Positions 1 to 64,000 of a DNA stretch of 64,000 nucleotides are shown one piece after another; positions within the stretch are counted from its first letter, which is position 1, and each line of letters begins with the position of its first letter. The translations under genes were made by a program, and so were the position numbers. The stretch comes from Erwinia persicina. Lineage in GTDB: Bacteria; Pseudomonadota; Gammaproteobacteria; Enterobacterales; Enterobacteriaceae. Location: positions 1 through 64,000 of the forward strand of contig NZ_JACYMO010000006.1 of NCBI RefSeq assembly GCF_014838825.1. The letters are read 5' to 3'. The notes beneath the pieces were generated by a model, which worked only from the letters and a program-made list of their open reading frames with translations, did not search any database and was not told the origin of the DNA.

Positions 1-20
1 CCGAAAGGCCGGGGTTTTTT
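1..20 (+). terminator. Right half of a rho-independent terminator, probably of an rRNA operon
   Basis: The window opens inside a hairpin: GAAA loop, GGCCGGGG right arm and a run of six T. The left arm lies outside the window. The orientation ends rightward transcription just before kgtP. In E. coli the gene next to the kgtP promoter side is the end of rrnG, so an rRNA operon is the likely source, but no rRNA sequence is visible here. Confidence 0.55.
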
Positions 21-316
21 GCGTTTTAAGCGGGTAATCCCCGATCGATCCCAATCCTCTGCCTTAATGTTCCCCCGAAACATCGTCCAATCCCCCTCTG
101 TGCCCTGTTTAATCGCCAAATTCGGAATTTCCTGCCTGTTTCCAGCGTGTTCGCTGATATGACCCCGCTATTCCTTATGCAATAATCCATGCTGTCTCAC
201 AAAATTAACAATCCATCCTTATAAAACAATTTCATAACAAAACAGCATTTGAGTTAATTGATATATACACTCTTCGACGCTTGTTCAAAGCAAGGAAAGA
301 ACTCACGAGGTTTTTA

Positions 317-1618
317 ATGGCAGAGTCCATCACTGAAAATAATTTGCGCGCGACAGCGTCAATGACCACTCGTCAACGCGTCTGGGCCATCGTAGGGGCC
401 TCCTCCGGTAATCTGGTGGAGTGGTTTGACTTTTATGTGTACTCATTCTGCTCGCTGTACTTCGCTCATATCTTCTTCCCCAGCGGTAATCCGACAACGC
501 AGCTGCTCCAGACGGCGGGGGTGTTCGCCGCCGGTTTTCTGATGCGTCCTATTGGTGGCTGGCTGTTTGGCTACATTGGTGACAGGCACGGGCGTAAAAG
601 CTCCATGCTGATTTCAGTCTGTATGATGTGTTTTGGATCGCTGGTGATCGCTTGTTTACCGGGGTATGAGACGATAGGGGTCTGGGCCCCGGCTCTGCTT
701 TTGCTGGCCCGACTTTTTCAGGGGCTGTCGGTGGGTGGGGAATATGGTACCAGTGCAACCTACATGAGCGAAGTGGCGGTAGAAGGGCGGAAGGGATTTT
801 ATGCGTCATTTCAGTATGTGACATTGATTGGTGGCCAGCTGATGGCGCTGCTGACCGTCGTTGTGTTGCAGCAGCTCCTTTCTGATGAAGAACTGCGTTC
901 CTGGGGCTGGCGGATCCCCTTTGCGCTGGGTGCCGTGCTGGCCGTGGTCGCACTCTATTTACGTCGTTCGCTGAATGAAACCTCCGATAACACCACGCGC
1001 AGCCATAAAGATGCCGGCTCACTGAAAGGTCTGTGGAAACACCGGCGGGCATTTATCATGGTGCTGGGCTTTACTGCTGGCGGGTCGTTGAGCTTTTACA
1101 CCTTTACGACGTATATGCAGAAATATCTGGTGAACACTGCCGGTATGGACCATAAAGCTGCCAGCGGTCTGATGACCGGCGCGCTGTTTATTTTTATGCT
1201 GTTGCAGCCATTTTTTGGTGCGCTATCGGATAAGATCGGGCGACGTAACGCTATGCTGATCTTCGGGGGGCTGGCTGCGATCTGTACCGTACCAATCCTC
1301 ACCCTGTTGCAGAGCGTGACCAGCCCGGTGGCCGCTTTTATGCTGGTAATGCTGGCGCTGGTGATCACCAGTTTCTATACCTCGATCAGCGGGATCCTTA
1401 AGGCGGAAATGTTCCCACCGGAGGTGCGGGCGCTGGGCGTGGGGCTGTCGTATGCAGTAGCAAACGCGCTGTTTGGCGGATCGGCGGAATATGTGGCGCT
1501 GTCGCTGAAGGCGGCTGGCAGCGAAACCAGTTTCTTCTGGTATGTCTCTGGAATGGGGGCCATTGCCTTCCTGGTTTCGCTGATGCTGCACCGACGCGGC
1601 AAAGGGTTAAAACTGTAA
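317..1618 (+). CDS. kgtP: Alpha-ketoglutarate:proton symporter KgtP
   Basis: Inner-membrane transporter of the major facilitator superfamily that takes up 2-oxoglutarate with protons. The 433-residue product matches E. coli KgtP (432 aa) almost throughout, including [10 protein letters not shown] near the N-terminus, the cytoplasmic-loop motif [10 protein letters not shown] and the family motif [15 protein letters not shown]; twelve hydrophobic segments are visible. An upstream in-frame ATG at 281 would add 12 residues absent from the family. I chose 317 because E. coli starts with MAES and a GAGG ribosome site lies 7 bases before it. The 21-316 leader is AT-rich and presumably holds the promoter; I saw no clear operator there. 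The gene converges on yfiM, with no spacer between the two stop codons. Confidence 0.96.
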
Positions 1619-1939
1619 CTAGCGGTCAAGATTCCATAATGCGTAGCCGGTGGCAGCACCGGCTACATCCCAGCTGAAGTCCTTCCAGCTCCAGCCGCTT
1701 CCTCCTTCCCTGCTGTCGAACAGTTCTTTCGCCGCGCCCAGGCCGATTGCGAACATGATCCCAACGCTGCCGCTGCGGTCTTTGTGCCAGTTCTGACGTT
1801 CACCATAGGCATTACCGGCGGCGGAAAGAAAGGCGGAGGAGAGAAAGTGCTGGGCTTTATCACGTCCGGTCCAGTCATCCTGCGCCATATGAGTACAGCC
1901 ACTGCAAATGACGATAACGGCCAGCAGGCAGGTGCGCAT
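1619..1939 (-). CDS. yfiM: Small lipoprotein YfiM
   Basis: Homologue of the uncharacterised E. coli lipoprotein YfiM (about 107 aa). The short signal peptide ends in a lipobox (ICSGC), so the mature protein should be lipidated on Cys and anchored in the envelope. The conserved core includes WTGRDKAQHF, the KELFDSREGGSGWSWKD stretch and a glycine/alanine-rich hydrophobic C-terminus (VAGAATGYALW). An alternative start at 1966 lies inside the pssA terminator; ATG 1939 has a GGAG ribosome site 6 bases upstream and gives the family length. It lies just downstream of pssA on the same strand. Function is unknown. Confidence 0.88.
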   Translation of the reverse strand: MRTCLLAVIVICSGCTHMAQDDWTGRDKAQHFLSSAFLSAAGNAYGERQNWHKDRSGSVGIMFAIGLGAAKELFDSREGGSGWSWKDFSWDVAGAATGYALWNLDR

Positions 1940-1950
1940 AAAGACTCCAT

Positions 1951-1974
1951 AAAAAAGCCCCGACATTGCGGGGC
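1951..1974 (-). terminator. Terminator downstream of pssA
   Basis: Six-base-pair GC stem (GCCCCG / CGGGGC) with a six-base loop. On the minus strand it is followed by six T. It ends pssA transcription before yfiM; the yfiM ribosome site lies directly after it. Confidence 0.8.
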
Positions 1975-1998
1975 CAGTAAAGGGAGTATAGCTGCTGA

Positions 1999-3354
1999 TT
2001 AAAGAATACGACTGATGAGCCGGTCAATGCGGATACGGCGAAGACGGCGGATAAGTTTCCGCACTTTCACCGGGTAGTCAGCGATACTCTCCAGATCGTG
2101 AAAATGCTGTACCGTCGTCGTATGTTGGCGGATCAGCGCCAGTTCACGGTCGCGCTGCTCCGTCAGCTGCTGAAGCGGATCGTGGATCAACACGGCGTTT
2201 TCCAGGTCCAGTCGCCACGCACGCGGGTTCAGGTTATTACCGGTCACCATCATCCATTCGTCATCGACCCACAGTCCCTTCAGATGGTAGCTGTTTTCGC
2301 CATCTTTCCACAGACGAACCGTCAGCTGGCCGCTATTGACGTAATACTGCAGGCGGCTGAGGAAGCGGCGCAGGTTAATTTCATACAGATAGGGCAGTGC
2401 GCCGATAATTTTAAACGGCTGGTCTTCGGGAATATAGAAGTCATTGGCGGTCTTATCGCCCACGATAATCTCCACCTCTTTCCCCTGACGCAACAGATAG
2501 ATAATGTTGCGAACCAGGATGGCGGGCAGATTGAAATACGGTGTACAGATAGTCAGCTTCTGCTCGGCACAGGGCATGAGGTGGTAGATTGTTTTATTCA
2601 GCAGGCTGCGCTTGCCAAGACCAACCAGCGGGGTGACGGCCAGTTCTTCGTTGTTGGCATCGCCGTCAAACTGGTAATCAAAGCCACGCAAATCCTGACG
2701 GAACTGGCGGGTTTCATTCTTGATTTCCGGGCTTTTTGGCCGCTCATGCTGGTCAAGCCGATTGACGGCTTCCGCCTGAATGAGATTAGTTTCAATCCAG
2801 TCGAACATCGTATCAGCCAGGATACGGTTGCCGATCAGCTGGTAACGGTCATAGCGGTAACGTTCCCGCTGGTGCAGATACACGTCGTTGAAGCTGGCAC
2901 CGGTGTAGAAAACGGTGTCGTCGATAATCGACCCTTTCAGGTGCAGGACACCGAGCGCTTCCCGGGTGTTGACCGGGATACCATATACCGGGATCGCCAG
3001 CCCGGGATGACGGGCGGCCATATCGCAGTACCAATCCGCGTTAGTAGCACAGGCGGCTGCGCCGATGCGTCCGCGCTGGGCGCGGTGCCAGTCAACGAGA
3101 ACACGAATGTCCAGTTCCGGGCGCTGCTGTTTTGCTGCGTAGAGCGCAGAGAGGATCGCCTGGCCACCCTCATCATTTTCCAGATAAAGAGCCACTATGC
3201 AGATGCGCCGGGTCGCCGACGCAATTCTTTCCAGCAGCGTCTCGCGAAAATCCGCCGGGGAATACAGCGTGGTGAAATCAGCAACTGACTGAGCTATTTT
3301 AGGCAGTTGCGCAAGGTGCTGTTGGTGTTTATTACGCTTAAATTTTGACAACAT
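1999..3354 (-). CDS. pssA: CDP-diacylglycerol--serine O-phosphatidyltransferase
   Basis: Makes phosphatidylserine from CDP-diacylglycerol and serine, the first committed step to phosphatidylethanolamine. It is a peripheral enzyme of the phospholipase D superfamily. The 451-residue product is collinear with E. coli PssA and carries two HKD-type motifs: HLKGSIIDD in the N-terminal half and HLKGLWVDD in the C-terminal half, each followed by an asparagine-containing segment (GASFND, TGNNLN). The C-terminus is rich in arginine (RKLIRRLRRIRIDR), suited to binding acidic membrane lipids. I chose ATG 3354 over the GTG one codon upstream because E. coli begins MLSKFKRNK. Confidence 0.97.
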   Translation of the reverse strand: MLSKFKRNKHQQHLAQLPKIAQSVADFTTLYSPADFRETLLERIASATRRICIVALYLENDEGGQAILSALYAAKQQRPELDIRVLVDWHRAQRGRIGAAACATNADWYCDMAARHPGLAIPVYGIPVNTREALGVLHLKGSIIDDTVFYTGASFNDVYLHQRERYRYDRYQLIGNRILADTMFDWIETNLIQAEAVNRLDQHERPKSPEIKNETRQFRQDLRGFDYQFDGDANNEELAVTPLVGLGKRSLLNKTIYHLMPCAEQKLTICTPYFNLPAILVRNIIYLLRQGKEVEIIVGDKTANDFYIPEDQPFKIIGALPYLYEINLRRFLSRLQYYVNSGQLTVRLWKDGENSYHLKGLWVDDEWMMVTGNNLNPRAWRLDLENAVLIHDPLQQLTEQRDRELALIRQHTTTVQHFHDLESIADYPVKVRKLIRRLRRIRIDRLISRIL

Positions 3355-3453
3355 CACAGTGCGTTTCTTCTCTGTTCATAGAATGGCCTTTTGCCATAAA
3401 ATCAGGACCCTAACCGCGAATAATACCATTAGTTGGTTCTGATAGTATCAGAT

Positions 3454-6123
3454 TTACTTTTCGGCCCCGATCGGGTCACTTTGCAGGTGCAGTGAGAGTC
3501 CGACAATGCCGTCTTCCATCTGGACGTCAACGGCAAACCCCAGCTTACGCGCCAGGGTCACCATACCTCTGTTGTTCGGCATGGTGATACCGTTTAGCTG
3601 TTGCAGGCCGTGCTGCCGGGTGTAAATAATCATCTTCTCCAGCAGTCGCCGGCCCAGGCCAAGCCCTTTCAGGTCCGAGCGCACCAGCACTGAGAACTCC
3701 GCATCAATATTGTCGGCATCGGAGATGGCGCGCGTCACGCCGATAATCTCATCCTGACCCTTATGCTGACGCACGGCGACGATGGCCATTTCCCGATCGT
3801 AGTCGATCTGCGTCATGTTCGCCAAATCATCGTGGGTGAACTCATTGATCTCACTGAAATAGCGGTAATAAAGATCTTCTTTCGTCACCTGAGCAATAAA
3901 CTGCTGCAATAAGGGTTCATCCTCAGGCAGGATCGGACGGAAAAGGCACAGCTGGCCATTTTTCAACTGTACGGCCTCTTCCAGCTCGTGAGGGTAGGGC
4001 CTTATTGCCAACCGCGCTTCGGCATCACCGTGGAATTCCGCCAGCTGCAAGGTCACATCCAGCAGCGTAAAATCTTCATGACTCGCCAGCAGCGGATGGA
4101 TATCCAGACGGACGATCTGCGGGCAGTCAACGATCAGGTTTGACACCTGGACCAGCACCTGGCTCAGGCCAACAATATCCAGCGGATGAAGCGCGCTGCG
4201 GCCACGGATTTTTCCCTGTTTGATCGCCTGGATCACCAGGTAGCGTGCCAGCGTCATATTCAGCGGCGGCAGGGCGATCGCGGCCTGACGGTCAGCATGC
4301 CAGGTGACGCCCCCTTCCCCCAACATGATCACCGGCCCGAAGAGGGGATCCTGCTCCACCACAACCCGCAGCTCCTGCGCTCCTGCGCGGTTGGCCATAC
4401 TCTGTACCAGCAAGCCGTGAATACGCGCCTGCGGCCAGGCCAGCTTCACGCGGTCGAAAATGGCATTGGCCGCCTGTTCCACTTCGTCTGGTGTGCGCAG
4501 ATACAGCATCACGCCCTGAACTTCTGACTTGTGAGGAATATCCGGCGAACGCAGCTTCAGCGCAACAGGATAGCCAATCTGCCCGGCAATATGCACGGCC
4601 TCCGTGCTGTCGCTGGCAATCCAGGTCGGCAGCGTGGTCAGGCCGTAGGCCTGCAGGATCGGCTGCACCTCATGCGTGTCCAGCGATGTGGCGCCGTCCT
4701 GCAGCGCAAGGTGGATCAGACGGTGTGCATCCGCCGTATTGGCAGTCAGGTTCGCGGGCAACGCGGGGGTTTCACGCAGCTGTTTCTGGTTACGGCGGTA
4801 TTCCACCATGTGCATAAAGGCGGTCACTGTGCCTTCCGGCGTTCGGTAGGTGGGGATACCGGCATCGTTAAACAGGCGGCGGGCTTCCAGTGAGGAATAT
4901 TCTCCACACCAGTTAGTCAGCAGGGTCAGCTGCTTGCCGCGCGTGTGCTGTTTCACCAGGGTAATAATATGTTCGGCGGTGAGCGTCGGTGGTGCGACTG
5001 CGCTGGGGGCATGGATAATCAGAATGGCATCCAGATCGTGACTGTCCAGCAGCAGCGTCAGTGCCTGTAAATAGCGCGCCGGGGTGGCATCATCTTTCAA
5101 ATCCAGTGGGTTGCCCGGGGTGACACTCTCCGGCAGCCGTGAGCTCAGCTCAGTAAGTAAAGGCTCACTTAGCGTGGCGAGTTTGCCATTGCGGGCATAG
5201 AGCGCATCCAGCGCCAGCGCCGCCGGGGCCGCGCCGTTACTGATAATCATCAGTCGCTCCCCCCGCAGCGGACGCATATGGCTGAGGGTTTCAACCGCGG
5301 AGAACAGTTCATGGGTATCCTGCACCCGCAGCAGACCTGCCCGCTGGATAGCGGCATCCCACGCAGCATCCATCCCACCGTGGGTCTTCAGCAACTGCTG
5401 GGCCTGAGGGCTGCGGCCACTTTTAATGACCAGAATAGGCTTATTGCGCGAGGCACTGCGGGCCGCAGAGACAAAACGGCGCGCATCGCTGAGATGCTCC
5501 AGGTAGAGCAGAATGGCGCTGGTTTTGCCATCGCGGGCCAGGAAGTCCAGCAGGTCGTCGGCATCAATATCCAGGCTGTCACCGAGCGCTATAAACCAGG
5601 AGAAACCCAGCTGGCGCTGCTGCGCCCAGTCGAGGATGGTGTTAGAAACGGCGGCTGACTGCGAAATAAAGGCCAGCTTACCTGGCGTTATGGGGACCGG
5701 CGAGAAGCTGGCATTCAGCCCCTGCCACGGTGCCAGCAGGCCCAGGCTGTTTGGTCCCAGCAGGCGGATTTGCCAGCGGCTGGCGCAGGCCTTCAGCGCT
5801 GCCAGCTGGTCGTCAGGCGCCGAGAGAATAATGCAGGCCCTGCATCCGCGCTCCCCCAGCGCCGTAAGCAGTTCAAGATTACGTCTGGCATGGGTGCAAA
5901 TAATCGCGAGGTCGGGGGACAGCGGCAGGCTGGCAATGTCGGGCCAGGCCAGCACGCCGCATACGGCCTGATATTTGGGCGTGACGGGAAGAACCGGGCC
6001 GCTGAAGCCACCGGCCAGCAGATTCCGCATCATCAGATACCCGGCACGTTCAGGCCGGGTGGAGGCACCGATCACCGCAATGGATTTCGGTTTCAGCAGG
6101 GCTTCTAATCCACGTTGACTCAT
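3454..6123 (-). CDS. pat: Protein lysine acetyltransferase Pat (YfiQ/PatZ)
   Basis: Bifunctional-looking protein of 889 residues, close to the 886 of E. coli PatZ. Roughly residues 1-700 form the NDP-forming acyl-CoA synthetase-like part: a CoA-binding Rossmann domain beginning IAVIGAS, then the ATP-grasp region with HKSEVQGVML. Residues about 730-880 form the GNAT acetyltransferase domain, with the acetyl-CoA signature GLGLGRRLLEKM. The family acetylates lysines of metabolic enzymes such as acetyl-CoA synthetase; the synthetase-like part is regulatory and is thought to be catalytically inactive. It is divergently separated from nothing here: tapT and trxC lie upstream on the same strand, as in E. 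coli. Confidence 0.95.
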   Translation of the reverse strand: MSQRGLEALLKPKSIAVIGASTRPERAGYLMMRNLLAGGFSGPVLPVTPKYQAVCGVLAWPDIASLPLSPDLAIICTHARRNLELLTALGERGCRACIILSAPDDQLAALKACASRWQIRLLGPNSLGLLAPWQGLNASFSPVPITPGKLAFISQSAAVSNTILDWAQQRQLGFSWFIALGDSLDIDADDLLDFLARDGKTSAILLYLEHLSDARRFVSAARSASRNKPILVIKSGRSPQAQQLLKTHGGMDAAWDAAIQRAGLLRVQDTHELFSAVETLSHMRPLRGERLMIISNGAAPAALALDALYARNGKLATLSEPLLTELSSRLPESVTPGNPLDLKDDATPARYLQALTLLLDSHDLDAILIIHAPSAVAPPTLTAEHIITLVKQHTRGKQLTLLTNWCGEYSSLEARRLFNDAGIPTYRTPEGTVTAFMHMVEYRRNQKQLRETPALPANLTANTADAHRLIHLALQDGATSLDTHEVQPILQAYGLTTLPTWIASDSTEAVHIAGQIGYPVALKLRSPDIPHKSEVQGVMLYLRTPDEVEQAANAIFDRVKLAWPQARIHGLLVQSMANRAGAQELRVVVEQDPLFGPVIMLGEGGVTWHADRQAAIALPPLNMTLARYLVIQAIKQGKIRGRSALHPLDIVGLSQVLVQVSNLIVDCPQIVRLDIHPLLASHEDFTLLDVTLQLAEFHGDAEARLAIRPYPHELEEAVQLKNGQLCLFRPILPEDEPLLQQFIAQVTKEDLYYRYFSEINEFTHDDLANMTQIDYDREMAIVAVRQHKGQDEIIGVTRAISDADNIDAEFSVLVRSDLKGLGLGRRLLEKMIIYTRQHGLQQLNGITMPNNRGMVTLARKLGFAVDVQMEDGIVGLSLHLQSDPIGAEK

Positions 6124-6216
6124 CTCCGCTCCCTTCGAATATCACCCGGTCATGCTGGCGGGTAAAGTAGTTTGAGTCTACTCCGGGTCAGCCGGAGATG
6201 CTGGCCAGGCTGTCAG

Positions 6217-6930
6217 TTACTTGATCGCTGACAGAATTTCATCATCATTTTCAGCTATCTGCTGTGGATGATGCGGTTTTCCTGCGAGATAGCGCTGACG
6301 AAAGAGATCAAAATGGCGGAACAGGGCTTCACCGGCCGCGACATCACCTGCCTGCAGCAGCAGCTCGGCGGCCACCTCGGCCGTGCAGTGCTGACCTTCG
6401 GCGTGCGCCACGCGTAATTGGTAGTTGGAGGGGCGGGTCAGGTTCAGTGACATCACGGGCAGGTTGTCCAGCCAGGGACTTTTACGGAACATTTTGCGGG
6501 CTTCAGTCCAGGTGCCGTCCAGCATAATAAACAGCGGAGGCTTGCCGTTGACGGGGGGCGAATTCAGTACCGGCCTGCCGGCATCGGCATAGGATGCCGG
6601 GAACACCACCACCGGCTGATAATGCGGATTGCGGACAGCCTCCAGCAGAGCTGGATCGGGCTCGGTACGTGACCAGCCAAACGCCAGCGTATCTGGCAGG
6701 ATATCGGCAATCAGTCTGCCGGTATTGCTGGGTTTCATCGGCTCGCTGTCAAACATCACCAGGCAAAAGCGGCTGCGTGCTGTCCGGGGCTCAAGTGTGT
6801 CACACAGGCAGTTTTTTTGCGGCAGCAGGCAACGCTGGCAGCGCGTAATGCGATTACCTCGGGCAAGAAAGGGACGGGTGGCACGGGCCAGACGTGCGGC
6901 ACGTAGCAGCAGAACAGCGTTATCGTTCAT
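6217..6930 (-). CDS. tapT: tRNA-uridine aminocarboxypropyltransferase TapT (DTW domain)
   Basis: Homologue of E. coli YfiP/TapT, which installs acp3U at position 47 of tRNA from S-adenosylmethionine. The 237-residue protein carries the cysteine-rich zinc-like cluster CQRCLLPQKNCLC near residue 35 and the DTW-family signature as LDGTWTEARKMF around residue 137. Its neighbours trxC (upstream) and pat (downstream, 93 bases) are the same as in E. coli. No obvious damage is seen. Assignment is from motif and synteny. Confidence 0.92.
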   Translation of the reverse strand: MNDNAVLLLRAARLARATRPFLARGNRITRCQRCLLPQKNCLCDTLEPRTARSRFCLVMFDSEPMKPSNTGRLIADILPDTLAFGWSRTEPDPALLEAVRNPHYQPVVVFPASYADAGRPVLNSPPVNGKPPLFIMLDGTWTEARKMFRKSPWLDNLPVMSLNLTRPSNYQLRVAHAEGQHCTAEVAAELLLQAGDVAAGEALFRHFDLFRQRYLAGKPHHPQQIAENDDEILSAIK

Positions 6931-6994
6931 CAGCGATCATCTAGGGAAAAACGCTATTCTAACGGAATAACGCCGGGCGTGCCCGGCGTGATAC

Positions 6995-7414
6995 TTACAG
7001 ATTTTCGTCCAGCCAGGCTTCAAACGGCGCTTTCGGCATTGCGCCATTCAGCATGTCGGCCATCTCGCCCTGCTTAAAGACCATGATGGTCGGAATGCTG
7101 CGGATGCGGAAGCGGGCGCTCAGTTCCGGCTCGGCTTCGGTATTGACTTTCAGGAAGCGGATGCTGCCGTTACGCTCCTGCGCCACCGACTCATACACCG
7201 GGGCGAAGTTAACGCAGGGTCCGCACCAGGGGGCCCAGAAGTCGATCACGACCGGCAGATCGTCCTGCAGATATTTATCCAGGGTAGCCGCCGTCGCATT
7301 GACGACATGGCCATCAAACAGCTCGTGACCGCAGCGGCCGCATTTTGCGCCGTCAGTCAGCCGCTCGGCAGGCACGCGGTTGGTTGCCTGGCAGGATGCA
7401 CAAACCGTATTCAT
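6995..7414 (-). CDS. trxC: Thioredoxin 2
   Basis: Cytoplasmic disulfide reductase of 139 residues, the E. coli TrxC length. It has the TrxC-specific N-terminal zinc domain with two CxxC pairs (CASC and CGRC) and the thioredoxin active site WCGPC at about residue 66. The cis-proline motif RSIPTIMVF follows. The zinc domain distinguishes it from TrxA and is linked in E. coli to heat-shock-tolerant, redox-sensitive activity. The start has an AGGTG ribosome site just upstream. It is divergent from yfiF. Confidence 0.96.
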
Positions 7415-7433
7415 TATTCACCTCAGTTCAGGA

Positions 7434-7449
7434 GTAAGTGATTACTTAC
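7434..7449. promoter_or_regulatory. Inverted repeat in the trxC-yfiF divergent region
   Basis: GTAAGT-GATT-ACTTAC is a perfect six-base inverted repeat about 20 bases upstream of the trxC start codon. It may be an operator or part of the trxC leader. E. coli trxC is activated by OxyR, but this repeat does not match the OxyR motif well, so no factor is named. Confidence 0.3.
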
Positions 7450-7648
7450 TGCATTTCTTAGTAAATCAGCCAACATTATGCGGGCGGTGAATGAGGCTAA
7501 CAACGCGATTTGTTCAATGGGTATAATAGGTAATGTCTCATAACGATGTTGCGGATAAACGGCTACGGGCTTTTATTGGAAGTTGATAGCTAAGTGCTGC
7601 CACATCAGGTAATCTGCGCGCTTCGCGCTCAGGCCAGGTGGAGGAAAA

Positions 7649-8689
7649 ATGAACGACGAATTTAAAGGTAAGAGCGGCAAGGTCAAAGTGATGTATGTCC
7701 GCGGTGATGACGAGAGTAGCAACAAGGGCGGGAATCCCCGTACCGGTAAAGGTGCTCCACGTCCACAGGACGGCGCACGCCGTCCATCACGTAATGCAGA
7801 CAGCAAGCCACGTGGCGGGCGCGATCGCGACGAAGGGCATTCTGACTCTCCGTGGCGTACCGTTTCCCGTGCGCCAAACGCTGCCCCCGCAGCTGACGAT
7901 AAGCCGGATCACGGTGGCATCAGCGGTAAAAGTTACATCGATCCAGAGCAGATACGCCGCCAGCGTATGGAAGAGACGCGTGTGTATGGCGAAAACGCCT
8001 GCCAGGCACTGTTCCAGAGCCGCCCGGAAAGTATCGTACGCGCCTGGTTTATCCAGAGCGTCACGCCTCGTTTCCGTGAAGCACTGAAATATATGGCAGC
8101 CAACCGTAAGGCTTACCACACCGTGGATGAAGCCGAGCTGCAGAAAGCGTCAGGAACGGAACACCACGGTGGTGTCTGCTTCCTGATCAAAAAGCGCGTC
8201 GGAATGCCGGTCAGCCAGTGGCTGTCAACGGCAGGTGAGAAAGACTGCGTACTGGCGCTGGAAGACATCGGCAACCCGCACAACCTGGGCGGTATTATGC
8301 GCAGCTGTGCGCACTTCGGTGTGCAGGGGTTGCTGGTGGATGATGCCTCCATGCTGGAGTCGGGCGCTGCTGTGCGTACCGCAGAAGGCGGTGCTGAACA
8401 CGTTCAGGCGATTAGCGGTGAAAATTTTGCTGCCGGTCTGAGCGCGTTTCGTAAGGCGGGTTACACCATTGTGACCACGTCCAGCCATAAAGGTGTTCCG
8501 CTGTCTCGTGCAGAACTGCCGGCTAAAATGGTGCTGGTACTGGGGCAGGAGCGTGATGGTCTGTCAGACAGCACCTTCGATCAGGGCGACCTGAGCGTCT
8601 CAATTGGTGGTACGGGGAAAGTGGAAAGCCTTAACGTTTCCGTGGCAACCGGTGTACTGCTGGCCGAATGGTGGCGTCAAAACGCCTGA
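7649..8689 (+). CDS. yfiF: SpoU-family RNA methyltransferase-like protein YfiF
   Basis: 346 residues, matching E. coli YfiF (345 aa). Residues about 1-100 form a basic, glycine/arginine-rich, probably disordered tail. A SpoU substrate-binding domain starts near residue 108 ([15 protein letters not shown]). The C-terminal knotted methyltransferase domain shows the three family motifs: [27 protein letters not shown] and [18 protein letters not shown]. The fold predicts S-adenosylmethionine-dependent 2'-O-ribose methylation of RNA; I am not aware of an established substrate for YfiF. The ribosome site is GGAGG. It is divergent from trxC as in E. coli. Confidence 0.93.
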
Positions 8690-8704
8690 CAGGGCACTGA
8701 ATAA

Positions 8705-8737
8705 AAAGGGCGACCGCTGGGGTCGCCCTTTTTTTAT
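8705..8737. terminator. Shared terminator between yfiF and emrB
   Basis: Eleven-base-pair stem (AAAGGGCGACC / GGTCGCCCTTT) with a five-base loop, flanked by A-rich and T-rich tracts. It can end transcription in both directions between these convergent genes. This is also the junction where gene order departs from E. coli. Confidence 0.88.
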
Positions 8738-8746
8738 ACCTGCTAT

Positions 8747-10282
8747 TTAATGGGCACCGCCGCCGCCGCCGCCGGCACCAAACGGTGGCCGGGCAAACCA
8801 CACCAGAACCAGCAGCAACAGGAACACGCCAGCCGAGGCCCAGAAGATCTCATTGGCTGAGATGATCAGCCCCTGATTGGTAATCTGCTGCGCCAGGTAC
8901 GCCGATGCCTGATCGTGAGTCATCCCCATCTGTTCCAGCCTCGCGTACATCTGTTGCGAATTCGTACTGTACGGCGTTACGGACTCCGTCAGGTGAGCGT
9001 GATGCAGCGACTCGCGATCGGTCCACATGGTGGTGGTGATCGACGTACCAATCGAACCCGCCAGCGTTCGGGTAAAGTTCGACAGGCTTGATGCCGCCGC
9101 CAGGCGTTCCGGTGGCAGCCCTGACAGAGTGATGGTGGTCAGTGGCATAAAGAAGCAGGCCACAGCAAAGCCCTGGATAAACTGCGGCCAGGCTGACGCA
9201 GCAAAATCCATACCCGGTTCAAAGGTATAGGCGCGCCAGTAGAAGCACACCGCATACATGATAAAGCTGAAGGTCACCAGCCGTCGCATATCCAGCTTAT
9301 GCGCGAAGCGGCCGATAATTGGCGACAGGATCACCGGGATAATCCCTACCGGCGCAGAGGCCAGCCCCGCCCAGGTGGCGGTGTAACCATACACCTCCTG
9401 CAACAGCTGCGGCAGCAGGACAATAGACCCGAAGTAGAGCATATAGGCGAGGCTGATCGACAGACAGCCGATGGTGAAATTGCGCGATTTAAACAGCGAC
9501 AAATCCACGATCGGGTGATCGTCGGTTAACTCCCACACCAGTAGCACCACCAGGGCTACGACGGCTATCACCGTTAATGTAATAATTTCATTGGAGCTGA
9601 ACCAGTCGAGCTCTTTCCCACGATCCAGCATGACCTGCAGGCAGCCAATGCCGACAACAAGCAGGACCAGGCCCACGGTGTCGATGGGGCGGATGACGGT
9701 TTCGGTTTCACGATTGCGCAGTGTCTGCAGGGCCAGGATCACGACTACCACGCCGATGGGCACGTTGATGAAGAAGATCCATCCCCAGTGATAGTTATCG
9801 CTGATCCAGCCGCCGAGGATTGGGCCGCAAATGGGTGCGACGATCACCGTCATCGCCCACAGCGACAGCGCCACACTGCGCTTAGCCGGGGGATAGTTAT
9901 TTAACAGCAGGCTCTGCGACAGCGGGATCAGCGGACCGGCGACGATCCCCTGGATCACGCGGAAGAAGATCAGCATGGTCAGGCTTTCGGACATGCCGCA
10001 CAGCCATGAGGCGACGGCAAAGGCCACCGTCGACCACATAAACAGCTTCACTTCCCCGAAACGCTTGGCCAGCCAGCCGGTGATCGGAATCGAAATGGCG
10101 TTTGCCACGCCAAATGAGGTGATTACCCAGGTGCCCTGAGAGTTCGAGGCTCCCAGGTTACCGGCAATGGTCGGGATCGCCACGTTGGCGATCGTGGAGT
10201 CCAGCACCTGCATAAAAGTAGCCAGCGACAGCGCAATGGTCATCAGAACCAGCTGCGTGCCTTCAAGCGGTTTACGTGCCAT
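8747..10282 (-). CDS. emrB: Multidrug efflux MFS permease EmrB
   Basis: Fourteen-segment DHA2-family proton antiporter. It works with the periplasmic adaptor EmrA and outer-membrane TolC to export hydrophobic drugs and uncouplers. The 511-residue sequence matches E. coli EmrB in LATFMQVLDSTIANVAIPTI, the motif GWLAKRFGEVKLF and the motif-C helix around residue 145-165. The extreme C-terminus is unusual: a run of six glycines then Ala-His, encoded by a GCC-rich tract at about 8750-8775 on the plus strand. The start lies 17 bases after emrA, so the pair is co-transcribed. Confidence 0.96.
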   Translation of the reverse strand: MARKPLEGTQLVLMTIALSLATFMQVLDSTIANVAIPTIAGNLGASNSQGTWVITSFGVANAISIPITGWLAKRFGEVKLFMWSTVAFAVASWLCGMSESLTMLIFFRVIQGIVAGPLIPLSQSLLLNNYPPAKRSVALSLWAMTVIVAPICGPILGGWISDNYHWGWIFFINVPIGVVVVILALQTLRNRETETVIRPIDTVGLVLLVVGIGCLQVMLDRGKELDWFSSNEIITLTVIAVVALVVLLVWELTDDHPIVDLSLFKSRNFTIGCLSISLAYMLYFGSIVLLPQLLQEVYGYTATWAGLASAPVGIIPVILSPIIGRFAHKLDMRRLVTFSFIMYAVCFYWRAYTFEPGMDFAASAWPQFIQGFAVACFFMPLTTITLSGLPPERLAAASSLSNFTRTLAGSIGTSITTTMWTDRESLHHAHLTESVTPYSTNSQQMYARLEQMGMTHDQASAYLAQQITNQGLIISANEIFWASAGVFLLLLVLVWFARPPFGAGGGGGGAH

Positions 10283-10299
10283 AACAGTCTCCCGCCGTG

Positions 10300-11472
10300 T
10301 TAACCGGCATTGGCACGGATGATTTCGGCAATCAGCTGGTTCGCTGGTGTCAGATCCCGGGCCAGCGCATCACTTTCATAGGCTGGTTTGCTGCGCACGC
10401 TGGTGGCCAGCACGGCCCCTTCGCTGTTGCTGGTATCAACTTTCACCAGTGTCGACAGGCCGATGCGCAGCGGGTGTTTTGCCACTTCCTGCGGGTCGAG
10501 TTCAATACGCACCGGCAGGCGTTGAACGACTTTGATCCAGTTTCCGGTCGCATTTTGCGCCGGTAAAAGGGAGAACACACTGCCGGTACCCATATCAAGG
10601 CCAACCACTTTACCGTGGTACACCACGTCATCGCCGTAGATATCACTGACCACCGTCGCTGGCTGGCCAATTCGCACACCGGCCAGTTGCGTCTCTTTGA
10701 AGTTAGCGTCCACCCAAAGATTCGTTGCCGGGACGATCGCCAGCAGCGGTGTGGTGGTACCAATCTGTGAGCCGACCTGTACGCTGCGACGTGAGACGTA
10801 GCCATCGATCGGACTGATGACCTCGGTACGCTGTAATGCCAGCCAGGCATCACGCAGGGCGGCTGCATTCTGTTTCACGGCGGGCTGGTTTTCCAGCGAG
10901 GTATCCAGAATCATCGCCTGGTTGGCATTGTACTGCTGAGTCGCCACATCAAGCTGTGCTTTGGCAGTAGCCACCGCATCACGGGCATGTTGCAGATCTT
11001 CTTTTCCAATCAGGTTTGACGCGCCCAGCGGTTCGCGACGGCGTAGATCAGCCTGCGCCTGTTCGAGTGCCGTTTTTTGCAGCGCGATAGTTGCCTGATA
11101 CTGCTTACCGTTAATAATCAGCTGGTGCGTCTGGCGCACGCTGGTGGCCAGGGCCGTCTGCGCTTTTTCAAACGCCTGTTCGGCATCAGTACGATCCAGC
11201 GTGACCAGCACATCGCCTTTTTTCACGAAGTCCGTATCGTCAAACCAGACTTTATTTACGCTACCAGCGACCTGAGCCATGACCTGCGCCTGGTTTCCGG
11301 CAACATAGGCATCATCGGTTTCCTGAAAATGGCGTAAAACCAGGAACCAGTAAGCCGCCCAGCCCACACCAATAATAACGAACACAATAGCCAGAAAAAT
11401 CAGAGCGTTTTTGCGCGTCTTTTTCTTGTTTTTCGGCTGCTGCGGGTTTTGTGTTACCGCGCTTTCACTCAT
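10300..11472 (-). CDS. emrA: Multidrug efflux membrane-fusion protein EmrA
   Basis: HlyD-family periplasmic adaptor of 390 residues that bridges EmrB to the outer-membrane channel. One N-terminal membrane anchor (about residues 27-48) is followed by the adaptor start DDAYVAGNQAQVMAQVAGSV, a long alpha-helical coiled-coil hairpin (about 95-210) and the beta-barrel domain with FKETQLAGVRIGQPA. It sits between mprA (168-base gap, as a separate promoter or attenuator region) and emrB. The family and synteny are clear. Confidence 0.96.
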   Translation of the reverse strand: MSESAVTQNPQQPKNKKKTRKNALIFLAIVFVIIGVGWAAYWFLVLRHFQETDDAYVAGNQAQVMAQVAGSVNKVWFDDTDFVKKGDVLVTLDRTDAEQAFEKAQTALATSVRQTHQLIINGKQYQATIALQKTALEQAQADLRRREPLGASNLIGKEDLQHARDAVATAKAQLDVATQQYNANQAMILDTSLENQPAVKQNAAALRDAWLALQRTEVISPIDGYVSRRSVQVGSQIGTTTPLLAIVPATNLWVDANFKETQLAGVRIGQPATVVSDIYGDDVVYHGKVVGLDMGTGSVFSLLPAQNATGNWIKVVQRLPVRIELDPQEVAKHPLRIGLSTLVKVDTSNSEGAVLATSVRSKPAYESDALARDLTPANQLIAEIIRANAG

Positions 11473-11640
11473 GACTTTCTCCTGAACTTCTTGCCAACGG
11501 GCCCGCTGTCATCCCTGAATGGCGGATGCCCGAGTCTAAAATGCCAGCGGGATTAGCGCTGGCATGAATGTATTTCCAGGGGCTTAAAGTAGCGATTTCC
11601 AGTAAACGGTGTGTCGCACAATATGCTATTAGTGGAACAA

Positions 11641-12171
11641 CTATCTGGAAAGAGACGCAACGACCTCTTCTTCGTCCATTTTATCAAGACGGGTCAGCAG
11701 CTTGCGGGTGATACCTTCCAGCTGTGATTTTTCTGAGCTACTCAATGCAGACCACAGCAGTTGCAGGCACTGATGCTGAGGCGGCAGCAGCTGGCGCAGA
11801 AATTCATGCCCTTTCGGCGTTAAATGCAGATGCAGACAGCGGCGGTCGTTATCGCTCTCGCGGCGCTCAATCCAGCCACGTTTTTCCAGCTCATCGGCAA
11901 TACGCGTCGCATTCGTTCGCGAGGACCCCAGGGCTGCGCTCAGTTCTGAGGGTTGTATGCTGTGATCTTCCTGCGCATCCAGCGTGATCAGGGCCATAAA
12001 CAGTGTTTCGTTAATGCCCTGTGCTTTCAGCATTTTGTTGCGGTTATCCAGCAACTTACTTTGCATATGCATACAAAGGCGGGTCAGCATGATCTCCTGT
12101 AATGGGAAATCCTTCTGGCGATTAGCACGAAAATTCAGCATCTGTTCAATGGGCGTAAACGAACTTTCCAT
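11641..12171 (-). CDS. mprA: MarR-family repressor MprA (EmrR)
   Basis: Winged-helix repressor of the mprA-emrAB operon; hydrophobic drugs and uncouplers release it from DNA. Its 176 residues equal the E. coli length and the helix-turn-helix core is nearly identical ([19 protein letters not shown] followed by the wing [13 protein letters not shown]). The N-terminal dimerisation helices begin [11 protein letters not shown]. The ribosome site AAAGGA lies just upstream of ATG. A palindrome at 12187-12202 is a candidate autoregulatory operator. Confidence 0.96.
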
Positions 12172-12186
12172 TATAAAGGAACCTCA

Positions 12187-12202
12187 CTAGTTGCAACTGG
12201 TA
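12187..12202. promoter_or_regulatory. Candidate MprA operator in the mprA promoter
   Basis: The 10-base perfect palindrome AGTTGCAACT (12189-12198), extended to ACTAGTTGCAACTGGT, lies 16-31 bases upstream of the mprA start. On the minus strand a TATTAT -10-like hexamer (12203-12208) adjoins it. MarR-family sites commonly centre on TTGCAA, so this fits autorepression. It was not tested against MprA footprints. Confidence 0.5.
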
Positions 12203-12256
12203 TAATAACGGTGATGACGAATAAAGTGATAGCACTTTTTACGACCGGTGACTTTT

Positions 12257-12502
12257 TCACGGTCCCGCAGCCACCATCAATAGTTTCCAGGTCACTCCAT
12301 AACCCAGAGCGCTCAACAGCACCGTCAATACGGGCTGTGCGTAAATGTGAAGAGAGAGGATGCCGGAAGCAGACAGCGCTTCAGCCGGACTTAAACCGGA
12401 CGGGCTGGCATGGATGACGCACGGGCGGCCTGTCACGTCAGGCTGGCGGGCAACCGGGCGTTGAGGCCCGCGGAGACAGGCCCGGTTTCTGCGCTCAACC
12501 AT
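12257..12502 (-). pseudogene. ygaH: Remnant of ygaH, branched-chain amino-acid exporter small subunit
   Basis: The 3' part of this 81-codon frame reads VLTVLLSALGYGVTWKLL, which parallels the C-terminus of E. coli YgaH (IPTLLSALAYGLAWKVM). It sits where ygaH belongs, directly upstream of mprA on the same strand. The 5' part of the frame is not recognisable, there are only about 80 codons (YgaH has 111) and the partner gene ygaZ is absent. I read it as a decayed ygaH tail and not a working gene. The 142 bases between it and ygaY hold nothing I recognise. Confidence 0.6.
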
Positions 12503-12644
12503 GAGCGAATGTAACTCTGCTGTTACTGTATAATTTCATCTGAAAACATAACCAACCTGAATAAATTGCGCCTAACCTTACCAGAGTACGAAATGTCTTA
12601 ACAGGCGACAGACACTGAAAAAACTTCATTTTCACCGCGAAAAA

Positions 12645-13829
12645 TCAATGCGCTGCAGCCTCGTAATGCTGACATTGCCACCAGCTGAATAGATTAACGA
12701 CGGTTAACAGAGATCCGGCTATGCAAACGCCATACCAGCCTGCGGCCTGATAGGCAGAGGCGGACAGCAGTGAGCCCAGCGCCCCACCAATAAAGTAACT
12801 GGTCATATAACCGGAGGTCAGACGGTTACGGGCTTCCGGCATGTGACGGTAGATGACACTTTGATTGGTAATATGCACCCCCTGTACGGCGAGGTCGAGT
12901 AGGATAATCCCGATAATCAGTGCCACTAAGGAGTGCGCGCCGAGAGCAATCATCCCCCATGAGACCAGCAGGATCAGCAGGCCGATGCTGGTGGTGAGGC
13001 GGGCCTTTCCTTTATCGGCCAGCGATCCTGCCTGGCGGGCCGCCAGCGCCCCGGCAGCCCCGACCAGACCCAGCAGGCCGATTTGACCCTCAGAATAGTC
13101 CCACTCCGGCGACGACAGTAAGAACGCCATAGAGGTCCAGAGGACGCTGAAGTTAGCAAAGACCAGGCAGCCGGTAATGGCCCGCGTACGCAGTATGGGA
13201 TGCCCGGCATAGAGGCTGAAGACCGATCCGAGCAGCTGCCCATAATGAAGCGGCACCGACTGCTTATAGCGTGGCAGCCCGCGCCACAGGGCCAGAGCCA
13301 TCAGCACCATCATCACGCTGGCGACCCAGTACACCGTCCGCCAGTCGCCCAGCTGGGCCAGGCCACCCGCGACGGTGCGTGCCAGCAGGATCCCCAGCAG
13401 CAGGCCGCTCATTACCGTGCCCACCACTTTGCCGCGCTTCTCCGGTGCCGCAAGCGTGGCGGCCAGCGGGACAAGGATTTGTGCCACGACGGAGAATAAT
13501 CCGGTCAGCACGGTACCCAGCAGCAGCAGGGGCAGCGATGACGAAAGCGCGATGATCACCATACCGCCCGCCGCCAGCAGGCTCATAGAGACGATCAGCC
13601 CCCGGCGTTCCAGCATATCGCCCAGCGGAACCAGCAGAAGTAACCCGGCCGCATAGCCCAGCTGTGCGGTAGTCACAATAAAGCCGGCCTGATGAAATGA
13701 GAGCGAAAAGGTCTGCGCAATGGTCGCCAGCAGGGGCTGGACATAATAGTTACAGGCAACGGAGAGACCGGTGGCGATCGACATCAGGGCGACGAGGGCA
13801 GGGTTCAGGCCGGGGTGGGGGGATTTCAT
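12645..13829 (-). CDS. ygaY: MFS transporter, intact YgaY homologue
   Basis: 394-residue twelve-segment major facilitator, collinear with the E. coli ygaY product, which is a disrupted gene in K-12. Matching blocks include TGLSVACNYYVQPLLATIA, the loop-2/3 motif PLGDMLERRGLIV, VVGTVMSGLLLGILLART and the C-terminal GYMTSYFIGGALGS. The substrate is unknown; the family contains drug and sugar exporters. It has the ygaY position between proX and mprA. The frame is open from start to stop with no sign of damage. Confidence 0.85.
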   Translation of the reverse strand: MKSPHPGLNPALVALMSIATGLSVACNYYVQPLLATIAQTFSLSFHQAGFIVTTAQLGYAAGLLLLVPLGDMLERRGLIVSMSLLAAGGMVIIALSSSLPLLLLGTVLTGLFSVVAQILVPLAATLAAPEKRGKVVGTVMSGLLLGILLARTVAGGLAQLGDWRTVYWVASVMMVLMALALWRGLPRYKQSVPLHYGQLLGSVFSLYAGHPILRTRAITGCLVFANFSVLWTSMAFLLSSPEWDYSEGQIGLLGLVGAAGALAARQAGSLADKGKARLTTSIGLLILLVSWGMIALGAHSLVALIIGIILLDLAVQGVHITNQSVIYRHMPEARNRLTSGYMTSYFIGGALGSLLSASAYQAAGWYGVCIAGSLLTVVNLFSWWQCQHYEAAAH

Positions 13830-13954
13830 AACAACCCATATGAGTGTGTGAATTGTCCTAGAGGCTAATAATAACCCAAATAACTATTTCACTCACATGA
13901 TTATTGACAGGACAAACCAGTTCGCGGCGGGGCCACGCCTTGTCGCCCGATTGG

Positions 13955-13984
13955 AAAAGGGCCGACCTTAAAAAAGGCCGGCCC
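13955..13984 (-). terminator. Terminator downstream of proX
   Basis: Eleven-base stem (GGGCCGGCCTT / AAGGTCGGCCC on the minus strand, one G-U pair), then four T. It closes the proVWX operon before ygaY. Confidence 0.75.
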
Positions 13985-14051
13985 CTGCACACGTCTTACC
14001 GTGGGGAAAAGTGCCGGGGCTAGCGTCGTAACGGCTGCCCCGGGCGGGGAA

Positions 14052-15053
14052 TTATTGACCCGCCGCCAGCGCGTCTTTTACCCAGCCATCAAACTGCGCC
14101 TGGTGCGCTTTGATCCAGCCGTCAACGTGAGCGTTGATATCCGCTTCGGAAGACTGGCCCTGATGCATACGTGAGTTCTGGGCATTAATGTCCGTGATCG
14201 GCAGCTTCATTTCAGAGAACAGCTTGGCCGCCGCCGGATTTTTCTCCGCCCAGGCTTTGTTGGCGACAATGTGCATGGTGTTTACCGGGAAGCCATAGTT
14301 CGCCCCGTTTGGCAGTTTGGTATCCACGTCTTTCTGCTCGCCAGGCATGGACGAGAACGGCACCTGCAGCCAGACAACGTCGCGTCCCGGCACCATCACA
14401 TCACTCACCCAGTAGGGCGTCCAGGTGTAGTAGAGCACGGGTTTACCCTCTTTGAAGCGGGTAATGGTATCCGCGATCATGGCAGAGTAGTTCCCCTGAT
14501 TATGCTCAACGCTTTTGCTCAAATCGAAGGCGTTAATCTGGTGGTTAATCACCGCTTCGCAGCCCCAGCCCGGAGTACAGCCTGTCAGGTCCGCTTTAAC
14601 GTTCCCGTTAGTATCAAAGAGCTTTGCCAGCTTGGGATCTTTCAACTGCTCAATGTTGGTGATGTGGTATTTCTCAGCAGTTTTTTTATCGATCAGATAA
14701 CCCTGTGCGGCACCCTGCACATAAGTCCCCTGACGATAGAGTTTTGCATCTCCGCCCGAGGCTTTATACATATCATCATGCAGTGGCTGCCAGTTCACGG
14801 CGGTGAAGGTGGCATCGCCGGAAGCAAGGGAGGTATAGCCTACGTTGTAGTCAACTTCGCTGGGGGCCTCAACGGTGTAACCCAGCTTTTCCAGCGCGCG
14901 GCTGACCAGCAGCGTCTGGAAGGTTTCTTCTGTAATGGTGCTTTGTACTGGCTTCACCGTTATGCCTTTACCCGGCAGATCGGCGGCGGAAACCTGAGCA
15001 GCGGCCAGCGTAGCGAACGCGGCGGCCAGCAGTGTCATTTTTCTCATAGTCAT
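14052..15053 (-). CDS. proX: Glycine betaine/proline-binding periplasmic protein ProX
   Basis: Substrate-binding protein of the ProU ABC importer. The 333-residue precursor has a signal peptide ending [10 protein letters not shown] (cleavage expected after SA-A). The mature part matches E. coli ProX, including tryptophan-bearing ligand segments [20 protein letters not shown] and the disulfide-forming CTPGWGCE. A longer in-frame start inside proW (15137) is rejected: ATG 15053 has GAAGG 5 bases upstream and places the signal peptide correctly. It is third in the operon, 13 bases after proW. Confidence 0.96.
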
Positions 15054-15066
15054 AAGTACCTTCTTA

Positions 15067-16239
15067 TTATTCAGTTTTACAGAATGGGCGGGTGAGCAGA
15101 CCCAGAGGGCCGCTGGCGTACCAGCGACGGTTGCCACGGCTGCGGCTGTCGCGTCCCAGCGACTGCGTCAGGCGGTCAAGAATAATGGCCAGGATGACAA
15201 TGCCGACGCCACCCACGGTGGCCAGGCCCATATCGAGGCGGCCAATGCCGCGCAGCACCATTTGACCCAGACCACCGACGGCGATCATCGAGGCGATCAC
15301 CACCATCGACAGCGCCAGCATCAGCGTCTGATTGACCCCGGCCATGATGGTCGGCATCGCCAGAGGAAGCTGCACTTTGAACAGCATCTGGCGCGGGCTG
15401 GCACCGAAAGATTCCGCGGCTTCGATCAGGTCGGCAGGGACCTGTTTGATCCCGAGGATGGTCAGACGGACAATCGGCGGCAGGGCAAAGATAATCGTCA
15501 CCACCACGCCCGGCACGTTACCGATACCGAACAGCATGACGATAGGCACCAGATAAACGAAGGCTGGTGTCGTCTGCATGGCATCCAGCAGCGGGCGGAT
15601 AATCTTAGCCGCCCTCTGGCTGCGGGCCAGCCAGATGCCCATCGGTAAACCAATAATGATGCAGAACAGCAGGGCGGTCAGCACCAGTGCCAGCGTCACC
15701 ATAGCCTGTGACCAGGCCCCTATCGCGCCAATGGCGATCAGGGACACCAAAGTGGCCACCCCCATGCCGAAGCTGGAAAGTTGCCAGGCGATCAGTGCAA
15801 ACACGATAATCGCCACCGGCGCGGGCATACCCAGCAGCAGATTCTGGAAGGCGCTGAGGATATAGTCCACCGGCAGTCGAATACCCTGGAACAGCGGACG
15901 GAAGTGCGTCACCACCCAGTCGATGGCCGTGGTCACCCAACTGTCGAGCGGGATCAGCGTTTTATGAAAGGGATCGAGGAGGTTAAAATGCTCTGCCTGG
16001 GGAGCCGGCGCGCTGTTCAGCCAGTCACTGCCAGCGGCGGCATCATGGCCGCCGGCCGGGGCGGTCCCCCAGGCATCACCGCCACCGCTGGCGGCAGCAT
16101 CGTGAGCTGGCTGGCTGGTCGCAGCATCCGTGGGATTACCCCAGGGATCGCTGCTGCTGGCGGCGGCCTGTCCGCTCTCTGTCGGTGCAGCGTTTTGTGT
16201 GGTGCTGGTATCCCACGGGTTACTGGTTTGTTCACTCAT
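15067..16239 (-). CDS. proW: Glycine betaine/proline ABC transporter permease ProW
   Basis: Integral membrane subunit of ProU. From about residue 85 the 390-residue protein is nearly identical to E. coli ProW (354 aa), including the permease EAA-loop region [20 protein letters not shown]. The N-terminal hydrophilic tail is about 35 residues longer than in E. coli and carries four similar tryptophan units ([29 protein letters not shown]), as if it grew by repeat expansion. The start overlaps the proV stop by 4 bases (ATGA), indicating translational coupling. Confidence 0.95.
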
Positions 16240-17432
16240 GGCTGGCCTCCGTCACGGTCTAATGCCTGCAACAACATACCTTTGGAAATAATGCCAACGT
16301 ACTGCCCCTCTTCACCGACGATCGGTACCGCACAAGGTGCCTGCGCCACGTGAGATAGCAGATCGCTTAATGAGGTTTCGGCAGGCATGGCGGCCGGGCT
16401 CTCCAGCAGCGCATGATCCAGGCCTTCACCGGCGGCCAGGGCGGCCTTCAGGGAATCGATGGAAACCGTACCGACGAAGCGCTGTTTTTCCAGCACATAA
16501 CCGTACTCGCGGTCGTTATCCTGCAACAGCTTGATGGCGGAACGGGGGCCAAAACCGGGGGCTTTACGGATCAGTGCTGCAGCGCTGCGGCGGGCAATAT
16601 CTTTCGCACTGAAGACGTGGCTGATATCCACGCCGCGGAAGAAGGTGCGTACGTAATCGTTGGCCGGATTATTGAGAATTTCATCCGGCGTACCGACCTG
16701 AATCACCTCTCCTCCCTGCATAATCGCAATGCGATCACCGATGCGCATGGCTTCATCAAGATCGTGGGAAATAAAGACGATGGTGCGCTGGTGGCGGGAC
16801 TGCAATTTCACCAGTTCATCCTGCATTTCGGTACGGATTAAGGGATCGAGCGCGGAGAAGGCCTCATCCATTAATAATATGTCGGGATTAATGGCCAGGG
16901 CGCGGGCTAATCCGACGCGCTGACGCATCCCACCGGAGAGTTCATCAGGGTAGGCATGAGCATAATTATCCAGCCCGACCTGACGCAGCGCATCCAGGGC
17001 TTTTTCCTGTCGCTCCTGCAGGGGGGTTCCGGCTAATTCCATGCCAAAGGCCGCATTATTTAATACCGTCATATGCGGCATTAATGCGAAGGACTGAAAT
17101 ACCATGCTGATCTTATTTCTGCGGACCTGACGCAATGCGCTGTCAGATATTTTAGCAATATCCTCGCCATCAATAATGACCTGGCCGCGGGTGGGTTCTA
17201 TCAGACGATTGAGAAGGCGAACCATAGTGGATTTTCCGGAACCGGATAACCCCATGATGACAAAAATCTCGCCTTCTTCAATGGCCAGACTGGCGTTTTT
17301 CACGCCAAGAGAGAGTCCGGTTTTTTCCAGAAGTGCTTCTTTGCTTATCCCTTTTTCGATGTGCTTAAATGCGCGCTCGGGGTTTTCCCCAAAAACTTTA
17401 TATAAGTTTTTCACTTCAAGTTTAATAGCCAT
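16236..17432 (-). CDS. proV: Glycine betaine/proline ABC transporter ATP-binding protein ProV
   Basis: ATPase subunit of ProU, 398 residues (E. coli 400). It shows Walker [10 protein letters not shown] (about 62-70), the signature [16 protein letters not shown], Walker [13 protein letters not shown] and the switch histidine in [11 protein letters not shown]. Two C-terminal CBS repeats follow (about 280-395), which in this family sense ionic strength. First gene of proVWX, preceded by a conserved-looking proU promoter at 17509-17536. Confidence 0.97.
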
Positions 17433-17508
17433 GCATTAATTAATTTCCTGGTAATTGGTTAGTTTTATCTATTTTACTCTTCTGTGTAGTTAAATATTAA
17501 CGGCCTAT

Positions 17509-17536
17509 ACCGTAGCACACTGAGAATCTGAGACAA
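17509..17536 (-). promoter_or_regulatory. Osmoregulated proU promoter
   Basis: On the minus strand TTGTCT (17531-17536), a 16-base spacer and TACGGT (17509-17514) precede proV by about 77 bases. The stretch AGGGTTGTCTCAGATTCTCA closely resembles the E. coli proU promoter as I remember it. The rest of the 17433-17789 gap is AT-rich, as expected for an H-NS-regulated region, and shows no other gene. Confidence 0.65.
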
Positions 17537-17789
17537 CCCTAAATGGACCGAATGGAAATGAGGTGTGAGATGCCAGTCCCGGCTAATGCCAGAGCAGATA
17601 AGGGATGAGAGCCAATGAGGGGAGTCTGAAAAAAATGAATATCTCGCTAAGAATCATCCTCTGTATCGATAAATTAGCCTGCTGCGGGCAGAGGGGAAGC
17701 GGCGATATATCGTCAGAAAACTGCCATATTCATGTCATCTAAAAAGAAGTGAGAGGCTGAAAACTAATAATTAATTAAACCGGCAAGGA

Positions 17790-17815
17790 AAGAAAGAGGG
17801 CTGCCGCTGGCAGCC
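17790..17815 (-). terminator. Terminator downstream of nrdF
   Basis: Perfect seven-base stem GGCTGCC-GCT-GGCAGCC just after the nrdF stop, followed on the minus strand by a pyrimidine-rich, T-containing tract. A plausible end of nrdHIEF, though the T run is interrupted. Confidence 0.6.
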
Positions 17816-17828
17816 ATTGCTGAAGAGA

Positions 17829-18797
<969 letters not shown>

Positions 18798-18841
18798 TTA
18801 TTTTCGGACCGGCAGCGCCAGCCCGCGATGGTAAAGGGAAA

Positions 18842-20992
18842 CTACAGTGAGCAGGAGACGCAGCCTTCCACTTCCGTGCCCTGCAGCGCCATCTGGCGCA
18901 GACGAATGTAGTACAGCGTCTTGATGCCTTTCTTCCAGGCGTAGATCTGCGCCTTATTGATATCGCGCGTGGTGGCGGTATCGCGGAAGAACAGCGTCAG
19001 GGAGAGTCCCTGATCGACATGGCGGGTGGCTTCAGCGTAGGTATCGATGATCGCTTCCGGGCCAATGTCGTACGCATCCCGGTAGAACGCCTGATTGTCG
19101 TTATTCATAAACGGTGCCGGGTAATAGACGCGGCCGGTTTTGCCTTCTTTGCGGATCTCGATGCGCGACACAATCGGATGAATGCTCGACGTCGCGTGGT
19201 TGATGTAGGAGATCGACCCCGTTGGCGGAATAGCCTGTAAATTCTGGTTGTATAACCCGTGCTGCATCACGGCGTCTTTCAGTGCCTGCCAATCCGACTG
19301 CGTCGGCACAGCAATTCCGGCGCTGGCGAACAGCGCGGCAACCTTCTGCGTGCGCGGCTGCCAGCGCTGCTCAACGTACTGATTAAAGTATTCGCCGCTG
19401 GCGTAGCGTGAATTTTCGAAGCCGCTGAAGCAGGTGCCGCGCTCGTGTGCCAGCAGGTTTGAGGTGCGCAGGGCATGGTAGGTCACCGTGTAGAAATAGA
19501 TATTGGTGAAATCCAGCCCCTCTTCCGAACCGTATTGAATGCCTTCGCGCGCGAGGTAACCGTGCAGGTTCATCTGCCCCAGGCCAATAGCGTGCGACTG
19601 CGCATTCCCCTGTTCGATAGACGGCACCGAGTGGATGTGGCTCTGGTCAGACACCGCCGTCAGGCCACGCACCGCAATCTCAATGGTGCGGGCGAAGTCC
19701 GCCGAATCCATCGCATGGGCGATATTCAGTGAGCCCAGATTGCAGGAGATATCCTTGCCGATACGCTTATAGCTGAGATCGTCATGGTATTCGGTCGGGG
19801 TGTTCACCTGCAGGATCTCTGAACACAGGTTGCTCATATTAATGCGGCCGTGGATCGGATTGGCGCGGTTGACCGTATCTTCAAACATGATGTACGGATA
19901 GCCGGACTCAAACTGGATTTCGGCCAGTGTCTGGAAGAACTCACGCGGATTAATAAAGGTGCGGCGGATACGTTCGTCGGCCAGCATCTCATCATATTTC
20001 TCGCTGATGCTGATATCGGCAAACGGCAGGCCATAGATGCGCTCAACGTCATACGGGGAGAACAGGGCCATCGGCTGGTTGTCTTTGGCCAGCTGGAACG
20101 TTACATCGGGGATCACCACGCCGAGAGAGAGCGTTTTGATACGAATTTTTTCATCGGCGTTTTCGCGTTTGGTATCAAGGAAGCGCAGAATATCCGGGTG
20201 GTGTGCATTCAGATAGACCGCGCCAGCACCCTGACGTGCGCCGAGCTGATTAGCGTATGAGAAGGCATCTTCCAGCATCTTCATCACCGGGATCACCCCG
20301 GAAGACTGATTTTCAATGCGCTTGATCGGCGCGCCGGACTCCCGCAGGTTGGAAAGCAGGAACGCCACGCCGCCGCCACGTTTGGACAGTTGCAGCGCCG
20401 AATTCACTGCGCGGCCAATCGACTCCATATTGTCTTCGATGCGTAGCAGGAAGCAGGAGACCAGCTCACCGCGCTGCTGTTTACCACAGTTGAGAAAGGT
20501 GGGCGTCGCCGGCTGGAAACGACCGGCGAGGATCTCATCGGTCAGCGAACGAGCCAGCGTCTGGTCCCCTTTTGCCAGCGTCAGGGCCACCATACAGACG
20601 CGTTCGGTGAAGCCTTCCAGATAGCGTTTTCCATCAAAGGTTTTCAGCGTGTAGCTGGTGTAAAACTTCCAGGCTCCGAGAAACGTCTGGAAGCGGAAGC
20701 GCCGCTCATAAGCCTGTTGGAACAACGAGCAGACAAACTCAAACGGATAGGCATTCAGGACGTCAGCTTCGTAGTAGCCTTCGGAAACCAGATACTGCAG
20801 GCGTTCAGCGATCGAGTCGAACTGAACGCTGTTGGGGATCACGTGCTGGATAAAATACTGGCGCGTGGCCTCACGGTCCTTTTCAAACTGAATATGACCG
20901 TCGGCATCGTAAAGATTCAGCATCGCATTAAGCGCATGATAATCCGGTACTGTCGCCGTAGCCTCTATGAGTGTGCTGTCTGTTGCTGCCAA
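18842..20992 (-). CDS. nrdE: Class Ib ribonucleotide reductase large subunit NrdE
   Basis: Alpha subunit of 716 residues (E. coli 714). It contains the redox-active and radical cysteines in [16 protein letters not shown] and [10 protein letters not shown], the glycine-rich [11 protein letters not shown], the radical-transfer tyrosine pair in [10 protein letters not shown], and the C-terminal shuttle CVSCSL reduced by NrdH. It lacks the N-terminal ATP cone of class Ia, as expected. The start overlaps the 3' end of nrdI by 28 bases. Confidence 0.97.
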
Positions 20993-21375
20993 AATTGGGT
21001 TACTCCCTTGTAGACGTTAGCGAGGTCGTCAGAGGTGCCCATCAGCTCGAAGCGATAGAGGTAAGGCACCTGACATTTACGCGCGATAATGTCGCCAGCC
21101 AGGCAGTAAGCCTCGCCAAAATTGCGGTTGCCAGCGGCGATCACGCCGCGGATCAGCTGACGATTATGGGTATCGTTTAAAAACTGAATAACCTGTCTGG
21201 GGACGGCCCCCTGTGCCGTCCCCCCACCGTAGCTGGGCACCACCAGAATATAGGGCTGGTCAACCTGCAGATGTTGCGCATGATCTACGGGGATGCGGGC
21301 AGCGGGCAGGTTCAGACGGGTGATAAAACGATGGGTATTCTCAGACAGGCTGGAAAAGTACACCAGCGTGGTCAT
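20965..21375 (-). CDS. nrdI: Flavodoxin-like ribonucleotide reductase maturation protein NrdI
   Basis: 136-residue flavoprotein that supplies oxidant for assembly of the manganese-tyrosyl cofactor in NrdF. It starts with the FMN phosphate-binding loop [12 protein letters not shown] and has the family block [19 protein letters not shown] and [10 protein letters not shown]. It lies 4 bases downstream of nrdH and overlaps nrdE. Confidence 0.96.
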
Positions 21376-21379
21376 GACG

Positions 21380-21622
21380 TTATCCCCGCGCTGCGGCCTG
21401 ATGGCTCAGTGCCAGAATTTTGTCCGGGCGGAAACCGCTCCAGTGATCCTGCTCTGCCATCACCACGGGGACCTGACGGTAGCCGAGGGACTTCAGCGTC
21501 TCAACGTGTGCCGGTTCACTGTCCAGATTGATCAGCTGGTAGTTAATACCGTTTTTGTCCATGGCGTTTTTCGTCGCGTTGCACTGGACACAGTTATCTT
21601 TAGTGTAAATAATAATGCGCAT
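21380..21622 (-). CDS. nrdH: Glutaredoxin-like electron donor NrdH
   Basis: 80-residue thioredoxin-fold protein reducing NrdE. Active site CVQC lies at residues 11-14 after the strand IIIYTKDN; the family signature WSGFRPDKI lies in the C-terminal half. First gene of nrdHIEF; the two NrdR boxes are 108-154 bases upstream of its start. Confidence 0.96.
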
Positions 21623-21729
21623 GATTCGTATTCACCTTATGGGCCGGTTATCGCAAGTTACTGGCGCTGATTTACTGCCCGGTGAGCGCCGCCACTGCCA
21701 CACCATATTGTGTGGTCCTGATGGTTTGA

Positions 21730-21776
21730 ATACTAGATATAGTGCGTTAAGAATGCAACCACACAACATATAGGTT
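21730..21776. promoter_or_regulatory. Pair of NrdR boxes upstream of nrdHIEF
   Basis: ATACTAGATATAGTGC (21730-21745) and ACACAACATATAGGTT (21761-21776) both fit the NrdR consensus acaCwAtATaTwGwgt. Their centres are 31 bases apart, about three helical turns, the spacing typical for cooperative NrdR binding. This predicts ATP/dATP-dependent repression of nrdHIEF. Confidence 0.8.
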
Positions 21777-21851
21777 TTTCGTATTTATTTATCCGGCTCA
21801 CACACAAGCCTTGCGCCACAAGGCGTCAACCCATTTGAAAATAAATATGGC

Positions 21852-21882
21852 AAAAAAAAGCCCGCAGCTTTTGCTACGGGCT
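21852..21882 (-). terminator. Terminator downstream of ygaM
   Basis: Ten-base stem with one mismatch (AGCCCGTAGC / GCTGCGGGCT on the minus strand), TTTT-size loop, then eight T. It ends the ygaM message. Confidence 0.85.
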
Positions 21883-21906
21883 TCGCAATATTGCGTCTTT
21901 AATGCA

Positions 21907-22230
21907 CTATCTGCCAGTGGTGCTGGTGGCGATCAGGGCACCAACGATGATACCCAGGGCGGCACCGATGCCCACGCCGTGCCAGGGTTTTTCGCGCACA
22001 TAGTCATCTACATGGCCACCGGCATCTCTGGCTGCCTGGGTGACGCGGTTCCGGCCGTGAAGTTTAGCCCGGGTTTCTTTCAGCAGGGATTCGGCCCGTG
22101 AGCGCGCGTGGTCCGCTTCTTCCTTAGATTTGCTGCCCCAGGACTTCAACAGATCGTCCAGGCTGTCAGCCAGCAAAGAAACATCCTGATTCAGGTCGAT
22201 CTCGTCATTTTTTGGTGTCCGGTTGAACAT
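21907..22230 (-). CDS. ygaM: DUF883 inner-membrane protein YgaM
   Basis: 107 residues, similar to E. coli YgaM (109). A soluble helical N-terminus (LADSLDDLLKSWGSKSKEEA) leads to RESLLKETRAKLHGRNRV-like helices and one C-terminal membrane segment (GVGIGAALGIIVGALIA). DUF883 relatives ElaB and YqjD are tail-anchored proteins that associate with ribosomes in stationary phase; that role is only inferred here. It has its own terminator and is divergent from ygaC. Confidence 0.88.
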   Translation of the reverse strand: MFNRTPKNDEIDLNQDVSLLADSLDDLLKSWGSKSKEEADHARSRAESLLKETRAKLHGRNRVTQAARDAGGHVDDYVREKPWHGVGIGAALGIIVGALIATSTTGR

Positions 22231-22380
22231 TTTTTGCTCCCTTGATCTGAAAAAGTACTATTAAGTATAGAACAGGCTCACAAAACGCCATGCCATGCGC
22301 GGCGTTTATGGACTAATCCGAAAGCCCTGCTGTGTCGCCTGTTGTAAGGTTGCGGGGTTAGCAGACTGAGAGGAGCAAGC

Positions 22381-22716
22381 ATGTATTTACGACCTGATGA
22401 GGTAGCTCGCGTACTGGAAAAGGCGGGATTTGAAATGGATGCGGTCACCGCAAAAACTTACGGCTACCGCCGCGGCGAGGACTATGTTTACGTCAACCGT
22501 GAGGCGCGTCTGGGTCGTACCGCCCTGGTGATCCACCCGACGCTCAAGGAGCGAAGCCAGGCTATTACTGCGGCATCGTCAGATGTGAAAACCTGCGATC
22601 ATTACGTGCGCTTCCCGATGTATCTGGCGGGGGAAAACAACGATCACTACGGGATCCCCCACGGTTTCAGTTCGCGCATGGCGCTGGAACGCTATCTGGA
22701 AAGGATGTTTGGCTAA
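22381..22716 (+). CDS. ygaC: DUF2002 protein YgaC
   Basis: 111-residue cytoplasmic protein matching E. coli YgaC from the first residue ([17 protein letters not shown]) to the end ([16 protein letters not shown]). Function unknown; E. coli ygaC is reported to be Fur-regulated, but I could not identify a Fur box by eye. GAGAGGAGC ribosome site. Its neighbour ygaM is the same as in E. coli. Confidence 0.9.
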
Positions 22717-22801
22717 TTTTTCAACGCGTTGCATTCGCCGGACTGAATCGGTATAACGCGGGCAACTGGCCATAAAGGCGTCCCTACGGATTGACAGCAT
22801 C

Positions 22802-24220
22802 ATGCAGCAGCAACAGCAGGCCCCCCGGCAGTTCAAACGCAGTATGAAAGCACGCCATCTGGTGATGCTTTCCCTCGGTGGCGTGATTGGCACCGGACTC
22901 TTTTTTAATACCGGCTATATTATCTCCACGACAGGTGCTGCTGGCACACTGCTGGCCTACCTGATCGGGGCGCTGGTGGTCTGGCTGGTGATGCTCAGTC
23001 TCGGAGAGCTTTCGGTGGCGATGCCTGAAACCGGTGCTTTCCACGTCTATGCTGCCCGCTATCTCAGCCCGGGCACCGGCTATACCGTCGCCTGGCTGTA
23101 CTGGCTGACGTGGACGGTAGCACTGGGCTCCAGCCTGACAGCCGCCGGTTTCTGTATGCAGTACTGGTTCCCCGATTCCCCGGTCTGGCTGTGGTGTCTG
23201 CTGTTCTGCGTGCTGATCTTTCTGCTGAATGTCGTCTCCTCGCGCTTCTTTGCGGAGGCCGAGTTCTGGTTCTCTGTGGTCAAAGTGATCACCATTCTGG
23301 CGTTTCTGATGCTGGGTGGGGCGGCGATGTTTGGATTTATTCCGCTGCGGGACGGCACCCCGGCACCGTTTTTCCACCATCTCACTGCGTCGGGCTGGTT
23401 TCCGCACGGCGTACTGCCGATCCTGATGACCATGGTGGCGGTCAACTTTGCTTTCTCCGGTACGGAGCTGATCGGCATCGCCGCCGGTGAAACGGAAGAG
23501 CCACATAAAGTCCTGCCGCTGGCGATCCGCACCACGGTAGTACGTCTGATCATCTTCTTTGTCGGTACGGTACTGATCCTCGCCAGCCTGATCCCGATGG
23601 ATCAGGCCGGGATTGTAAAAAGCCCCTTTGTCATGGTCTTTGAAAAGATCGGGCTGCCGTACGCGGCTGATGTGATTAACTTTGTGATCCTCACGGCGAT
23701 CCTCTCTGCCGCCAATTCCGGACTCTATGCCTCTGGCCGGATGCTGTGGTCACTGGCTAATCAGCAGACGCTGCCCGCCTGCTTCACTCGTCTGACGCGG
23801 CGCGGCATCCCGCTGGTGGCGATCTCCGTCAGTATGCTGGGCGGTCTGCTGGCGCTGCTTTCCAGCGTGGTGGCCGCGGATACGGTGTTTGTGGCGCTGT
23901 CGGCTATATCGGGTTTTGCCGTGGTGGCGGTGTGGATGAGTATTTGCGCTTCACACTACCGCTTTCGCCGCGCGTGGCTGCGGGAAGGACATGGCGAAAG
24001 CGAGCTGAAGTACCGCGCGCCCTGGTTCCCGCTGACGCCTCTGCTGGGCTTCAGCCTGTGCCTGCTGGCGTGTATCGGGCTGGCATTTGACCCCGACCAG
24101 CGTATCGCGCTGTGGTGCGGCCTGCCGTTTGTGGCGCTGTGCTATGCGGCGCACTGGCTGACGCAGCGACGCCGCAGGCGTCTGCCGGAACCGCGCCCCG
24201 TCCCAGGCGTCAATGGCTGA
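22802..24220 (+). CDS. mmuP: S-methylmethionine permease MmuP
   Basis: Amino-acid/polyamine/organocation family permease of 472 residues with twelve hydrophobic segments. It is nearly collinear with E. coli Mmu[21 protein letters not shown] near the N-terminus, the central [20 protein letters not shown] motif and [16 protein letters not shown]. In E. coli mmuP is followed by the homocysteine methyltransferase gene mmuM; here the next gene is an unrelated lipoprotein, so the transporter stands alone. Substrate specificity is inferred from similarity only. S-methylmethionine is a plant metabolite, which would suit a plant-associated host. Confidence 0.85.
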
Positions 24221-24311
24221 ATAAACCCCCAATTAGCCGCGCTATTAGCCCGCTAGTTTGCCGAAGGTGGCGCGTAGACTGTTAGCATGATGGACTCAGG
24301 CAGGATAAATG

Positions 24312-24734
24312 ATGAAACGGCTGATTGCAGCGCTGGCAGCAGCGTGGATGTTGAGTGGCTGCGCCACGATTGTCGGTAGCGAAACGCAGGACGTCACCTT
24401 ACAGACGCAGCCTCCGGGGGTGAAGTTTGTGGTGCAGGACGAGACCGGTAAAGCGGTCGCCGAAGGCTATACGCCGAAAACTGTGACGCTGATGAAGTCC
24501 AACGGTAACTACTTTGGCAAGAAGAAGTACCTGGTCATGCTGGAACGTCAGGGCTATGTACCGCAGACGCTGCCGCTGAAAGAGAGCGCCAACCTGTGGT
24601 ATCTGCTGGGGAATATCCCGCTGCTGGGCTTCCCGGGCTGGCTGTTGGTCGACCCGTTCTACGGGGGGATGTATAAGATTGAACCGGAACGCGTTCAGAC
24701 CATTATGAATCCGGTCGGTGCACGCGGCGGCTGA
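24312..24734 (+). CDS. Small uncharacterised lipoprotein
   Basis: 140 residues with a type II signal peptide ending LSGC; Cys18 or so would be lipidated. The mature part starts ATIVGSETQDVTLQTQPPG, resembling a PEGA-like beta domain, and the C-terminal third is hydrophobic (LLGNIPLLGFPGWLLVDPFY) followed by GGMYKIEPE. I do not recognise a characterised relative. ATG 24312 is preferred to the adjacent ATG 24309 because AGGA then lies 6 bases upstream. Its own terminator follows directly. Confidence 0.75.
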   Translation: MKRLIAALAAAWMLSGCATIVGSETQDVTLQTQPPGVKFVVQDETGKAVAEGYTPKTVTLMKSNGNYFGKKKYLVMLERQGYVPQTLPLKESANLWYLLGNIPLLGFPGWLLVDPFYGGMYKIEPERVQTIMNPVGARGG

Positions 24735-24740
24735 CTCAAC

Positions 24741-24777
24741 AACGGCAGGTCGGGTGAACCCTCCTGCCGTTTTTCTT
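24741..24777 (+). terminator. Terminator after the small lipoprotein gene
   Basis: Nine-base stem AACGGCAGG / CCTGCCGTT with a 13-base loop, then TTTTC-TTT. It lies between two convergent genes (lipoprotein and speG). Confidence 0.75.
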
Positions 24778-25343
24778 TACTGCGCGGTGGTTTTTACCAT
24801 GCTGTGTGCTGGTTTGAATTTTTCCAGATACTGATGCTGGAAGATGCACATGCGAATGGTATTACGGTATTCACCGTTGATAAAGAATTCGTGGATCAGC
24901 TCACCTTCAATTTCAAAGCCCAGCTTGCGGTAAATGTGGATCGCCTTTTCGTTCTCTTTATCGACGATCAGGTAGAGTTTATACAGGTTCAGCACCGAAA
25001 AACCGTACTCCATCGCCAGCTTCGCGGCCTTACTGGCCAGACCCTTGCCCTGATGGCTGGGGGCGATAATAATCTGAAATTCTGCACGACGGTGGATGTG
25101 GTTAATCTCTACCAGTTCCACCAGCCCGGCGTTACCCCCATCATGCTCAACGACAAACCGCCGCTCACTCTGGTCATGGATATGCTTGTCATAAAGATCG
25201 GACAGCTCAACAAACGCCTCGTAGGGCTCTTCAAACCAGTAGCGCATGACGCTGGCGTTGTTATCCAGCTGATGGACAAACCGCAGGTCTTCACGCTCCA
25301 GAGGACGCAGTTTCACGCTGTGATCAACAGACTTAGCCGACAT
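24777..25343 (-). CDS. speG: Spermidine N1-acetyltransferase
   Basis: GNAT-family enzyme that acetylates spermidine to relieve polyamine excess. 188 residues, close to E. coli SpeG (186). Conserved blocks: [20 protein letters not shown] at the start, [20 protein letters not shown] (allosteric polyamine-site region) and the acetyl-CoA motif [16 protein letters not shown] start at 25367 is in frame but ATG 25343 carries AAGGA upstream and matches the family. E. coli speG is located elsewhere on the chromosome, so this position is specific to the present genome or its relatives. Confidence 0.95.
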
Positions 25344-25400
25344 AAAAATTCCTTTTCGGGGATGCAATATTGCCGGGGAGTATAACGGTTTATCACAGGT

Positions 25401-25426
25401 AAAAAAAACGCGCCCGAAGGCGCGTT
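25401..25426 (-). terminator. Terminator downstream of tsx
   Basis: Perfect eight-base stem AACGCGCC / GGCGCGTT with a tetraloop, followed on the minus strand by a run of T. It ends the tsx message. Confidence 0.85.
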
Positions 25427-25484
25427 GCGTGACGCTTTTTACCGGAACAGGATGTGACCTTGATTTTCAGTCACGCCGGGGTCA

Positions 25485-26351
25485 TCAGAAGTTGTAACCC
25501 ACCACCAGGTAATAACCGAAGCCGTTCGACTTAACGTTAAAATCGCCTTTGCCAAAGTTCAGCTCGGTGCCGTCATTCCACTGGCCGCCGTTGTGGAAGT
25601 AACGCGCCACGACGGAGTAGTGCCAGTGGTCGTAGCCCAGCGAGAGAATATGGCTGGAGGCAATCGAGTTGCTGGTGCGCGCGGGCGCGGAGTTATCCCC
25701 AAGGTCAGAACCCCAGTCAAAGTTAGTGAAGCCGATATAGCTCAGGTTGCCGCCCCACAGCTGAGTCAGCGGCACGAAGTATTTCACCTTGAAGCGGTAT
25801 CCGTCCCACTGATTTTCGTTGGCTGCACCGTAGTTCGCCCACTGATATTTTGCGTACACGTTCAGCGACAGGCCGACGTCGGAATGGGTGTCGATATCGG
25901 TACCCAGGCCCATATACCAGGTGTTCTGGCGGTTGGCACGGTTGTCACCCATATCGTAGATATAGTTGTTGGCGAAGTACCACTCTTTGAACGGGCCAAA
26001 CGCCAGGCTGGTGCCGGTCAGTTTGTCGATGGAGAAGCGCGGTTCGATCTCCATAAAGAACGGGGAGCCGTCATCCCATGCGCCGACGTCGTTACCGTTG
26101 CCCACCCCGAAGAATTTAGGCACATCAATATAGCCGTAGAAATCGAACCAGTCTTTTTTCGCAAAGGCTTCGTATTCCAGATAAACGTCATTGTTCAGCT
26201 GAGGCCCGAAGCGGGTGTGATAGCTGCCGACCACATTGACGCTCTGATGCCACCAGTCAGAAACATACTCCGGACTGCTGGTTTCAGCGAATGAGGAGTG
26301 GGTATAAGAGAGCGCTGCCAGCGCGCCAGCCATCATAATTTTATATTTCAT
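25485..26351 (-). CDS. tsx: Nucleoside-specific outer-membrane channel Tsx
   Basis: Twelve-stranded beta-barrel for diffusion of nucleosides and deoxynucleosides. The signal peptide ends SSFAETSS. The mature protein closely follows E. coli Tsx: [54 protein letters not shown] and the C-terminal phenylalanine in VVGYNF needed for Bam-dependent insertion. A GTG start four codons upstream is possible but ATG 26351 gives a normal signal peptide. A perfect CRP site lies about 200 bases upstream, in line with CRP control of E. coli tsx. Confidence 0.95.
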
Positions 26352-26763
26352 TATTATTACCACATGCTCTGAGACCCGGCTCTGTAGCCAGCGCGCTGGT
26401 TGGGTCAGGTTATCTACGGCGACAAATGGGTGATTAAGATTACGAAAAAAACACCCGCCATCATTGCTGCGGCAGTGTGCCGCTAACAGCGTGTTAGGAA
26501 ATAGAGATTGCTCACACTTGTCAAATTCTGTTTCATTTCAATTCAGCTAAAGTGTGATTCAAATCACAAAAAATCCACGGCAGTACGGAACTTAATCAGA
26601 AAAGGGGTTTTGCCGTCGCCAGGCAGCAAGGTAAACGGTTGCCTGGTGATTTCTCAGGTTCAGGGTAAAAACGAGGGGCGTCGGCGGTAAAAAAGGATGG
26701 CGCTGTTTTCTGCTCAGTCATAAGGCGGGCTTATGCGTCATCGGGGTGGCAACCCTCTATGCC
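26352..26763. other. 412-base non-coding region: tsx promoter and cassette end
   Basis: This gap holds the AT-rich tsx control region (26352-26580) and the 3' side of the outer-membrane cassette. Visible elements are the perfect CRP site at 26553-26568, a GCGGCA-GTG-TGCCGC hairpin near 26470-26485 and a CATAAG-GCGGG-CTTATG hairpin at 26719-26735 that may end the cassette transcript although it lacks a T run. No gene is supported. Confidence 0.6.
26553..26568. promoter_or_regulatory. CRP-binding site upstream of tsx
   Basis: TGTGATTCAAATCACA is a perfect TGTGA-N6-TCACA palindrome. The distance to the tsx start (about 200 bases) leaves room for a promoter with a long leader, as in E. coli, where tsx is controlled by CRP with CytR and DeoR. 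CytR or DeoR sites were not identified. Confidence 0.8.
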
Positions 26764-27906
26764 CTAACGACAGGCATCCCCTTTTGCGGCCAGATGATCG
26801 CGGTCGGCTTGCTCTGCCTGCTGCGCCAGCTGGGCAAAATCCCCGTACTGGTACATCAGCTGCGGGGTGGGTAAATTCACCATATTCTTTCCGGGCCAGA
26901 TTTCCAGCCGCGCAAAACCGGAAAGAGGCTGCTGGTTAAAGTGGTTGGGCAGCGTCAGCCAGAGTTCGGGGACGCTGTCTGCCGGACGGGAAGGGAGGCG
27001 GCGGTCGAGGGTGCTGTAGTTACGGCGCAGGACGAGGAATTTATCCGGCAGGCGGCAGCGGCTGTTCCACCACGATCCGTCGATCATATCAAAGTGGAAG
27101 CGGGTCTCTTTGGGGCTGACCGCCAGCAGCTGTGCCAGAGCCTGGGGGATCATCTGTGCCATTGATGCCTCGTACTGCGTCAGCGAGGTGCCCCCTCCGT
27201 GGGATAGAAGGTCGATCGCAATACGTGCGCCCAGCAGGTTTGAATAGAGATCTTCCGGGGAAAAGGCCGAGACCCCTTCTGAATAGCCCGGTACGGATTC
27301 AAAGCCGTACCACTGCGCCACTTCATGCCAGACCGCCAGCTGGAAGGCGAGATGGGCTGCCAGCCGGATCGCCAGGTTATAGCGGTCCAGCGCGTTAGCT
27401 GGCGGGGTAAAGTGCCCCAGCCGGATGATGCGCTGGCCCAGCTCATCAGGCAGCGTGAGGGTGCCCGCCTGGCCCAGCTGCGGCAAAATGCGGGTAAACA
27501 GCCACAGCGTGTTATCCGCGGTGTCGCGCACGTGGGCGAGGTCAATAAACCCTCCGCGCCGGGTGTAGACAATTCCGTCGTGCTCACTGTTCAGCCCGGT
27601 CAGGGTCATGATGATACTGTCCCAGCTGTCGTTGTAGTGATGCCTGCCCGTATTGTCCGCAGCCACCACGTTACCGAACTGAATAAAGGGCACCGGGATG
27701 CCTAAAAATTTTGCCTGCACATCATAGCCGAAGGCGCAGCAGGGCCGCAGGCCATCCGGGGGCGACAGAGTAGGCAGGGTGGGCCAGACCTGGGTCGCCA
27801 GGGCCGCCGGCTGCCGGAGATCTCCTGTTTTTAAGGCGGAGGCGGCCGGGACCGGGACCTGGCAGGCATTTAACACCAGGGTTAACAGCACCCATCTCTT
27901 TTTCAT
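26764..27906 (-). CDS. DUF4056 lipoprotein of an outer-membrane cassette
   Basis: 380 residues. A short signal peptide ends in a lipobox-like LNAC (Cys15), so it is probably a lipoprotein. The central region (about 190-235) carries WHEVAQWYGFESVPGYSEG and FSPEDLYSNLLGARIA, the hallmark of DUF4056. The HEVAQWYG helix has a histidine and glutamate spacing that could suit metal binding, but no activity is established. The start codon overlaps the stop of the upstream Omp85-like gene by one base (TGATG), so translation is coupled. Last of three genes; function unknown. Confidence 0.75.
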   Translation of the reverse strand: MKKRWVLLTLVLNACQVPVPAASALKTGDLRQPAALATQVWPTLPTLSPPDGLRPCCAFGYDVQAKFLGIPVPFIQFGNVVAADNTGRHHYNDSWDSIIMTLTGLNSEHDGIVYTRRGGFIDLAHVRDTADNTLWLFTRILPQLGQAGTLTLPDELGQRIIRLGHFTPPANALDRYNLAIRLAAHLAFQLAVWHEVAQWYGFESVPGYSEGVSAFSPEDLYSNLLGARIAIDLLSHGGGTSLTQYEASMAQMIPQALAQLLAVSPKETRFHFDMIDGSWWNSRCRLPDKFLVLRRNYSTLDRRLPSRPADSVPELWLTLPNHFNQQPLSGFARLEIWPGKNMVNLPTPQLMYQYGDFAQLAQQAEQADRDHLAAKGDACR

Positions 27907-29039
27907 CAGAACGCTTCCCCAACCTGGAAATAGAACCCCGTGCTTTTCTCGCCTACGCCGTAGTCAAAGCGCAGATTCATGCTTTTTTTAATCTCAAAGC
28001 GATAACCGACGCCGACGGTAGGAAGCCAGTGGCCGTCAGCGACATTGTGGACGTCAGAAGACATACTGCCTGCACCAACCCAGGCGACAACACCGTGCCG
28101 CCAGCTCAGTTTTTTACGCAGTTCAAGCTGGGTCGTCACAATATTACGATCGCGGTAACGCCCTTCGTAATAACCCCGCAGGTGATGGCTGTCCCCTAAA
28201 AAGCCGGTCATTGTCCAGGGGACATTGCCCCCGGCGAACCGGCCGTACAGCTCCCACGCCAGCAGGGTGGTAGGGGTCAGGGGATGATATAGATCGTACT
28301 GCGTATCCCAGACGTCAAAGCGGTTATCGCTGCCTAAGGTCGGAGTATATCGGGTATAGCTGATATTGAGCAGCTGTCCGCGCGAAGGATTGATGGTGAC
28401 ATCCCGCGTGTCATAGCTGAACAACAGGCTGGCCCCGATGTTCATCTCACTTAAGCGCACCGGGTGCTGAAAGAAGCTTCCTGCTGCTTTTTTTTCTAAC
28501 CCGGTCGCTTTCTGGTCGTCGAAGGAACCGCCCACCCCGACGTAGGTATTCGCCCCCAGCCGGTAGAGGATTTTGGGCGTCAGGGTAACGGAGCGGGCGT
28601 TATAGGACTGCTTTCCCCGCTGATGTCGCCCGGCCTGGTAACCGACGCCCCAGTAATCCAGCGGACGATGGCTCAGGTCCCCGTTGAGAAAAAAACGCCA
28701 CCGATCCTGATGAAAAAAGGTGTAGTTTTCGTAACCCACACCAAACGCGCCCGTTGAGCTACCAAAGCCGGTGAGGGATAACGACGACAGCGGTGAAGAC
28801 TGCGGACGATCGTCGGGATGGTAAAACCCGACGGCAGCAACACCGATGCCCACGCCCAGCTCCGGGGTATAAAAGGGTCCCGGCACCACCCCCCAGTCGA
28901 TACCTTTATGCAAATCGGCCTCCTGCGTGCTGAACCTGCTCAGGTATCTGTCCACCGTCGGCCTGCTTAACAGCAGGGTGCCCTGGGACAGTGACGGAAT
29001 GAGAAACAAAGTCATTAATAGCCCAATGTTAGCCCACAT
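27906..29039 (-). CDS. Omp85-like (BamA/TamA C-terminal domain) outer-membrane barrel
   Basis: 377 residues. A signal peptide-like N-terminus is followed by a sequence of alternating aromatic strands typical of an outer-membrane barrel. Features of the surface-antigen/Omp85 barrel are visible: FSYDTRDVTINPSRGQLLNI, the conserved loop-6 motif as LRGYYEGRYRDRN, and the final strand ending in GEAF with C-terminal Phe. No POTRA domains are present, so it is a barrel-only Omp85 relative. It begins 2 bases after the upstream outer-membrane gene. Role unknown; barrel-only members are proposed to translocate or anchor partner proteins. Confidence 0.75.
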   Translation of the reverse strand: MWANIGLLMTLFLIPSLSQGTLLLSRPTVDRYLSRFSTQEADLHKGIDWGVVPGPFYTPELGVGIGVAAVGFYHPDDRPQSSPLSSLSLTGFGSSTGAFGVGYENYTFFHQDRWRFFLNGDLSHRPLDYWGVGYQAGRHQRGKQSYNARSVTLTPKILYRLGANTYVGVGGSFDDQKATGLEKKAAGSFFQHPVRLSEMNIGASLLFSYDTRDVTINPSRGQLLNISYTRYTPTLGSDNRFDVWDTQYDLYHPLTPTTLLAWELYGRFAGGNVPWTMTGFLGDSHHLRGYYEGRYRDRNIVTTQLELRKKLSWRHGVVAWVGAGSMSSDVHNVADGHWLPTVGVGYRFEIKKSMNLRFDYGVGEKSTGFYFQVGEAF

Positions 29040-29041
29040 GT

Positions 29042-30088
29042 TTAGAAACGAAACTCGCCACCAACCATTACGCTGTTACGTTTTTCAAAGCCCACCTCGG
29101 TAATCACGTTGAAGTTACGCGTAATTTCGTACTGCCCGCCGACCAGAATATTCCAGGGAGACTGCAAATGCTGCTTAACGCGAAAGCGGCCCTGGTCGTC
29201 TTTATTGACGAAGTTCACCAGCTGTACCAGGTTTTGCGGCATGTTCAGATTACCCAGGCTGCCTCTGAAGTCCTGAGAGACATCCTGATACATACTGCCG
29301 ACCCACACGCTGGCGTGCGATACCGGGATGGAGAAGCGTTCAAATCCTGGCACGGTGAAGCGATAACCGACGCGCGGCGTGAAGGTGAAAGCCGACGTAC
29401 TGCCATCAAGAATGTCGAAGTCTGTACGGGTATAGTTGAAATCCAGCGTGCCGAACCAGTTGTGATACCCATAGGCCAGCGTTGTGCCGCCGCCGTAGGT
29501 GGTTCCCTTAAATTTCAGCGTAAAATTGAGGTTCTTGAGCTGCGGGGGGCAGGCACCCACCGCGCAGACGGAGACATCAGAGACCGAGCTCCCTTTTGTA
29601 TGGCCAATAATGCCGTAGACATTCATAAAGGGAAATAACCAGGTATCCAGCCTGGCATTCTCGGTTTTGGACCTTTCCCGGGTATGGCCGACGTTAATAT
29701 TAAACAGATCGTTGCCAATCGGGATCGGTGCCATGCCGGGAAACAGTGAAGGGATTTTAAGGTTAGAGAAATTGATACTGTTAACCTTAATATTCTGACG
29801 CATGTTCATGTAATTAAAACCAATCCCATAGGGATCGGGTAAGTCATAACCGCGGCGGCGTATCTCTTTACCAAAAAAGGGCAGAGGGCCAGTGGTTTCA
29901 CCAAACAGATCGGGTGAACGTTGTGGTTTTTGATCGTCCAGGACCATCAGAGGGTCGGTATCTCCATGATAATCCAGCGAGTCAGGTATCATCGCATTAG
30001 GCACACCCGCAAAGGCCGGCACCAGCGGTGCAGAGCAGAGCAGGAAACCGGCAATAATATTGACTTTAGTGTTTGGCTGTTTCTTCAT
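29042..30088 (-). CDS. Predicted outer-membrane beta-barrel, first gene of the cassette
   Basis: 348-residue precursor with signal peptide (IIAGFLLCSAPLVPAFAG). The mature chain alternates hydrophobic and polar residues in strands and ends with GGEFRF, a typical barrel terminal Phe. Recognisable strands include GYHNWFGTLDFNYTRTDF and FTFTPRVGYRFTVPG; a cysteine pair in VCAVGACPP may form a disulfide in an external loop. Similar proteins are sometimes labelled virulence proteins, without firm evidence. It heads a tightly packed three-gene unit with the Omp85-like and DUF4056 genes. Confidence 0.65.
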   Translation of the reverse strand: MKKQPNTKVNIIAGFLLCSAPLVPAFAGVPNAMIPDSLDYHGDTDPLMVLDDQKPQRSPDLFGETTGPLPFFGKEIRRRGYDLPDPYGIGFNYMNMRQNIKVNSINFSNLKIPSLFPGMAPIPIGNDLFNINVGHTRERSKTENARLDTWLFPFMNVYGIIGHTKGSSVSDVSVCAVGACPPQLKNLNFTLKFKGTTYGGGTTLAYGYHNWFGTLDFNYTRTDFDILDGSTSAFTFTPRVGYRFTVPGFERFSIPVSHASVWVGSMYQDVSQDFRGSLGNLNMPQNLVQLVNFVNKDDQGRFRVKQHLQSPWNILVGGQYEITRNFNVITEVGFEKRNSVMVGGEFRF

Positions 30089-30406
30089 TTATTACAATCC
30101 ATGTATGTGCTGGGAAGGGATCGCAGGAGCATAGCGACAGTCCTCTCCCTTTTCATTCCAGAAAATGCGATATTTCCGCGGCAGGCATGGCTTTTTATTA
30201 ATTGTAATTCTTTATGTTTTATTAATCACTGGCTGGCAGTTTAATTACCGGGATAAGTCTGGCAATTAACCGGTTTGAGTAACGCGGAGAAGGCAATGTT
30301 TTTACATTTAATGCTTGCTATGACACAGATAAAATAAATAAGGGATCATCACTCGCGGGAAGGGAAGAGAGCAGAACGCCCTGGTACAGGACGTTCTGGC
30401 GCGTCA
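30089..30406. other. 318-base AT-rich intergenic region
   Basis: Upstream side of the outer-membrane cassette and downstream side of the DUF1090 gene. The part at 30180-30350 is AT-rich and probably contains the cassette promoter, but no clear operator was found. A strong hairpin at 30372-30398 lies at its right edge. No gene is supported. Confidence 0.5.
30372..30398 (-). terminator. Hairpin downstream of the DUF1090 gene
   Basis: CAGAACGCCCTG-GTA-CAGGACGTTCTG pairs over 12 bases with one G-U wobble-type mismatch. It lies 9 bases after the DUF1090 stop. The T tract expected of an intrinsic terminator is weak, so it may instead protect the transcript end. Confidence 0.5.
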
Positions 30407-30793
30407 TTAGCGGGTTAATTCTGCTTCAGCCTCGCGAAGTTCTTCGCGGGCTTCATCCCGTTTTTTCGTTTTTTTATCGATTTTTTCCTGTCTGCCATCG
30501 GCTTTGGCTTCGGTCAGCTCCTGCTCACGCTCCTGCACTTTACGCTGTTTTTCTGCCACCTTTGCCTGACGCTCTTTCAGCAGGCTGCTGTCTGTGCAGT
30601 GGTCGGTGACTTCCTTCAGCGCTTTCTTCAGGCCTGCCACGCGGTGCGGATTACTCTGCTGTTCCGCGTACTGGATTTCCTGCTGGATACTTTGCTGTTT
30701 AGCCGCGCAGCCGGTCAGCGCGGCGCTGGCCTGCACGGAAAAAAAACAGCTGGCGATAAGGGTTGAGCTAAGAATAATCAGGTGCTTTTTCAT
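30407..30793 (-). CDS. DUF1090 periplasmic protein (YqjC-like)
   Basis: 128 residues. A signal peptide ends VQASAALTG; the mature chain starts with GCAAKQQSIQQEIQYAEQQ and continues as a highly charged coiled coil (KVAEKQRKVQEREQELTEAK). Cysteines in GCAA and DHCTD match the two-cysteine pattern of E. coli YqjC, a DUF1090 protein of unknown function. In E. coli yqjC lies in a different region, so I leave the symbol blank. It has its own promoter region beside the RIO kinase terminator. Confidence 0.8.
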   Translation of the reverse strand: MKKHLIILSSTLIASCFFSVQASAALTGCAAKQQSIQQEIQYAEQQSNPHRVAGLKKALKEVTDHCTDSSLLKERQAKVAEKQRKVQEREQELTEAKADGRQEKIDKKTKKRDEAREELREAEAELTR

Positions 30794-30906
30794 TGTTATC
30801 CTAAATTTGCGGTGTGGTGACCGCTATTATACCTGGCGTTCTTAAGAGATCCTTATCACCACACATTGTTTGTGCCATTGCTGCGGGAAGTGCCCGGGAC
30901 GCAGGC

Positions 30907-30937
30907 AAAAAAAAGCCCACAGGTGAACCTGCGGGCT
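30907..30937 (-). terminator. Terminator downstream of the RIO-family kinase gene
   Basis: Ten-base stem AGCCCGCAGG / CCTGTGGGCT on the minus strand with a tetraloop, then eight T. Confidence 0.85.
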
Positions 30938-30960
30938 GTGAGCGCTGCCGATGCTGGCTG

Positions 30961-31821
30961 TCAGTCGTCTTCGTCGTCCCGCTCTTTGCTGGCGCGCTGG
31001 CGGTCATAAAATTCATCTTCGGCGGCAATGATCTCATCCATCAGGGAGCCCATATCCACTTCATGTGTCTCTTCAACAAACAGGCCGGTGAGCGCCACTT
31101 CCGGGGTGAGTTTGCCGTCTTCATACAGCATCCATATCTCTTTGGCATAGCGCGTCTTCAGGAGCTGCGGCGCGTACTGGCCATAGTAGGCGGTGATGTT
31201 ATTCACATCACGTTCAAACATGGATTCTGCCAGGTTGTTGGCCGCCGCATCAACAGCCTGCGGCAGATCGATAATCACCGGGCCCCGGGCATCGAGCAGC
31301 ACGTTAAACTCGGATAAATCGCCATGCACGATGCCGGCGCAGAGCATGCGCACGATATTACGGATCATGATATTGAAATCAGTAACGGCATTCTCTTCCG
31401 TCAGGATCACATCGCTGAGGCGGGGTGCAACCGCGCCTTCAGCATCGGTGACCAGCTCCATCAGCAGCACGCCCTCTACGCAGAGATAGGGTTGCGGCAC
31501 GCGCACCCCGGCGTTATCCAGACGGAACAGCGCATCGACCTCGGCCATCTGCCAGGACTCTTCCTGCTGCTTGCGCCCGAAGCGTGAGCCTTTTTTCATC
31601 GCGCGGGAGTCACGCGTGTTGCGGACTTTACGTCCTTCCTGATACTGCACGGCCTGCTTGAAGCTGCGCTGCGTGGCCTCTTTATACACTTTGGCACACT
31701 GGATCTTGTCACCGCACAGCACCGTGTAAACGTCAGCTTCTTTACCGCTTTTCAGGCGCTGAAGCACGTCGTCTATCAGGCCGTCATCGACCAGGGGTTG
31801 GATTCGTTTTGGGATTTTCAT
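30961..31821 (-). CDS. RIO-family serine/threonine protein kinase
   Basis: 286 residues with a RIO1-like kinase domain. Visible motifs: nucleotide loop region SGKEADVYTVL with the ATP-binding lysine in CAKVYK (about 35-47), the catalytic loop GIVHGDLSEFNVLL (Asp about 162) and the metal-binding loop VIIDLPQAVD in place of DFG. RIO kinases in archaea and eukaryotes act in small-subunit maturation; bacterial members, such as those in Pseudomonas, are less understood. The C-terminal tail is acidic (ERDDEDD). E. coli K-12 lacks it. It appears to belong to the host side of the island boundary, but this is not certain. Confidence 0.85.
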   Translation of the reverse strand: MKIPKRIQPLVDDGLIDDVLQRLKSGKEADVYTVLCGDKIQCAKVYKEATQRSFKQAVQYQEGRKVRNTRDSRAMKKGSRFGRKQQEESWQMAEVDALFRLDNAGVRVPQPYLCVEGVLLMELVTDAEGAVAPRLSDVILTEENAVTDFNIMIRNIVRMLCAGIVHGDLSEFNVLLDARGPVIIDLPQAVDAAANNLAESMFERDVNNITAYYGQYAPQLLKTRYAKEIWMLYEDGKLTPEVALTGLFVEETHEVDMGSLMDEIIAAEDEFYDRQRASKERDDEDD

Positions 31822-32138
31822 GCGGCTTTATACCTTATTTCGGCCGCTTTTCGTATCAATAACAAAGACGGCGACACAGAACAAATGGCAGAGGCTGAAC
31901 AATGAGGTCATTTTACCGAAAAAAAGGCGGTTTGTGGGGTTGGCGGCGTCGATGAGTGACATTTTTCAGTGACAGGCCGATCGGACAGGGGACAGCAGCA
32001 TGAACTGGGGCAGGGAAGGGGCGTGTCAGTACCGGCAGGAGCCGACTCGCGGCTGTTATTTTGCACGATGGTTATGGGGTAACCGGCTGAACAAGCGGGT
32101 GTATAGAAATAAGGACCGATTTCTGACTCCCGTGAACA
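31822..32138. other. Left flank of the accessory island, no recognisable gene
   Basis: From the kinase start to the first insertion-sequence fragment. Open frames on both strands are short or compositionally odd and I recognise none of them. A stretch near 31929 loosely resembles the 3' end of ssrA but is too diverged to call an attachment site. Confidence 0.5.
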
Positions 32139-32222
32139 CCGACGGACAATGCGACGGTGGAATCCTTCAGCGGCAGGCTGTGGCAGCAGTGTCTGAACGA
32201 GAACGGGTTCATATGGGGGCGG
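32139..32222 (+). mobile_element. Fragment of an IS3-family orfB (transposase C-terminal part)
   Basis: Plus-strand codons read PTDNATVESFSGRLWQQCLNEN, which matches the end of the DDE catalytic core of IS3-family transposases (usual form DNATVESFNGRLRQECLNENWF; the glutamate is the last catalytic acid). An in-frame stop lies just upstream and similarity ends near 32205. It seems truncated on its right by the next fragment. A dead remnant. Confidence 0.6.
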
Positions 32223-32230
32223 ATGCACGG

Positions 32231-32660
32231 GGTGACCTGCTCCCCGTTGATTAACACACGGCGATTTTAGTAATGTCTTCATAAGCCACATGAGCATATC
32301 CCCATGAAGAAGCGTTTTTCCGACGAACAGATCATCAGTATCCTCCGCGAGGCTGAAGCCGGGGTTTCTGCCCGTGAGCTCTGCCGTAAGCACGCCATTT
32401 CCGACGCCACCTTTTACACCTGGCGCAAGAAGTATGGCGGTATGTAGGTGCCCGAAGTTAACACCTGAAGTCGCTTGAGGAAGAGAACGCCAGACTCAAC
32501 AAGCTGCCTGCCGAAGCCATGCTGGATAAGGAGGCACTTCATGTGGCTCTGGGGCGAAAGTACTGACGACTGGCCAGAAGCGGGAAGCCGTTGAGCTTAT
32601 GTGTGATGCGACCGGTCTGTCGCAACGTCATGCCTGCAGGCTTACAGGGTTGTCCCTGTC
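32231..32660 (+). mobile_element. Truncated, mutated IS3-family (IS407-like) element: orfA and start of orfB
   Basis: orfA starts at ATG 32304 and reads MKKRFSDEQIISILREAEAG, then SARELCRKHAISDATFYTWR, a helix-turn-helix typical of IS407-group OrfA. It is stopped by TAG at 32445-32447, where relatives have a glutamate codon, and a small deletion shifts the frame near 32460. Downstream, VALGRKY (end of orfA) and REAVELMCDATGLSQRHACR (start of orfB) are recognisable. The sequence then leaves the element near 32660. TGACCTGCTCCCCGTTGAT at 32231-32249 may be its left inverted repeat. Confidence 0.75.
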
Positions 32661-32810
32661 GATAGGATCAATTATTTAGGGACTAGCTTTCGTCGAGATA
32701 CTTCACGTAGTCGTATGCCTTTCAGAATAGTCACTTTAATATAAAAGGAAAAGTAGGGGCTGTTGATTTATATTTACAGGTGTGGAATATATGGATAAGT
32801 TAAATATAAG

Positions 32811-32832
32811 TGGCCTTGTAATCACAAGGCCA
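32811..32832 (-). terminator. Hairpin downstream of the SIR2-STAND gene
   Basis: Perfect nine-base stem TGGCCTTGT / ACAAGGCCA with a tetraloop, followed on the minus strand by CTTATATTT. Probable terminator of the single-gene unit; 14 bases after the stop codon. The interval 32661-32810 is AT-rich and holds no gene I can recognise. Confidence 0.7.
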
Positions 32833-32846
32833 TTTTAGATTATAAA

Positions 32847-35360
32847 TTAAATGCTAGAACTGTTTATTTTTTCCAATACTTGACTTAACGAGTCCTTGCA
32901 ATGCCGTATGGAGTGTTCACCATAATCTTCAACGTTAACACGCTCTGCCTGTGCAAGCATGTAAACACAGCACTCTTTGAAATTTAACCTGTTTTGTTTT
33001 GAAAGGGATGAGTACTTTTGATTATAAATTTTTTCATATTCTTTTACTTGTCTGTATCGGTGCTTTCCATTATCGCTGCTTTGTAATAAATTATGAGCCC
33101 TATAGAAAAATGACCATATGGCTGCATCGTGCTGTTCTTTTAATGCTTTTTTAATATAGAGTCTTGCTTGCTGAGTATCTATGCTGGATGTATCGTATTC
33201 TTTTTTTTCTTGTTTTTTTCTGGCTATCTTATAGGCAGTGTTTAATTTTTCCTGAGCAGGATCTAATAGGTCATTAGCTATTTCCGCCATAGCTAATTGC
33301 AGCCAGTAATGAGATTCTTTTTTTAACCATCCTGCTTTTAATATTAGATTGTCATAATAATTAAACAAAGATCGTTTTTTACCATTCATTTCTTTTAATA
33401 AATTATCGACATTACTAAATCTCATTATTTCTTTGATGAGGTTTTTCTTTAGATTTACTATTTCAAAATCAACTTTGTTACTATTTTTAGTCCATTCCCT
33501 TTCAACTATTTCTACTGTTTTTAGAAATAGTTGAATCTTGTATTCATTTTGGAATAAATATTTTAACGTCACGCGACAGAATATGCTTGATTTTTCTGTG
33601 AACCCATTGATATTACGGTTGGAGTATATTAGGGAAATATTTTTATTTCTGCTGAATTTAAGCGAATCTACATCATTGTTTTCTGATAGTGATTTAATTA
33701 TGTTGCTATTTATGGGGATGTTCAAATATTTAAACAATAATATGAAGAATAATATTTTTTTATAAGATGGATTATTCATGACTTCATTTGTATATTCTCC
33801 AATTTTATTTATTATGTTTTCAGAAGAAAATAAATCGAGTAGTAACTCACTTATCTGATTGTTGAAGTTTTTTTCAACCAATCGCCTTTTTGATTCTAGT
33901 GATAGAGTTACACGTTCACTTCCCCAGAAGTTAAGCATATCGATTAAATCTATTAGATAATCTACTTCTGACTTCACTTCTTCTATATACTGAGCTTGTG
34001 ATAGTTCGTCAATATTAATAACATCGAAATCGATGCCAAAAAAATCAGTTCTATCTAATTCTATACTTCTTATGCTTCCTATTAATATTATATTTTTATT
34101 TTGTAACATCGCAAAATCGGAAATTAATGATGTGTTATTATTTAAATCATCACAAATAACAACAGAGAATTCATTCTTATTTATAATCTTGTCAAAATCA
34201 GCAAGGTATTTTGATGGGGTGATTTCATCTTGTTCTCCCGGGGTGTATGTTTTTATTTTTTCCTTTTTTAATAAATGAGATATAAGCTGTTCTAGTAACA
34301 CACTTTTCCCGTTACCAATTTCTCCTGTAATTATAACGTTCTTTTTTTCTTTTATTTTTGCTATACATTCATCTATTACCCTCTCTCTAGGGATGAAATA
34401 ATTTTTCTCTCCAAGTAAGTATTGTGTATAATCTTTTTGTATTTTTCTGTTGTCTATTTTACCAAATAAGAAGAAGTTATGGATGTCTAATTTTTCGATT
34501 TCTAAATCATCATTTTCATAATACTCACCATCAACTTCAATTAAATGCTCAGGTTTGTTGTCTATAATATCAGATACAAGGTTATTATATTTATCTTTTA
34601 TTAGTTTTGCAAAACCTTCGGTCCCAGTGCTTAATACATGGCCATAAATTTTAAGCTTGAATAGATCCTTTTCTTTCGCAGTGGGTGATGTGATGATAAA
34701 AGTTTTTTCTTTAAATGATTCATTAGATTTTAATAGTTTCTTTATCATGTCATCATATAAAGAATAACCTACAAATACAATTGCGGATGCTGAATCGAAA
34801 TCTTTTGCAAGTAATTTAAACCAATACGAATCATCAAAATTATTTAGAACATAAGATATATCGCTTAGTGCAAATTCTTTTGTTAATGTTTTTTTACTTA
34901 AAATACCCATATCTCCATTGATATGGACGCAAATATTGCCATCTCTAAACATCTCTGAGTCAGTTAATGGGTTTACTGTCCTTAGTTTTTTGCCTACTTC
35001 ATTACATGCTAATTCAAACCCAAAGTCATAATTGGTCGTGTAAGTTCGCTTCCAATTTATTTTTGCGATTTCTTTATGATAATCAGAAACCTCATTTATA
35101 ATAAATTCATCTTCTAATGCTGCAATTAGTTGGTTTTCTTTTTCACTTTCAATATAGTAGTCTACGATATCTTTAAGAGGTATTACTCCATCATCAGAAG
35201 ATATATCCACCCCCCCCATTAAAAGCTTCGAAAGATCATCCACCCCTTTAGGTTGTTTGGACTTTATATTTTTCATGCCATAAGAAAAACCGGCACCAGT
35301 GAATAAAACTGGTTTGCCAAACTTCATCTTATCAATTAGTAAATTTATAGTTTTTTCCAT
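32847..35360 (-). CDS. SIR2-STAND protein, probable anti-phage NTPase (Avs5-like architecture)
   Basis: 837 residues. The N-terminal domain (about 1-260) has SIR2-type NAD-binding marks: TGAGFS (21-26), TTNYD (108-112), VHINGD (145-150) and VGYSLYDD (197-204). A linker ends FIPRERV (322-328), then a STAND P-loop NTPase follows: Walker A GEIGNGKS (346-353), Walker B VVICDD (400-405) and a sensor-like IGSIRS (427-432). Residues about 500-640 look like a winged-helix/helical region, and 640-837 like helical TPR-type repeats (HYWLQLAMAEIA, 684-695). Known SIR2-STAND proteins sense phage components through the C-terminus and deplete NAD. Substrate and trigger here are inferred. The gene is strikingly AT-rich beside its neighbours, a sign of transfer. 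Start supported by GAGGG 6 bases upstream. Confidence 0.8.
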   Translation of the reverse strand: MEKTINLLIDKMKFGKPVLFTGAGFSYGMKNIKSKQPKGVDDLSKLLMGGVDISSDDGVIPLKDIVDYYIESEKENQLIAALEDEFIINEVSDYHKEIAKINWKRTYTTNYDFGFELACNEVGKKLRTVNPLTDSEMFRDGNICVHINGDMGILSKKTLTKEFALSDISYVLNNFDDSYWFKLLAKDFDSASAIVFVGYSLYDDMIKKLLKSNESFKEKTFIITSPTAKEKDLFKLKIYGHVLSTGTEGFAKLIKDKYNNLVSDIIDNKPEHLIEVDGEYYENDDLEIEKLDIHNFFLFGKIDNRKIQKDYTQYLLGEKNYFIPRERVIDECIAKIKEKKNVIITGEIGNGKSVLLEQLISHLLKKEKIKTYTPGEQDEITPSKYLADFDKIINKNEFSVVICDDLNNNTSLISDFAMLQNKNIILIGSIRSIELDRTDFFGIDFDVINIDELSQAQYIEEVKSEVDYLIDLIDMLNFWGSERVTLSLESKRRLVEKNFNNQISELLLDLFSSENIINKIGEYTNEVMNNPSYKKILFFILLFKYLNIPINSNIIKSLSENNDVDSLKFSRNKNISLIYSNRNINGFTEKSSIFCRVTLKYLFQNEYKIQLFLKTVEIVEREWTKNSNKVDFEIVNLKKNLIKEIMRFSNVDNLLKEMNGKKRSLFNYYDNLILKAGWLKKESHYWLQLAMAEIANDLLDPAQEKLNTAYKIARKKQEKKEYDTSSIDTQQARLYIKKALKEQHDAAIWSFFYRAHNLLQSSDNGKHRYRQVKEYEKIYNQKYSSLSKQNRLNFKECCVYMLAQAERVNVEDYGEHSIRHCKDSLSQVLEKINSSSI

Positions 35361-35376
35361 TGTATTCCCTCTTTAT

Positions 35377-35391
35377 CCAAGTAAAACTTGG
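35377..35391. promoter_or_regulatory. Perfect inverted repeat before the SIR2-STAND gene
   Basis: CCAAGT-AAA-ACTTGG lies 17-31 bases upstream of the start codon, just before the ribosome site. It could be an operator for a repressor or a small leader hairpin limiting translation. A TATTTT-like -10 element lies further upstream near 35420. Confidence 0.4.
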
Positions 35392-35580
35392 GCGTATGTA
35401 AAAGACTTTTCTTGATAAAATAGTGGCTAACGATTTGTTTGCCTTTAGAATATCAAAGATACCAAATTAAGTAAGGTAAGTACAAATCAGCTTCTGAAAA
35501 AATGTTTTTCAGGTATCCTCATCGCCGCCTCCAGCTCACTACACCCAAATACCCGCAATCCGCATTCGCTCTGCTTTTTC
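35392..35580. other. AT-rich promoter region of the SIR2-STAND gene and island filler
   Basis: AT-rich up to about 35510, then an abrupt change to balanced base composition near 35515. That change marks the right edge of the transferred AT-rich block. No open frame is recognised. Confidence 0.4.
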
Positions 35581-35934
35581 CTATTTCTCCATAATCCCTA
35601 CCGCCAGCCACAGGGCAGGAGAGATCACGCGTAACTTTGCCTCAACACGCGGCGAAAGCACCACTCCTTCGGTATACTTCCCTAGTGTTTTTGTGGCGCT
35701 GAGCGGGAGTTTGTGCTATTCCGGCGTCAGAGACTTAAAGCGGATGATCTGTTCCACAACAAAACGTGCCAGCAGCGTGTTTACGGTGATGATATGCGCC
35801 TTGTAGGTGATATTGACGATGGATCGTCCCAAGTGCTGGTCACGTTCGCCCCCAAACCCGGAGCAGAACAGATCCTCTCCTCCAATAGTGGACACGCGAC
35901 TAATACAATCACGGCAAAGCCGAATGATTACTTT
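35581..35934 (-). pseudogene. Unidentified gene remnant split by an amber codon
   Basis: A minus-strand frame is open from 35934 to a TAG at 35581-35583 except for one internal TAG at 35716-35718. The upper part (72 codons) includes LCRDCISRVSTIGGED and NTLLARFVVEQIIRFKSLTP; the lower part (44 codons) includes KTLGKYTEGVVLSPRVEAKL and ISPALWLAVGIMEK. Both halves look like natural protein and are in one frame, so a sense codon (perhaps CAG for Gln) probably became TAG. I do not recognise the family. The 5' end is lost against an IS fragment. Confidence 0.5.
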
Positions 35935-35945
35935 TCATTTTATGC

Positions 35946-36481
35946 CCATAGTGGACTGCCCCTACACACGTAGACAAATTCTGTCCCCACTACAAGGCCT
36001 GTTCAAAGTCCTTTGTACTGAACCCGCCGATGTAGCTGTGGCACCGAGACCGTCTATAGAAGGCATCAATGTAATCGAAGATATCGGCCCGAGCGACATT
36101 CAGTACCCGACACATCGTCATCACACCCCGTACAGTGCAGTTTTCATTGATAAATCGGTACTTCAGTAGGGCTCCGCAGCAAAGTACCGCGCGCCCTTTT
36201 TCAGGATATCGCGTTCTTCTTCGGTGCGTTTTACCTGCGCCTGTAGTGTCAGGATCTTACTCTTGGTTACCAGTCAATTCCGGGCATGCTGTTCGCCGTT
36301 ATCAGGTATCAGGCTTGATAGTCCGTAGCCACTTGTAGAGGCTGTGCGCGTAAACGCCTAGACGGTCACATAATTCGGTAACGGAATAACCGCGTTCCGT
36401 TATCTGACGAATGGCTTCTTTATTAAAGTCGGGTATAAATCGTGGTGTGCCCATTCGCTCCTCCTGTGCTCAAACTAAAGG
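35946..36481 (-). mobile_element. Internally deleted IS3-family element
   Basis: Minus strand. orfA starts at 36454 after GAGGAG and reads MGTPRFIPDFNKEAIRQITE, then a helix-turn-helix (SVTELCDRLGVYAHSLYKWL) typical of IS3-family OrfA; it degrades after about 50 codons. Further on, the start of orfB (YRFINENCTVRGVMTMCRVL) is joined directly at about 36085 to its end (DIFDYIDAFYRRSRCHSYIG). The whole catalytic core is missing, so the element is dead. Possible right end CGTGTGTAGGGGCAGTCCAC near 35951-35970. Confidence 0.75.
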
Positions 36482-36525
36482 GCAGGAGCGTCGACCGTGG
36501 GCAATCCTTACAATGTCCGCTTCTC

Positions 36526-36589
36526 GCTCAAACCAGACTGTCAGATTCGATTGTGATCTACCTACAAAATCTGCAGAGCAGGTTTGAGC
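36526..36589. repeat. Short inverted repeat near the integrase 3' side
   Basis: GCTCAAACC at 36526-36534 and its exact complement GGTTTGAGC at 36581-36589 are separated by 46 bases; GCTCAAAC also occurs at 36468-36475. Could be leftover element ends or protein-binding sites; significance unclear. Confidence 0.3.
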
Positions 36590-36634
36590 ATATGCACTTT
36601 TTCCTTGGAAAAACTAACCAATCCTGCTAGAAAC

Positions 36635-37876
36635 TCAGACCACAAGTTTTAACTCTCCTCTTCCGTTTTCAACAATGCTCCCGCTGTCGGCATTGCTTAC
36701 GAAATCCCCCTACCACTGCATCATCGGCCGTCGCTGCTCAAGGTAGTCACTTCGGTTATATGCACGACGAACCTCATTCTTATCCACATGGGCAAGCGCT
36801 GCCTCAATAACATCAGGCGGAAATCCTTGCTCATTGAGGGCCGTACTAGCAATAGATCGCAGGCCATGGGAGACAAGCACACCACCAAAACCAGCACGTT
36901 TAAGTGCCGCGTTCACTGTTTGGCTATTCATAGACTGATTCGGCTTGATACGGCTTGGAAAAATGAATTCTCTATTACTACTCAAAGGCTTCATCATTTC
37001 CAGAATGGTAAGGGCTTCATCCGATAATGGAACCGTATGATCTCGGTTCATCTTCATGCGAGCTGCTGGGATTTTCCATTCTTTAGCATCAAAATCGATC
37101 TCATCCTACCGAGCTGCCGCCGCTTCAGCGGGGCGTGAGATAGTCAGAAGTTGCCACATGAACAAACATCGAGTAGGCAAAATAATGTTGGCATTTCTCA
37201 TTGTCTGCATCACTTGTGGTAACTGATCTGGGCGGATGCTAGGCATGTTCTTTTTCTGCGGTTTCTCAAAGGCTTTACCAATATTGATACTGGGAACTGC
37301 ATCAATCAGGCCCGTATTCTGGGCATAAATCATGGCTTCATTTATACGTTGGCAAAGGCGGCGGACAGGCTCTAACGCGCCCCTGGCCTGTACAGGTTGA
37401 ACGGTCTGAACCAATGTATGAGCTTTAATATCCGTAATATTGACCTTCCCAATCGCGGGGAAAACATCTCTTTCAAGTGAGCGCCAAATGTCATGAGCAT
37501 AGTCCTCTGTGACGCTGGCTTTCTTGACGTTCCACCAACGCTCGGCAACTAACATGAAAGTGTTGGTTTTAGCTTCAAGCGAACTGCGCAGTTGTTCTTG
37601 TTGATGCTCCTGAGGATCGATCTGTTTCGTCAGAAGAGAACGAGACTCTGCACGATAGTTTCGGGCATCAGCAAGGGTAACTGACGGGTAGGGGCCAATA
37701 CTCTTCTTTGCACGTTTCTTGGTGACAGGACGAATGTAGTGAAACTGCCATATTTTGCTGCCGGTGGATTTGATGAGTAGCTCAAGGCCATCGCCATCGT
37801 AGAGAACGTAGTCCGCTTCCTTGGGTTTGGCGGATTCGATTTCTTTGACGGATAAAGGTTTGGTTTGTCTTGCCAT
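36635..37876 (-). pseudogene. P4/CP4-57-type tyrosine integrase with two in-frame amber codons
   Basis: One minus-strand frame of 413 codons contains all parts of a P4-family integrase: N-terminal DUF4102-like arm (KPLSVKEIESAKPKEADYVL), SAM-like core-binding domain, and catalytic domain with HGLRSIAS (His-x-x-Arg) and nucleophile region VRRAYNRSDY. It is interrupted by TAG at 37106-37108, after AAAAR where relatives have Trp (WDEIDF), and again by TAG at 36710-36712, after MMQW where relatives have a second Trp. Reading continues cleanly through both. Two TGG-to-TAG changes would explain this. It borders ssrA, the usual target of this integrase class. Likely inactive. Confidence 0.85.
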
Positions 37877-37892
37877 TGCCGGGTTTCCATAG

Positions 37893-37949
37893 TTTTAGGC
37901 ACCTCAAAAACAATAATGCTTTATGAGGTGCCTAACAAGGTGCCTAAAA
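37893..37949. repeat. Three copies of AGGTGCCTA before the integrase start
   Basis: AGGTGCCTAAAA occurs inverted at 37893-37904 and direct at 37938-37949, and GAGGTGCCTA lies between at 37925-37934. Together they form an inverted pair plus a direct pair, 17-73 bases upstream of the integrase start and between it and ssrA. This arrangement suits arm-type integrase sites or an operator that autoregulates integrase, but the binding protein is not known. Confidence 0.55.
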
Positions 37950-38001
37950 GGTTCGGATTTAATTAGTTTGCTTCAGACTTCCCGGGACAAATCTCAGACA
38001 C

Positions 38002-38036
38002 AAAAAAACCCGCAAGGCTTACGCCTTGCGGGTTTT
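38002..38036 (-). terminator. Terminator of ssrA
   Basis: ACCCGCAAGGC-GTAA-GCCTTGCGGGT stem on the minus strand followed by seven T. Located 45 bases after the tmRNA 3' end, and similar in place and form to the E. coli ssrA terminator. Confidence 0.88.
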
Positions 38037-38080
38037 CAGGACTTCATCGAGTGGGTCTGGTAACCAATCGACCAAGAATT

Positions 38081-38444
38081 TGGTGGAGCTGGCGGGAGTT
38101 GAACCCGCGTCCAGAATTACTACACCGTCGGCACTACATGCTTAGTCTGTCTTTACATTCGCCGGTCAGCTGCGAACAGACACGCCACTGACAAACTAGC
38201 CTGATTGGTTTTAATGCTTCAACCCCAGGCCGGGTATCCACACGAGTTCTTTTAGGTTTGACCTCTCTTGAATCCCCGTCTTAAGAACGGAAGCTAGGGA
38301 GAGAGGGCTCTAAGCAGGTTATTAAGCTGCTAGTGCGTAGTTTTCGTCGTTTGCAACTATTTTTTTGCGGCTTTTAACGAGGCAAACCGCCCCTCGGCAT
38401 GCTCCTAGGGCTTCGCAAATCCTGTCGAATCCAGAATCAGCCCC
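38081..38444 (-). ncRNA. ssrA: Transfer-messenger RNA (tmRNA)
   Basis: 364-nucleotide tmRNA that rescues stalled ribosomes with SmpB. The 5' end GGGGCTGATTCTGGATTCGA and the 3' end GGGTTCAACTCCCGCCAGCT then CCACCA form the tRNA-Ala-like acceptor and T arm. The tag frame at 38322-38354 encodes ANDENYALAA then TAA, identical to the E. coli tag. Pseudoknot regions are recognisable by alignment with E. coli. The 3' end is intact, as expected after site-specific integration of an island that restores the gene end. Confidence 0.97.
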
Positions 38445-38458
38445 AAGTACTGTTTAGC

Positions 38459-38464
38459 AGTATA
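38459..38464 (-). promoter_or_regulatory. ssrA promoter -10 element
   Basis: TATACT on the minus strand, 15 bases before the mature 5' end, leaves room for the short 5' leader that RNase P removes. A clear -35 match was not seen. Confidence 0.55.
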
Positions 38465-38493
38465 TCAGAAAAACCTGTCGCTGTGCCAGTAGG

Positions 38494-38976
38494 TTAGCGA
38501 TTTGAGTGTTTCATAATACGTGCTTTGTCTAATTTCCACTCGCGATCTTTAATGTCATCGCGCTTGTCGTGCTCTCGCTTCCCTTTCGCCAGGCCAATTT
38601 TCAGCTTGGCCCAGGCATTTTTCCAGTACATCGACAGTGCCACGATGGTGTAACCATCACGATTGGCTTTACCAATCAGCGTGTCGAGCTCGCGTTTTTT
38701 CAGCAGCAGCTTGCGGCTGCGCGTCGGGTCGCAGACATAGTGCGATGAAGCCACGCTCAGCGGCTGGAAAGTTGACCCGAACAGGTAAGCTTCACCATCG
38801 CGCAGCATAATGTAGCTGTCGCTGATGTTGGCCTTACCGGCGCGGAGGGATTTGACTTCCCATCCCTGGAGCGAAAGCCCGGCTTCGAACTCATCTTCGA
38901 TGGAGTATTCGTGACGGGCGCGCTTGTTCATGGCAATGGTCGCGGAACCGGGTTTATGTGCTTTTTTCTTTGTCAT
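38494..38976 (-). CDS. smpB: SsrA-binding protein SmpB
   Basis: 160-residue partner of tmRNA that delivers it to stalled ribosomes. Starts [20 protein letters not shown] as in E. coli; contains the core [18 protein letters not shown] and the basic C-terminal tail ([17 protein letters not shown]) that enters the mRNA channel. A start at 39027 would add 17 residues not in the family; ATG 38976 is correct by alignment. ssrA lies directly downstream. Confidence 0.97.
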
Positions 38977-39136
38977 AGTGCCACTTAGTTTACATGAAGC
39001 CGTGATTAATGGCATCCCCTGTAACATCCTGGGCAGGGGAAACAGGTATTTTAGCAGATGGTTAGCAGGAGAGAATTTTTGTTTGATTGCCTGCGATGGT
39101 ATTATTACTGCGTTATAAAAAAAGACAGGAATGGAT

Positions 39137-39571
39137 ATGTCCCAGATTAGTCGTTCGGCGCTGGTGCCGTACAGTGCGGAACAAATGTTCCGCTTAGTGA
39201 ATGATGTCGACAGCTATCCGCAGTTTCTGCCGGGGTGTACCGGTAGCCGGGTGCTGGATGCCAGCGACGACCAGATGACCGCTGCGGTGGACGTCTCCAA
39301 AGCGGGGATCAGTAAAACCTTCGTGACGCGCAACACCCTGACGGATAATCAAAGCATCCATATGCAGCTGGTAGACGGGCCCTTTCGCAAGCTGACCGGC
39401 GGCTGGCGTTTCACCGCCCTCAGCGAAGATGCCTGTAAGGTAGAGCTGAATCTGGACTTTGAGTTTACCAATATGCTGGTTGAACTGGCCTTTGGTCGCA
39501 TCTTTAAAGAGCTGGCCAGCAGCATGGTGCAGGCATTTACCCAGCGCGCTAAAGAGGTCTACAGTGCCTGA
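39137..39571 (+). CDS. ratA: START-like ubiquinone/ribosome-associated protein RatA
   Basis: 144-residue coenzyme Q-binding START-domain protein of the COQ10 type. In E. coli it was reported as a toxin that blocks ribosomal subunit joining; a role in ubiquinone handling is also plausible. Conserved [19 protein letters not shown] and [23 protein letters not shown] 39137 is preferred to ATG 39131 because AGGA lies 6 bases before it and E. coli aligns from there. Overlaps ratB by 8 bases; divergent from smpB as in E. coli. Confidence 0.93.
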
Positions 39572-39851
39572 TATCGCGGTTGAAGTGGTCTATGCGCTGC
39601 CCGAAAAGCAGTATCTCTACAGTGTCAAAGTGGAGGAGGGCAGTACCGTAGAGCAGGCGATTATTGCTTCGGGTTTACTGACGCTGCGCAGCGACATCAA
39701 CCTGCAGGAAAACAAGGTCGGGATATTCAGCCGTCCGGTGAAGCTGCACGATATCGTGCAGTGCGGGGACCGCATTGAAATCTACCGACCGTTAATTGCC
39801 GACCCGAAAGATCTGCGCCGTCAGCGGGCAGAGCGGGCAGCAAAAAAATAA
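39564..39851 (+). CDS. ratB: RnfH-family ubiquitin-fold protein RatB
   Basis: 95 residues of the RnfH/UPF0125 family: [20 protein letters not shown] at the start, [20 protein letters not shown] and [19 protein letters not shown] at the end. I chose the GTG at 39564 because the E. coli protein aligns from there and AGAGG precedes it by 6 bases; the gene then overlaps ratA by 8 bases. Function is not established. Confidence 0.9.
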
Positions 39852-39875
39852 GGCGCACTCAGCGCCTTATTTTTT
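39847..39875. terminator. Terminator between ratB and bamE
   Basis: Ten-base stem AATAAGGCGC / GCGCCTTATT with ACTCA loop; T run on one side and A run on the other, so it works for both converging genes. Confidence 0.88.
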
Positions 39876-39957
39876 GAATCATTTTCCCCCGCCTTACCCG
39901 CCGTTAACTGCATGCCGACCGGAACCAGGGGGCGGGATCTGCTACAAACGATCAGCC

Positions 39958-40299
39958 TTAGTTCTTACTGAGGGCCGGTTTGTTATCAATATTGGTCAGC
40001 GTACCGCTTTTATCGAAGGTCAGGGTCAGCGTCTGCTGTTTCACTGGCTCATGGCCAGGCTCCTGACGGAAGATGTAGTACCAGACGTTGTTACCAAACG
40101 GGTCATGCATCATCGGCGTGCCAAGAGTGTAAGCAACCTGCTGCTGCGTCATTCCTGTATGGATCTTCGCAACATCGTTGGCGACCAGATAGTTACCCTG
40201 GTTGATATCCGGGCGGTACACCACGCGCTCCAGAGTGGAACAACCCGCAGTCGTCATCAGAAGAACCACCGCAGCAGCAGTCAGCGTTTTACAGCGCAT
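39958..40299 (-). CDS. bamE: Outer-membrane assembly lipoprotein BamE
   Basis: 113-residue lipoprotein of the BAM complex. Signal peptide ends TTAGC with lipidated Cys20 or so; mature part [18 protein letters not shown] and [16 protein letters not shown] match E. coli BamE. Stabilises BamA-BamD interaction and binds phosphatidylglycerol. A TTG two codons upstream is not needed; ATG 40299 fits the family. Confidence 0.96.
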
Positions 40300-40481
40300 A
40301 ATCAATGTTTATTCCTTTGTGGCTATATTCATATCCCCTGAAACCGCAGCTCCGGGTCTTTCGGGTTTATCATTTTGCAACGATGATACCGCGTAACTTG
40401 CCGATGATAATAAACCTTTCCGTAGTTTAAAACCTCTACGGAGCAACGATATGACCACAAAGTGGTGAAAAAGTGCAATGG

Positions 40482-42143
40482 TCAGGCGGCTAAAAGTTCT
40501 TTTGCGTTGGCCAGCGTGTTGCGCGTCACCTCGCTACCGCCGAGCAGACGCGCCAGCTCCTGCAGACGTGAACGCTTGTCCAGTGGTCGCATATGCGTCT
40601 CGGTCATTGCACCATCGGTCTCTTTGCTGACGTAGAAATGCTGATGGCCACAGCCAGCCACCTGCGGCAGATGGGTCACGCACATCACCTGAGTCGACTC
40701 GCCCAGCTGACGCAGCATTTTGCCCACAACGGCAGCGGTTGGTCCGCTGATGCCGACATCGACTTCATCGAAAATCAACGCTGGCGTATCCATCTTACGT
40801 GCGGTAATCACCTGAATCGCCAGTGCAATGCGCGACAGCTCGCCGCCGGAGGCGACTTTGCCCAACGGCTGAACCGGCTGGCCCGGGTTAGTACTGACCC
40901 GGAAATCAATGCGGTCAGCGCCTTCGGCCGTCAGGTGTTCAGGGTTGAACTGAAGCTCAATGGTAAAGCGACCGTGCGGCATCGACAGCGTGTGCATACT
41001 CTCGGTGATCAGCGTACTCAGTTCAGCGGCAAAGTGCACCCGGCGGTCATGCAGTTCCTGTGCGCACTGAAGTGCGGCAGCGTAGTGCAGGCTGACCGCC
41101 TGGCTGAGTTCATCCTGATCGCTTTCCTGCTGGTCGAGTAAGTGCTGTTCTGCCAGCAGTTGCTGGTGGAACTGCGGCACCTCTTCCGGGGCAATATGGT
41201 GCTTACGGCCCAGGCCGATCTGACGCGACAGGCGCTGTTCCAGTTCGTGCAGGCGGTTGGGGTCGAGATCCAGCCGGTCGCAGTAGTGGCGAAGCTCATC
41301 GCTGGCCTCACTGATCTGAATGGCGGCTTCCTCCAGCATGGCTGATACGCCGCTGAGTTTGTCATCCATTTCCGTCAGCTCCGTCATCAGCTGGCGTGCC
41401 GTATACAGTTGGCTCTGCAGGTTATTCTCTTCGCCGTCAGCCAGCATCAGCAGCGTCTGCTGGCTGGTGGAGAGCAGCTGACCGCTATTAGCCAGGCGTT
41501 TGTACTCGTCGTCGATCTGCTCATACTCACCACTGACCGGTGCAAACTCGTTCAGCTCTTTCAGCTGATACTGCAACAGTTCACGACGGGCTTCACGCTC
41601 CTGTGACTGCTGCTGATGCTGTGCCAGCGTCCGGCAGCTCTGATGCCACTGGCGGTAGTGGCGGGCCATGTTTTGCATCAGCAGGGGTTCGCCTGCATAG
41701 GCATCCAGCAGGGCTTTCTGATGTTCGGGTTTTAACAGGAGCTGGTGGGCATGCTGGCCGTGGATTTGGATCAATGTCTGGCCAAGCTCACGCAGCTGCG
41801 AGAGCGGGACGGCCGTGCCGTTGATAAAGCCACGTGACCGGCCGTCGCTGCTGATCACACGACGCAGCAGGCACTCGTTGCCATCATCCAGCTGATTTTC
41901 AATCAACCAGCGCTGGGCTGGTGGGGTATCTTTCAGCGAGAAGCGCGCACAGATATCGGCGCGGGCGGCCCCCTGACGCACCATATCTGCTTCGGCACGA
42001 CCACCCAGACACAGCCCCAGCGCATCAATAGCAATGGACTTACCCGCACCGGTTTCACCGGTGATGGCCGTCATTCCGCGCTGAAAGTCGATCTCCAGCT
42101 CGCGTACAATAGCGAAATTACTGATGGTCAGTTGTGCCAGCAT
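40482..42143 (-). CDS. recN: DNA repair protein RecN
   Basis: SMC-like ATPase of 553 residues, induced by DNA damage and needed for repair of double-strand breaks. Walker A GETGAGKS (about 29-36), long coiled-coil arms, ABC signature [14 protein letters not shown] and Walker [15 protein letters not shown] are all present. E. coli RecN starts [13 protein letters not shown], so ATG 42143 is used, not the ATG eight codons upstream. A LexA box is 49-68 bases upstream. Confidence 0.97.
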
Positions 42144-42191
42144 AGTTGTCTTCCTGTATGAAAACACAGATATGGTTTTTCATACAGTATA

Positions 42192-42211
42192 TACTGGTTT
42201 TATAAACAGTA
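42192..42211. promoter_or_regulatory. LexA (SOS) box of recN
   Basis: On the minus strand TACTGTTTATAAAACCAGTA matches the CTG-N10-CAG LexA consensus. It overlaps the promoter: TATACT (-10) follows immediately at 42186-42191. A second, weaker copy (TACTGTATGAAAAACCATAT) lies just downstream, echoing the two-box arrangement of E. coli recN. Confidence 0.88.
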
Positions 42212-42229
42212 AACCCGCCGGGGACAGAT

Positions 42230-43108
42230 TTAGAATAATTTTTTTGACCAGCCTAGTTTTGAGCTTAATGTATTGAAATAATTATAGTTTTTCGGGTGTA
42301 TCAGATTCAGGTGATAATCGCTGCGGCGGATTAAGACATCTTCTCCCTGCTGGATGGGCAGCGCTATCTGGCTGTCACAGCTAATCTCCAGGTCGCTGCG
42401 CATGTGGGAAAAACGCAGGCGAATGGTGCTGCTGCTGTTGATCACCAGCGGGCGGGCTGACAGGGTATGCGGGAACATCGGGACGATAGCAATCGCATCC
42501 AGCGTCGGCATCAAAATGGGGCCACCCGCCGACAGTGAGTAGGCCGTGGAGCCGGTAGGGGTCGAGATGATCAGGCCGTCTGAGCGCTGGGAAAAGGCAA
42601 AGTTCTCGTCGATATACACCTCGAATTCGATCATATGCGCCACTTTTCCCGGATGCAGCACCACTTCATTGATGGCTGTTCCGACGCGCGGGGTACCGGA
42701 CTGTCGGCAGACCTGTGCTTCCAGCAGGAAGCGGCTTTCAACGAAATAGTCTCCCTCCAGGACTTCGGCAAGCTGCTGCTGGGCATTATCGGGATCGAGG
42801 TCGGTGAGAAACCCGAGATTGCCACGGTTAATACCAATCACCTTGATATCGTAGCGCGCCAGTACCCTGGCCGCGCCCAGCATATTGCCATCGCCCCCGA
42901 CCACCACCGCCAGATCCGCCTTGCGGCCAATCTCTGCCAGCGTTCCGGTCTCTACGCCTTCCAGTTTTAACTCACGCGCAATCTGCTGCTCAATAATCAC
43001 CTGGTAGCCGCGCGCCGTAAGCCAGCGATACAGCATTTCATGGGTGGTCAGGGCGGTAGGGTGGCGTGGATGGCCGACGATACCGATGCAGTTGAAGTGG
43101 TTATTCAT
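42230..43108 (-). CDS. nadK: NAD kinase
   Basis: Phosphorylates NAD to NADP using ATP. 292 residues as in E. coli. Catalytic GGDGN motif ([15 protein letters not shown], about 68-82) and the NAD-binding [20 protein letters not shown] region are intact. The frame is open 53 codons further upstream, but ATG 43108 ([17 protein letters not shown]) aligns with the family. Divergent from grpE. Confidence 0.97.
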
Positions 43109-43159
43109 GTTCCTGGCATTCCTCACGAGGTAAACTCCCCCGACAATGTGACTGGTTCC

Positions 43160-43188
43160 CTTGAAACCGCGATTCTGATCCCCATAAT
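43160..43188 (+). promoter_or_regulatory. Sigma-32 heat-shock promoter of grpE
   Basis: CTTGAAA (43160-43166), 13-base spacer, CCCCATAAT (43180-43188): a near-perfect sigma-32 promoter 44 bases upstream of grpE. Predicts heat induction. Confidence 0.92.
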
Positions 43189-43231
43189 AAGCGAACCAGC
43201 GAGATGAATATGCACAAACGCGGAGAAATTC

Positions 43232-43813
43232 ATGAGTAGTAAAGAACAGAACACACCTAACGAGCAAGTCTCAGACGAAATTGAGATGGAACAGGCACAA
43301 ACCCAGGACGCGGAGACAGCTGAAGTGATCGATCCGCGGGATGAACGTATTGCCGAACTGGAAGCACAGCTGGCCGAGTCTCTGGGCGGCGTGCGTGAAG
43401 CCCAGCTTCGTGCTCAGGCTGAGATCGAAAACATCCGTCGCCGTACCGAGCAGGATGTCGAAAAAGCGCATAAATTTGCGCTGGAAAAATTCGCCAACGA
43501 GCTGCTGCCAGTGATTGACAGCCTGGAGCGCGCGCTGGAAGTGGCCGATAAAACCAATCCTGAGCTGGCCTCAATGATTGAAGGCATTGAACTGACCATG
43601 AAATCCCTGCTGGGCGCGGTGCGCAAGTTTGGCGTGGAAGTGGTCGGGGACATCAATGTGCCGTTCAACCCGGAAGTACACCAGGCGATGTCGATGATGG
43701 AGTCTGAAGACGTGGCCCCTAATCACGTGATGATGGTGATGCAGCGGGGTTATACCCTGAATGGTCGCCTGCTGCGTCCGGCGATGGTCGCCGTGGCGAA
43801 AGCGAAAAGCTGA
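43232..43813 (+). CDS. grpE: DnaK nucleotide-exchange factor GrpE
   Basis: 193 residues (E. coli 197). Acidic disordered N-terminus, long dimerisation helix ([20 protein letters not shown]), and C-terminal beta domain with [16 protein letters not shown] and [14 protein letters not shown]. Releases ADP from DnaK. The upstream promoter is of heat-shock type and a terminator follows. Confidence 0.97.
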
Positions 43814-43851
43814 TCCTGCCAGGGGCGACTTTAACGGTCCTCCCTGACTGC

Positions 43852-43879
43852 AATAGCCGCATTATGCGGCTATTTTTTT
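43852..43879 (+). terminator. Terminator of grpE
   Basis: AATAGCCGCAT / ATGCGGCTATT stem with almost no loop followed by seven T. It also lies beyond the 3' end of the convergent chemotaxis gene. Confidence 0.85.
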
Positions 43880-43890
43880 GTCAGAAATCC

Positions 43891-45456
43891 CTACGCGTAA
43901 GCCGGTTCATTCACCTTAAATGCGCGGATAGCCAGGGAGAGCTGCTCTGCCTGCTCCTGCATTGACTGGGCAGCGGCGGCGGATTCATTCACCAGCGCGG
44001 CATTTTGCTGCGTGACCTGATCCATCTGGGTGATGGCGCGGTTAATCTCATCAATTCCGCTGCTTTGCTCGGCGCTGGCGATGGTGATCTCGCTAATAAT
44101 CCCGGTAACGTTTTTTACGCTGGTCAGCACTTCGTCCATCGTCATCCCTGCCTTCGCCACCTGACGCCCCCCTTCATCCACCCGGGAGACCGAGTCCTGA
44201 ATGAGCTGGGCAATCTCTTTCGCGGCCGAGGCCGACCGCTGCGCCAGGCTGCGCACCTCAGAGGCCACCACGGCAAAGCCACGGCCCTGTTCACCAGCAC
44301 GCGCCGCTTCGACTGCTGCATTCAGTGCCAGGATATTGGTCTGGAAAGCGATGCCGTCAATCACGCTGATAATGTCGACGATCTTCTTCGACGAGCCGTT
44401 AATCATCTCCATGGTGTTCACCACCTGCCTGACGGCATCCCCACTCTGGATCGCCACCTGAGAGGCCTGAGCGGCCAGCAGATTGGCCTGATGGGCGTTA
44501 CCGGCATTCTGTTTCACCGTTGAGGTAATTTGCTCCATGGCGGAAGCGGTCTCCTCCAGTGAACTGGCCTGCTGTTCGGTACGGGAAGAGAGGTCCATAT
44601 TCCCTGCTGAAATCTCGCCAGAGGCGGTGGCGATCAGGTCGGTACCGGCACGCACGTCATTAACGATTTTTAGCAGGTTTTCATTCATGTTTTTCAGCGC
44701 CATCATCAGCTGACCGGTCTCATCGGTAGAGGTCACCTGGATGAGAGTACGCAGGTCACCAGCGGCGACATTTTCCGCCACGCTCACCGCTTCCCGCAGC
44801 GGGCGTACAATCGAACGGGTCAGCAAATAGCCCAGCACAACGGCCATGGCTACCGCCAGCAGCGAGAAGATCAGCGTTACCCGGATGGCCGTTGAGGCAT
44901 CGCTGACCGCATTCGCCCCTTCAGCCTGCAGCTGCCCGGACTGGGAGTCGGCAAATCTGACCACGATATCGAGAAACGCATTCTGGCTGGTGGTGATTTT
45001 TCGCAGAACATACTCGGTGGCAGGGGCAATCTCTCCGGTACGGATCAGCGCGATCAGCGTCTGCTTATCCTGCTCGAAGCGCTGTGCTGCCGCTTTCACC
45101 TCCTGAATTTTCTTAATGCCGATTTCGGTGCTTTGCAGTCGTGCGATGTTATCAATGGCGGCATTGGTTTTCTGCGTGGCGCTGTCCAGCTGGCCAAAGC
45201 GTTTAGCGTTTTTCTCCGGGGTGGTGGCGTCCAGCACCATGCCGCGCAAAAACTTAATCTGATCGTTGACCCCGTCGCGTACGTCAAAGGCCAGGCGAAC
45301 TTTGAGGTAACGGTCGCTGACAATGCTGTCTACCGTGCGGTTAATGTTGCCAATTTTAAGCGTGGCGGTAGCGCTGACGACGATTAACAGTAGTATGATC
45401 AGGGCAAAGGCGGCCCCGAGGCGAACGCCTACTTTCATATTTTTCACAGATAACAT
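43891..45456 (-). CDS. Methyl-accepting chemotaxis protein
   Basis: 521 residues. N-terminal membrane segment (about 10-30), periplasmic four-helix-bundle sensor (about 35-190), second membrane segment (VTLIFSLLAVAMAVVLGYLL), HAMP domain (TRSIVRPLREAVSVAENVAAGDL) and a signalling domain with the hairpin tip IDGIAFQTNILALNAAVEAARAGEQGRGFAVVA-type sequence. The C-terminus ends KVNEPAYA and lacks the NWETF pentapeptide that tethers CheR/CheB in Tsr and Tar, so it depends on other receptors for adaptation. Ligand unknown. It sits between grpE and ung, exactly at a gene-order junction relative to E. coli. Confidence 0.9.
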   Translation of the reverse strand: MLSVKNMKVGVRLGAAFALIILLLIVVSATATLKIGNINRTVDSIVSDRYLKVRLAFDVRDGVNDQIKFLRGMVLDATTPEKNAKRFGQLDSATQKTNAAIDNIARLQSTEIGIKKIQEVKAAAQRFEQDKQTLIALIRTGEIAPATEYVLRKITTSQNAFLDIVVRFADSQSGQLQAEGANAVSDASTAIRVTLIFSLLAVAMAVVLGYLLTRSIVRPLREAVSVAENVAAGDLRTLIQVTSTDETGQLMMALKNMNENLLKIVNDVRAGTDLIATASGEISAGNMDLSSRTEQQASSLEETASAMEQITSTVKQNAGNAHQANLLAAQASQVAIQSGDAVRQVVNTMEMINGSSKKIVDIISVIDGIAFQTNILALNAAVEAARAGEQGRGFAVVASEVRSLAQRSASAAKEIAQLIQDSVSRVDEGGRQVAKAGMTMDEVLTSVKNVTGIISEITIASAEQSSGIDEINRAITQMDQVTQQNAALVNESAAAAQSMQEQAEQLSLAIRAFKVNEPAYA

Positions 45457-45639
45457 TCGTTATTTCCCCTGAATGGATTCCAGCCCGTGTCGGGAACATG
45501 GATATGCTCCCTGAAGCCGATCAAATCGGCAGGAAGTGGGAAATCTTGATAAAAAATGTGACGTAAATCGCCTTATTACGTGTGGAAATGTTAACAGCGG
45601 GGACGGTAGCTGTTGCAGGGGGCAGCCCCCTGCCTGGGG

Positions 45640-46326
45640 TTATGACGCTGCGGGCAACCGGGGGACCCAGTCGATGGGCGTTTCACCCTGCTCACTGAGC
45701 AGCTGATTGGTTGTCGAAAAGTGAGCAGAGCCGAAGAAACCTCGGTGTGCGGAAAGCGGGGAAGGGTGTGGAGCCTGCAGCACGTGATGGCGGCTGCGGT
45801 CAATAATGCTGCCCTTTTTCTGCGCGTGCGACCCCCACAACAGGAACACTACGCCTTCCCGATGCTGATTAATGGCGGCGATAACGTTGTCTGTAAAGGT
45901 TTCCCAGCCGAATTTCGCATGCGAATGCGCCTTACCCGCCTCCACCGTCAGCACGGTGTTAAGCAGCATCACGCCCTGACGCGCCCAGCTCTCAAGAAAT
46001 CCGTGCTGCGGGCGTTCAAAGCCGGGAATATCTGTGACCAGCTCTTTGTACATATTCACCAGCGAGGGCGGTACCGCGACTCCGGGCAGAACGGAAAACG
46101 CCAGTCCGTGCGCCTGATTTGGACCGTGATAGGGATCCTGACCCAGGATGACCACCTTAACGTCGCCGAGTTCGGTCAGGCGAAAAGCGTTAAACACGTC
46201 TTTTTGCGGGGGATAGATGGTCTTACCCGCCGCACGCTCTGCGGCAACCATGGCCAGCGTCTCTCTGAAATAAGGTTTCTCTTTTTCCTCTGCCAGCACA
46301 TCGTGCCACGTCATGGTATTCACCAC
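45640..46326 (-). CDS. ung: Uracil-DNA glycosylase
   Basis: Removes uracil from DNA. 228 residues. Water-activating loop [16 protein letters not shown] (Asp about 64), and the leucine intercalation loop [15 protein letters not shown] with catalytic His. The GTG at 46326 gives the same N-terminal length as E. coli (MANELTWHDV versus [10 protein letters not shown]), and GGAG lies 6 bases upstream. Divergent from grcA, as in E. coli. Confidence 0.96.
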
Positions 46327-46440
46327 TGCCGTCTCCTTTCATTCATCAAAGCGCGTAGCTTAACGCGCTTTGCCGGACGGTGACACTTAAAAAATAATTG
46401 AAAATTTGCAGAAAAAGCGGAATTTATCGTGGTGATAAAA

Positions 46441-46507
46441 TTGATATAAAACAGAAAGTTGCCCTTTCAGGCCCCGCGATGCCTGGCCAGGGGTTGATTT
46501 GTATCAA
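46441..46507 (+). promoter_or_regulatory. Two FNR sites upstream of grcA
   Basis: TTGATTTGTATCAA (46494-46507) is a perfect FNR box; TTGATATAAAACAG (46441-46454) is a weaker one, 53 bases upstream. With a -10 TATACA at 46530-46535 the sites fall near -40.5 and -93.5, the same geometry as reported for E. coli yfiD/grcA. Predicts anaerobic activation. Confidence 0.85.
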
Positions 46508-46615
46508 AGAGCCTCTTTCCCGGTGCTGGTATACAGAACCGATAAGATCACGGTTTTTTCATCAACCTGGCGCTGATAATGGCTATCAGTGCCTTATTGC
46601 CTGGGAGGCGACACT

Positions 46616-46999
46616 ATGATTACTGGAATTCAAATTACTCAAGCAAGCAACAGCGCATTACTGAACTCTTTCTGGCTGCTGGACAGTGACACTGCTGAAG
46701 CACGCTGCGTCTGTGCGAAAGCTGGTTACAGCGAAGATCAGGTCGTGCCGGTCAGCGACCTCGGCCAGATTGAATACCGTGAAATTCCTCTGGAAGTGAA
46801 GCCAGAGGTTCGCGTAGAGGGTGGCCAGCACCTGAATGTGAACGTCCTGAGCCGTGAAACGCTGGAAGAGGCCGTGAAGCATCCGGAGAAATACCCGCAG
46901 CTGACGATCCGTGTTTCCGGCTATGCTGTCCGTTTTAACTCACTGACGCCAGAACAGCAGCGTGACGTGATTACCCGCACCTTTACAGAAAGCCTGTAA
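46616..46999 (+). CDS. grcA: Autonomous glycyl radical cofactor GrcA (YfiD)
   Basis: 127 residues, homologous to the C-terminus of pyruvate formate-lyase; replaces the damaged glycyl-radical region of that enzyme after oxygen exposure. The radical glycine lies in [12 protein letters not shown] near the C-terminus. An in-frame ATG at 46589 is rejected: ATG 46616 has GGGAGG upstream and starts MITGIQIT as in E. coli. FNR sites upstream. Confidence 0.97.
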
Positions 47000-47022
47000 C
47001 CCCCGACGGGGCAGGTTAACAG

Positions 47023-47058
47023 GGCGGCAGGTGAATAACTCACCTGTCGCCTTTTTTA
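47023..47058 (+). terminator. Terminator of grcA
   Basis: GGCGGCAGGTGA / TCACCTGTCGCC stem with a five-base loop and one mismatch, followed by a run of T. Confidence 0.82.
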
Positions 47059-47180
47059 TTAACTTTTTGATAACAAAGCACGATTTGACTTCCCTGCCAG
47101 CGAGCGTGCCGGAGAATATGAGAAAAGGGCCTGATGCGGGTTATTGCCTGGCATCAGCCCTGTTTCTGCCGGTTTGAGGC

Positions 47181-47211
47181 AAAAAAAACTGCCCTAACAG
47201 GGCAGTTTTTT
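47181..47211. terminator. Terminator of srmB
   Basis: Eight-base stem AACTGCCC / GGGCAGTT with TAACA loop and long A and T flanks; ends srmB on the minus strand and could act in both directions. Confidence 0.87.
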
Positions 47212-47225
47212 GTCAGGCAGTGTGA

Positions 47226-48554
47226 TTATTCAGCACTGTCCGTTTTTGTCGCGGTTGGCTTACGCCGTTTACCCACGTTTTTAGCATCGCGGTGGCGCTC
47301 TTTAACGCGCGGTTTTTCTTCCAGCTTCTCTTTATCTTTCAGCTCTTTGCGCTTCGCCAGTACTTTCTTCGACGGCTTGCCTTTGAGTTTTTCACTCGGT
47401 GCGCGGGTTGTCGGTCGCATCCCATCAATGGTGCGCGCTTTCAGCGGCTCCTTGATGTAGCGGCAGATCCTGCCGAGCAGCATGTTGTCATGCGCTTCCA
47501 CCAGTGAAATCGCAATACCCTTTTTACCCGCGCGGCCGGTACGGCCAATACGGTGCAGGTAGGTGTCAGCGGTGACCGGCATGTCGAAGTTAAATACGTG
47601 GCTGACATCATCAATGTCGATTCCGCGGGCGGCGATATCGGTCGCCACCAGCACGTTAACGCGGCCTTCAGCAACGCGCTTAATCGCCTCGTTACGCTTC
47701 GCCTGCACCAGTTCCCCTTCCAGATAGCTGGTGTTGATCCCGGCTTCACGCAGCCAGCCACACAGCTCATGCACGCGCTCACGCTTACGCACGAAGACCA
47801 CGGCACGGGTGACTTCCGGCTGTTTCATCAGCTGGATTAACAGTGCGGTTTTATGTTTGATGTCGTCCGCACGGTAGTACCACTGCTGGATTTTCTTGCG
47901 CTCACGGCGCGCCGGGTCGGCTTCGATCTCAATGGGCTCTTTCAGAATGCGCTCGGCGAAATCTTTAATCGCTTCGCCTTCCAGCGTGGCGGAGAACAGC
48001 AGGGTCTGCTTGCGCCAGCGTGTTTCAGCCGCGATGGTTTCGATGTCCTGGGCAAAGCCCATATCGAGCATGCGGTCTGCTTCATCAAGCACCAGCGTTT
48101 CAACCGCACGACAGTCAAAGTTCTCTTCTTTGATGTACTGCAGCAGACGTCCGGTGGTGGCGACCACGATGTCCTGGTTTTCGCTGAACACTTCAGCATG
48201 GTTCATATACGCCACGCCGCCGGTGATGGTGGCAATATCCAGGTGCGTGTGTTTCGCCATTTCCCGCGCCTGGTCTGCGACCTGCATAGCCAGTTCGCGG
48301 GTCGGGGTCAGGATCAAAATGCGCGGCGGGCCGGACTTCTTACGCGGGAAGTCGAGCAGATGTTGCAGTGCGGGCAGCAGGTAGGCCGCAGTCTTGCCTG
48401 TACCGGTTGGTGCCGAACCCAGAACGTCGCGACCCTCCAGTGCTGCCGGAATGGCTTCTGCCTGAATGGCAGTAGGGCGCGTATAGCCTTTCTCCTGCAG
48501 GGCTTGCAGCAGGCTCTCGTCTAGTTCGAGTTCGGAAAAAGTGGTTACAGTCAT
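47226..48554 (-). CDS. srmB: DEAD-box RNA helicase SrmB
   Basis: ATP-dependent helicase in early 50S subunit assembly. 442 residues (E. coli 444). Q motif [13 protein letters not shown], Walker [17 protein letters not shown] box as [14 protein letters not shown] (LLFSATLEG), and C-terminal motif [14 protein letters not shown] basic lysine/arginine tail follows (about 390-442), typical of SrmB. Divergent from trmN6. Confidence 0.96.
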
Positions 48555-48686
48555 GGTCTACCTCAGTTTGGGGCGCTGATTATAGACAGATTGAACACGA
48601 TCTTCATCTGTTTGTGTGGAGTTAATGACTTTTCCTTCGTCGCGGATTGTCCTATGCTAGCGCCGTTTCCCTTTCAGGTCAGTCAA

Positions 48687-49424
48687 ATGTCACAACAGAA
48701 AGCCATTCTCCGCGCCAACGGTTTTACCTTCAAACAGTTTTTTGTTGCCCACGATCGCTGTGCCATGAAAGTCGGCACTGACGGTGTGCTGCTGGGGGCA
48801 TGGGCGCCTGTGGCCGGTGTTCAACGCGTGCTGGATATCGGCAGCGGCAGCGGCCTGATTGCCCTGATGCTGGCGCAGAGAACCACGGCGTCGGTGGACA
48901 TTGATGCTGTTGAGCTGGATCCGGCGGCGGCGGAACAGGCGCAGGAAAATGTGGCAGAATCTCCGTGGCCGACAAGAGTTCATGTCCATCAGGCAAATAT
49001 TGTTGAGTGGGCGCAGCACTGTGAGCAGCGCTATTCACTGATTGTCAGTAATCCGCCCTATTTTTCACCAGGTTCAGAATGTGCCTCCCCGGAACGGGCG
49101 TCGGCACGTTATACCAATGACCTGACGCACGACGTCCTGCTGATGTGTGCTGAAAACCTGATTGCGGAGGAGGGTTTCTTCTGCGTGATCCTGCCGGAAG
49201 CGGCGGGCAGTCAGCTGATTGAACAGGCGCTTCAGCGCGGCTGGCACCTGCGCTTTCGGACCGATGTCTCAGATAACGATACCCGGCCGCCTAACCGGGT
49301 TCTTCTGGCGCTGTCCCCGCAGCCCGGCGAGCAGTTGCTGGATCGCATGACCATACGCGGGCCGGATCATCAGTATTCTGACGCTCACTGCAGCCTGACC
49401 CGCGACTTCTATCTGTTCCGATAA
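48687..49424 (+). CDS. trmN6: tRNA1(Val) (adenine-37-N6)-methyltransferase
   Basis: 245-residue methyltransferase (YfiC). S-adenosylmethionine loop [18 protein letters not shown] and the N6-adenine catalytic motif SNPPYF. N-terminal block [20 protein letters not shown] is shared with E. coli. ATG 48687 is chosen; the frame runs 32 codons upstream without family support. Its stop abuts the nadB stop with no spacer. Confidence 0.95.
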
Positions 49425-51026
49425 TTATGGCCTGAGGATGGTCGGCAGCGCTTTGCCCAGGGTCTCCGGATAGTCGAGGGTGTAATGCAGGCCCCGACTC
49501 TCTTTACGCGCCATCGCGCAGCGTACCATCAGCCCGGCGACCTGAGCCAGGTTGCGTAACTCCAGCAGGTTATTCGAGATGCGGAAATGCGCGTAATACT
49601 CATCAATTTCCTGCTGCAGGGTGTTGATACGACGCAGCGCGCGCTCCAGCCGCTTGGTGGTGCGCACAATCCCCATATAGTCCCACATAAATAACCGTAG
49701 CTCGTGCCAGTTGTGCTGGATCACCACGCGCTCGTCGGAATCATCCACCCGGCTTTCATCCCAGGCGGGCAGGGCATCGACCATCGCCACCTGTGGCAGG
49801 CGACGGCTGATATCCTCCGCCGCGGACCAGCCGTAGACCAGGCATTCGAGCAGGGAGTTGGAGGCCAGACGGTTTGCACCGTGCAGCCCGGTATAGCTGA
49901 CTTCACCAATGGCGTACAAACCGCTGAGATCGGTACGCCCCTGCTGGTCGACCATCACGCCACCGCAGGTATAATGCGCCGCCGGAACAATGGGGATTGC
50001 CTGCGTCGTCAGGTCAATGCCCAGCGTCAGCAGTTTTTCGCAGATGGTCGGAAAATGCGCGCGTATAAACGCCGGCGGCTGGTGGCTGATGTCCAGATAC
50101 ATACAGTCAGCGCCGAGCCGCTTCATTTCGTGATCAATTGCCCGCGCCACAATATCGCGCGGAGCCAGCTCGCCGCGTTCATCAAAGTCAGGCATAAAGC
50201 GGGTACCGTCCGGGCGCTTCAGCACGGCCCCTTCGCCCCGCAGCGCCTCGGTCAGCAGAAAGTTACGCGCATCCGGGTGGAACAGGCAGGTGGGATGGAA
50301 CTGATTAAACTCCAGATTCGCCACCCGGCAGCCGGCACGCCACGCCATGGCAATGCCATCGCCAGAGGCCACGTCGGGGTTGGTGGTGTACTGATACACT
50401 TTTGCCGCCCCTCCGGTAGCCAGCACCACGGCGCGCGCGCGGCAGGTCTCAACGGCTTCCCGCTTGCGGTTCCAGATGTATGCCCCCACGACGCGGCGCT
50501 CACCCGGCAGGCCGATCTTATCGGAGACGATCAGGTCGACGGCGTTGCCGCGCTCAATCAGGGTAATATTCGGGTGGCTTAACGCCTGGCTGACCAGCGT
50601 GCTTTCCACCGCTTTTCCGGTGGCATCTGCGCTGTGCAGAATACGGCGGTGGCTGTGGCCCCCTTCGCGGGTCAGGTGATAGCGTTCCTCGCTGTTTAGC
50701 GGCGTTTCTTTATCAAACAGCATGCCCTTATCAATCAGCCACTGTACGCAGTGGCGGGCGTTACTGGCGATGAACGAGACGGCCTCCCGGTCACACAGGC
50801 CGCCTCCGGCAATCAGCGTATCTTCAACATGAGATTCAATGCTGTCAGTTTCATCAAATACGGCGGCAATACCGCCCTGGGCATAGAACGTAGAGCCTTC
50901 GCTAACCGGGCCTTTACTCAGTACGGTTACCTGATGCTTTTCAGCCAGGCGCAGCGCCAGGGATAACCCCGCCGCGCCGCTACCAATAATCAGCACATCA
51001 CAGCAGTAATCAGAAGAATCAGTCAT
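49425..51026 (-). CDS. nadB: L-aspartate oxidase NadB
   Basis: FAD enzyme oxidising aspartate to iminoaspartate for NAD biosynthesis. 533 residues (E. coli 540). FAD loop [20 protein letters not shown] at the N-terminus, [15 protein letters not shown], catalytic-region [13 protein letters not shown] and the C-terminal helical domain. ATG 51026 ([12 protein letters not shown]) is used over an upstream start at 51068. The ribosome site is weak. Divergent from rpoE. Confidence 0.96.
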
Positions 51027-51387
51027 GTTGTTTAATTTACTAAACAGGTGGTTTGTTGAGCATAACACTCACCTCTCCCGGCAAAAAGGCTTTTTATCGC
51101 GACGCCTCAGGGGGCGGACAGGGGAGGCCTCAGCCCAGAAATGACCTTATTCCTGGTAAGGAAAACGACGGCAGGACGCGATTTACCCGACTAACGGTCA
51201 CTTAATGACGCGATAATATGGTGAAAAAGCTGGCTTCTTGCGGTACTCTGCGGGCGTCATCAGGCTCCCGGATGATGACATTTCGGGAGTCAGGAGAGGC
51301 AGTGGCTGACAAATCAGTGAGAATGCATAATAAAGCGTGCTGGTTTGTAAATGTCTCCGTATGACACGACAAAAATAATGGCGTAAT
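51027..51387. other. nadB-rpoE intergenic control region
   Basis: About 360 bases without a supported gene. In E. coli this interval holds several housekeeping and stress promoters for rpoE; I can point with confidence only to the sigma-E promoter at 51388-51415 that follows. Confidence 0.5.
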
Positions 51388-51415
51388 GGAACTTTCCTGA
51401 TGAAAATGACTCAGA
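51388..51415 (+). promoter_or_regulatory. Sigma-E autoregulatory promoter of rpoE
   Basis: GGAACTT (51388-51394), 16-base spacer, TCAGA (51411-51415) matches the sigma-E consensus GGAACTT-N15-17-TCTGA. It lies 83 bases before rpoE, as expected for the self-activating promoter of the rpoE-rseABC operon. Confidence 0.85.
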
Positions 51416-51501
51416 TTGCATGCTCGTTCATAAAGATTGAGTTTTTACTGGAAGTGGGATTACGCGTGGAGACAAGTTTGGGGAGACATTACCTCGGATG
51501 A
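51400..51501 (+). CDS. rseD: Possible rseD leader peptide
   Basis: A 33-codon frame (MKMTQIACSFIKIEFLLEVG at the start, TSLGRHYLG at the end) whose TGA overlaps the rpoE start as ATGA. E. coli has a translated leader, rseD, coupled to rpoE in this place; I infer the equivalent. The frame is open back to 51379. A transcript from the sigma-E promoter would begin near 51421, inside this frame, so a full peptide needs an upstream promoter. No strong ribosome site is seen. Confidence 0.45.
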   Translation: MKMTQIACSFIKIEFLLEVGLRVETSLGRHYLG

Positions 51502-52073
51502 GCGAGCAGTTAACGGATCAGGTTCTCGTTGAACGAGTGCAGAAAGGAGATCAGAAGTCATTCAATTTACTGGTAGTCCGCTATCAGCATAAAGTGGCGA
51601 GCCTGGTTTCACGCTATGTGCCGTCTGGAGATGTCCCTGATGTAGTGCAGGAGTCGTTTATTAAAGCCTACCGTGCGCTGGAATCTTTCCGCGGCGACAG
51701 TGCTTTTTACACCTGGCTCTATCGGATTGCCGTCAATACGGCCAAAAATTACCTGGTGGCTCAGGGTCGCCGTCCACCGTCAAGCGACGTGGATGCTATC
51801 GACGCCGAAAATTTTGAAAGTGCAGGGGCACTAAAAGAAATTTCGAACCCTGAGAACTTAATGTTGTCGGAAGAATTGAGACAAATAGTTTTTCGCACCA
51901 TCGAGATGTTACCCGAAGACTTGCGTATGGCTATCACCCTACGTGAACTCGATGGCCTGAGCTATGAAGAGATAGCCGTGATCATGGATTGCCCGGTTGG
52001 TACGGTTCGTTCACGTATTTTCCGCGCCCGTGAAGCTATTGATAATAAAATTCAACCGCTTATCCAACGCTAG
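51498..52073 (+). CDS. rpoE: RNA polymerase sigma-E factor RpoE
   Basis: ECF sigma factor for envelope stress. 191 residues as in E. coli. Sigma region 2 with DVVQESFIKAYRALESFRGD and FYTWLYRIAVNTAKNYLV; region 4 with LREL then DGLSYEEIAVIMDCPVGTVR helix-turn-helix. First gene of rpoE-rseABC; its start overlaps the candidate rseD stop. Confidence 0.98.
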   Translation: MSEQLTDQVLVERVQKGDQKSFNLLVVRYQHKVASLVSRYVPSGDVPDVVQESFIKAYRALESFRGDSAFYTWLYRIAVNTAKNYLVAQGRRPPSSDVDAIDAENFESAGALKEISNPENLMLSEELRQIVFRTIEMLPEDLRMAITLRELDGLSYEEIAVIMDCPVGTVRSRIFRAREAIDNKIQPLIQR

Positions 52074-52102
52074 CGATAGCGACACAGGAAGGGTATTGAG
52101 GC

Positions 52103-52753
52103 ATGCAGAAAGAACAACTTTCCGCTCTTATGGACGGTGAAACGCTGGATAATGAAGTGATGTCCGCGTTGTCTAAAGACGTTGTGCTGCAGAAAAACTG
52201 GGAAAGCTACCACCTAATCCGCGACACCATGCGCGGTGATATCCCACAGCAGCTCGATTTTGATATCTCAGCCCGCGTGATGGCTGTGATTGAAAATGAG
52301 CCTGCTAAAGCGGTGACCCGTCTGATACCGGAAGCGCAGCCAAAACCTGAAGAAGCGGCTGCGATGCCGTTCTGGGCGAAAGTGCGCCCCTGGGCGGCGC
52401 AGATTACCCAGATTGGCGTGGCCGCATGCGTCTCACTGGCCGTGATTGTCGGTGTTCAGCAGTACAACAAACCGGTCGAAGGTCAGTCCTCCGATTCACC
52501 GGTGTTTAACACGCTGCCGATGATGGGGCAGGCGTCGCCTGTCAGCCTGGGCGTACCCGCTGAAAATGCCAGTGCGCCAGCGAACAGCAACCAGCAGGTG
52601 CAGGATCAGCGCCGTCGCGTAAATGCGCTGCTGCAGGATTACGAATTACAGCGTCGCCTGCATGCTGAACAACTGCAGTTTGATCAAAGTCCTGACCAGC
52701 AGGCTGCTGCTCAGGTTCCGGGTAATCAGTCGTTAGGAATGCAATCGCAGTAA
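52103..52753 (+). CDS. rseA: Anti-sigma-E factor RseA
   Basis: Inner-membrane anti-sigma factor of 216 residues. Cytoplasmic part starts MQKEQLSALMDGETLDNEV and contains the zinc-less anti-sigma fold; membrane segment about 98-118 (ITQIGVAACVSLAVIVGV); periplasmic part holds the RseB-binding and DegS-cleavage region around ASPVSLGVPAENAS. Degraded by DegS and RseP on envelope stress. 29 bases after rpoE. Confidence 0.96.
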   Translation: MQKEQLSALMDGETLDNEVMSALSKDVVLQKNWESYHLIRDTMRGDIPQQLDFDISARVMAVIENEPAKAVTRLIPEAQPKPEEAAAMPFWAKVRPWAAQITQIGVAACVSLAVIVGVQQYNKPVEGQSSDSPVFNTLPMMGQASPVSLGVPAENASAPANSNQQVQDQRRRVNALLQDYELQRRLHAEQLQFDQSPDQQAAAQVPGNQSLGMQSQ

Positions 52754-53709
52754 TGAAGCAGCTTTGGTGCGCCGTCAGCCTTATCGCTGGCAGCCTGATT
52801 TACTCCTCCTCCGCCCCGGCCGCACAAACGCCATCCGGGGCGTTGTTACATCAGATGGAGCAGGCCAGCCAGTCACTCAGCTATGAACTTGCCTATATCA
52901 ATGTCTCGCGGCTGGGCATTGAGTCACTACGCTACCGTCATGCCGTCATCGACAACAAAACGTATGCACAGCTGTTGCAGATGGATGGCCCGCGTCGGGA
53001 AATCATTCAGCGTGGTAAAGAGGTCAGCTTTTTTGAGTCAGGTCTGCAACCCTTTACGATGGCGGGCGATCATATTGTCGACTCGCTGCCCGCACTGGTC
53101 TATGCCGACTTTCAGCAACTTTCTGCCACCTATGATTTCGTCTCAGTAGGGCGTACGCGTATTGCCGATCAGCTCTGTGAAGTGATCCGTATTGTGCCGC
53201 GAGACGGCACCCGCTACGGCTATATTGTCTGGCTGGACAGCGACACGAAACTGCCCCTTCGGGTTGATCTCCTCGATCGTGATGGCGAAACGCTGGAACA
53301 GTACCGGGTGGTAAGCTTTGCCGTCGATGATGGTGTAAGCAAGCTGTTGCAGGGGCTGCAGGACGCCAAACTTCCTCCGCTGTCGTCAGTGCCGACAGGC
53401 GGTGCGGTGACCTTTAACTGGAAATCAGGCTGGCTTCCGGCCGGCATGAAGGAAGTGGCACAAAGCCGCCGTCAGCTGCCCTCGCTCGACCGTCCGGTTG
53501 AAACGCGACTCTATTCTGACGGCCTGTTCAGTTTCTCGATCAACATTACCCTGGCCGATAAAACCAGTTCTCCGCAGCAATTGCGCACGGGGCGACGTAC
53601 GGTTCTGACGGAAGTGCGCAATAATGCAGAGATAACGGTCGTGGGGGAACTTCCGCCAGCGACCGCTAAACGTATTGCTGATGGCGTTGTCCTGGGGGCA
53701 GCACAATGA
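52753..53709 (+). CDS. rseB: Periplasmic sigma-E regulator RseB
   Basis: 318-residue precursor with signal peptide ending SSSAPAAQTP. MucB/RseB two-domain fold; binds RseA and LPS-derived lipids and protects RseA from DegS. Conserved SLSYELAYINVSRLGIESLR and DSDTKLPLRVDLLDRDGETL. Start shares one base with the rseA stop (TAATG). Confidence 0.96.
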   Translation: MKQLWCAVSLIAGSLIYSSSAPAAQTPSGALLHQMEQASQSLSYELAYINVSRLGIESLRYRHAVIDNKTYAQLLQMDGPRREIIQRGKEVSFFESGLQPFTMAGDHIVDSLPALVYADFQQLSATYDFVSVGRTRIADQLCEVIRIVPRDGTRYGYIVWLDSDTKLPLRVDLLDRDGETLEQYRVVSFAVDDGVSKLLQGLQDAKLPPLSSVPTGGAVTFNWKSGWLPAGMKEVAQSRRQLPSLDRPVETRLYSDGLFSFSINITLADKTSSPQQLRTGRRTVLTEVRNNAEITVVGELPPATAKRIADGVVLGAAQ

Positions 53710-54170
53710 TGAGAGAATGGGCGACGGTCGTGTCGTGGCAGAACGGTATTGCCACGTTACACTCCGAAATAAAAACCTCCTGCAGTAGCTGTTCCGCGCG
53801 TAAAGGCTGCGGCAGCCACATGCTCGATAAGCTGGGTCCGAAAAATGCGCACGTGATGAAAATCGCCAGCGCGGCACCGCTGGTGCCCGGCCAGCGGATT
53901 GAACTGGGCATAGCGGAAAGCAGCCTGCTGAGTTCGGCGTTTCTGGTCTATATGACCCCGCTGATCGGGCTGTTTGCCCTCGCCGGGGTTTTTCAGATGC
54001 TGTTTCACAGCGATCTGGCCGCGGCATGCGGTGCGCTATTAGGCGGCGTAGGCGGTTTTATTATTGCAAAAGGTATCTCCGCTATGCTGGGGCGTTCGGC
54101 CTCATTTCAACCGGTGATCCTCAGCGTGGCGCTACCGCCCGATGCCATACACATCACCACGGATGCCTGA
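53706..54170 (+). CDS. rseC: SoxR-reducing/sigma-E modulator RseC
   Basis: 154-residue inner-membrane protein. N-terminal cysteine cluster CSSCSARKGCG may bind a metal or be redox-active, followed by two membrane segments (about 78-98 and 103-122). E. coli RseC works in SoxR reduction and has a mild positive effect on sigma-E. Overlaps rseB by 4 bases (ATGA). Confidence 0.94.
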   Translation: MMREWATVVSWQNGIATLHSEIKTSCSSCSARKGCGSHMLDKLGPKNAHVMKIASAAPLVPGQRIELGIAESSLLSSAFLVYMTPLIGLFALAGVFQMLFHSDLAAACGALLGGVGGFIIAKGISAMLGRSASFQPVILSVALPPDAIHITTDA

Positions 54171-54408
54171 TCGGCGCGCGGACGGCTGGCGATATTTTTC
54201 TGCCGACCGTCTTATTTCACCCGCTAATAATCCTCATTTCCCTTTCATTACGGCAGGGCAAATCGTATTGCCTGACCGTGACGATTCCACCCCTTTGATA
54301 TGTAGTGTAGAATGCTGCCTTTCGGGCCATCGTTCGCCTGTGATATCACGCTCTCCTGACTTCGCATCGCGAGAGTTCCAGAATTTGTAAGGCAGAAAAA
54401 TCTCAATA

Positions 54409-56208
54409 ATGAAGCACATAAGAAACTTTTCTATCATCGCCCACATCGACCACGGTAAATCAACGCTCTCTGACCGTCTGATCCAGATTTGTGGGGGGTT
54501 GACCGAACGTGAAATGGCTGCGCAGGTTCTGGATTCCATGGATTTAGAACGTGAGCGTGGCATCACCATTAAAGCGCAGAGCGTGACGCTCGATTACCAT
54601 TCGCCAGATGGTAAAACTTACCAGCTCAATTTTATCGACACCCCGGGACACGTCGACTTCTCCTATGAAGTTTCGCGTTCTCTGGCCGCCTGTGAAGGCG
54701 CATTGCTGGTGGTAGATGCAGGGCAGGGTGTGGAAGCTCAGACTCTGGCCAACTGCTACACCGCGATGGAAATGGAACTGGAAGTCGTACCTGTACTGAA
54801 TAAAATCGATCTGCCGGCCGCCGATCCTGACCGCGTGGCGCAGGAAATTGAAGATATCGTCGGGATTGACGCGACGGATGCCGTACGCTGTTCAGCGAAA
54901 ACCGGTATTGGTGTGCCTGACGTGCTCGAGCGACTGGTGCGTGATATTCCGCCGCCGGAAGGCGATCCGGACGGTCCGCTGCAGGCGCTGATTATCGACT
55001 CATGGTTCGATAACTACCTCGGTGTGGTCTCGCTGGTGCGTATTAAAAACGGCACCATGCGTAAAGGCGAGAAAATTAAGGTTATGAGCACCGGTCAGGT
55101 GTATAACGCCGACCGTCTGGGCATCTTCACGCCGAAACGCGTGGATACCGATGTGCTGAACTGCGGCGAAGTGGGCTGGCTGGTCTGTGCCATCAAAGAC
55201 ATTCTGGGTGCGCCAGTCGGGGATACCCTGACGCAGGCCCGTAATCCGGCAGATAAAGCATTACCCGGGTTCAAAAAGGTCAAGCCGCAGGTTTACGCTG
55301 GCCTGTTCCCGATCAGCTCCGATGATTATGAAGCCTTCCGTGATGCGCTGGGTAAACTCAGCCTGAACGATGCCTCGCTGTTCTATGAGCCAGAGAGCTC
55401 CACCGCGCTGGGCTTCGGCTTCCGTTGTGGCTTCCTCGGCCTGCTGCACATGGAAATCATTCAGGAACGTCTGGAGCGCGAATACGATCTCGAACTGATC
55501 ACCACCGCGCCGACCGTTGTCTACGAAGTGGTTACCACGGATAACCAGACTATTTACGTCGACAGCCCGGGCAAACTGCCGCCGCTGAACAATATTGAAG
55601 AACTGCGTGAGCCGATTGCCGAGTGTCACATGCTGTTGCCGCAGGAATTCCTGGGTAACGTCATCACGCTGTGCATCGAAAAACGCGGCGTGCAGACCAA
55701 CATGGTTTACCACGGTAATCAGGTCGCACTGACGTATGAAATCCCGATGGCGGAAGTGGTGCTCGATTTCTTCGACCGCCTGAAATCCACCTCACGTGGG
55801 TATGCTTCACTGGATTACAACTTCAAGCGTTTCCAGGCTTCCAACATGGTACGCGTCGATGTCTTGATCAACTCTGAGCGTGTCGATGCGCTGGCGCTGA
55901 TCACCCATAACGACAACGCACCGTACCGTGGCCGTGACCTGGTAGAGAAGATGAAAGAGTTGATCCCGCGTCAGCAGTTCGACATTGCGATTCAGGCGGC
56001 GATTGGTAACCACATTATCGCCCGCTCTACGGTGAAACAGCTACGTAAAAACGTGCTTGCCAAATGTTATGGCGGCGACGTCAGCCGTAAGAAAAAACTG
56101 CTGCAGAAACAGAAAGACGGTAAGAAGCGCATGAAGCAAGTGGGTAACGTTGAGTTACCGCAGGAAGCGTTCCTTGCCATTCTCCACGTGGGTAAAGACA
56201 GTAAATAA
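54409..56208 (+). CDS. lepA: Elongation factor 4 LepA
   Basis: Ribosomal GTPase of 599 residues, as in E. coli. G1 [10 protein letters not shown]3 DTPGHVDF and G4 NKID motifs at the N-terminus, EF-Tu-like domain 2, two EF-G-like domains, and the LepA-specific C-terminal basic domain ([20 protein letters not shown]). Followed by lepB after a short gap. The 238-base leader contains promoters not individually resolved. Confidence 0.98.
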
Positions 56209-56237
56209 ACCCCTCTTTGGGTGTTAAGGGAACTGGA

Positions 56238-57173
56238 ATGGCTAATATGTTCGCCCTGATTCTGGCGATAGCAACGCTGATCACCGGCATTGTCTGGTGT
56301 ATCGACAAGTTTAAATGGGCACCGGCGCGGCGCGCCAAACGTGCAGAAGCACAGGCACAGGGTATCGAAGCGACGAAGGCTGACAAACAGCCAGGTTGGG
56401 TGGAAACCACCGCATCGGTCTTCCCGGTTCTGTTCGTGGTGTTTGTGGTGCGTTCGTTTATTTATGAGCCGTTCCAGATCCCCTCCGGTTCAATGATGCC
56501 AACGCTGCTGATTGGTGATTTTATCGTGGTGGAAAAATTTGCCTACGGTATTAAAGATCCGATCACCCAGACGACGCTGATCCCTACGGGTCATCCTAAG
56601 CGTGGGGATATTGCGGTGTTTAAATACCCGAAAGATCCCAGCATGGATTACATTAAGCGGGTGATCGGTTTACCGGGCGACCGGGTAACCTATGATCCCC
56701 TGAGTAAAACGGTCTCCGTACAGCAGTCGGCCAGCGCCGTGCCGGTCACTTACTCAGACGTGGAAGAGAGCGACTTTATTCAGACCTTCAGCGGCTATAG
56801 CGGTAACGAACGCGGCAATGGTTTCTTCCAGGTCCCCAAAGGGGAGTCGATGCAGGGCGGCATTCGTTTAGCCACTCGTAACGAGACGCTGGGCGACGTC
56901 ACCCACCGTATCCTGTTGATCGCTCAGGCACCAAGCCAGCCTGGGTCCTACTATCAGCAGCCAGGACAGCCGCAGTCAAGCTGGGTAGTTCCTGAGGGGA
57001 TGTACTTTATGATGGGCGACAACCGTGATAACAGCGCTGACAGCCGTTACTGGGGTTTCGTTCCGGAACGTAATCTGGTAGGCAAAGCGACAGCCATCTG
57101 GATGAGCTTCGACAAGCAGGAAGGGGAATGGCCAACCGGCGTGCGCCTGAGCCGCATCGGTGGCATCCACTAA
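56238..57173 (+). CDS. lepB: Signal peptidase I LepB
   Basis: Membrane serine protease that removes signal peptides. 311 residues (E. coli 324). Two N-terminal membrane segments, catalytic Ser in QIPSGSMMPTLLIGDF and catalytic Lys in DYIKRVIGLPGD; box E GDNRDNSADSRYWG. The periplasmic insert with a cysteine pair (GCSSGQACENA in E. coli) is missing: the chain runs SVQQSASAVPVTYSD. An in-frame ATG at 56217 is not used; ATG 56238 gives MANMFALIL as in E. coli. Confidence 0.97.
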   Translation: MANMFALILAIATLITGIVWCIDKFKWAPARRAKRAEAQAQGIEATKADKQPGWVETTASVFPVLFVVFVVRSFIYEPFQIPSGSMMPTLLIGDFIVVEKFAYGIKDPITQTTLIPTGHPKRGDIAVFKYPKDPSMDYIKRVIGLPGDRVTYDPLSKTVSVQQSASAVPVTYSDVEESDFIQTFSGYSGNERGNGFFQVPKGESMQGGIRLATRNETLGDVTHRILLIAQAPSQPGSYYQQPGQPQSSWVVPEGMYFMMGDNRDNSADSRYWGFVPERNLVGKATAIWMSFDKQEGEWPTGVRLSRIGGIH

Positions 57174-57309
57174 TGTTCGCCTGCGGGCGGCATTAACAAC
57201 GGGTGGCCTGTCATCCTGGCAGGCCACTGCACACGAAACAGATCGTGTTGGTGTTCAGGTTCAGCCCTGTTCCGTGTGCAGCATAATTGACGCATTAAGA
57301 AATTGGTAA

Positions 57310-58895
<1,586 letters not shown>

Positions 58896-58900
58896 ACCTG

Positions 58901-59638
58901 ATGGAAGGCTGGCAACGCGCATTTGTCCTGCATGGACGGCCCTGGAGCGAAACCAGCCTGCTGCTTGACCTGTTTTCTGAACAGCATGGCAGGGTACGGG
59001 TGCTGGCCAAAGGCGCCCGTTCCAAACGTTCCAGCCTGAAAGGGGCACTGCAGCCTTTTACTCCGCTGCTGGTGCGCTGGGGAGGCCGTGGCGAGGTGAA
59101 AACCCTGCGTGGGGCTGAACCGGTCTCCCTTGCTCTCCCTCTCAGCGGTACCTCTCTCTACTGCGGCCTGTACGTTAACGAGCTCCTTTCCCGGGTGCTG
59201 GAACACGAGACGGCATTCAGCGAGCTCTTCTTCGACTATCTGCACTGCATTCAGACGCTGGCGTCGGATGCCGCTTCCCCTGAACCTGCGCTCCGGCGCT
59301 TTGAACTGGCGATGCTCGGCCACCTTGGCTACGGCGTAGATTTTCTGCACTGTGCAGGCAGCGGGGAAGAAGTGGCCGACGGCATGACCTACAGCTACCG
59401 CGAAGAGAAGGGCTTTATCGCCAGCCTGGTGGTGGGGCACCGCAGTTTCACCGGGCGTCATCTGCGTGCGCTGTACCAGCGTGACTTTCCAGATGCCGAT
59501 ACCCTGCGCGCGGCGAAGCGCTTTACCCGCATTGCCCTTAAGCCCTACCTCGGAGGAAAACCGTTGAAAAGTGCCGAACTGTTTCGGCAGTTTTTGCCGA
59601 GAAAACGACCAGATGCAGCGCTTCCGGGCGATGAATAG
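58901..59638 (+). CDS. recO: DNA repair mediator RecO
   Basis: 245-residue protein that loads RecA on SSB-coated DNA with RecR. N-terminal OB fold ([20 protein letters not shown]), helical middle and C-terminal [20 protein letters not shown]. Five bases after era; the ribosome site is weak, suggesting coupling to era. Confidence 0.96.
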
Positions 59639-59712
59639 CCACCAGCCATACCCCTGTGTGCTGGGATCGTTGTACACTTCTTAAAACCCTTCGCGATTTT
59701 CTGAGGACTATC

Positions 59713-60444
59713 ATGGCAGAGCTGTTGTTAGGCGTTAATATCGATCACATAGCCACCGTTCGTAATGCCCGTGGCACGCACTATCCCGATCCGGTTCAGG
59801 CCGCTTTTGTCTCTGAACAGGCGGGGGCCGATGGCATTACCGTCCACCTGCGGGAAGACCGCCGCCACATCACCGATCGTGACGTGCGCATTCTGCGTCA
59901 GACCATTCAGACCCGGATGAATCTGGAGATGGCGGTGACAGATGAGATGGTCGATATTGCCTGCGAGATCCTGCCGCACTTCTGCTGCCTGGTACCGGAG
60001 AAACGTGAAGAAGTGACCACCGAAGGCGGGCTGGACGTGGCCGGCCAGCAGGATAAAGTGACGGCTGCGGTAAAACGGCTGAATGATGCCGGCATCCTGG
60101 TATCACTGTTTATCGACGCTGACCATCGCCAGATTGATGCCGCCGTCGCCGCCGGCGCACCTTATATTGAGATCCATACCGGTGCTTACGCTGAAGCCGA
60201 AGAAGGCCCGGTACGCGAGGGTGAACTGGCGCGTATTGCTGAAGCGGCCACCTATGCCGCCGGGAAAGGCCTGAAGGTCAATGCCGGGCATGGCCTGACC
60301 TACCACAACGTACAGCCGGTTGCCGTACTGCCGGAGATGCACGAGCTGAATATCGGCCATGCCATTATCGGACGTGCGGTGTTTAGTGGCCTGGCTGAGG
60401 CGGTGAAAGAGATGAAGCAGCTGATGCGGGAAGCGCGGCGTTAA
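59713..60444 (+). CDS. pdxJ: Pyridoxine 5'-phosphate synthase PdxJ
   Basis: TIM-barrel enzyme condensing 1-deoxy-xylulose 5-phosphate with 3-amino-2-oxopropyl phosphate to make vitamin B6. 243 residues. [16 protein letters not shown] at the start, catalytic Glu region [19 protein letters not shown] and phosphate loop [12 protein letters not shown]. The frame runs 19 codons upstream, but ATG 59713 has GAGGA upstream. Its stop shares one base with acpS. Confidence 0.97.
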
Positions 60445-60824
60445 TGGCTATTCTCGGGCTCGGTTCTGACATTGTGGAGATTGCCCGTATCGAAGGGGTG
60501 ATCTCCCGATCCGGCGACCGCCTGGCAAAACGCGTACTCAGTGCCAGTGAATGGGCGCAGTATCAGGCGCATCAGCAGCCGGTTCGCTTTCTGGCCAAGC
60601 GTTTTGCGGTAAAAGAGGCGGCGGCGAAAGCCTTTGGCACCGGGATAAGAGGTGGCCTGGCGTTCAATCAGTTTGAGGTTTATAACGACGAACTTGGCAA
60701 ACCCGGACTGCGGTTTTTCCAGCAGGCCAGTGAAGTTGCGGCGAAGCTCGGGGTGGTTCACGTGCACGTCACGCTGGCTGATGAACGTCACTACGCCTGT
60801 GCGACGGTGATTATCGAAAGCTAG
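60444..60824 (+). CDS. acpS: Holo-[acyl-carrier-protein] synthase
   Basis: Transfers 4'-phosphopantetheine from CoA to ACP. 126 residues as in E. coli. [15 protein letters not shown] with metal ligand Asp9 and [15 protein letters not shown] with Glu58. Overlaps pdxJ by 1 base and converges on yfhL so that the two stop codons share the palindrome CTAG. Confidence 0.97.
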
Positions 60825-61075
60825 CCGGCAGGGTGCAGTTGCACAAACTTCTCCCACAGCTGGTCGGAACTTTCGCTGCGCTGCGGGTCGACAATAATGG
60901 TGTTATCGATGGGGCAAACCTGCTGGCAGGTGGGAGCGTCGTAGTGGCCGATGCATTCCGTGCAGCGGTCAGCATCGATTTCATAGTACTCGTCACCCAT
61001 GGCGATCGCCTCGTTAGGGCACTCGGGTTCGCACATATCACAATTAATACATTTCTTAGTGATCAGCAGCGCCAT
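60821..61075 (-). CDS. yfhL: Ferredoxin-like protein YfhL
   Basis: 84-residue ferredoxin with two [4Fe-4S] clusters: [11 protein letters not shown] then a longer second set [18 protein letters not shown], the extended loop pattern of the YfhL family (Alvin type). Electron partner unknown. ATG 61075 is chosen, matching E. coli MALLITKKC. Overlaps acpS by 4 bases tail to tail. Confidence 0.93.
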
Positions 61076-61132
61076 CGTTCTCTCATCCAGTAACCGGTTA
61101 AAGTGCGCGGGTATTATACGCACGCTGTCTGC

Positions 61133-61975
61133 TCAGACCAGCTTTTTCACCAGCGCTTCACTGTGACGGATATGGCTGGATGCGCGTTCCGGATCGCGTT
61201 GGATCAGCGCCATAAACAGCAGGTCGGTCAGCGCCAGCTGCGCGGTCGTGGAAGAGATGGCCGCGCTGCGCGTCGTCTGCTCTTCTGCCACGGTGTACAG
61301 GCAGTGGCTGGCTGCCTGCTGCAGGGTATTGGGCGTAAACCCGGTAAACGCCAGTACGGTAGCACCGATGCGCTGGGCTTCCTGCGCGGCCAGGTTAATT
61401 TCCCGGCGTTCCCCCGTGTAGGAGATAGCCAGCAGCACATCGCCCACCTCCAGGGCCTGAACGCTGGCCAGCAGGGCATGCATATCCTGCTCTGCCACCG
61501 CACTGATGCCTATCTTCATCAGCTTCCAGGAAAAATCTTTTGCAACCAGGCCGGAAGCGCCGATACCTACCAGCACGATGCGTCTGGCCTGCTTCAGCAG
61601 GCGCAGCGTTTCCAGCAGCATCTCTTCACTGTTAATATCCAGCGTGGCGCGTATGGCGGAACATTTTTCGGTAAACAGCTTCTCCCCGACCACCTTTAGC
61701 GCATCGTCACTGAGGATGTGATTGTGAACGGTGATTGCATCCTTCTCGGTAAGGGACTCACTCAGTGCCAGCTTCAGTGCCGGAAACCCTTTGTAACCCA
61801 GTTTCTGAGCGAATTTCACCACGCTGGACTGACTGACCCCTGATTCATCCGCCAGCTTTTGTGAGCTCAGGTGGCGTGCGCGGTCCGGCTGCGACAGCAG
61901 ATAGTCAGCAAGCCGACGTTCGTTCAGAGCCAGGCTGGGATAAAGCTGACGGATACGCAGCAGTGAACTCATCAT
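61133..61975 (-). CDS. yfhH: RpiR-family regulator YfhH, likely controlling murQP
   Basis: 280 residues: N-terminal helix-turn-helix (LADESGVSQSSVVKFAQKLG) and C-terminal SIS sugar-phosphate domain (VLVGIGASGLVAKDFSWKL, AISYTGERREINLAAQ). Close to E. coli YfhH, whose neighbours acpS and yfhL are also kept here. In E. coli the paralogue MurR controls murQP; here YfhH is divergent from murQ, so it probably regulates it, with MurNAc 6-phosphate as inducer. That role is inferred. Confidence 0.88.
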   Translation of the reverse strand: MMSSLLRIRQLYPSLALNERRLADYLLSQPDRARHLSSQKLADESGVSQSSVVKFAQKLGYKGFPALKLALSESLTEKDAITVHNHILSDDALKVVGEKLFTEKCSAIRATLDINSEEMLLETLRLLKQARRIVLVGIGASGLVAKDFSWKLMKIGISAVAEQDMHALLASVQALEVGDVLLAISYTGERREINLAAQEAQRIGATVLAFTGFTPNTLQQAASHCLYTVAEEQTTRSAAISSTTAQLALTDLLFMALIQRDPERASSHIRHSEALVKKLV

Positions 61976-62099
61976 TTTTCCTCTTACGAATCAGGCCCAT
62001 CATATTGAATTATCTGTAATGATAACATTCAGTGCTCTAAGTCTAACGTGCCATTTAACGGTTTCCATGATTAAGAAGGGTAAAATGGCATGCGGCAAA

Positions 62100-62145
62100 G
62101 AATAAAATATTCGTATATATTAAATTTATTGTGAATTAAAAATTC
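62100..62145. promoter_or_regulatory. Twin palindromes between yfhH and murQ
   Basis: GAATAAAATATTC (62100-62112) and GAATTAAAAATTC (62133-62145) are two similar 13-base perfect palindromes with centres 33 bases apart, about three helical turns, flanking a TATATT -10-like element (62116-62121). They are good candidate operators for a dimeric RpiR-family repressor such as the adjacent YfhH. The AT-rich context makes chance palindromes more likely, so confidence is moderate. Confidence 0.5.
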
Positions 62146-62159
62146 TAAAAGGAGAAGTC

Positions 62160-63056
62160 ATGGATCTTGGCTCACTGGTATCAGAAACGCGTAACCCGGA
62201 TACGATCGATCTGGATAATCTGTCGACCTTAGAGATGGTATCCAGATTTAATCAGCAGGATGCCACCGTGGCGGACGCCGTCCGTCTGACGCTGCCGCAG
62301 GTGGCGCAGGCCGTTGATGCCGCCGCTGCCGCGCTCTCCGCCGGCGGCCGTCTGATCTATATGGGTGCCGGTACCAGCGGACGGCTGGGCGTGTTGGATG
62401 CGTCCGAATGTCCGCCCACCTTTGGCGTACCGCACGGGCTGATTGTCGGGCTGATTGCGGGCGGCCCGGGGGCGTTACTCAAGGCGGTGGAAGGCGCTGA
62501 GGATGATGAACAGCTGGGGATCGCTGATTTACAGGCGCTGAACCTGACCGCAAACGATATGGTGGTGGGGATTGCCGCCTCGGGGCGCACGCCTTACGTC
62601 ATCGGTGCGCTGCGCTATGCCCGCCAGCAGGGCTGTCGTACGGCAGCGATCTCCTGCAATCCAGACTCCCCCATTGCCCGTGAAGCGCTGATTGCTATCT
62701 CACCCGTGGTCGGTCCGGAGGCGCTGACCGGCTCAACGCGGCTGAAGTCGGGAACGGCTCAGAAGCTGGTGCTGAATATGCTCTCTACGGGGGCCATGGT
62801 CAAAATCGGTAAGGTCTATCAGAACCTGATGGTGGACATGCAGGCGACTAATATCAAACTGATCGATCGCGCGCGGCGCATGGTGTGTGAGGCCACGGGC
62901 TGCGACGCGCAGCAGGCCGGGAACACCTTACAGCAGGCACAGTACGAAGTGAAAACCGCGATTTTAATGATTCTCGCCGATCTTCCGGCCGACCAGGCAA
63001 AACAGCGACTGGTTGCCTGCAACGGCTTTTTGCGCGCGGCACTCGCCAGCAACTAA
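62160..63056 (+). CDS. murQ: N-acetylmuramic acid 6-phosphate etherase MurQ
   Basis: Cleaves the lactyl ether of MurNAc 6-phosphate to GlcNAc 6-phosphate and lactate in cell-wall recycling. 298 residues (E. coli 298). SIS-domain block [20 protein letters not shown] with the catalytic Glu region ECPPTFGV, and [24 protein letters not shown] ribosome site 6 bases upstream. Followed by murP. Confidence 0.96.
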
Positions 63057-63076
63057 CGGCAGAAAAAGGATCACCC

Positions 63077-64000
63077 ATGGAAAAATCTCTCCAGCTGGCA
63101 CAGGCATTACTGCAGGGCATTGGCGGCCCGGCCAATATTCTGCGACTGGAAAACTGTATGACGCGCGTGCGCGTTGAGGTCCGTGACGAAAGCCTGCTGA
63201 TACCGCAAGAGCTGCGCCGGCTGGAAGGGGTGAAAGGCTACGTTAAGCAGGGCAGTCAACATCAGTTTATTGTGGGGCCAGGAGCAGCGGCCAAAGTGAC
63301 CGATGCGATGCGTACGCTGATTACCGCCCCCGGGGCGGCTGATGCAGCGGCGGTCGTCAGACAGAATAAGGCACAGGCGAAAGCGCAGTATCACGCCCCT
63401 TTCAGTGATGCGCTGCGCCAGCTGGCGAACGTCTTTATCCCGCTGATCCCGGCTTTTATTGCCTCCGGTTTGATCACCGGGCTGATTAATATCGTCAAAC
63501 GTCCTGATATTGTGGGTAACCTTGCCACGCAGTACCCCAATATCATCGGGCTGGCGGCGATTTTCGGCAGTGCGGTATTCGCCATTATGAATATTCTGGT
63601 CGGTGTTAATACGGCCAAAGTTTTTGGCGGCTCTACCGCTCTCGGTGGCGTTATGGCGGGCATCCTTTCCAGTCCGGCGCTGGCGCAGATCACCCTGTTT
63701 GGCGAACCGCTCCAGCCAGGACGCGGCGGGGTGATTGCCGTATTGCTGGTGGTGGTCATGATGTGCTGGATTGAAAAACGTCTGCGTCAGCGGCTGCCAG
63801 AGTCTCTGGAGCTGATCCTTAACCCGCTTCTGACTACACTTATTACAGCATCACTGGCGATTGTGCTGTTACAGCCGCTGGGCGGTATGATTTCAGACGC
63901 CATTGCTCATGGGGCCACGCTGGCCATCGATCGCGGCGGAATGCTGGCAGGAGCAGTACTGGCGGGAACCTTTTTACCGCTGGTTCTCACCGGCCTGCAC
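63077..64000 (+). CDS. murP: PTS N-acetylmuramic acid transporter EIIBC MurP (3' end cut by window)
   Basis: First 308 codons are present; the gene continues past the window. EIIB domain (about 1-90) with the phosphorylated cysteine in LENCMTRVRVEV, then the EIIC membrane part (from about 115) with FIPLIPAFIASGLITGL. Takes up and phosphorylates MurNAc using EIIA(Glc). 20 bases after murQ; AAAGGA ribosome site. Lacks an EIIA domain in the visible part, as in E. coli MurP. Confidence 0.93.
   Translation, partial: MEKSLQLAQALLQGIGGPANILRLENCMTRVRVEVRDESLLIPQELRRLEGVKGYVKQGSQHQFIVGPGAAAKVTDAMRTLITAPGAADAAAVVRQNKAQAKAQYHAPFSDALRQLANVFIPLIPAFIASGLITGLINIVKRPDIVGNLATQYPNIIGLAAIFGSAVFAIMNILVGVNTAKVFGGSTALGGVMAGILSSPALAQITLFGEPLQPGRGGVIAVLLVVVMMCWIEKRLRQRLPESLELILNPLLTTLITASLAIVLLQPLGGMISDAIAHGATLAIDRGGMLAGAVLAGTFLPLVLTGLH

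Follow-up and report, generated by a model that had tools for sequence, protein, structure and literature searches.

The closest described relative of the gene analysed here is EfAvs5 of Escherichia fergusonii, whose filaments have reportedly been the subject of a study in Nat Commun (2025, 16:2408). The structure of this protein is deposited as PDB entry 9jap under the title "Helical structure of EfAvs5(SIR2-STAND)". For PaAvs5-1 of Pseudomonas aeruginosa, placed in clade 1 of the family while EfAvs5 is placed in clade 3, PMC12931631 describes NAD hydrolysis upon phage sensing or infection, and the loss of protection when the Asn, Walker A residues or C-terminal helices are mutated. According to the same text, the jumbo-phage protein JADA activates homologues from three Avs5 clades, and NG is roughly as frequent as HG at the SIR2 site of the Avs5 family; in PaAvs5-1 Asn outperforms His at this position, and its replacement by Ala or Gln abolishes protection. 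In addition, filament formation appears, according to PMC12700824, to be a prerequisite for Avs5 activity.

We propose that the avs5-like gene listed in Table 1, found in a 64-kb stretch of Erwinia persicina DNA (hereafter the window), very probably encodes an Avs5 (AVAST type 5) immune receptor that is rare, branches deeply within the EfAvs5 clade, lies in a decayed island by ssrA and works through the steps set out below. An earlier, sequence-only reading of the locus had described a SIR2-STAND protein of the Avs5 type, and this assignment is borne out by the Pfam domains, by agreement with EfAvs5 over the full length in both sequence and fold, and by a tree anchored on an EfAvs5-like protein.

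Table 1. Features of the avs5-like gene and of its surroundings, in window coordinates.
Feature	Position	Strand	Evidence
avs5-like gene (SIR2-STAND-helical repeat)	32847..35360	-	ORF, ATG start, 837 aa; Pfam; 9jap match
SIR2 effector domain, residues 1-265	34566..35360	-	SIR2_2 (PF13289) 33.4 bits, cut-off 24.5, E 5.6e-8
G8 run in coding strand, codon 48, candidate slippage site (weak)	35210..35217	-	
N148-G149, NG replacing canonical catalytic HG	34914..34919	-	N 36/44, H 8/44, window protein counted
STAND NTPase domain, residues 323-460	33981..34394	-	nSTAND3 (PF20720) 33.5 bits, cut-off 27.2; nSTAND_NTPase5 34.2, cut-off 34
NTPase elements: Walker A GEIGNGKS 346-353, Walker B-like VVICDD 400-405, candidate arginine finger R431	within 33981..34394	-	
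Helical C-terminus with repeat sensor (residues 460-837)	32850..33983	-	model pLDDT 91.9; EfAvs5 fold match; W686-x-Q688 invariant
Candidate terminator hairpin, weak T-rich tail, directly past avs5-like stop	32811..32832	-	consensus scan only
IS3-family transposase remnant	35950..36512	.	HTH_Tnp_1 in ORF 36302-36454
IS3-family remnant holding IS1222 frameshift element	32216..32662	+	
Tyrosine integrase, split into two ORFs (37106-37876, 36710-37057)	36710..37876	-	Arm-DNA-bind_3, Phage_int_M, Phage_integrase
ssrA (tmRNA), presumed insertion target	38081..38444	-	
RIO kinase gene, chromosomal, far side of island	30961..31821	-	RIO1 139.4 bits

The gene is AT-rich, as had been stated, with a GC content of 29.7% against 54.1% for the 64-kb window, and its frame runs uninterrupted through 837 codons despite this composition and many A runs. 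In the profile search, the N-terminus scored above the cut-off of SIR2_2, and the central region above those of both nSTAND3 and nSTAND_NTPase5. The motifs named in the sequence-only reading are all there, namely GAGFS (residues 22-26), TTNYD (108-112, including N110), VHINGD (145-150) and GYSLYDD (198-204) in the SIR2 domain, together with the two NTPase motifs, and its numbering of N110 and K352, the latter within Walker A, is correct. The SIR2 site that it called complete-looking does therefore contain the expected motifs, but departs from the canonical site in carrying NG in place of HG. Similarly, of the terminator and palindromic leader attributed to the gene, the former finds a counterpart in the candidate hairpin and the latter in a short palindrome seen by eye at about 35377-35391, which, however, neither of the two closest relatives shows.

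When sequences of solved structures were searched with phmmer, 9jap was the sole full-length relative (residues 12-808, E 2.5e-74), the remaining six matches covering at most residues 11-219. A model of the whole protein, predicted as a monomer from the window protein and 43 relatives, reached a mean pLDDT of 86.7 and a pTM of 0.70, and its best structural match was again 9jap (Z 31.7, 784 residues aligned). The rmsd of 24.2 over this alignment indicates that the parts agree and that their arrangement differs. Specifically, the sensor modelled alone (pLDDT 91.9) superimposed on 9jap with a Z of 23.8 and an rmsd of 3.2 over 350 of its 378 residues. The AVAST5 filament 9nc9, which is the second Foldseek entry for the whole model, also follows 9jap in the case of the sensor (Z 14.0, rmsd 4.7, 253 residues), although it is more distant, with 10% identity in the sensor alignment; further helical-repeat proteins gave Z values of at most 11.8. 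Among the structures listed, the predicted fold of the C-terminal sensor is thus that of EfAvs5 and not a new one, although its binding surfaces may still differ. The suggestion that the sensor was the part most likely to be new did not survive this comparison: a new sensor at the fold level is not supported, given the 9jap match, and the sensor has diverged no more than the NTPase, their identities to an EfAvs5-like E. coli protein being 29% and 24%, respectively.

The SIR2 domain of the model also resembles those of DSR2, ThsA and KomC (Z of about 18-22), and deacylases are likewise found among its structural matches. The DSR2 chains match just positions 5-234 of the 805 of the profile, some of the structural alignments being longer at an rmsd above 14. 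As whole systems these proteins are different: a STAND NTPase is not known from DSR2, ThsA relies on a second messenger and a SLOG domain, and KomC, to judge from PDB entry titles, acts with KomB.

Residue conservation was counted in an alignment of the window protein with 43 proteins from the 77 genome loci (n=44). N110, D112, G149, D203, G351 and K352 are invariant in all 44 proteins, as are W686 and Q688, the W-x-Q of the repeat domain. R431 is kept in 43 of 44, and the acidic position 404 of the Walker B-like motif is D in 30, E in 13 and P in one. From its position, and not from an alignment, R431 would correspond to Arg438 of PMC12931631. The same text reports an invariant W-x-Q in the Avs5 repeat domain, represented by Trp675 and Gln677 in PaAvs5-1, and W686 and Q688, matched to these by motif only, appear to be alike in kind.

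By comparing the window protein with the two described receptors, we find that it shares with EfAvs5 the domain order, the fold part by part, the tree clade and the NG motif, which is visible in the 9jap sequence. It differs from EfAvs5 in that its identity, measured through the EfAvs5-like E. coli protein, is 24-33% by domain, and in sharing its own branch, described below, with just two other copies. With PaAvs5-1, as presented in PMC12931631, it has in common the SIR2-nSTAND3-repeat organisation, NG, Walker A and W-x-Q.

These likenesses suggest a working scheme in which the C-terminal helical repeat would bind a phage protein, after which the nucleotide-bound STAND domain would change state and, as the fold suggests, assemble an EfAvs5-like filament. 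In such an assembly the SIR2 domains would become activated and hydrolyse NAD+, a putative activity for which N110, D112 and N148 are present in the site. The resulting loss of NAD would then halt the phage, as published Avs5 work suggests. By analogy, both phage defence and NAD loss can be expected of the avs5-like protein; that its trigger might come from a jumbo phage is only a guess by kinship. The mechanism, the NG variant and the sensor fold have all been described already for relatives of this protein. What our analysis adds is a deep, nearly unsampled branch of the EfAvs5 clade, represented in the collections searched by three copies, one of them frame-broken, and useful for mapping the sensor surfaces that change with phage specificity. 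In addition, it places the gene at an insertion hot spot between ssrA and the RIO kinase gene, with contents that differ among the species compared.

The branch is made up of the window protein and its copies in Klebsiella oxytoca and Pantoea eucrina (SH-aLRT 100), its stem measuring 1.14 changes per column, and it falls inside a set of 29 rows (SH-aLRT 100) that contains the EfAvs5-like E. coli protein. The alignment of this anchor with 9jap covers 849 of 849 residues. The tree holds 88 rows, drawn from 77 genome loci and 14 viral-contig loci, and was built by a quick method with SH-aLRT and no bootstrap; its most distant rows may include proteins other than Avs5. Left out were the frame-broken L048, L057, L075 and L131, the short L076, L082 and L083, L127 and L134 as apparent duplicates, and also L085 and L138. 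The P. eucrina copy (L009) was entered as its 706-aa part alone.

The closest intact relative, BAS43841.1 of K. oxytoca plasmid pKO_JKo3_1, is 60% identical to the window protein over the whole length and is annotated merely as hypothetical. It differs in its setting, a conjugative plasmid on which IS102 transposase genes flank it on both sides. The P. eucrina copy, also 60% identical, is the closest chromosomal relative, and an A run in its first 125 codons is where the reading frame is interrupted. Its locus (L009 4104-12492) is a defence-island setting, with a subunit of a type I restriction system (1532 bits) nearby and a PifA-type KAP NTPase (262.6 bits). Between these two copies, dN is about 0.04 and dS 0.41-0.52 over 706 codons, which indicates that purifying selection has kept the lineage.

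The gene is rare. In the 36 other genomes of the genus no match was found at E 1e-10 (1/37 with the window's own), and in a sample of 392 genomes of the family, at E 1e-20, the two matches were the window's own and one genome with a 29% relative. A tblastn search of 50,697 phage records gave no match to the protein, and none of the E. coli genomes searched held near-identical DNA. PADLOC (PADLOC-DB 2.0.0) returned only mad8, at 19.2 bits, and no Avs-named family. We dropped this silence as evidence against Avs5, since the EfAvs5-like control was equally without an Avs-named call; surveys that use PADLOC-DB may therefore miss the clade.

Turning to the surroundings, IS3-family remnants lie on both sides of the gene, in agreement with its described position between dead IS fragments. 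The integrase reported beside ssrA is there in terms of tyrosine integrase domains and of the adjoining tmRNA, but it is split into two ORFs; a homologous integrase at L122, from a different species within the genus, is a single ORF of 406 aa. Rfam matches in 29000-39500 were the tmRNA and the IS1222 element. The smpB-ssrA region of P. eucrina is 83% identical to that of the window, a value inside the 81-98% range seen in the genus. In a genome of the same genus (G396), 65 bp separate the RIO-kinase flank from the ssrA flank and the alignments break at window positions 31902 and 37996, the insert in the window measuring about 6.1 kb. In a sister genome (G403), flanks 92% and 97% identical enclose 1030 bp of different sequence, and two more species carry different cargo at this site, one of them with a single-ORF homologous integrase. 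The ssrA-RIO interval (window 31903-37995; L120-L123) is thus an insertion hot spot with contents varying among the species compared. At this same hot spot in another species, two adjoining ORFs (192 and 321 aa) occupy L122 6278-7818.

A 23-base probe from the ssrA end, allowing at most three mismatches, found one match in the window, ssrA itself, and the best match to the ssrA end inside the island covers 17 of 30 bases, so that no far attachment copy was found. With a 14-base probe there were 26 loose matches, above the mean of 8.2 obtained from shuffles, and these were not taken as attachment sites.

With its split integrase and crowding IS remnants, the island may be decaying even though the avs5-like gene is open. 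These features, the presence of the gene in one of 37 genomes of the genus and the broken frame of the P. eucrina copy would also fit an Avs5-type receptor that has lost its function, either because it is an open frame left in a decaying island or because NG in place of HG makes it catalytically weak. We consider this quite improbable, given that all 837 codons are still open in spite of the AT-richness and the many A runs, that the catalytic and Walker residues are retained, that NG is active in PaAvs5-1 (PMC12931631) and that purifying selection acts on the sister pair formed by the K. oxytoca and P. eucrina copies. Less probable still is a SIR2 activity other than NAD hydrolysis, such as deacylation, or a non-phage role such as plasmid exclusion, with which the deacylases among the SIR2 folds and the conjugative plasmid of the K. 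oxytoca copy would be compatible, but against which stand the anti-phage SIR2 proteins (EfAvs5, DSR2, KomC, ThsA) as top whole-length and SIR2 matches, and the NAD hydrolysis demonstrated for PaAvs5-1 in PMC12931631.

Within the reading as a working Avs5 receptor, we also considered whether the G8 run could make this deep Avs5 lineage one whose immunity is switched by strand slippage, which we regard as unlikely. The gain or loss of one base at this run would end translation at codon 56 or 59; were the switch real, only a fraction of the cells would keep a costly NADase immunity active, and one could ask whether phase variation is maintained in suicidal immune genes. C runs at a like distance from the start occur in two other AT-rich relatives from separate branches, L013 (9935-12409) having C10 at codon 50 and the E. 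coli plasmid Avs5 group (L003 5947-8391) having C7 at codon 48, and the early frame break of the P. eucrina copy likewise falls at a homopolymer, the A run mentioned above. The C7 run showed no length variation in this group, 9 of 9 sequences having the same length, and no G/C run of at least 6 is found in the EfAvs5-like, Duffyella and K. oxytoca genes. A second copy of the window gene in which the length of G8 could vary was not found, and the length itself may reflect a homopolymer assembly error. As judged by titles and abstract openings, none of the papers listed in a literature search dealt with phase-variable AVAST systems.

The statistics of these runs point in different directions according to the set compared. 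The 80 Avs5-like ORFs of at least 2000 nt (195.5 kb) contain 2 G/C runs of at least 8 and the 577 control ORFs of at least 250 aa (769 kb) contain 6, which amounts to no overall enrichment. Among genes below 45% GC, 2 of 39 hold such a run against 0 of 78 controls, a difference that is not significant (Fisher p 0.11). G8 has 58 overlapping matches genome-wide, and in the window it occurs once against a shuffle mean of 2.5. Under a first-order Markov model of the avs5-like gene, a G/C run of 8 arose in 49 of 20000 simulations. In a shuffle of synonymous codons across the family's 45 AT-rich genes, the 3 observed runs of at least 7 at codons 30-65 compared with a mean of 0.37 and were reached in 1 of 200 shuffles. 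When the full set of 87 genes was used, the observed number was reached in 11 of 200; the codon range was picked after the runs were known, so that this test is exploratory.

The IncF Avs5 group of E. coli consists of sequences at least 99% alike, present in 9 of 5426 genomes. Its plasmid copies L139, L141, L142, L146 and L147 are split, shortened or unannotated, and L141 carries many scattered indels of a kind that resembles sequencing error.
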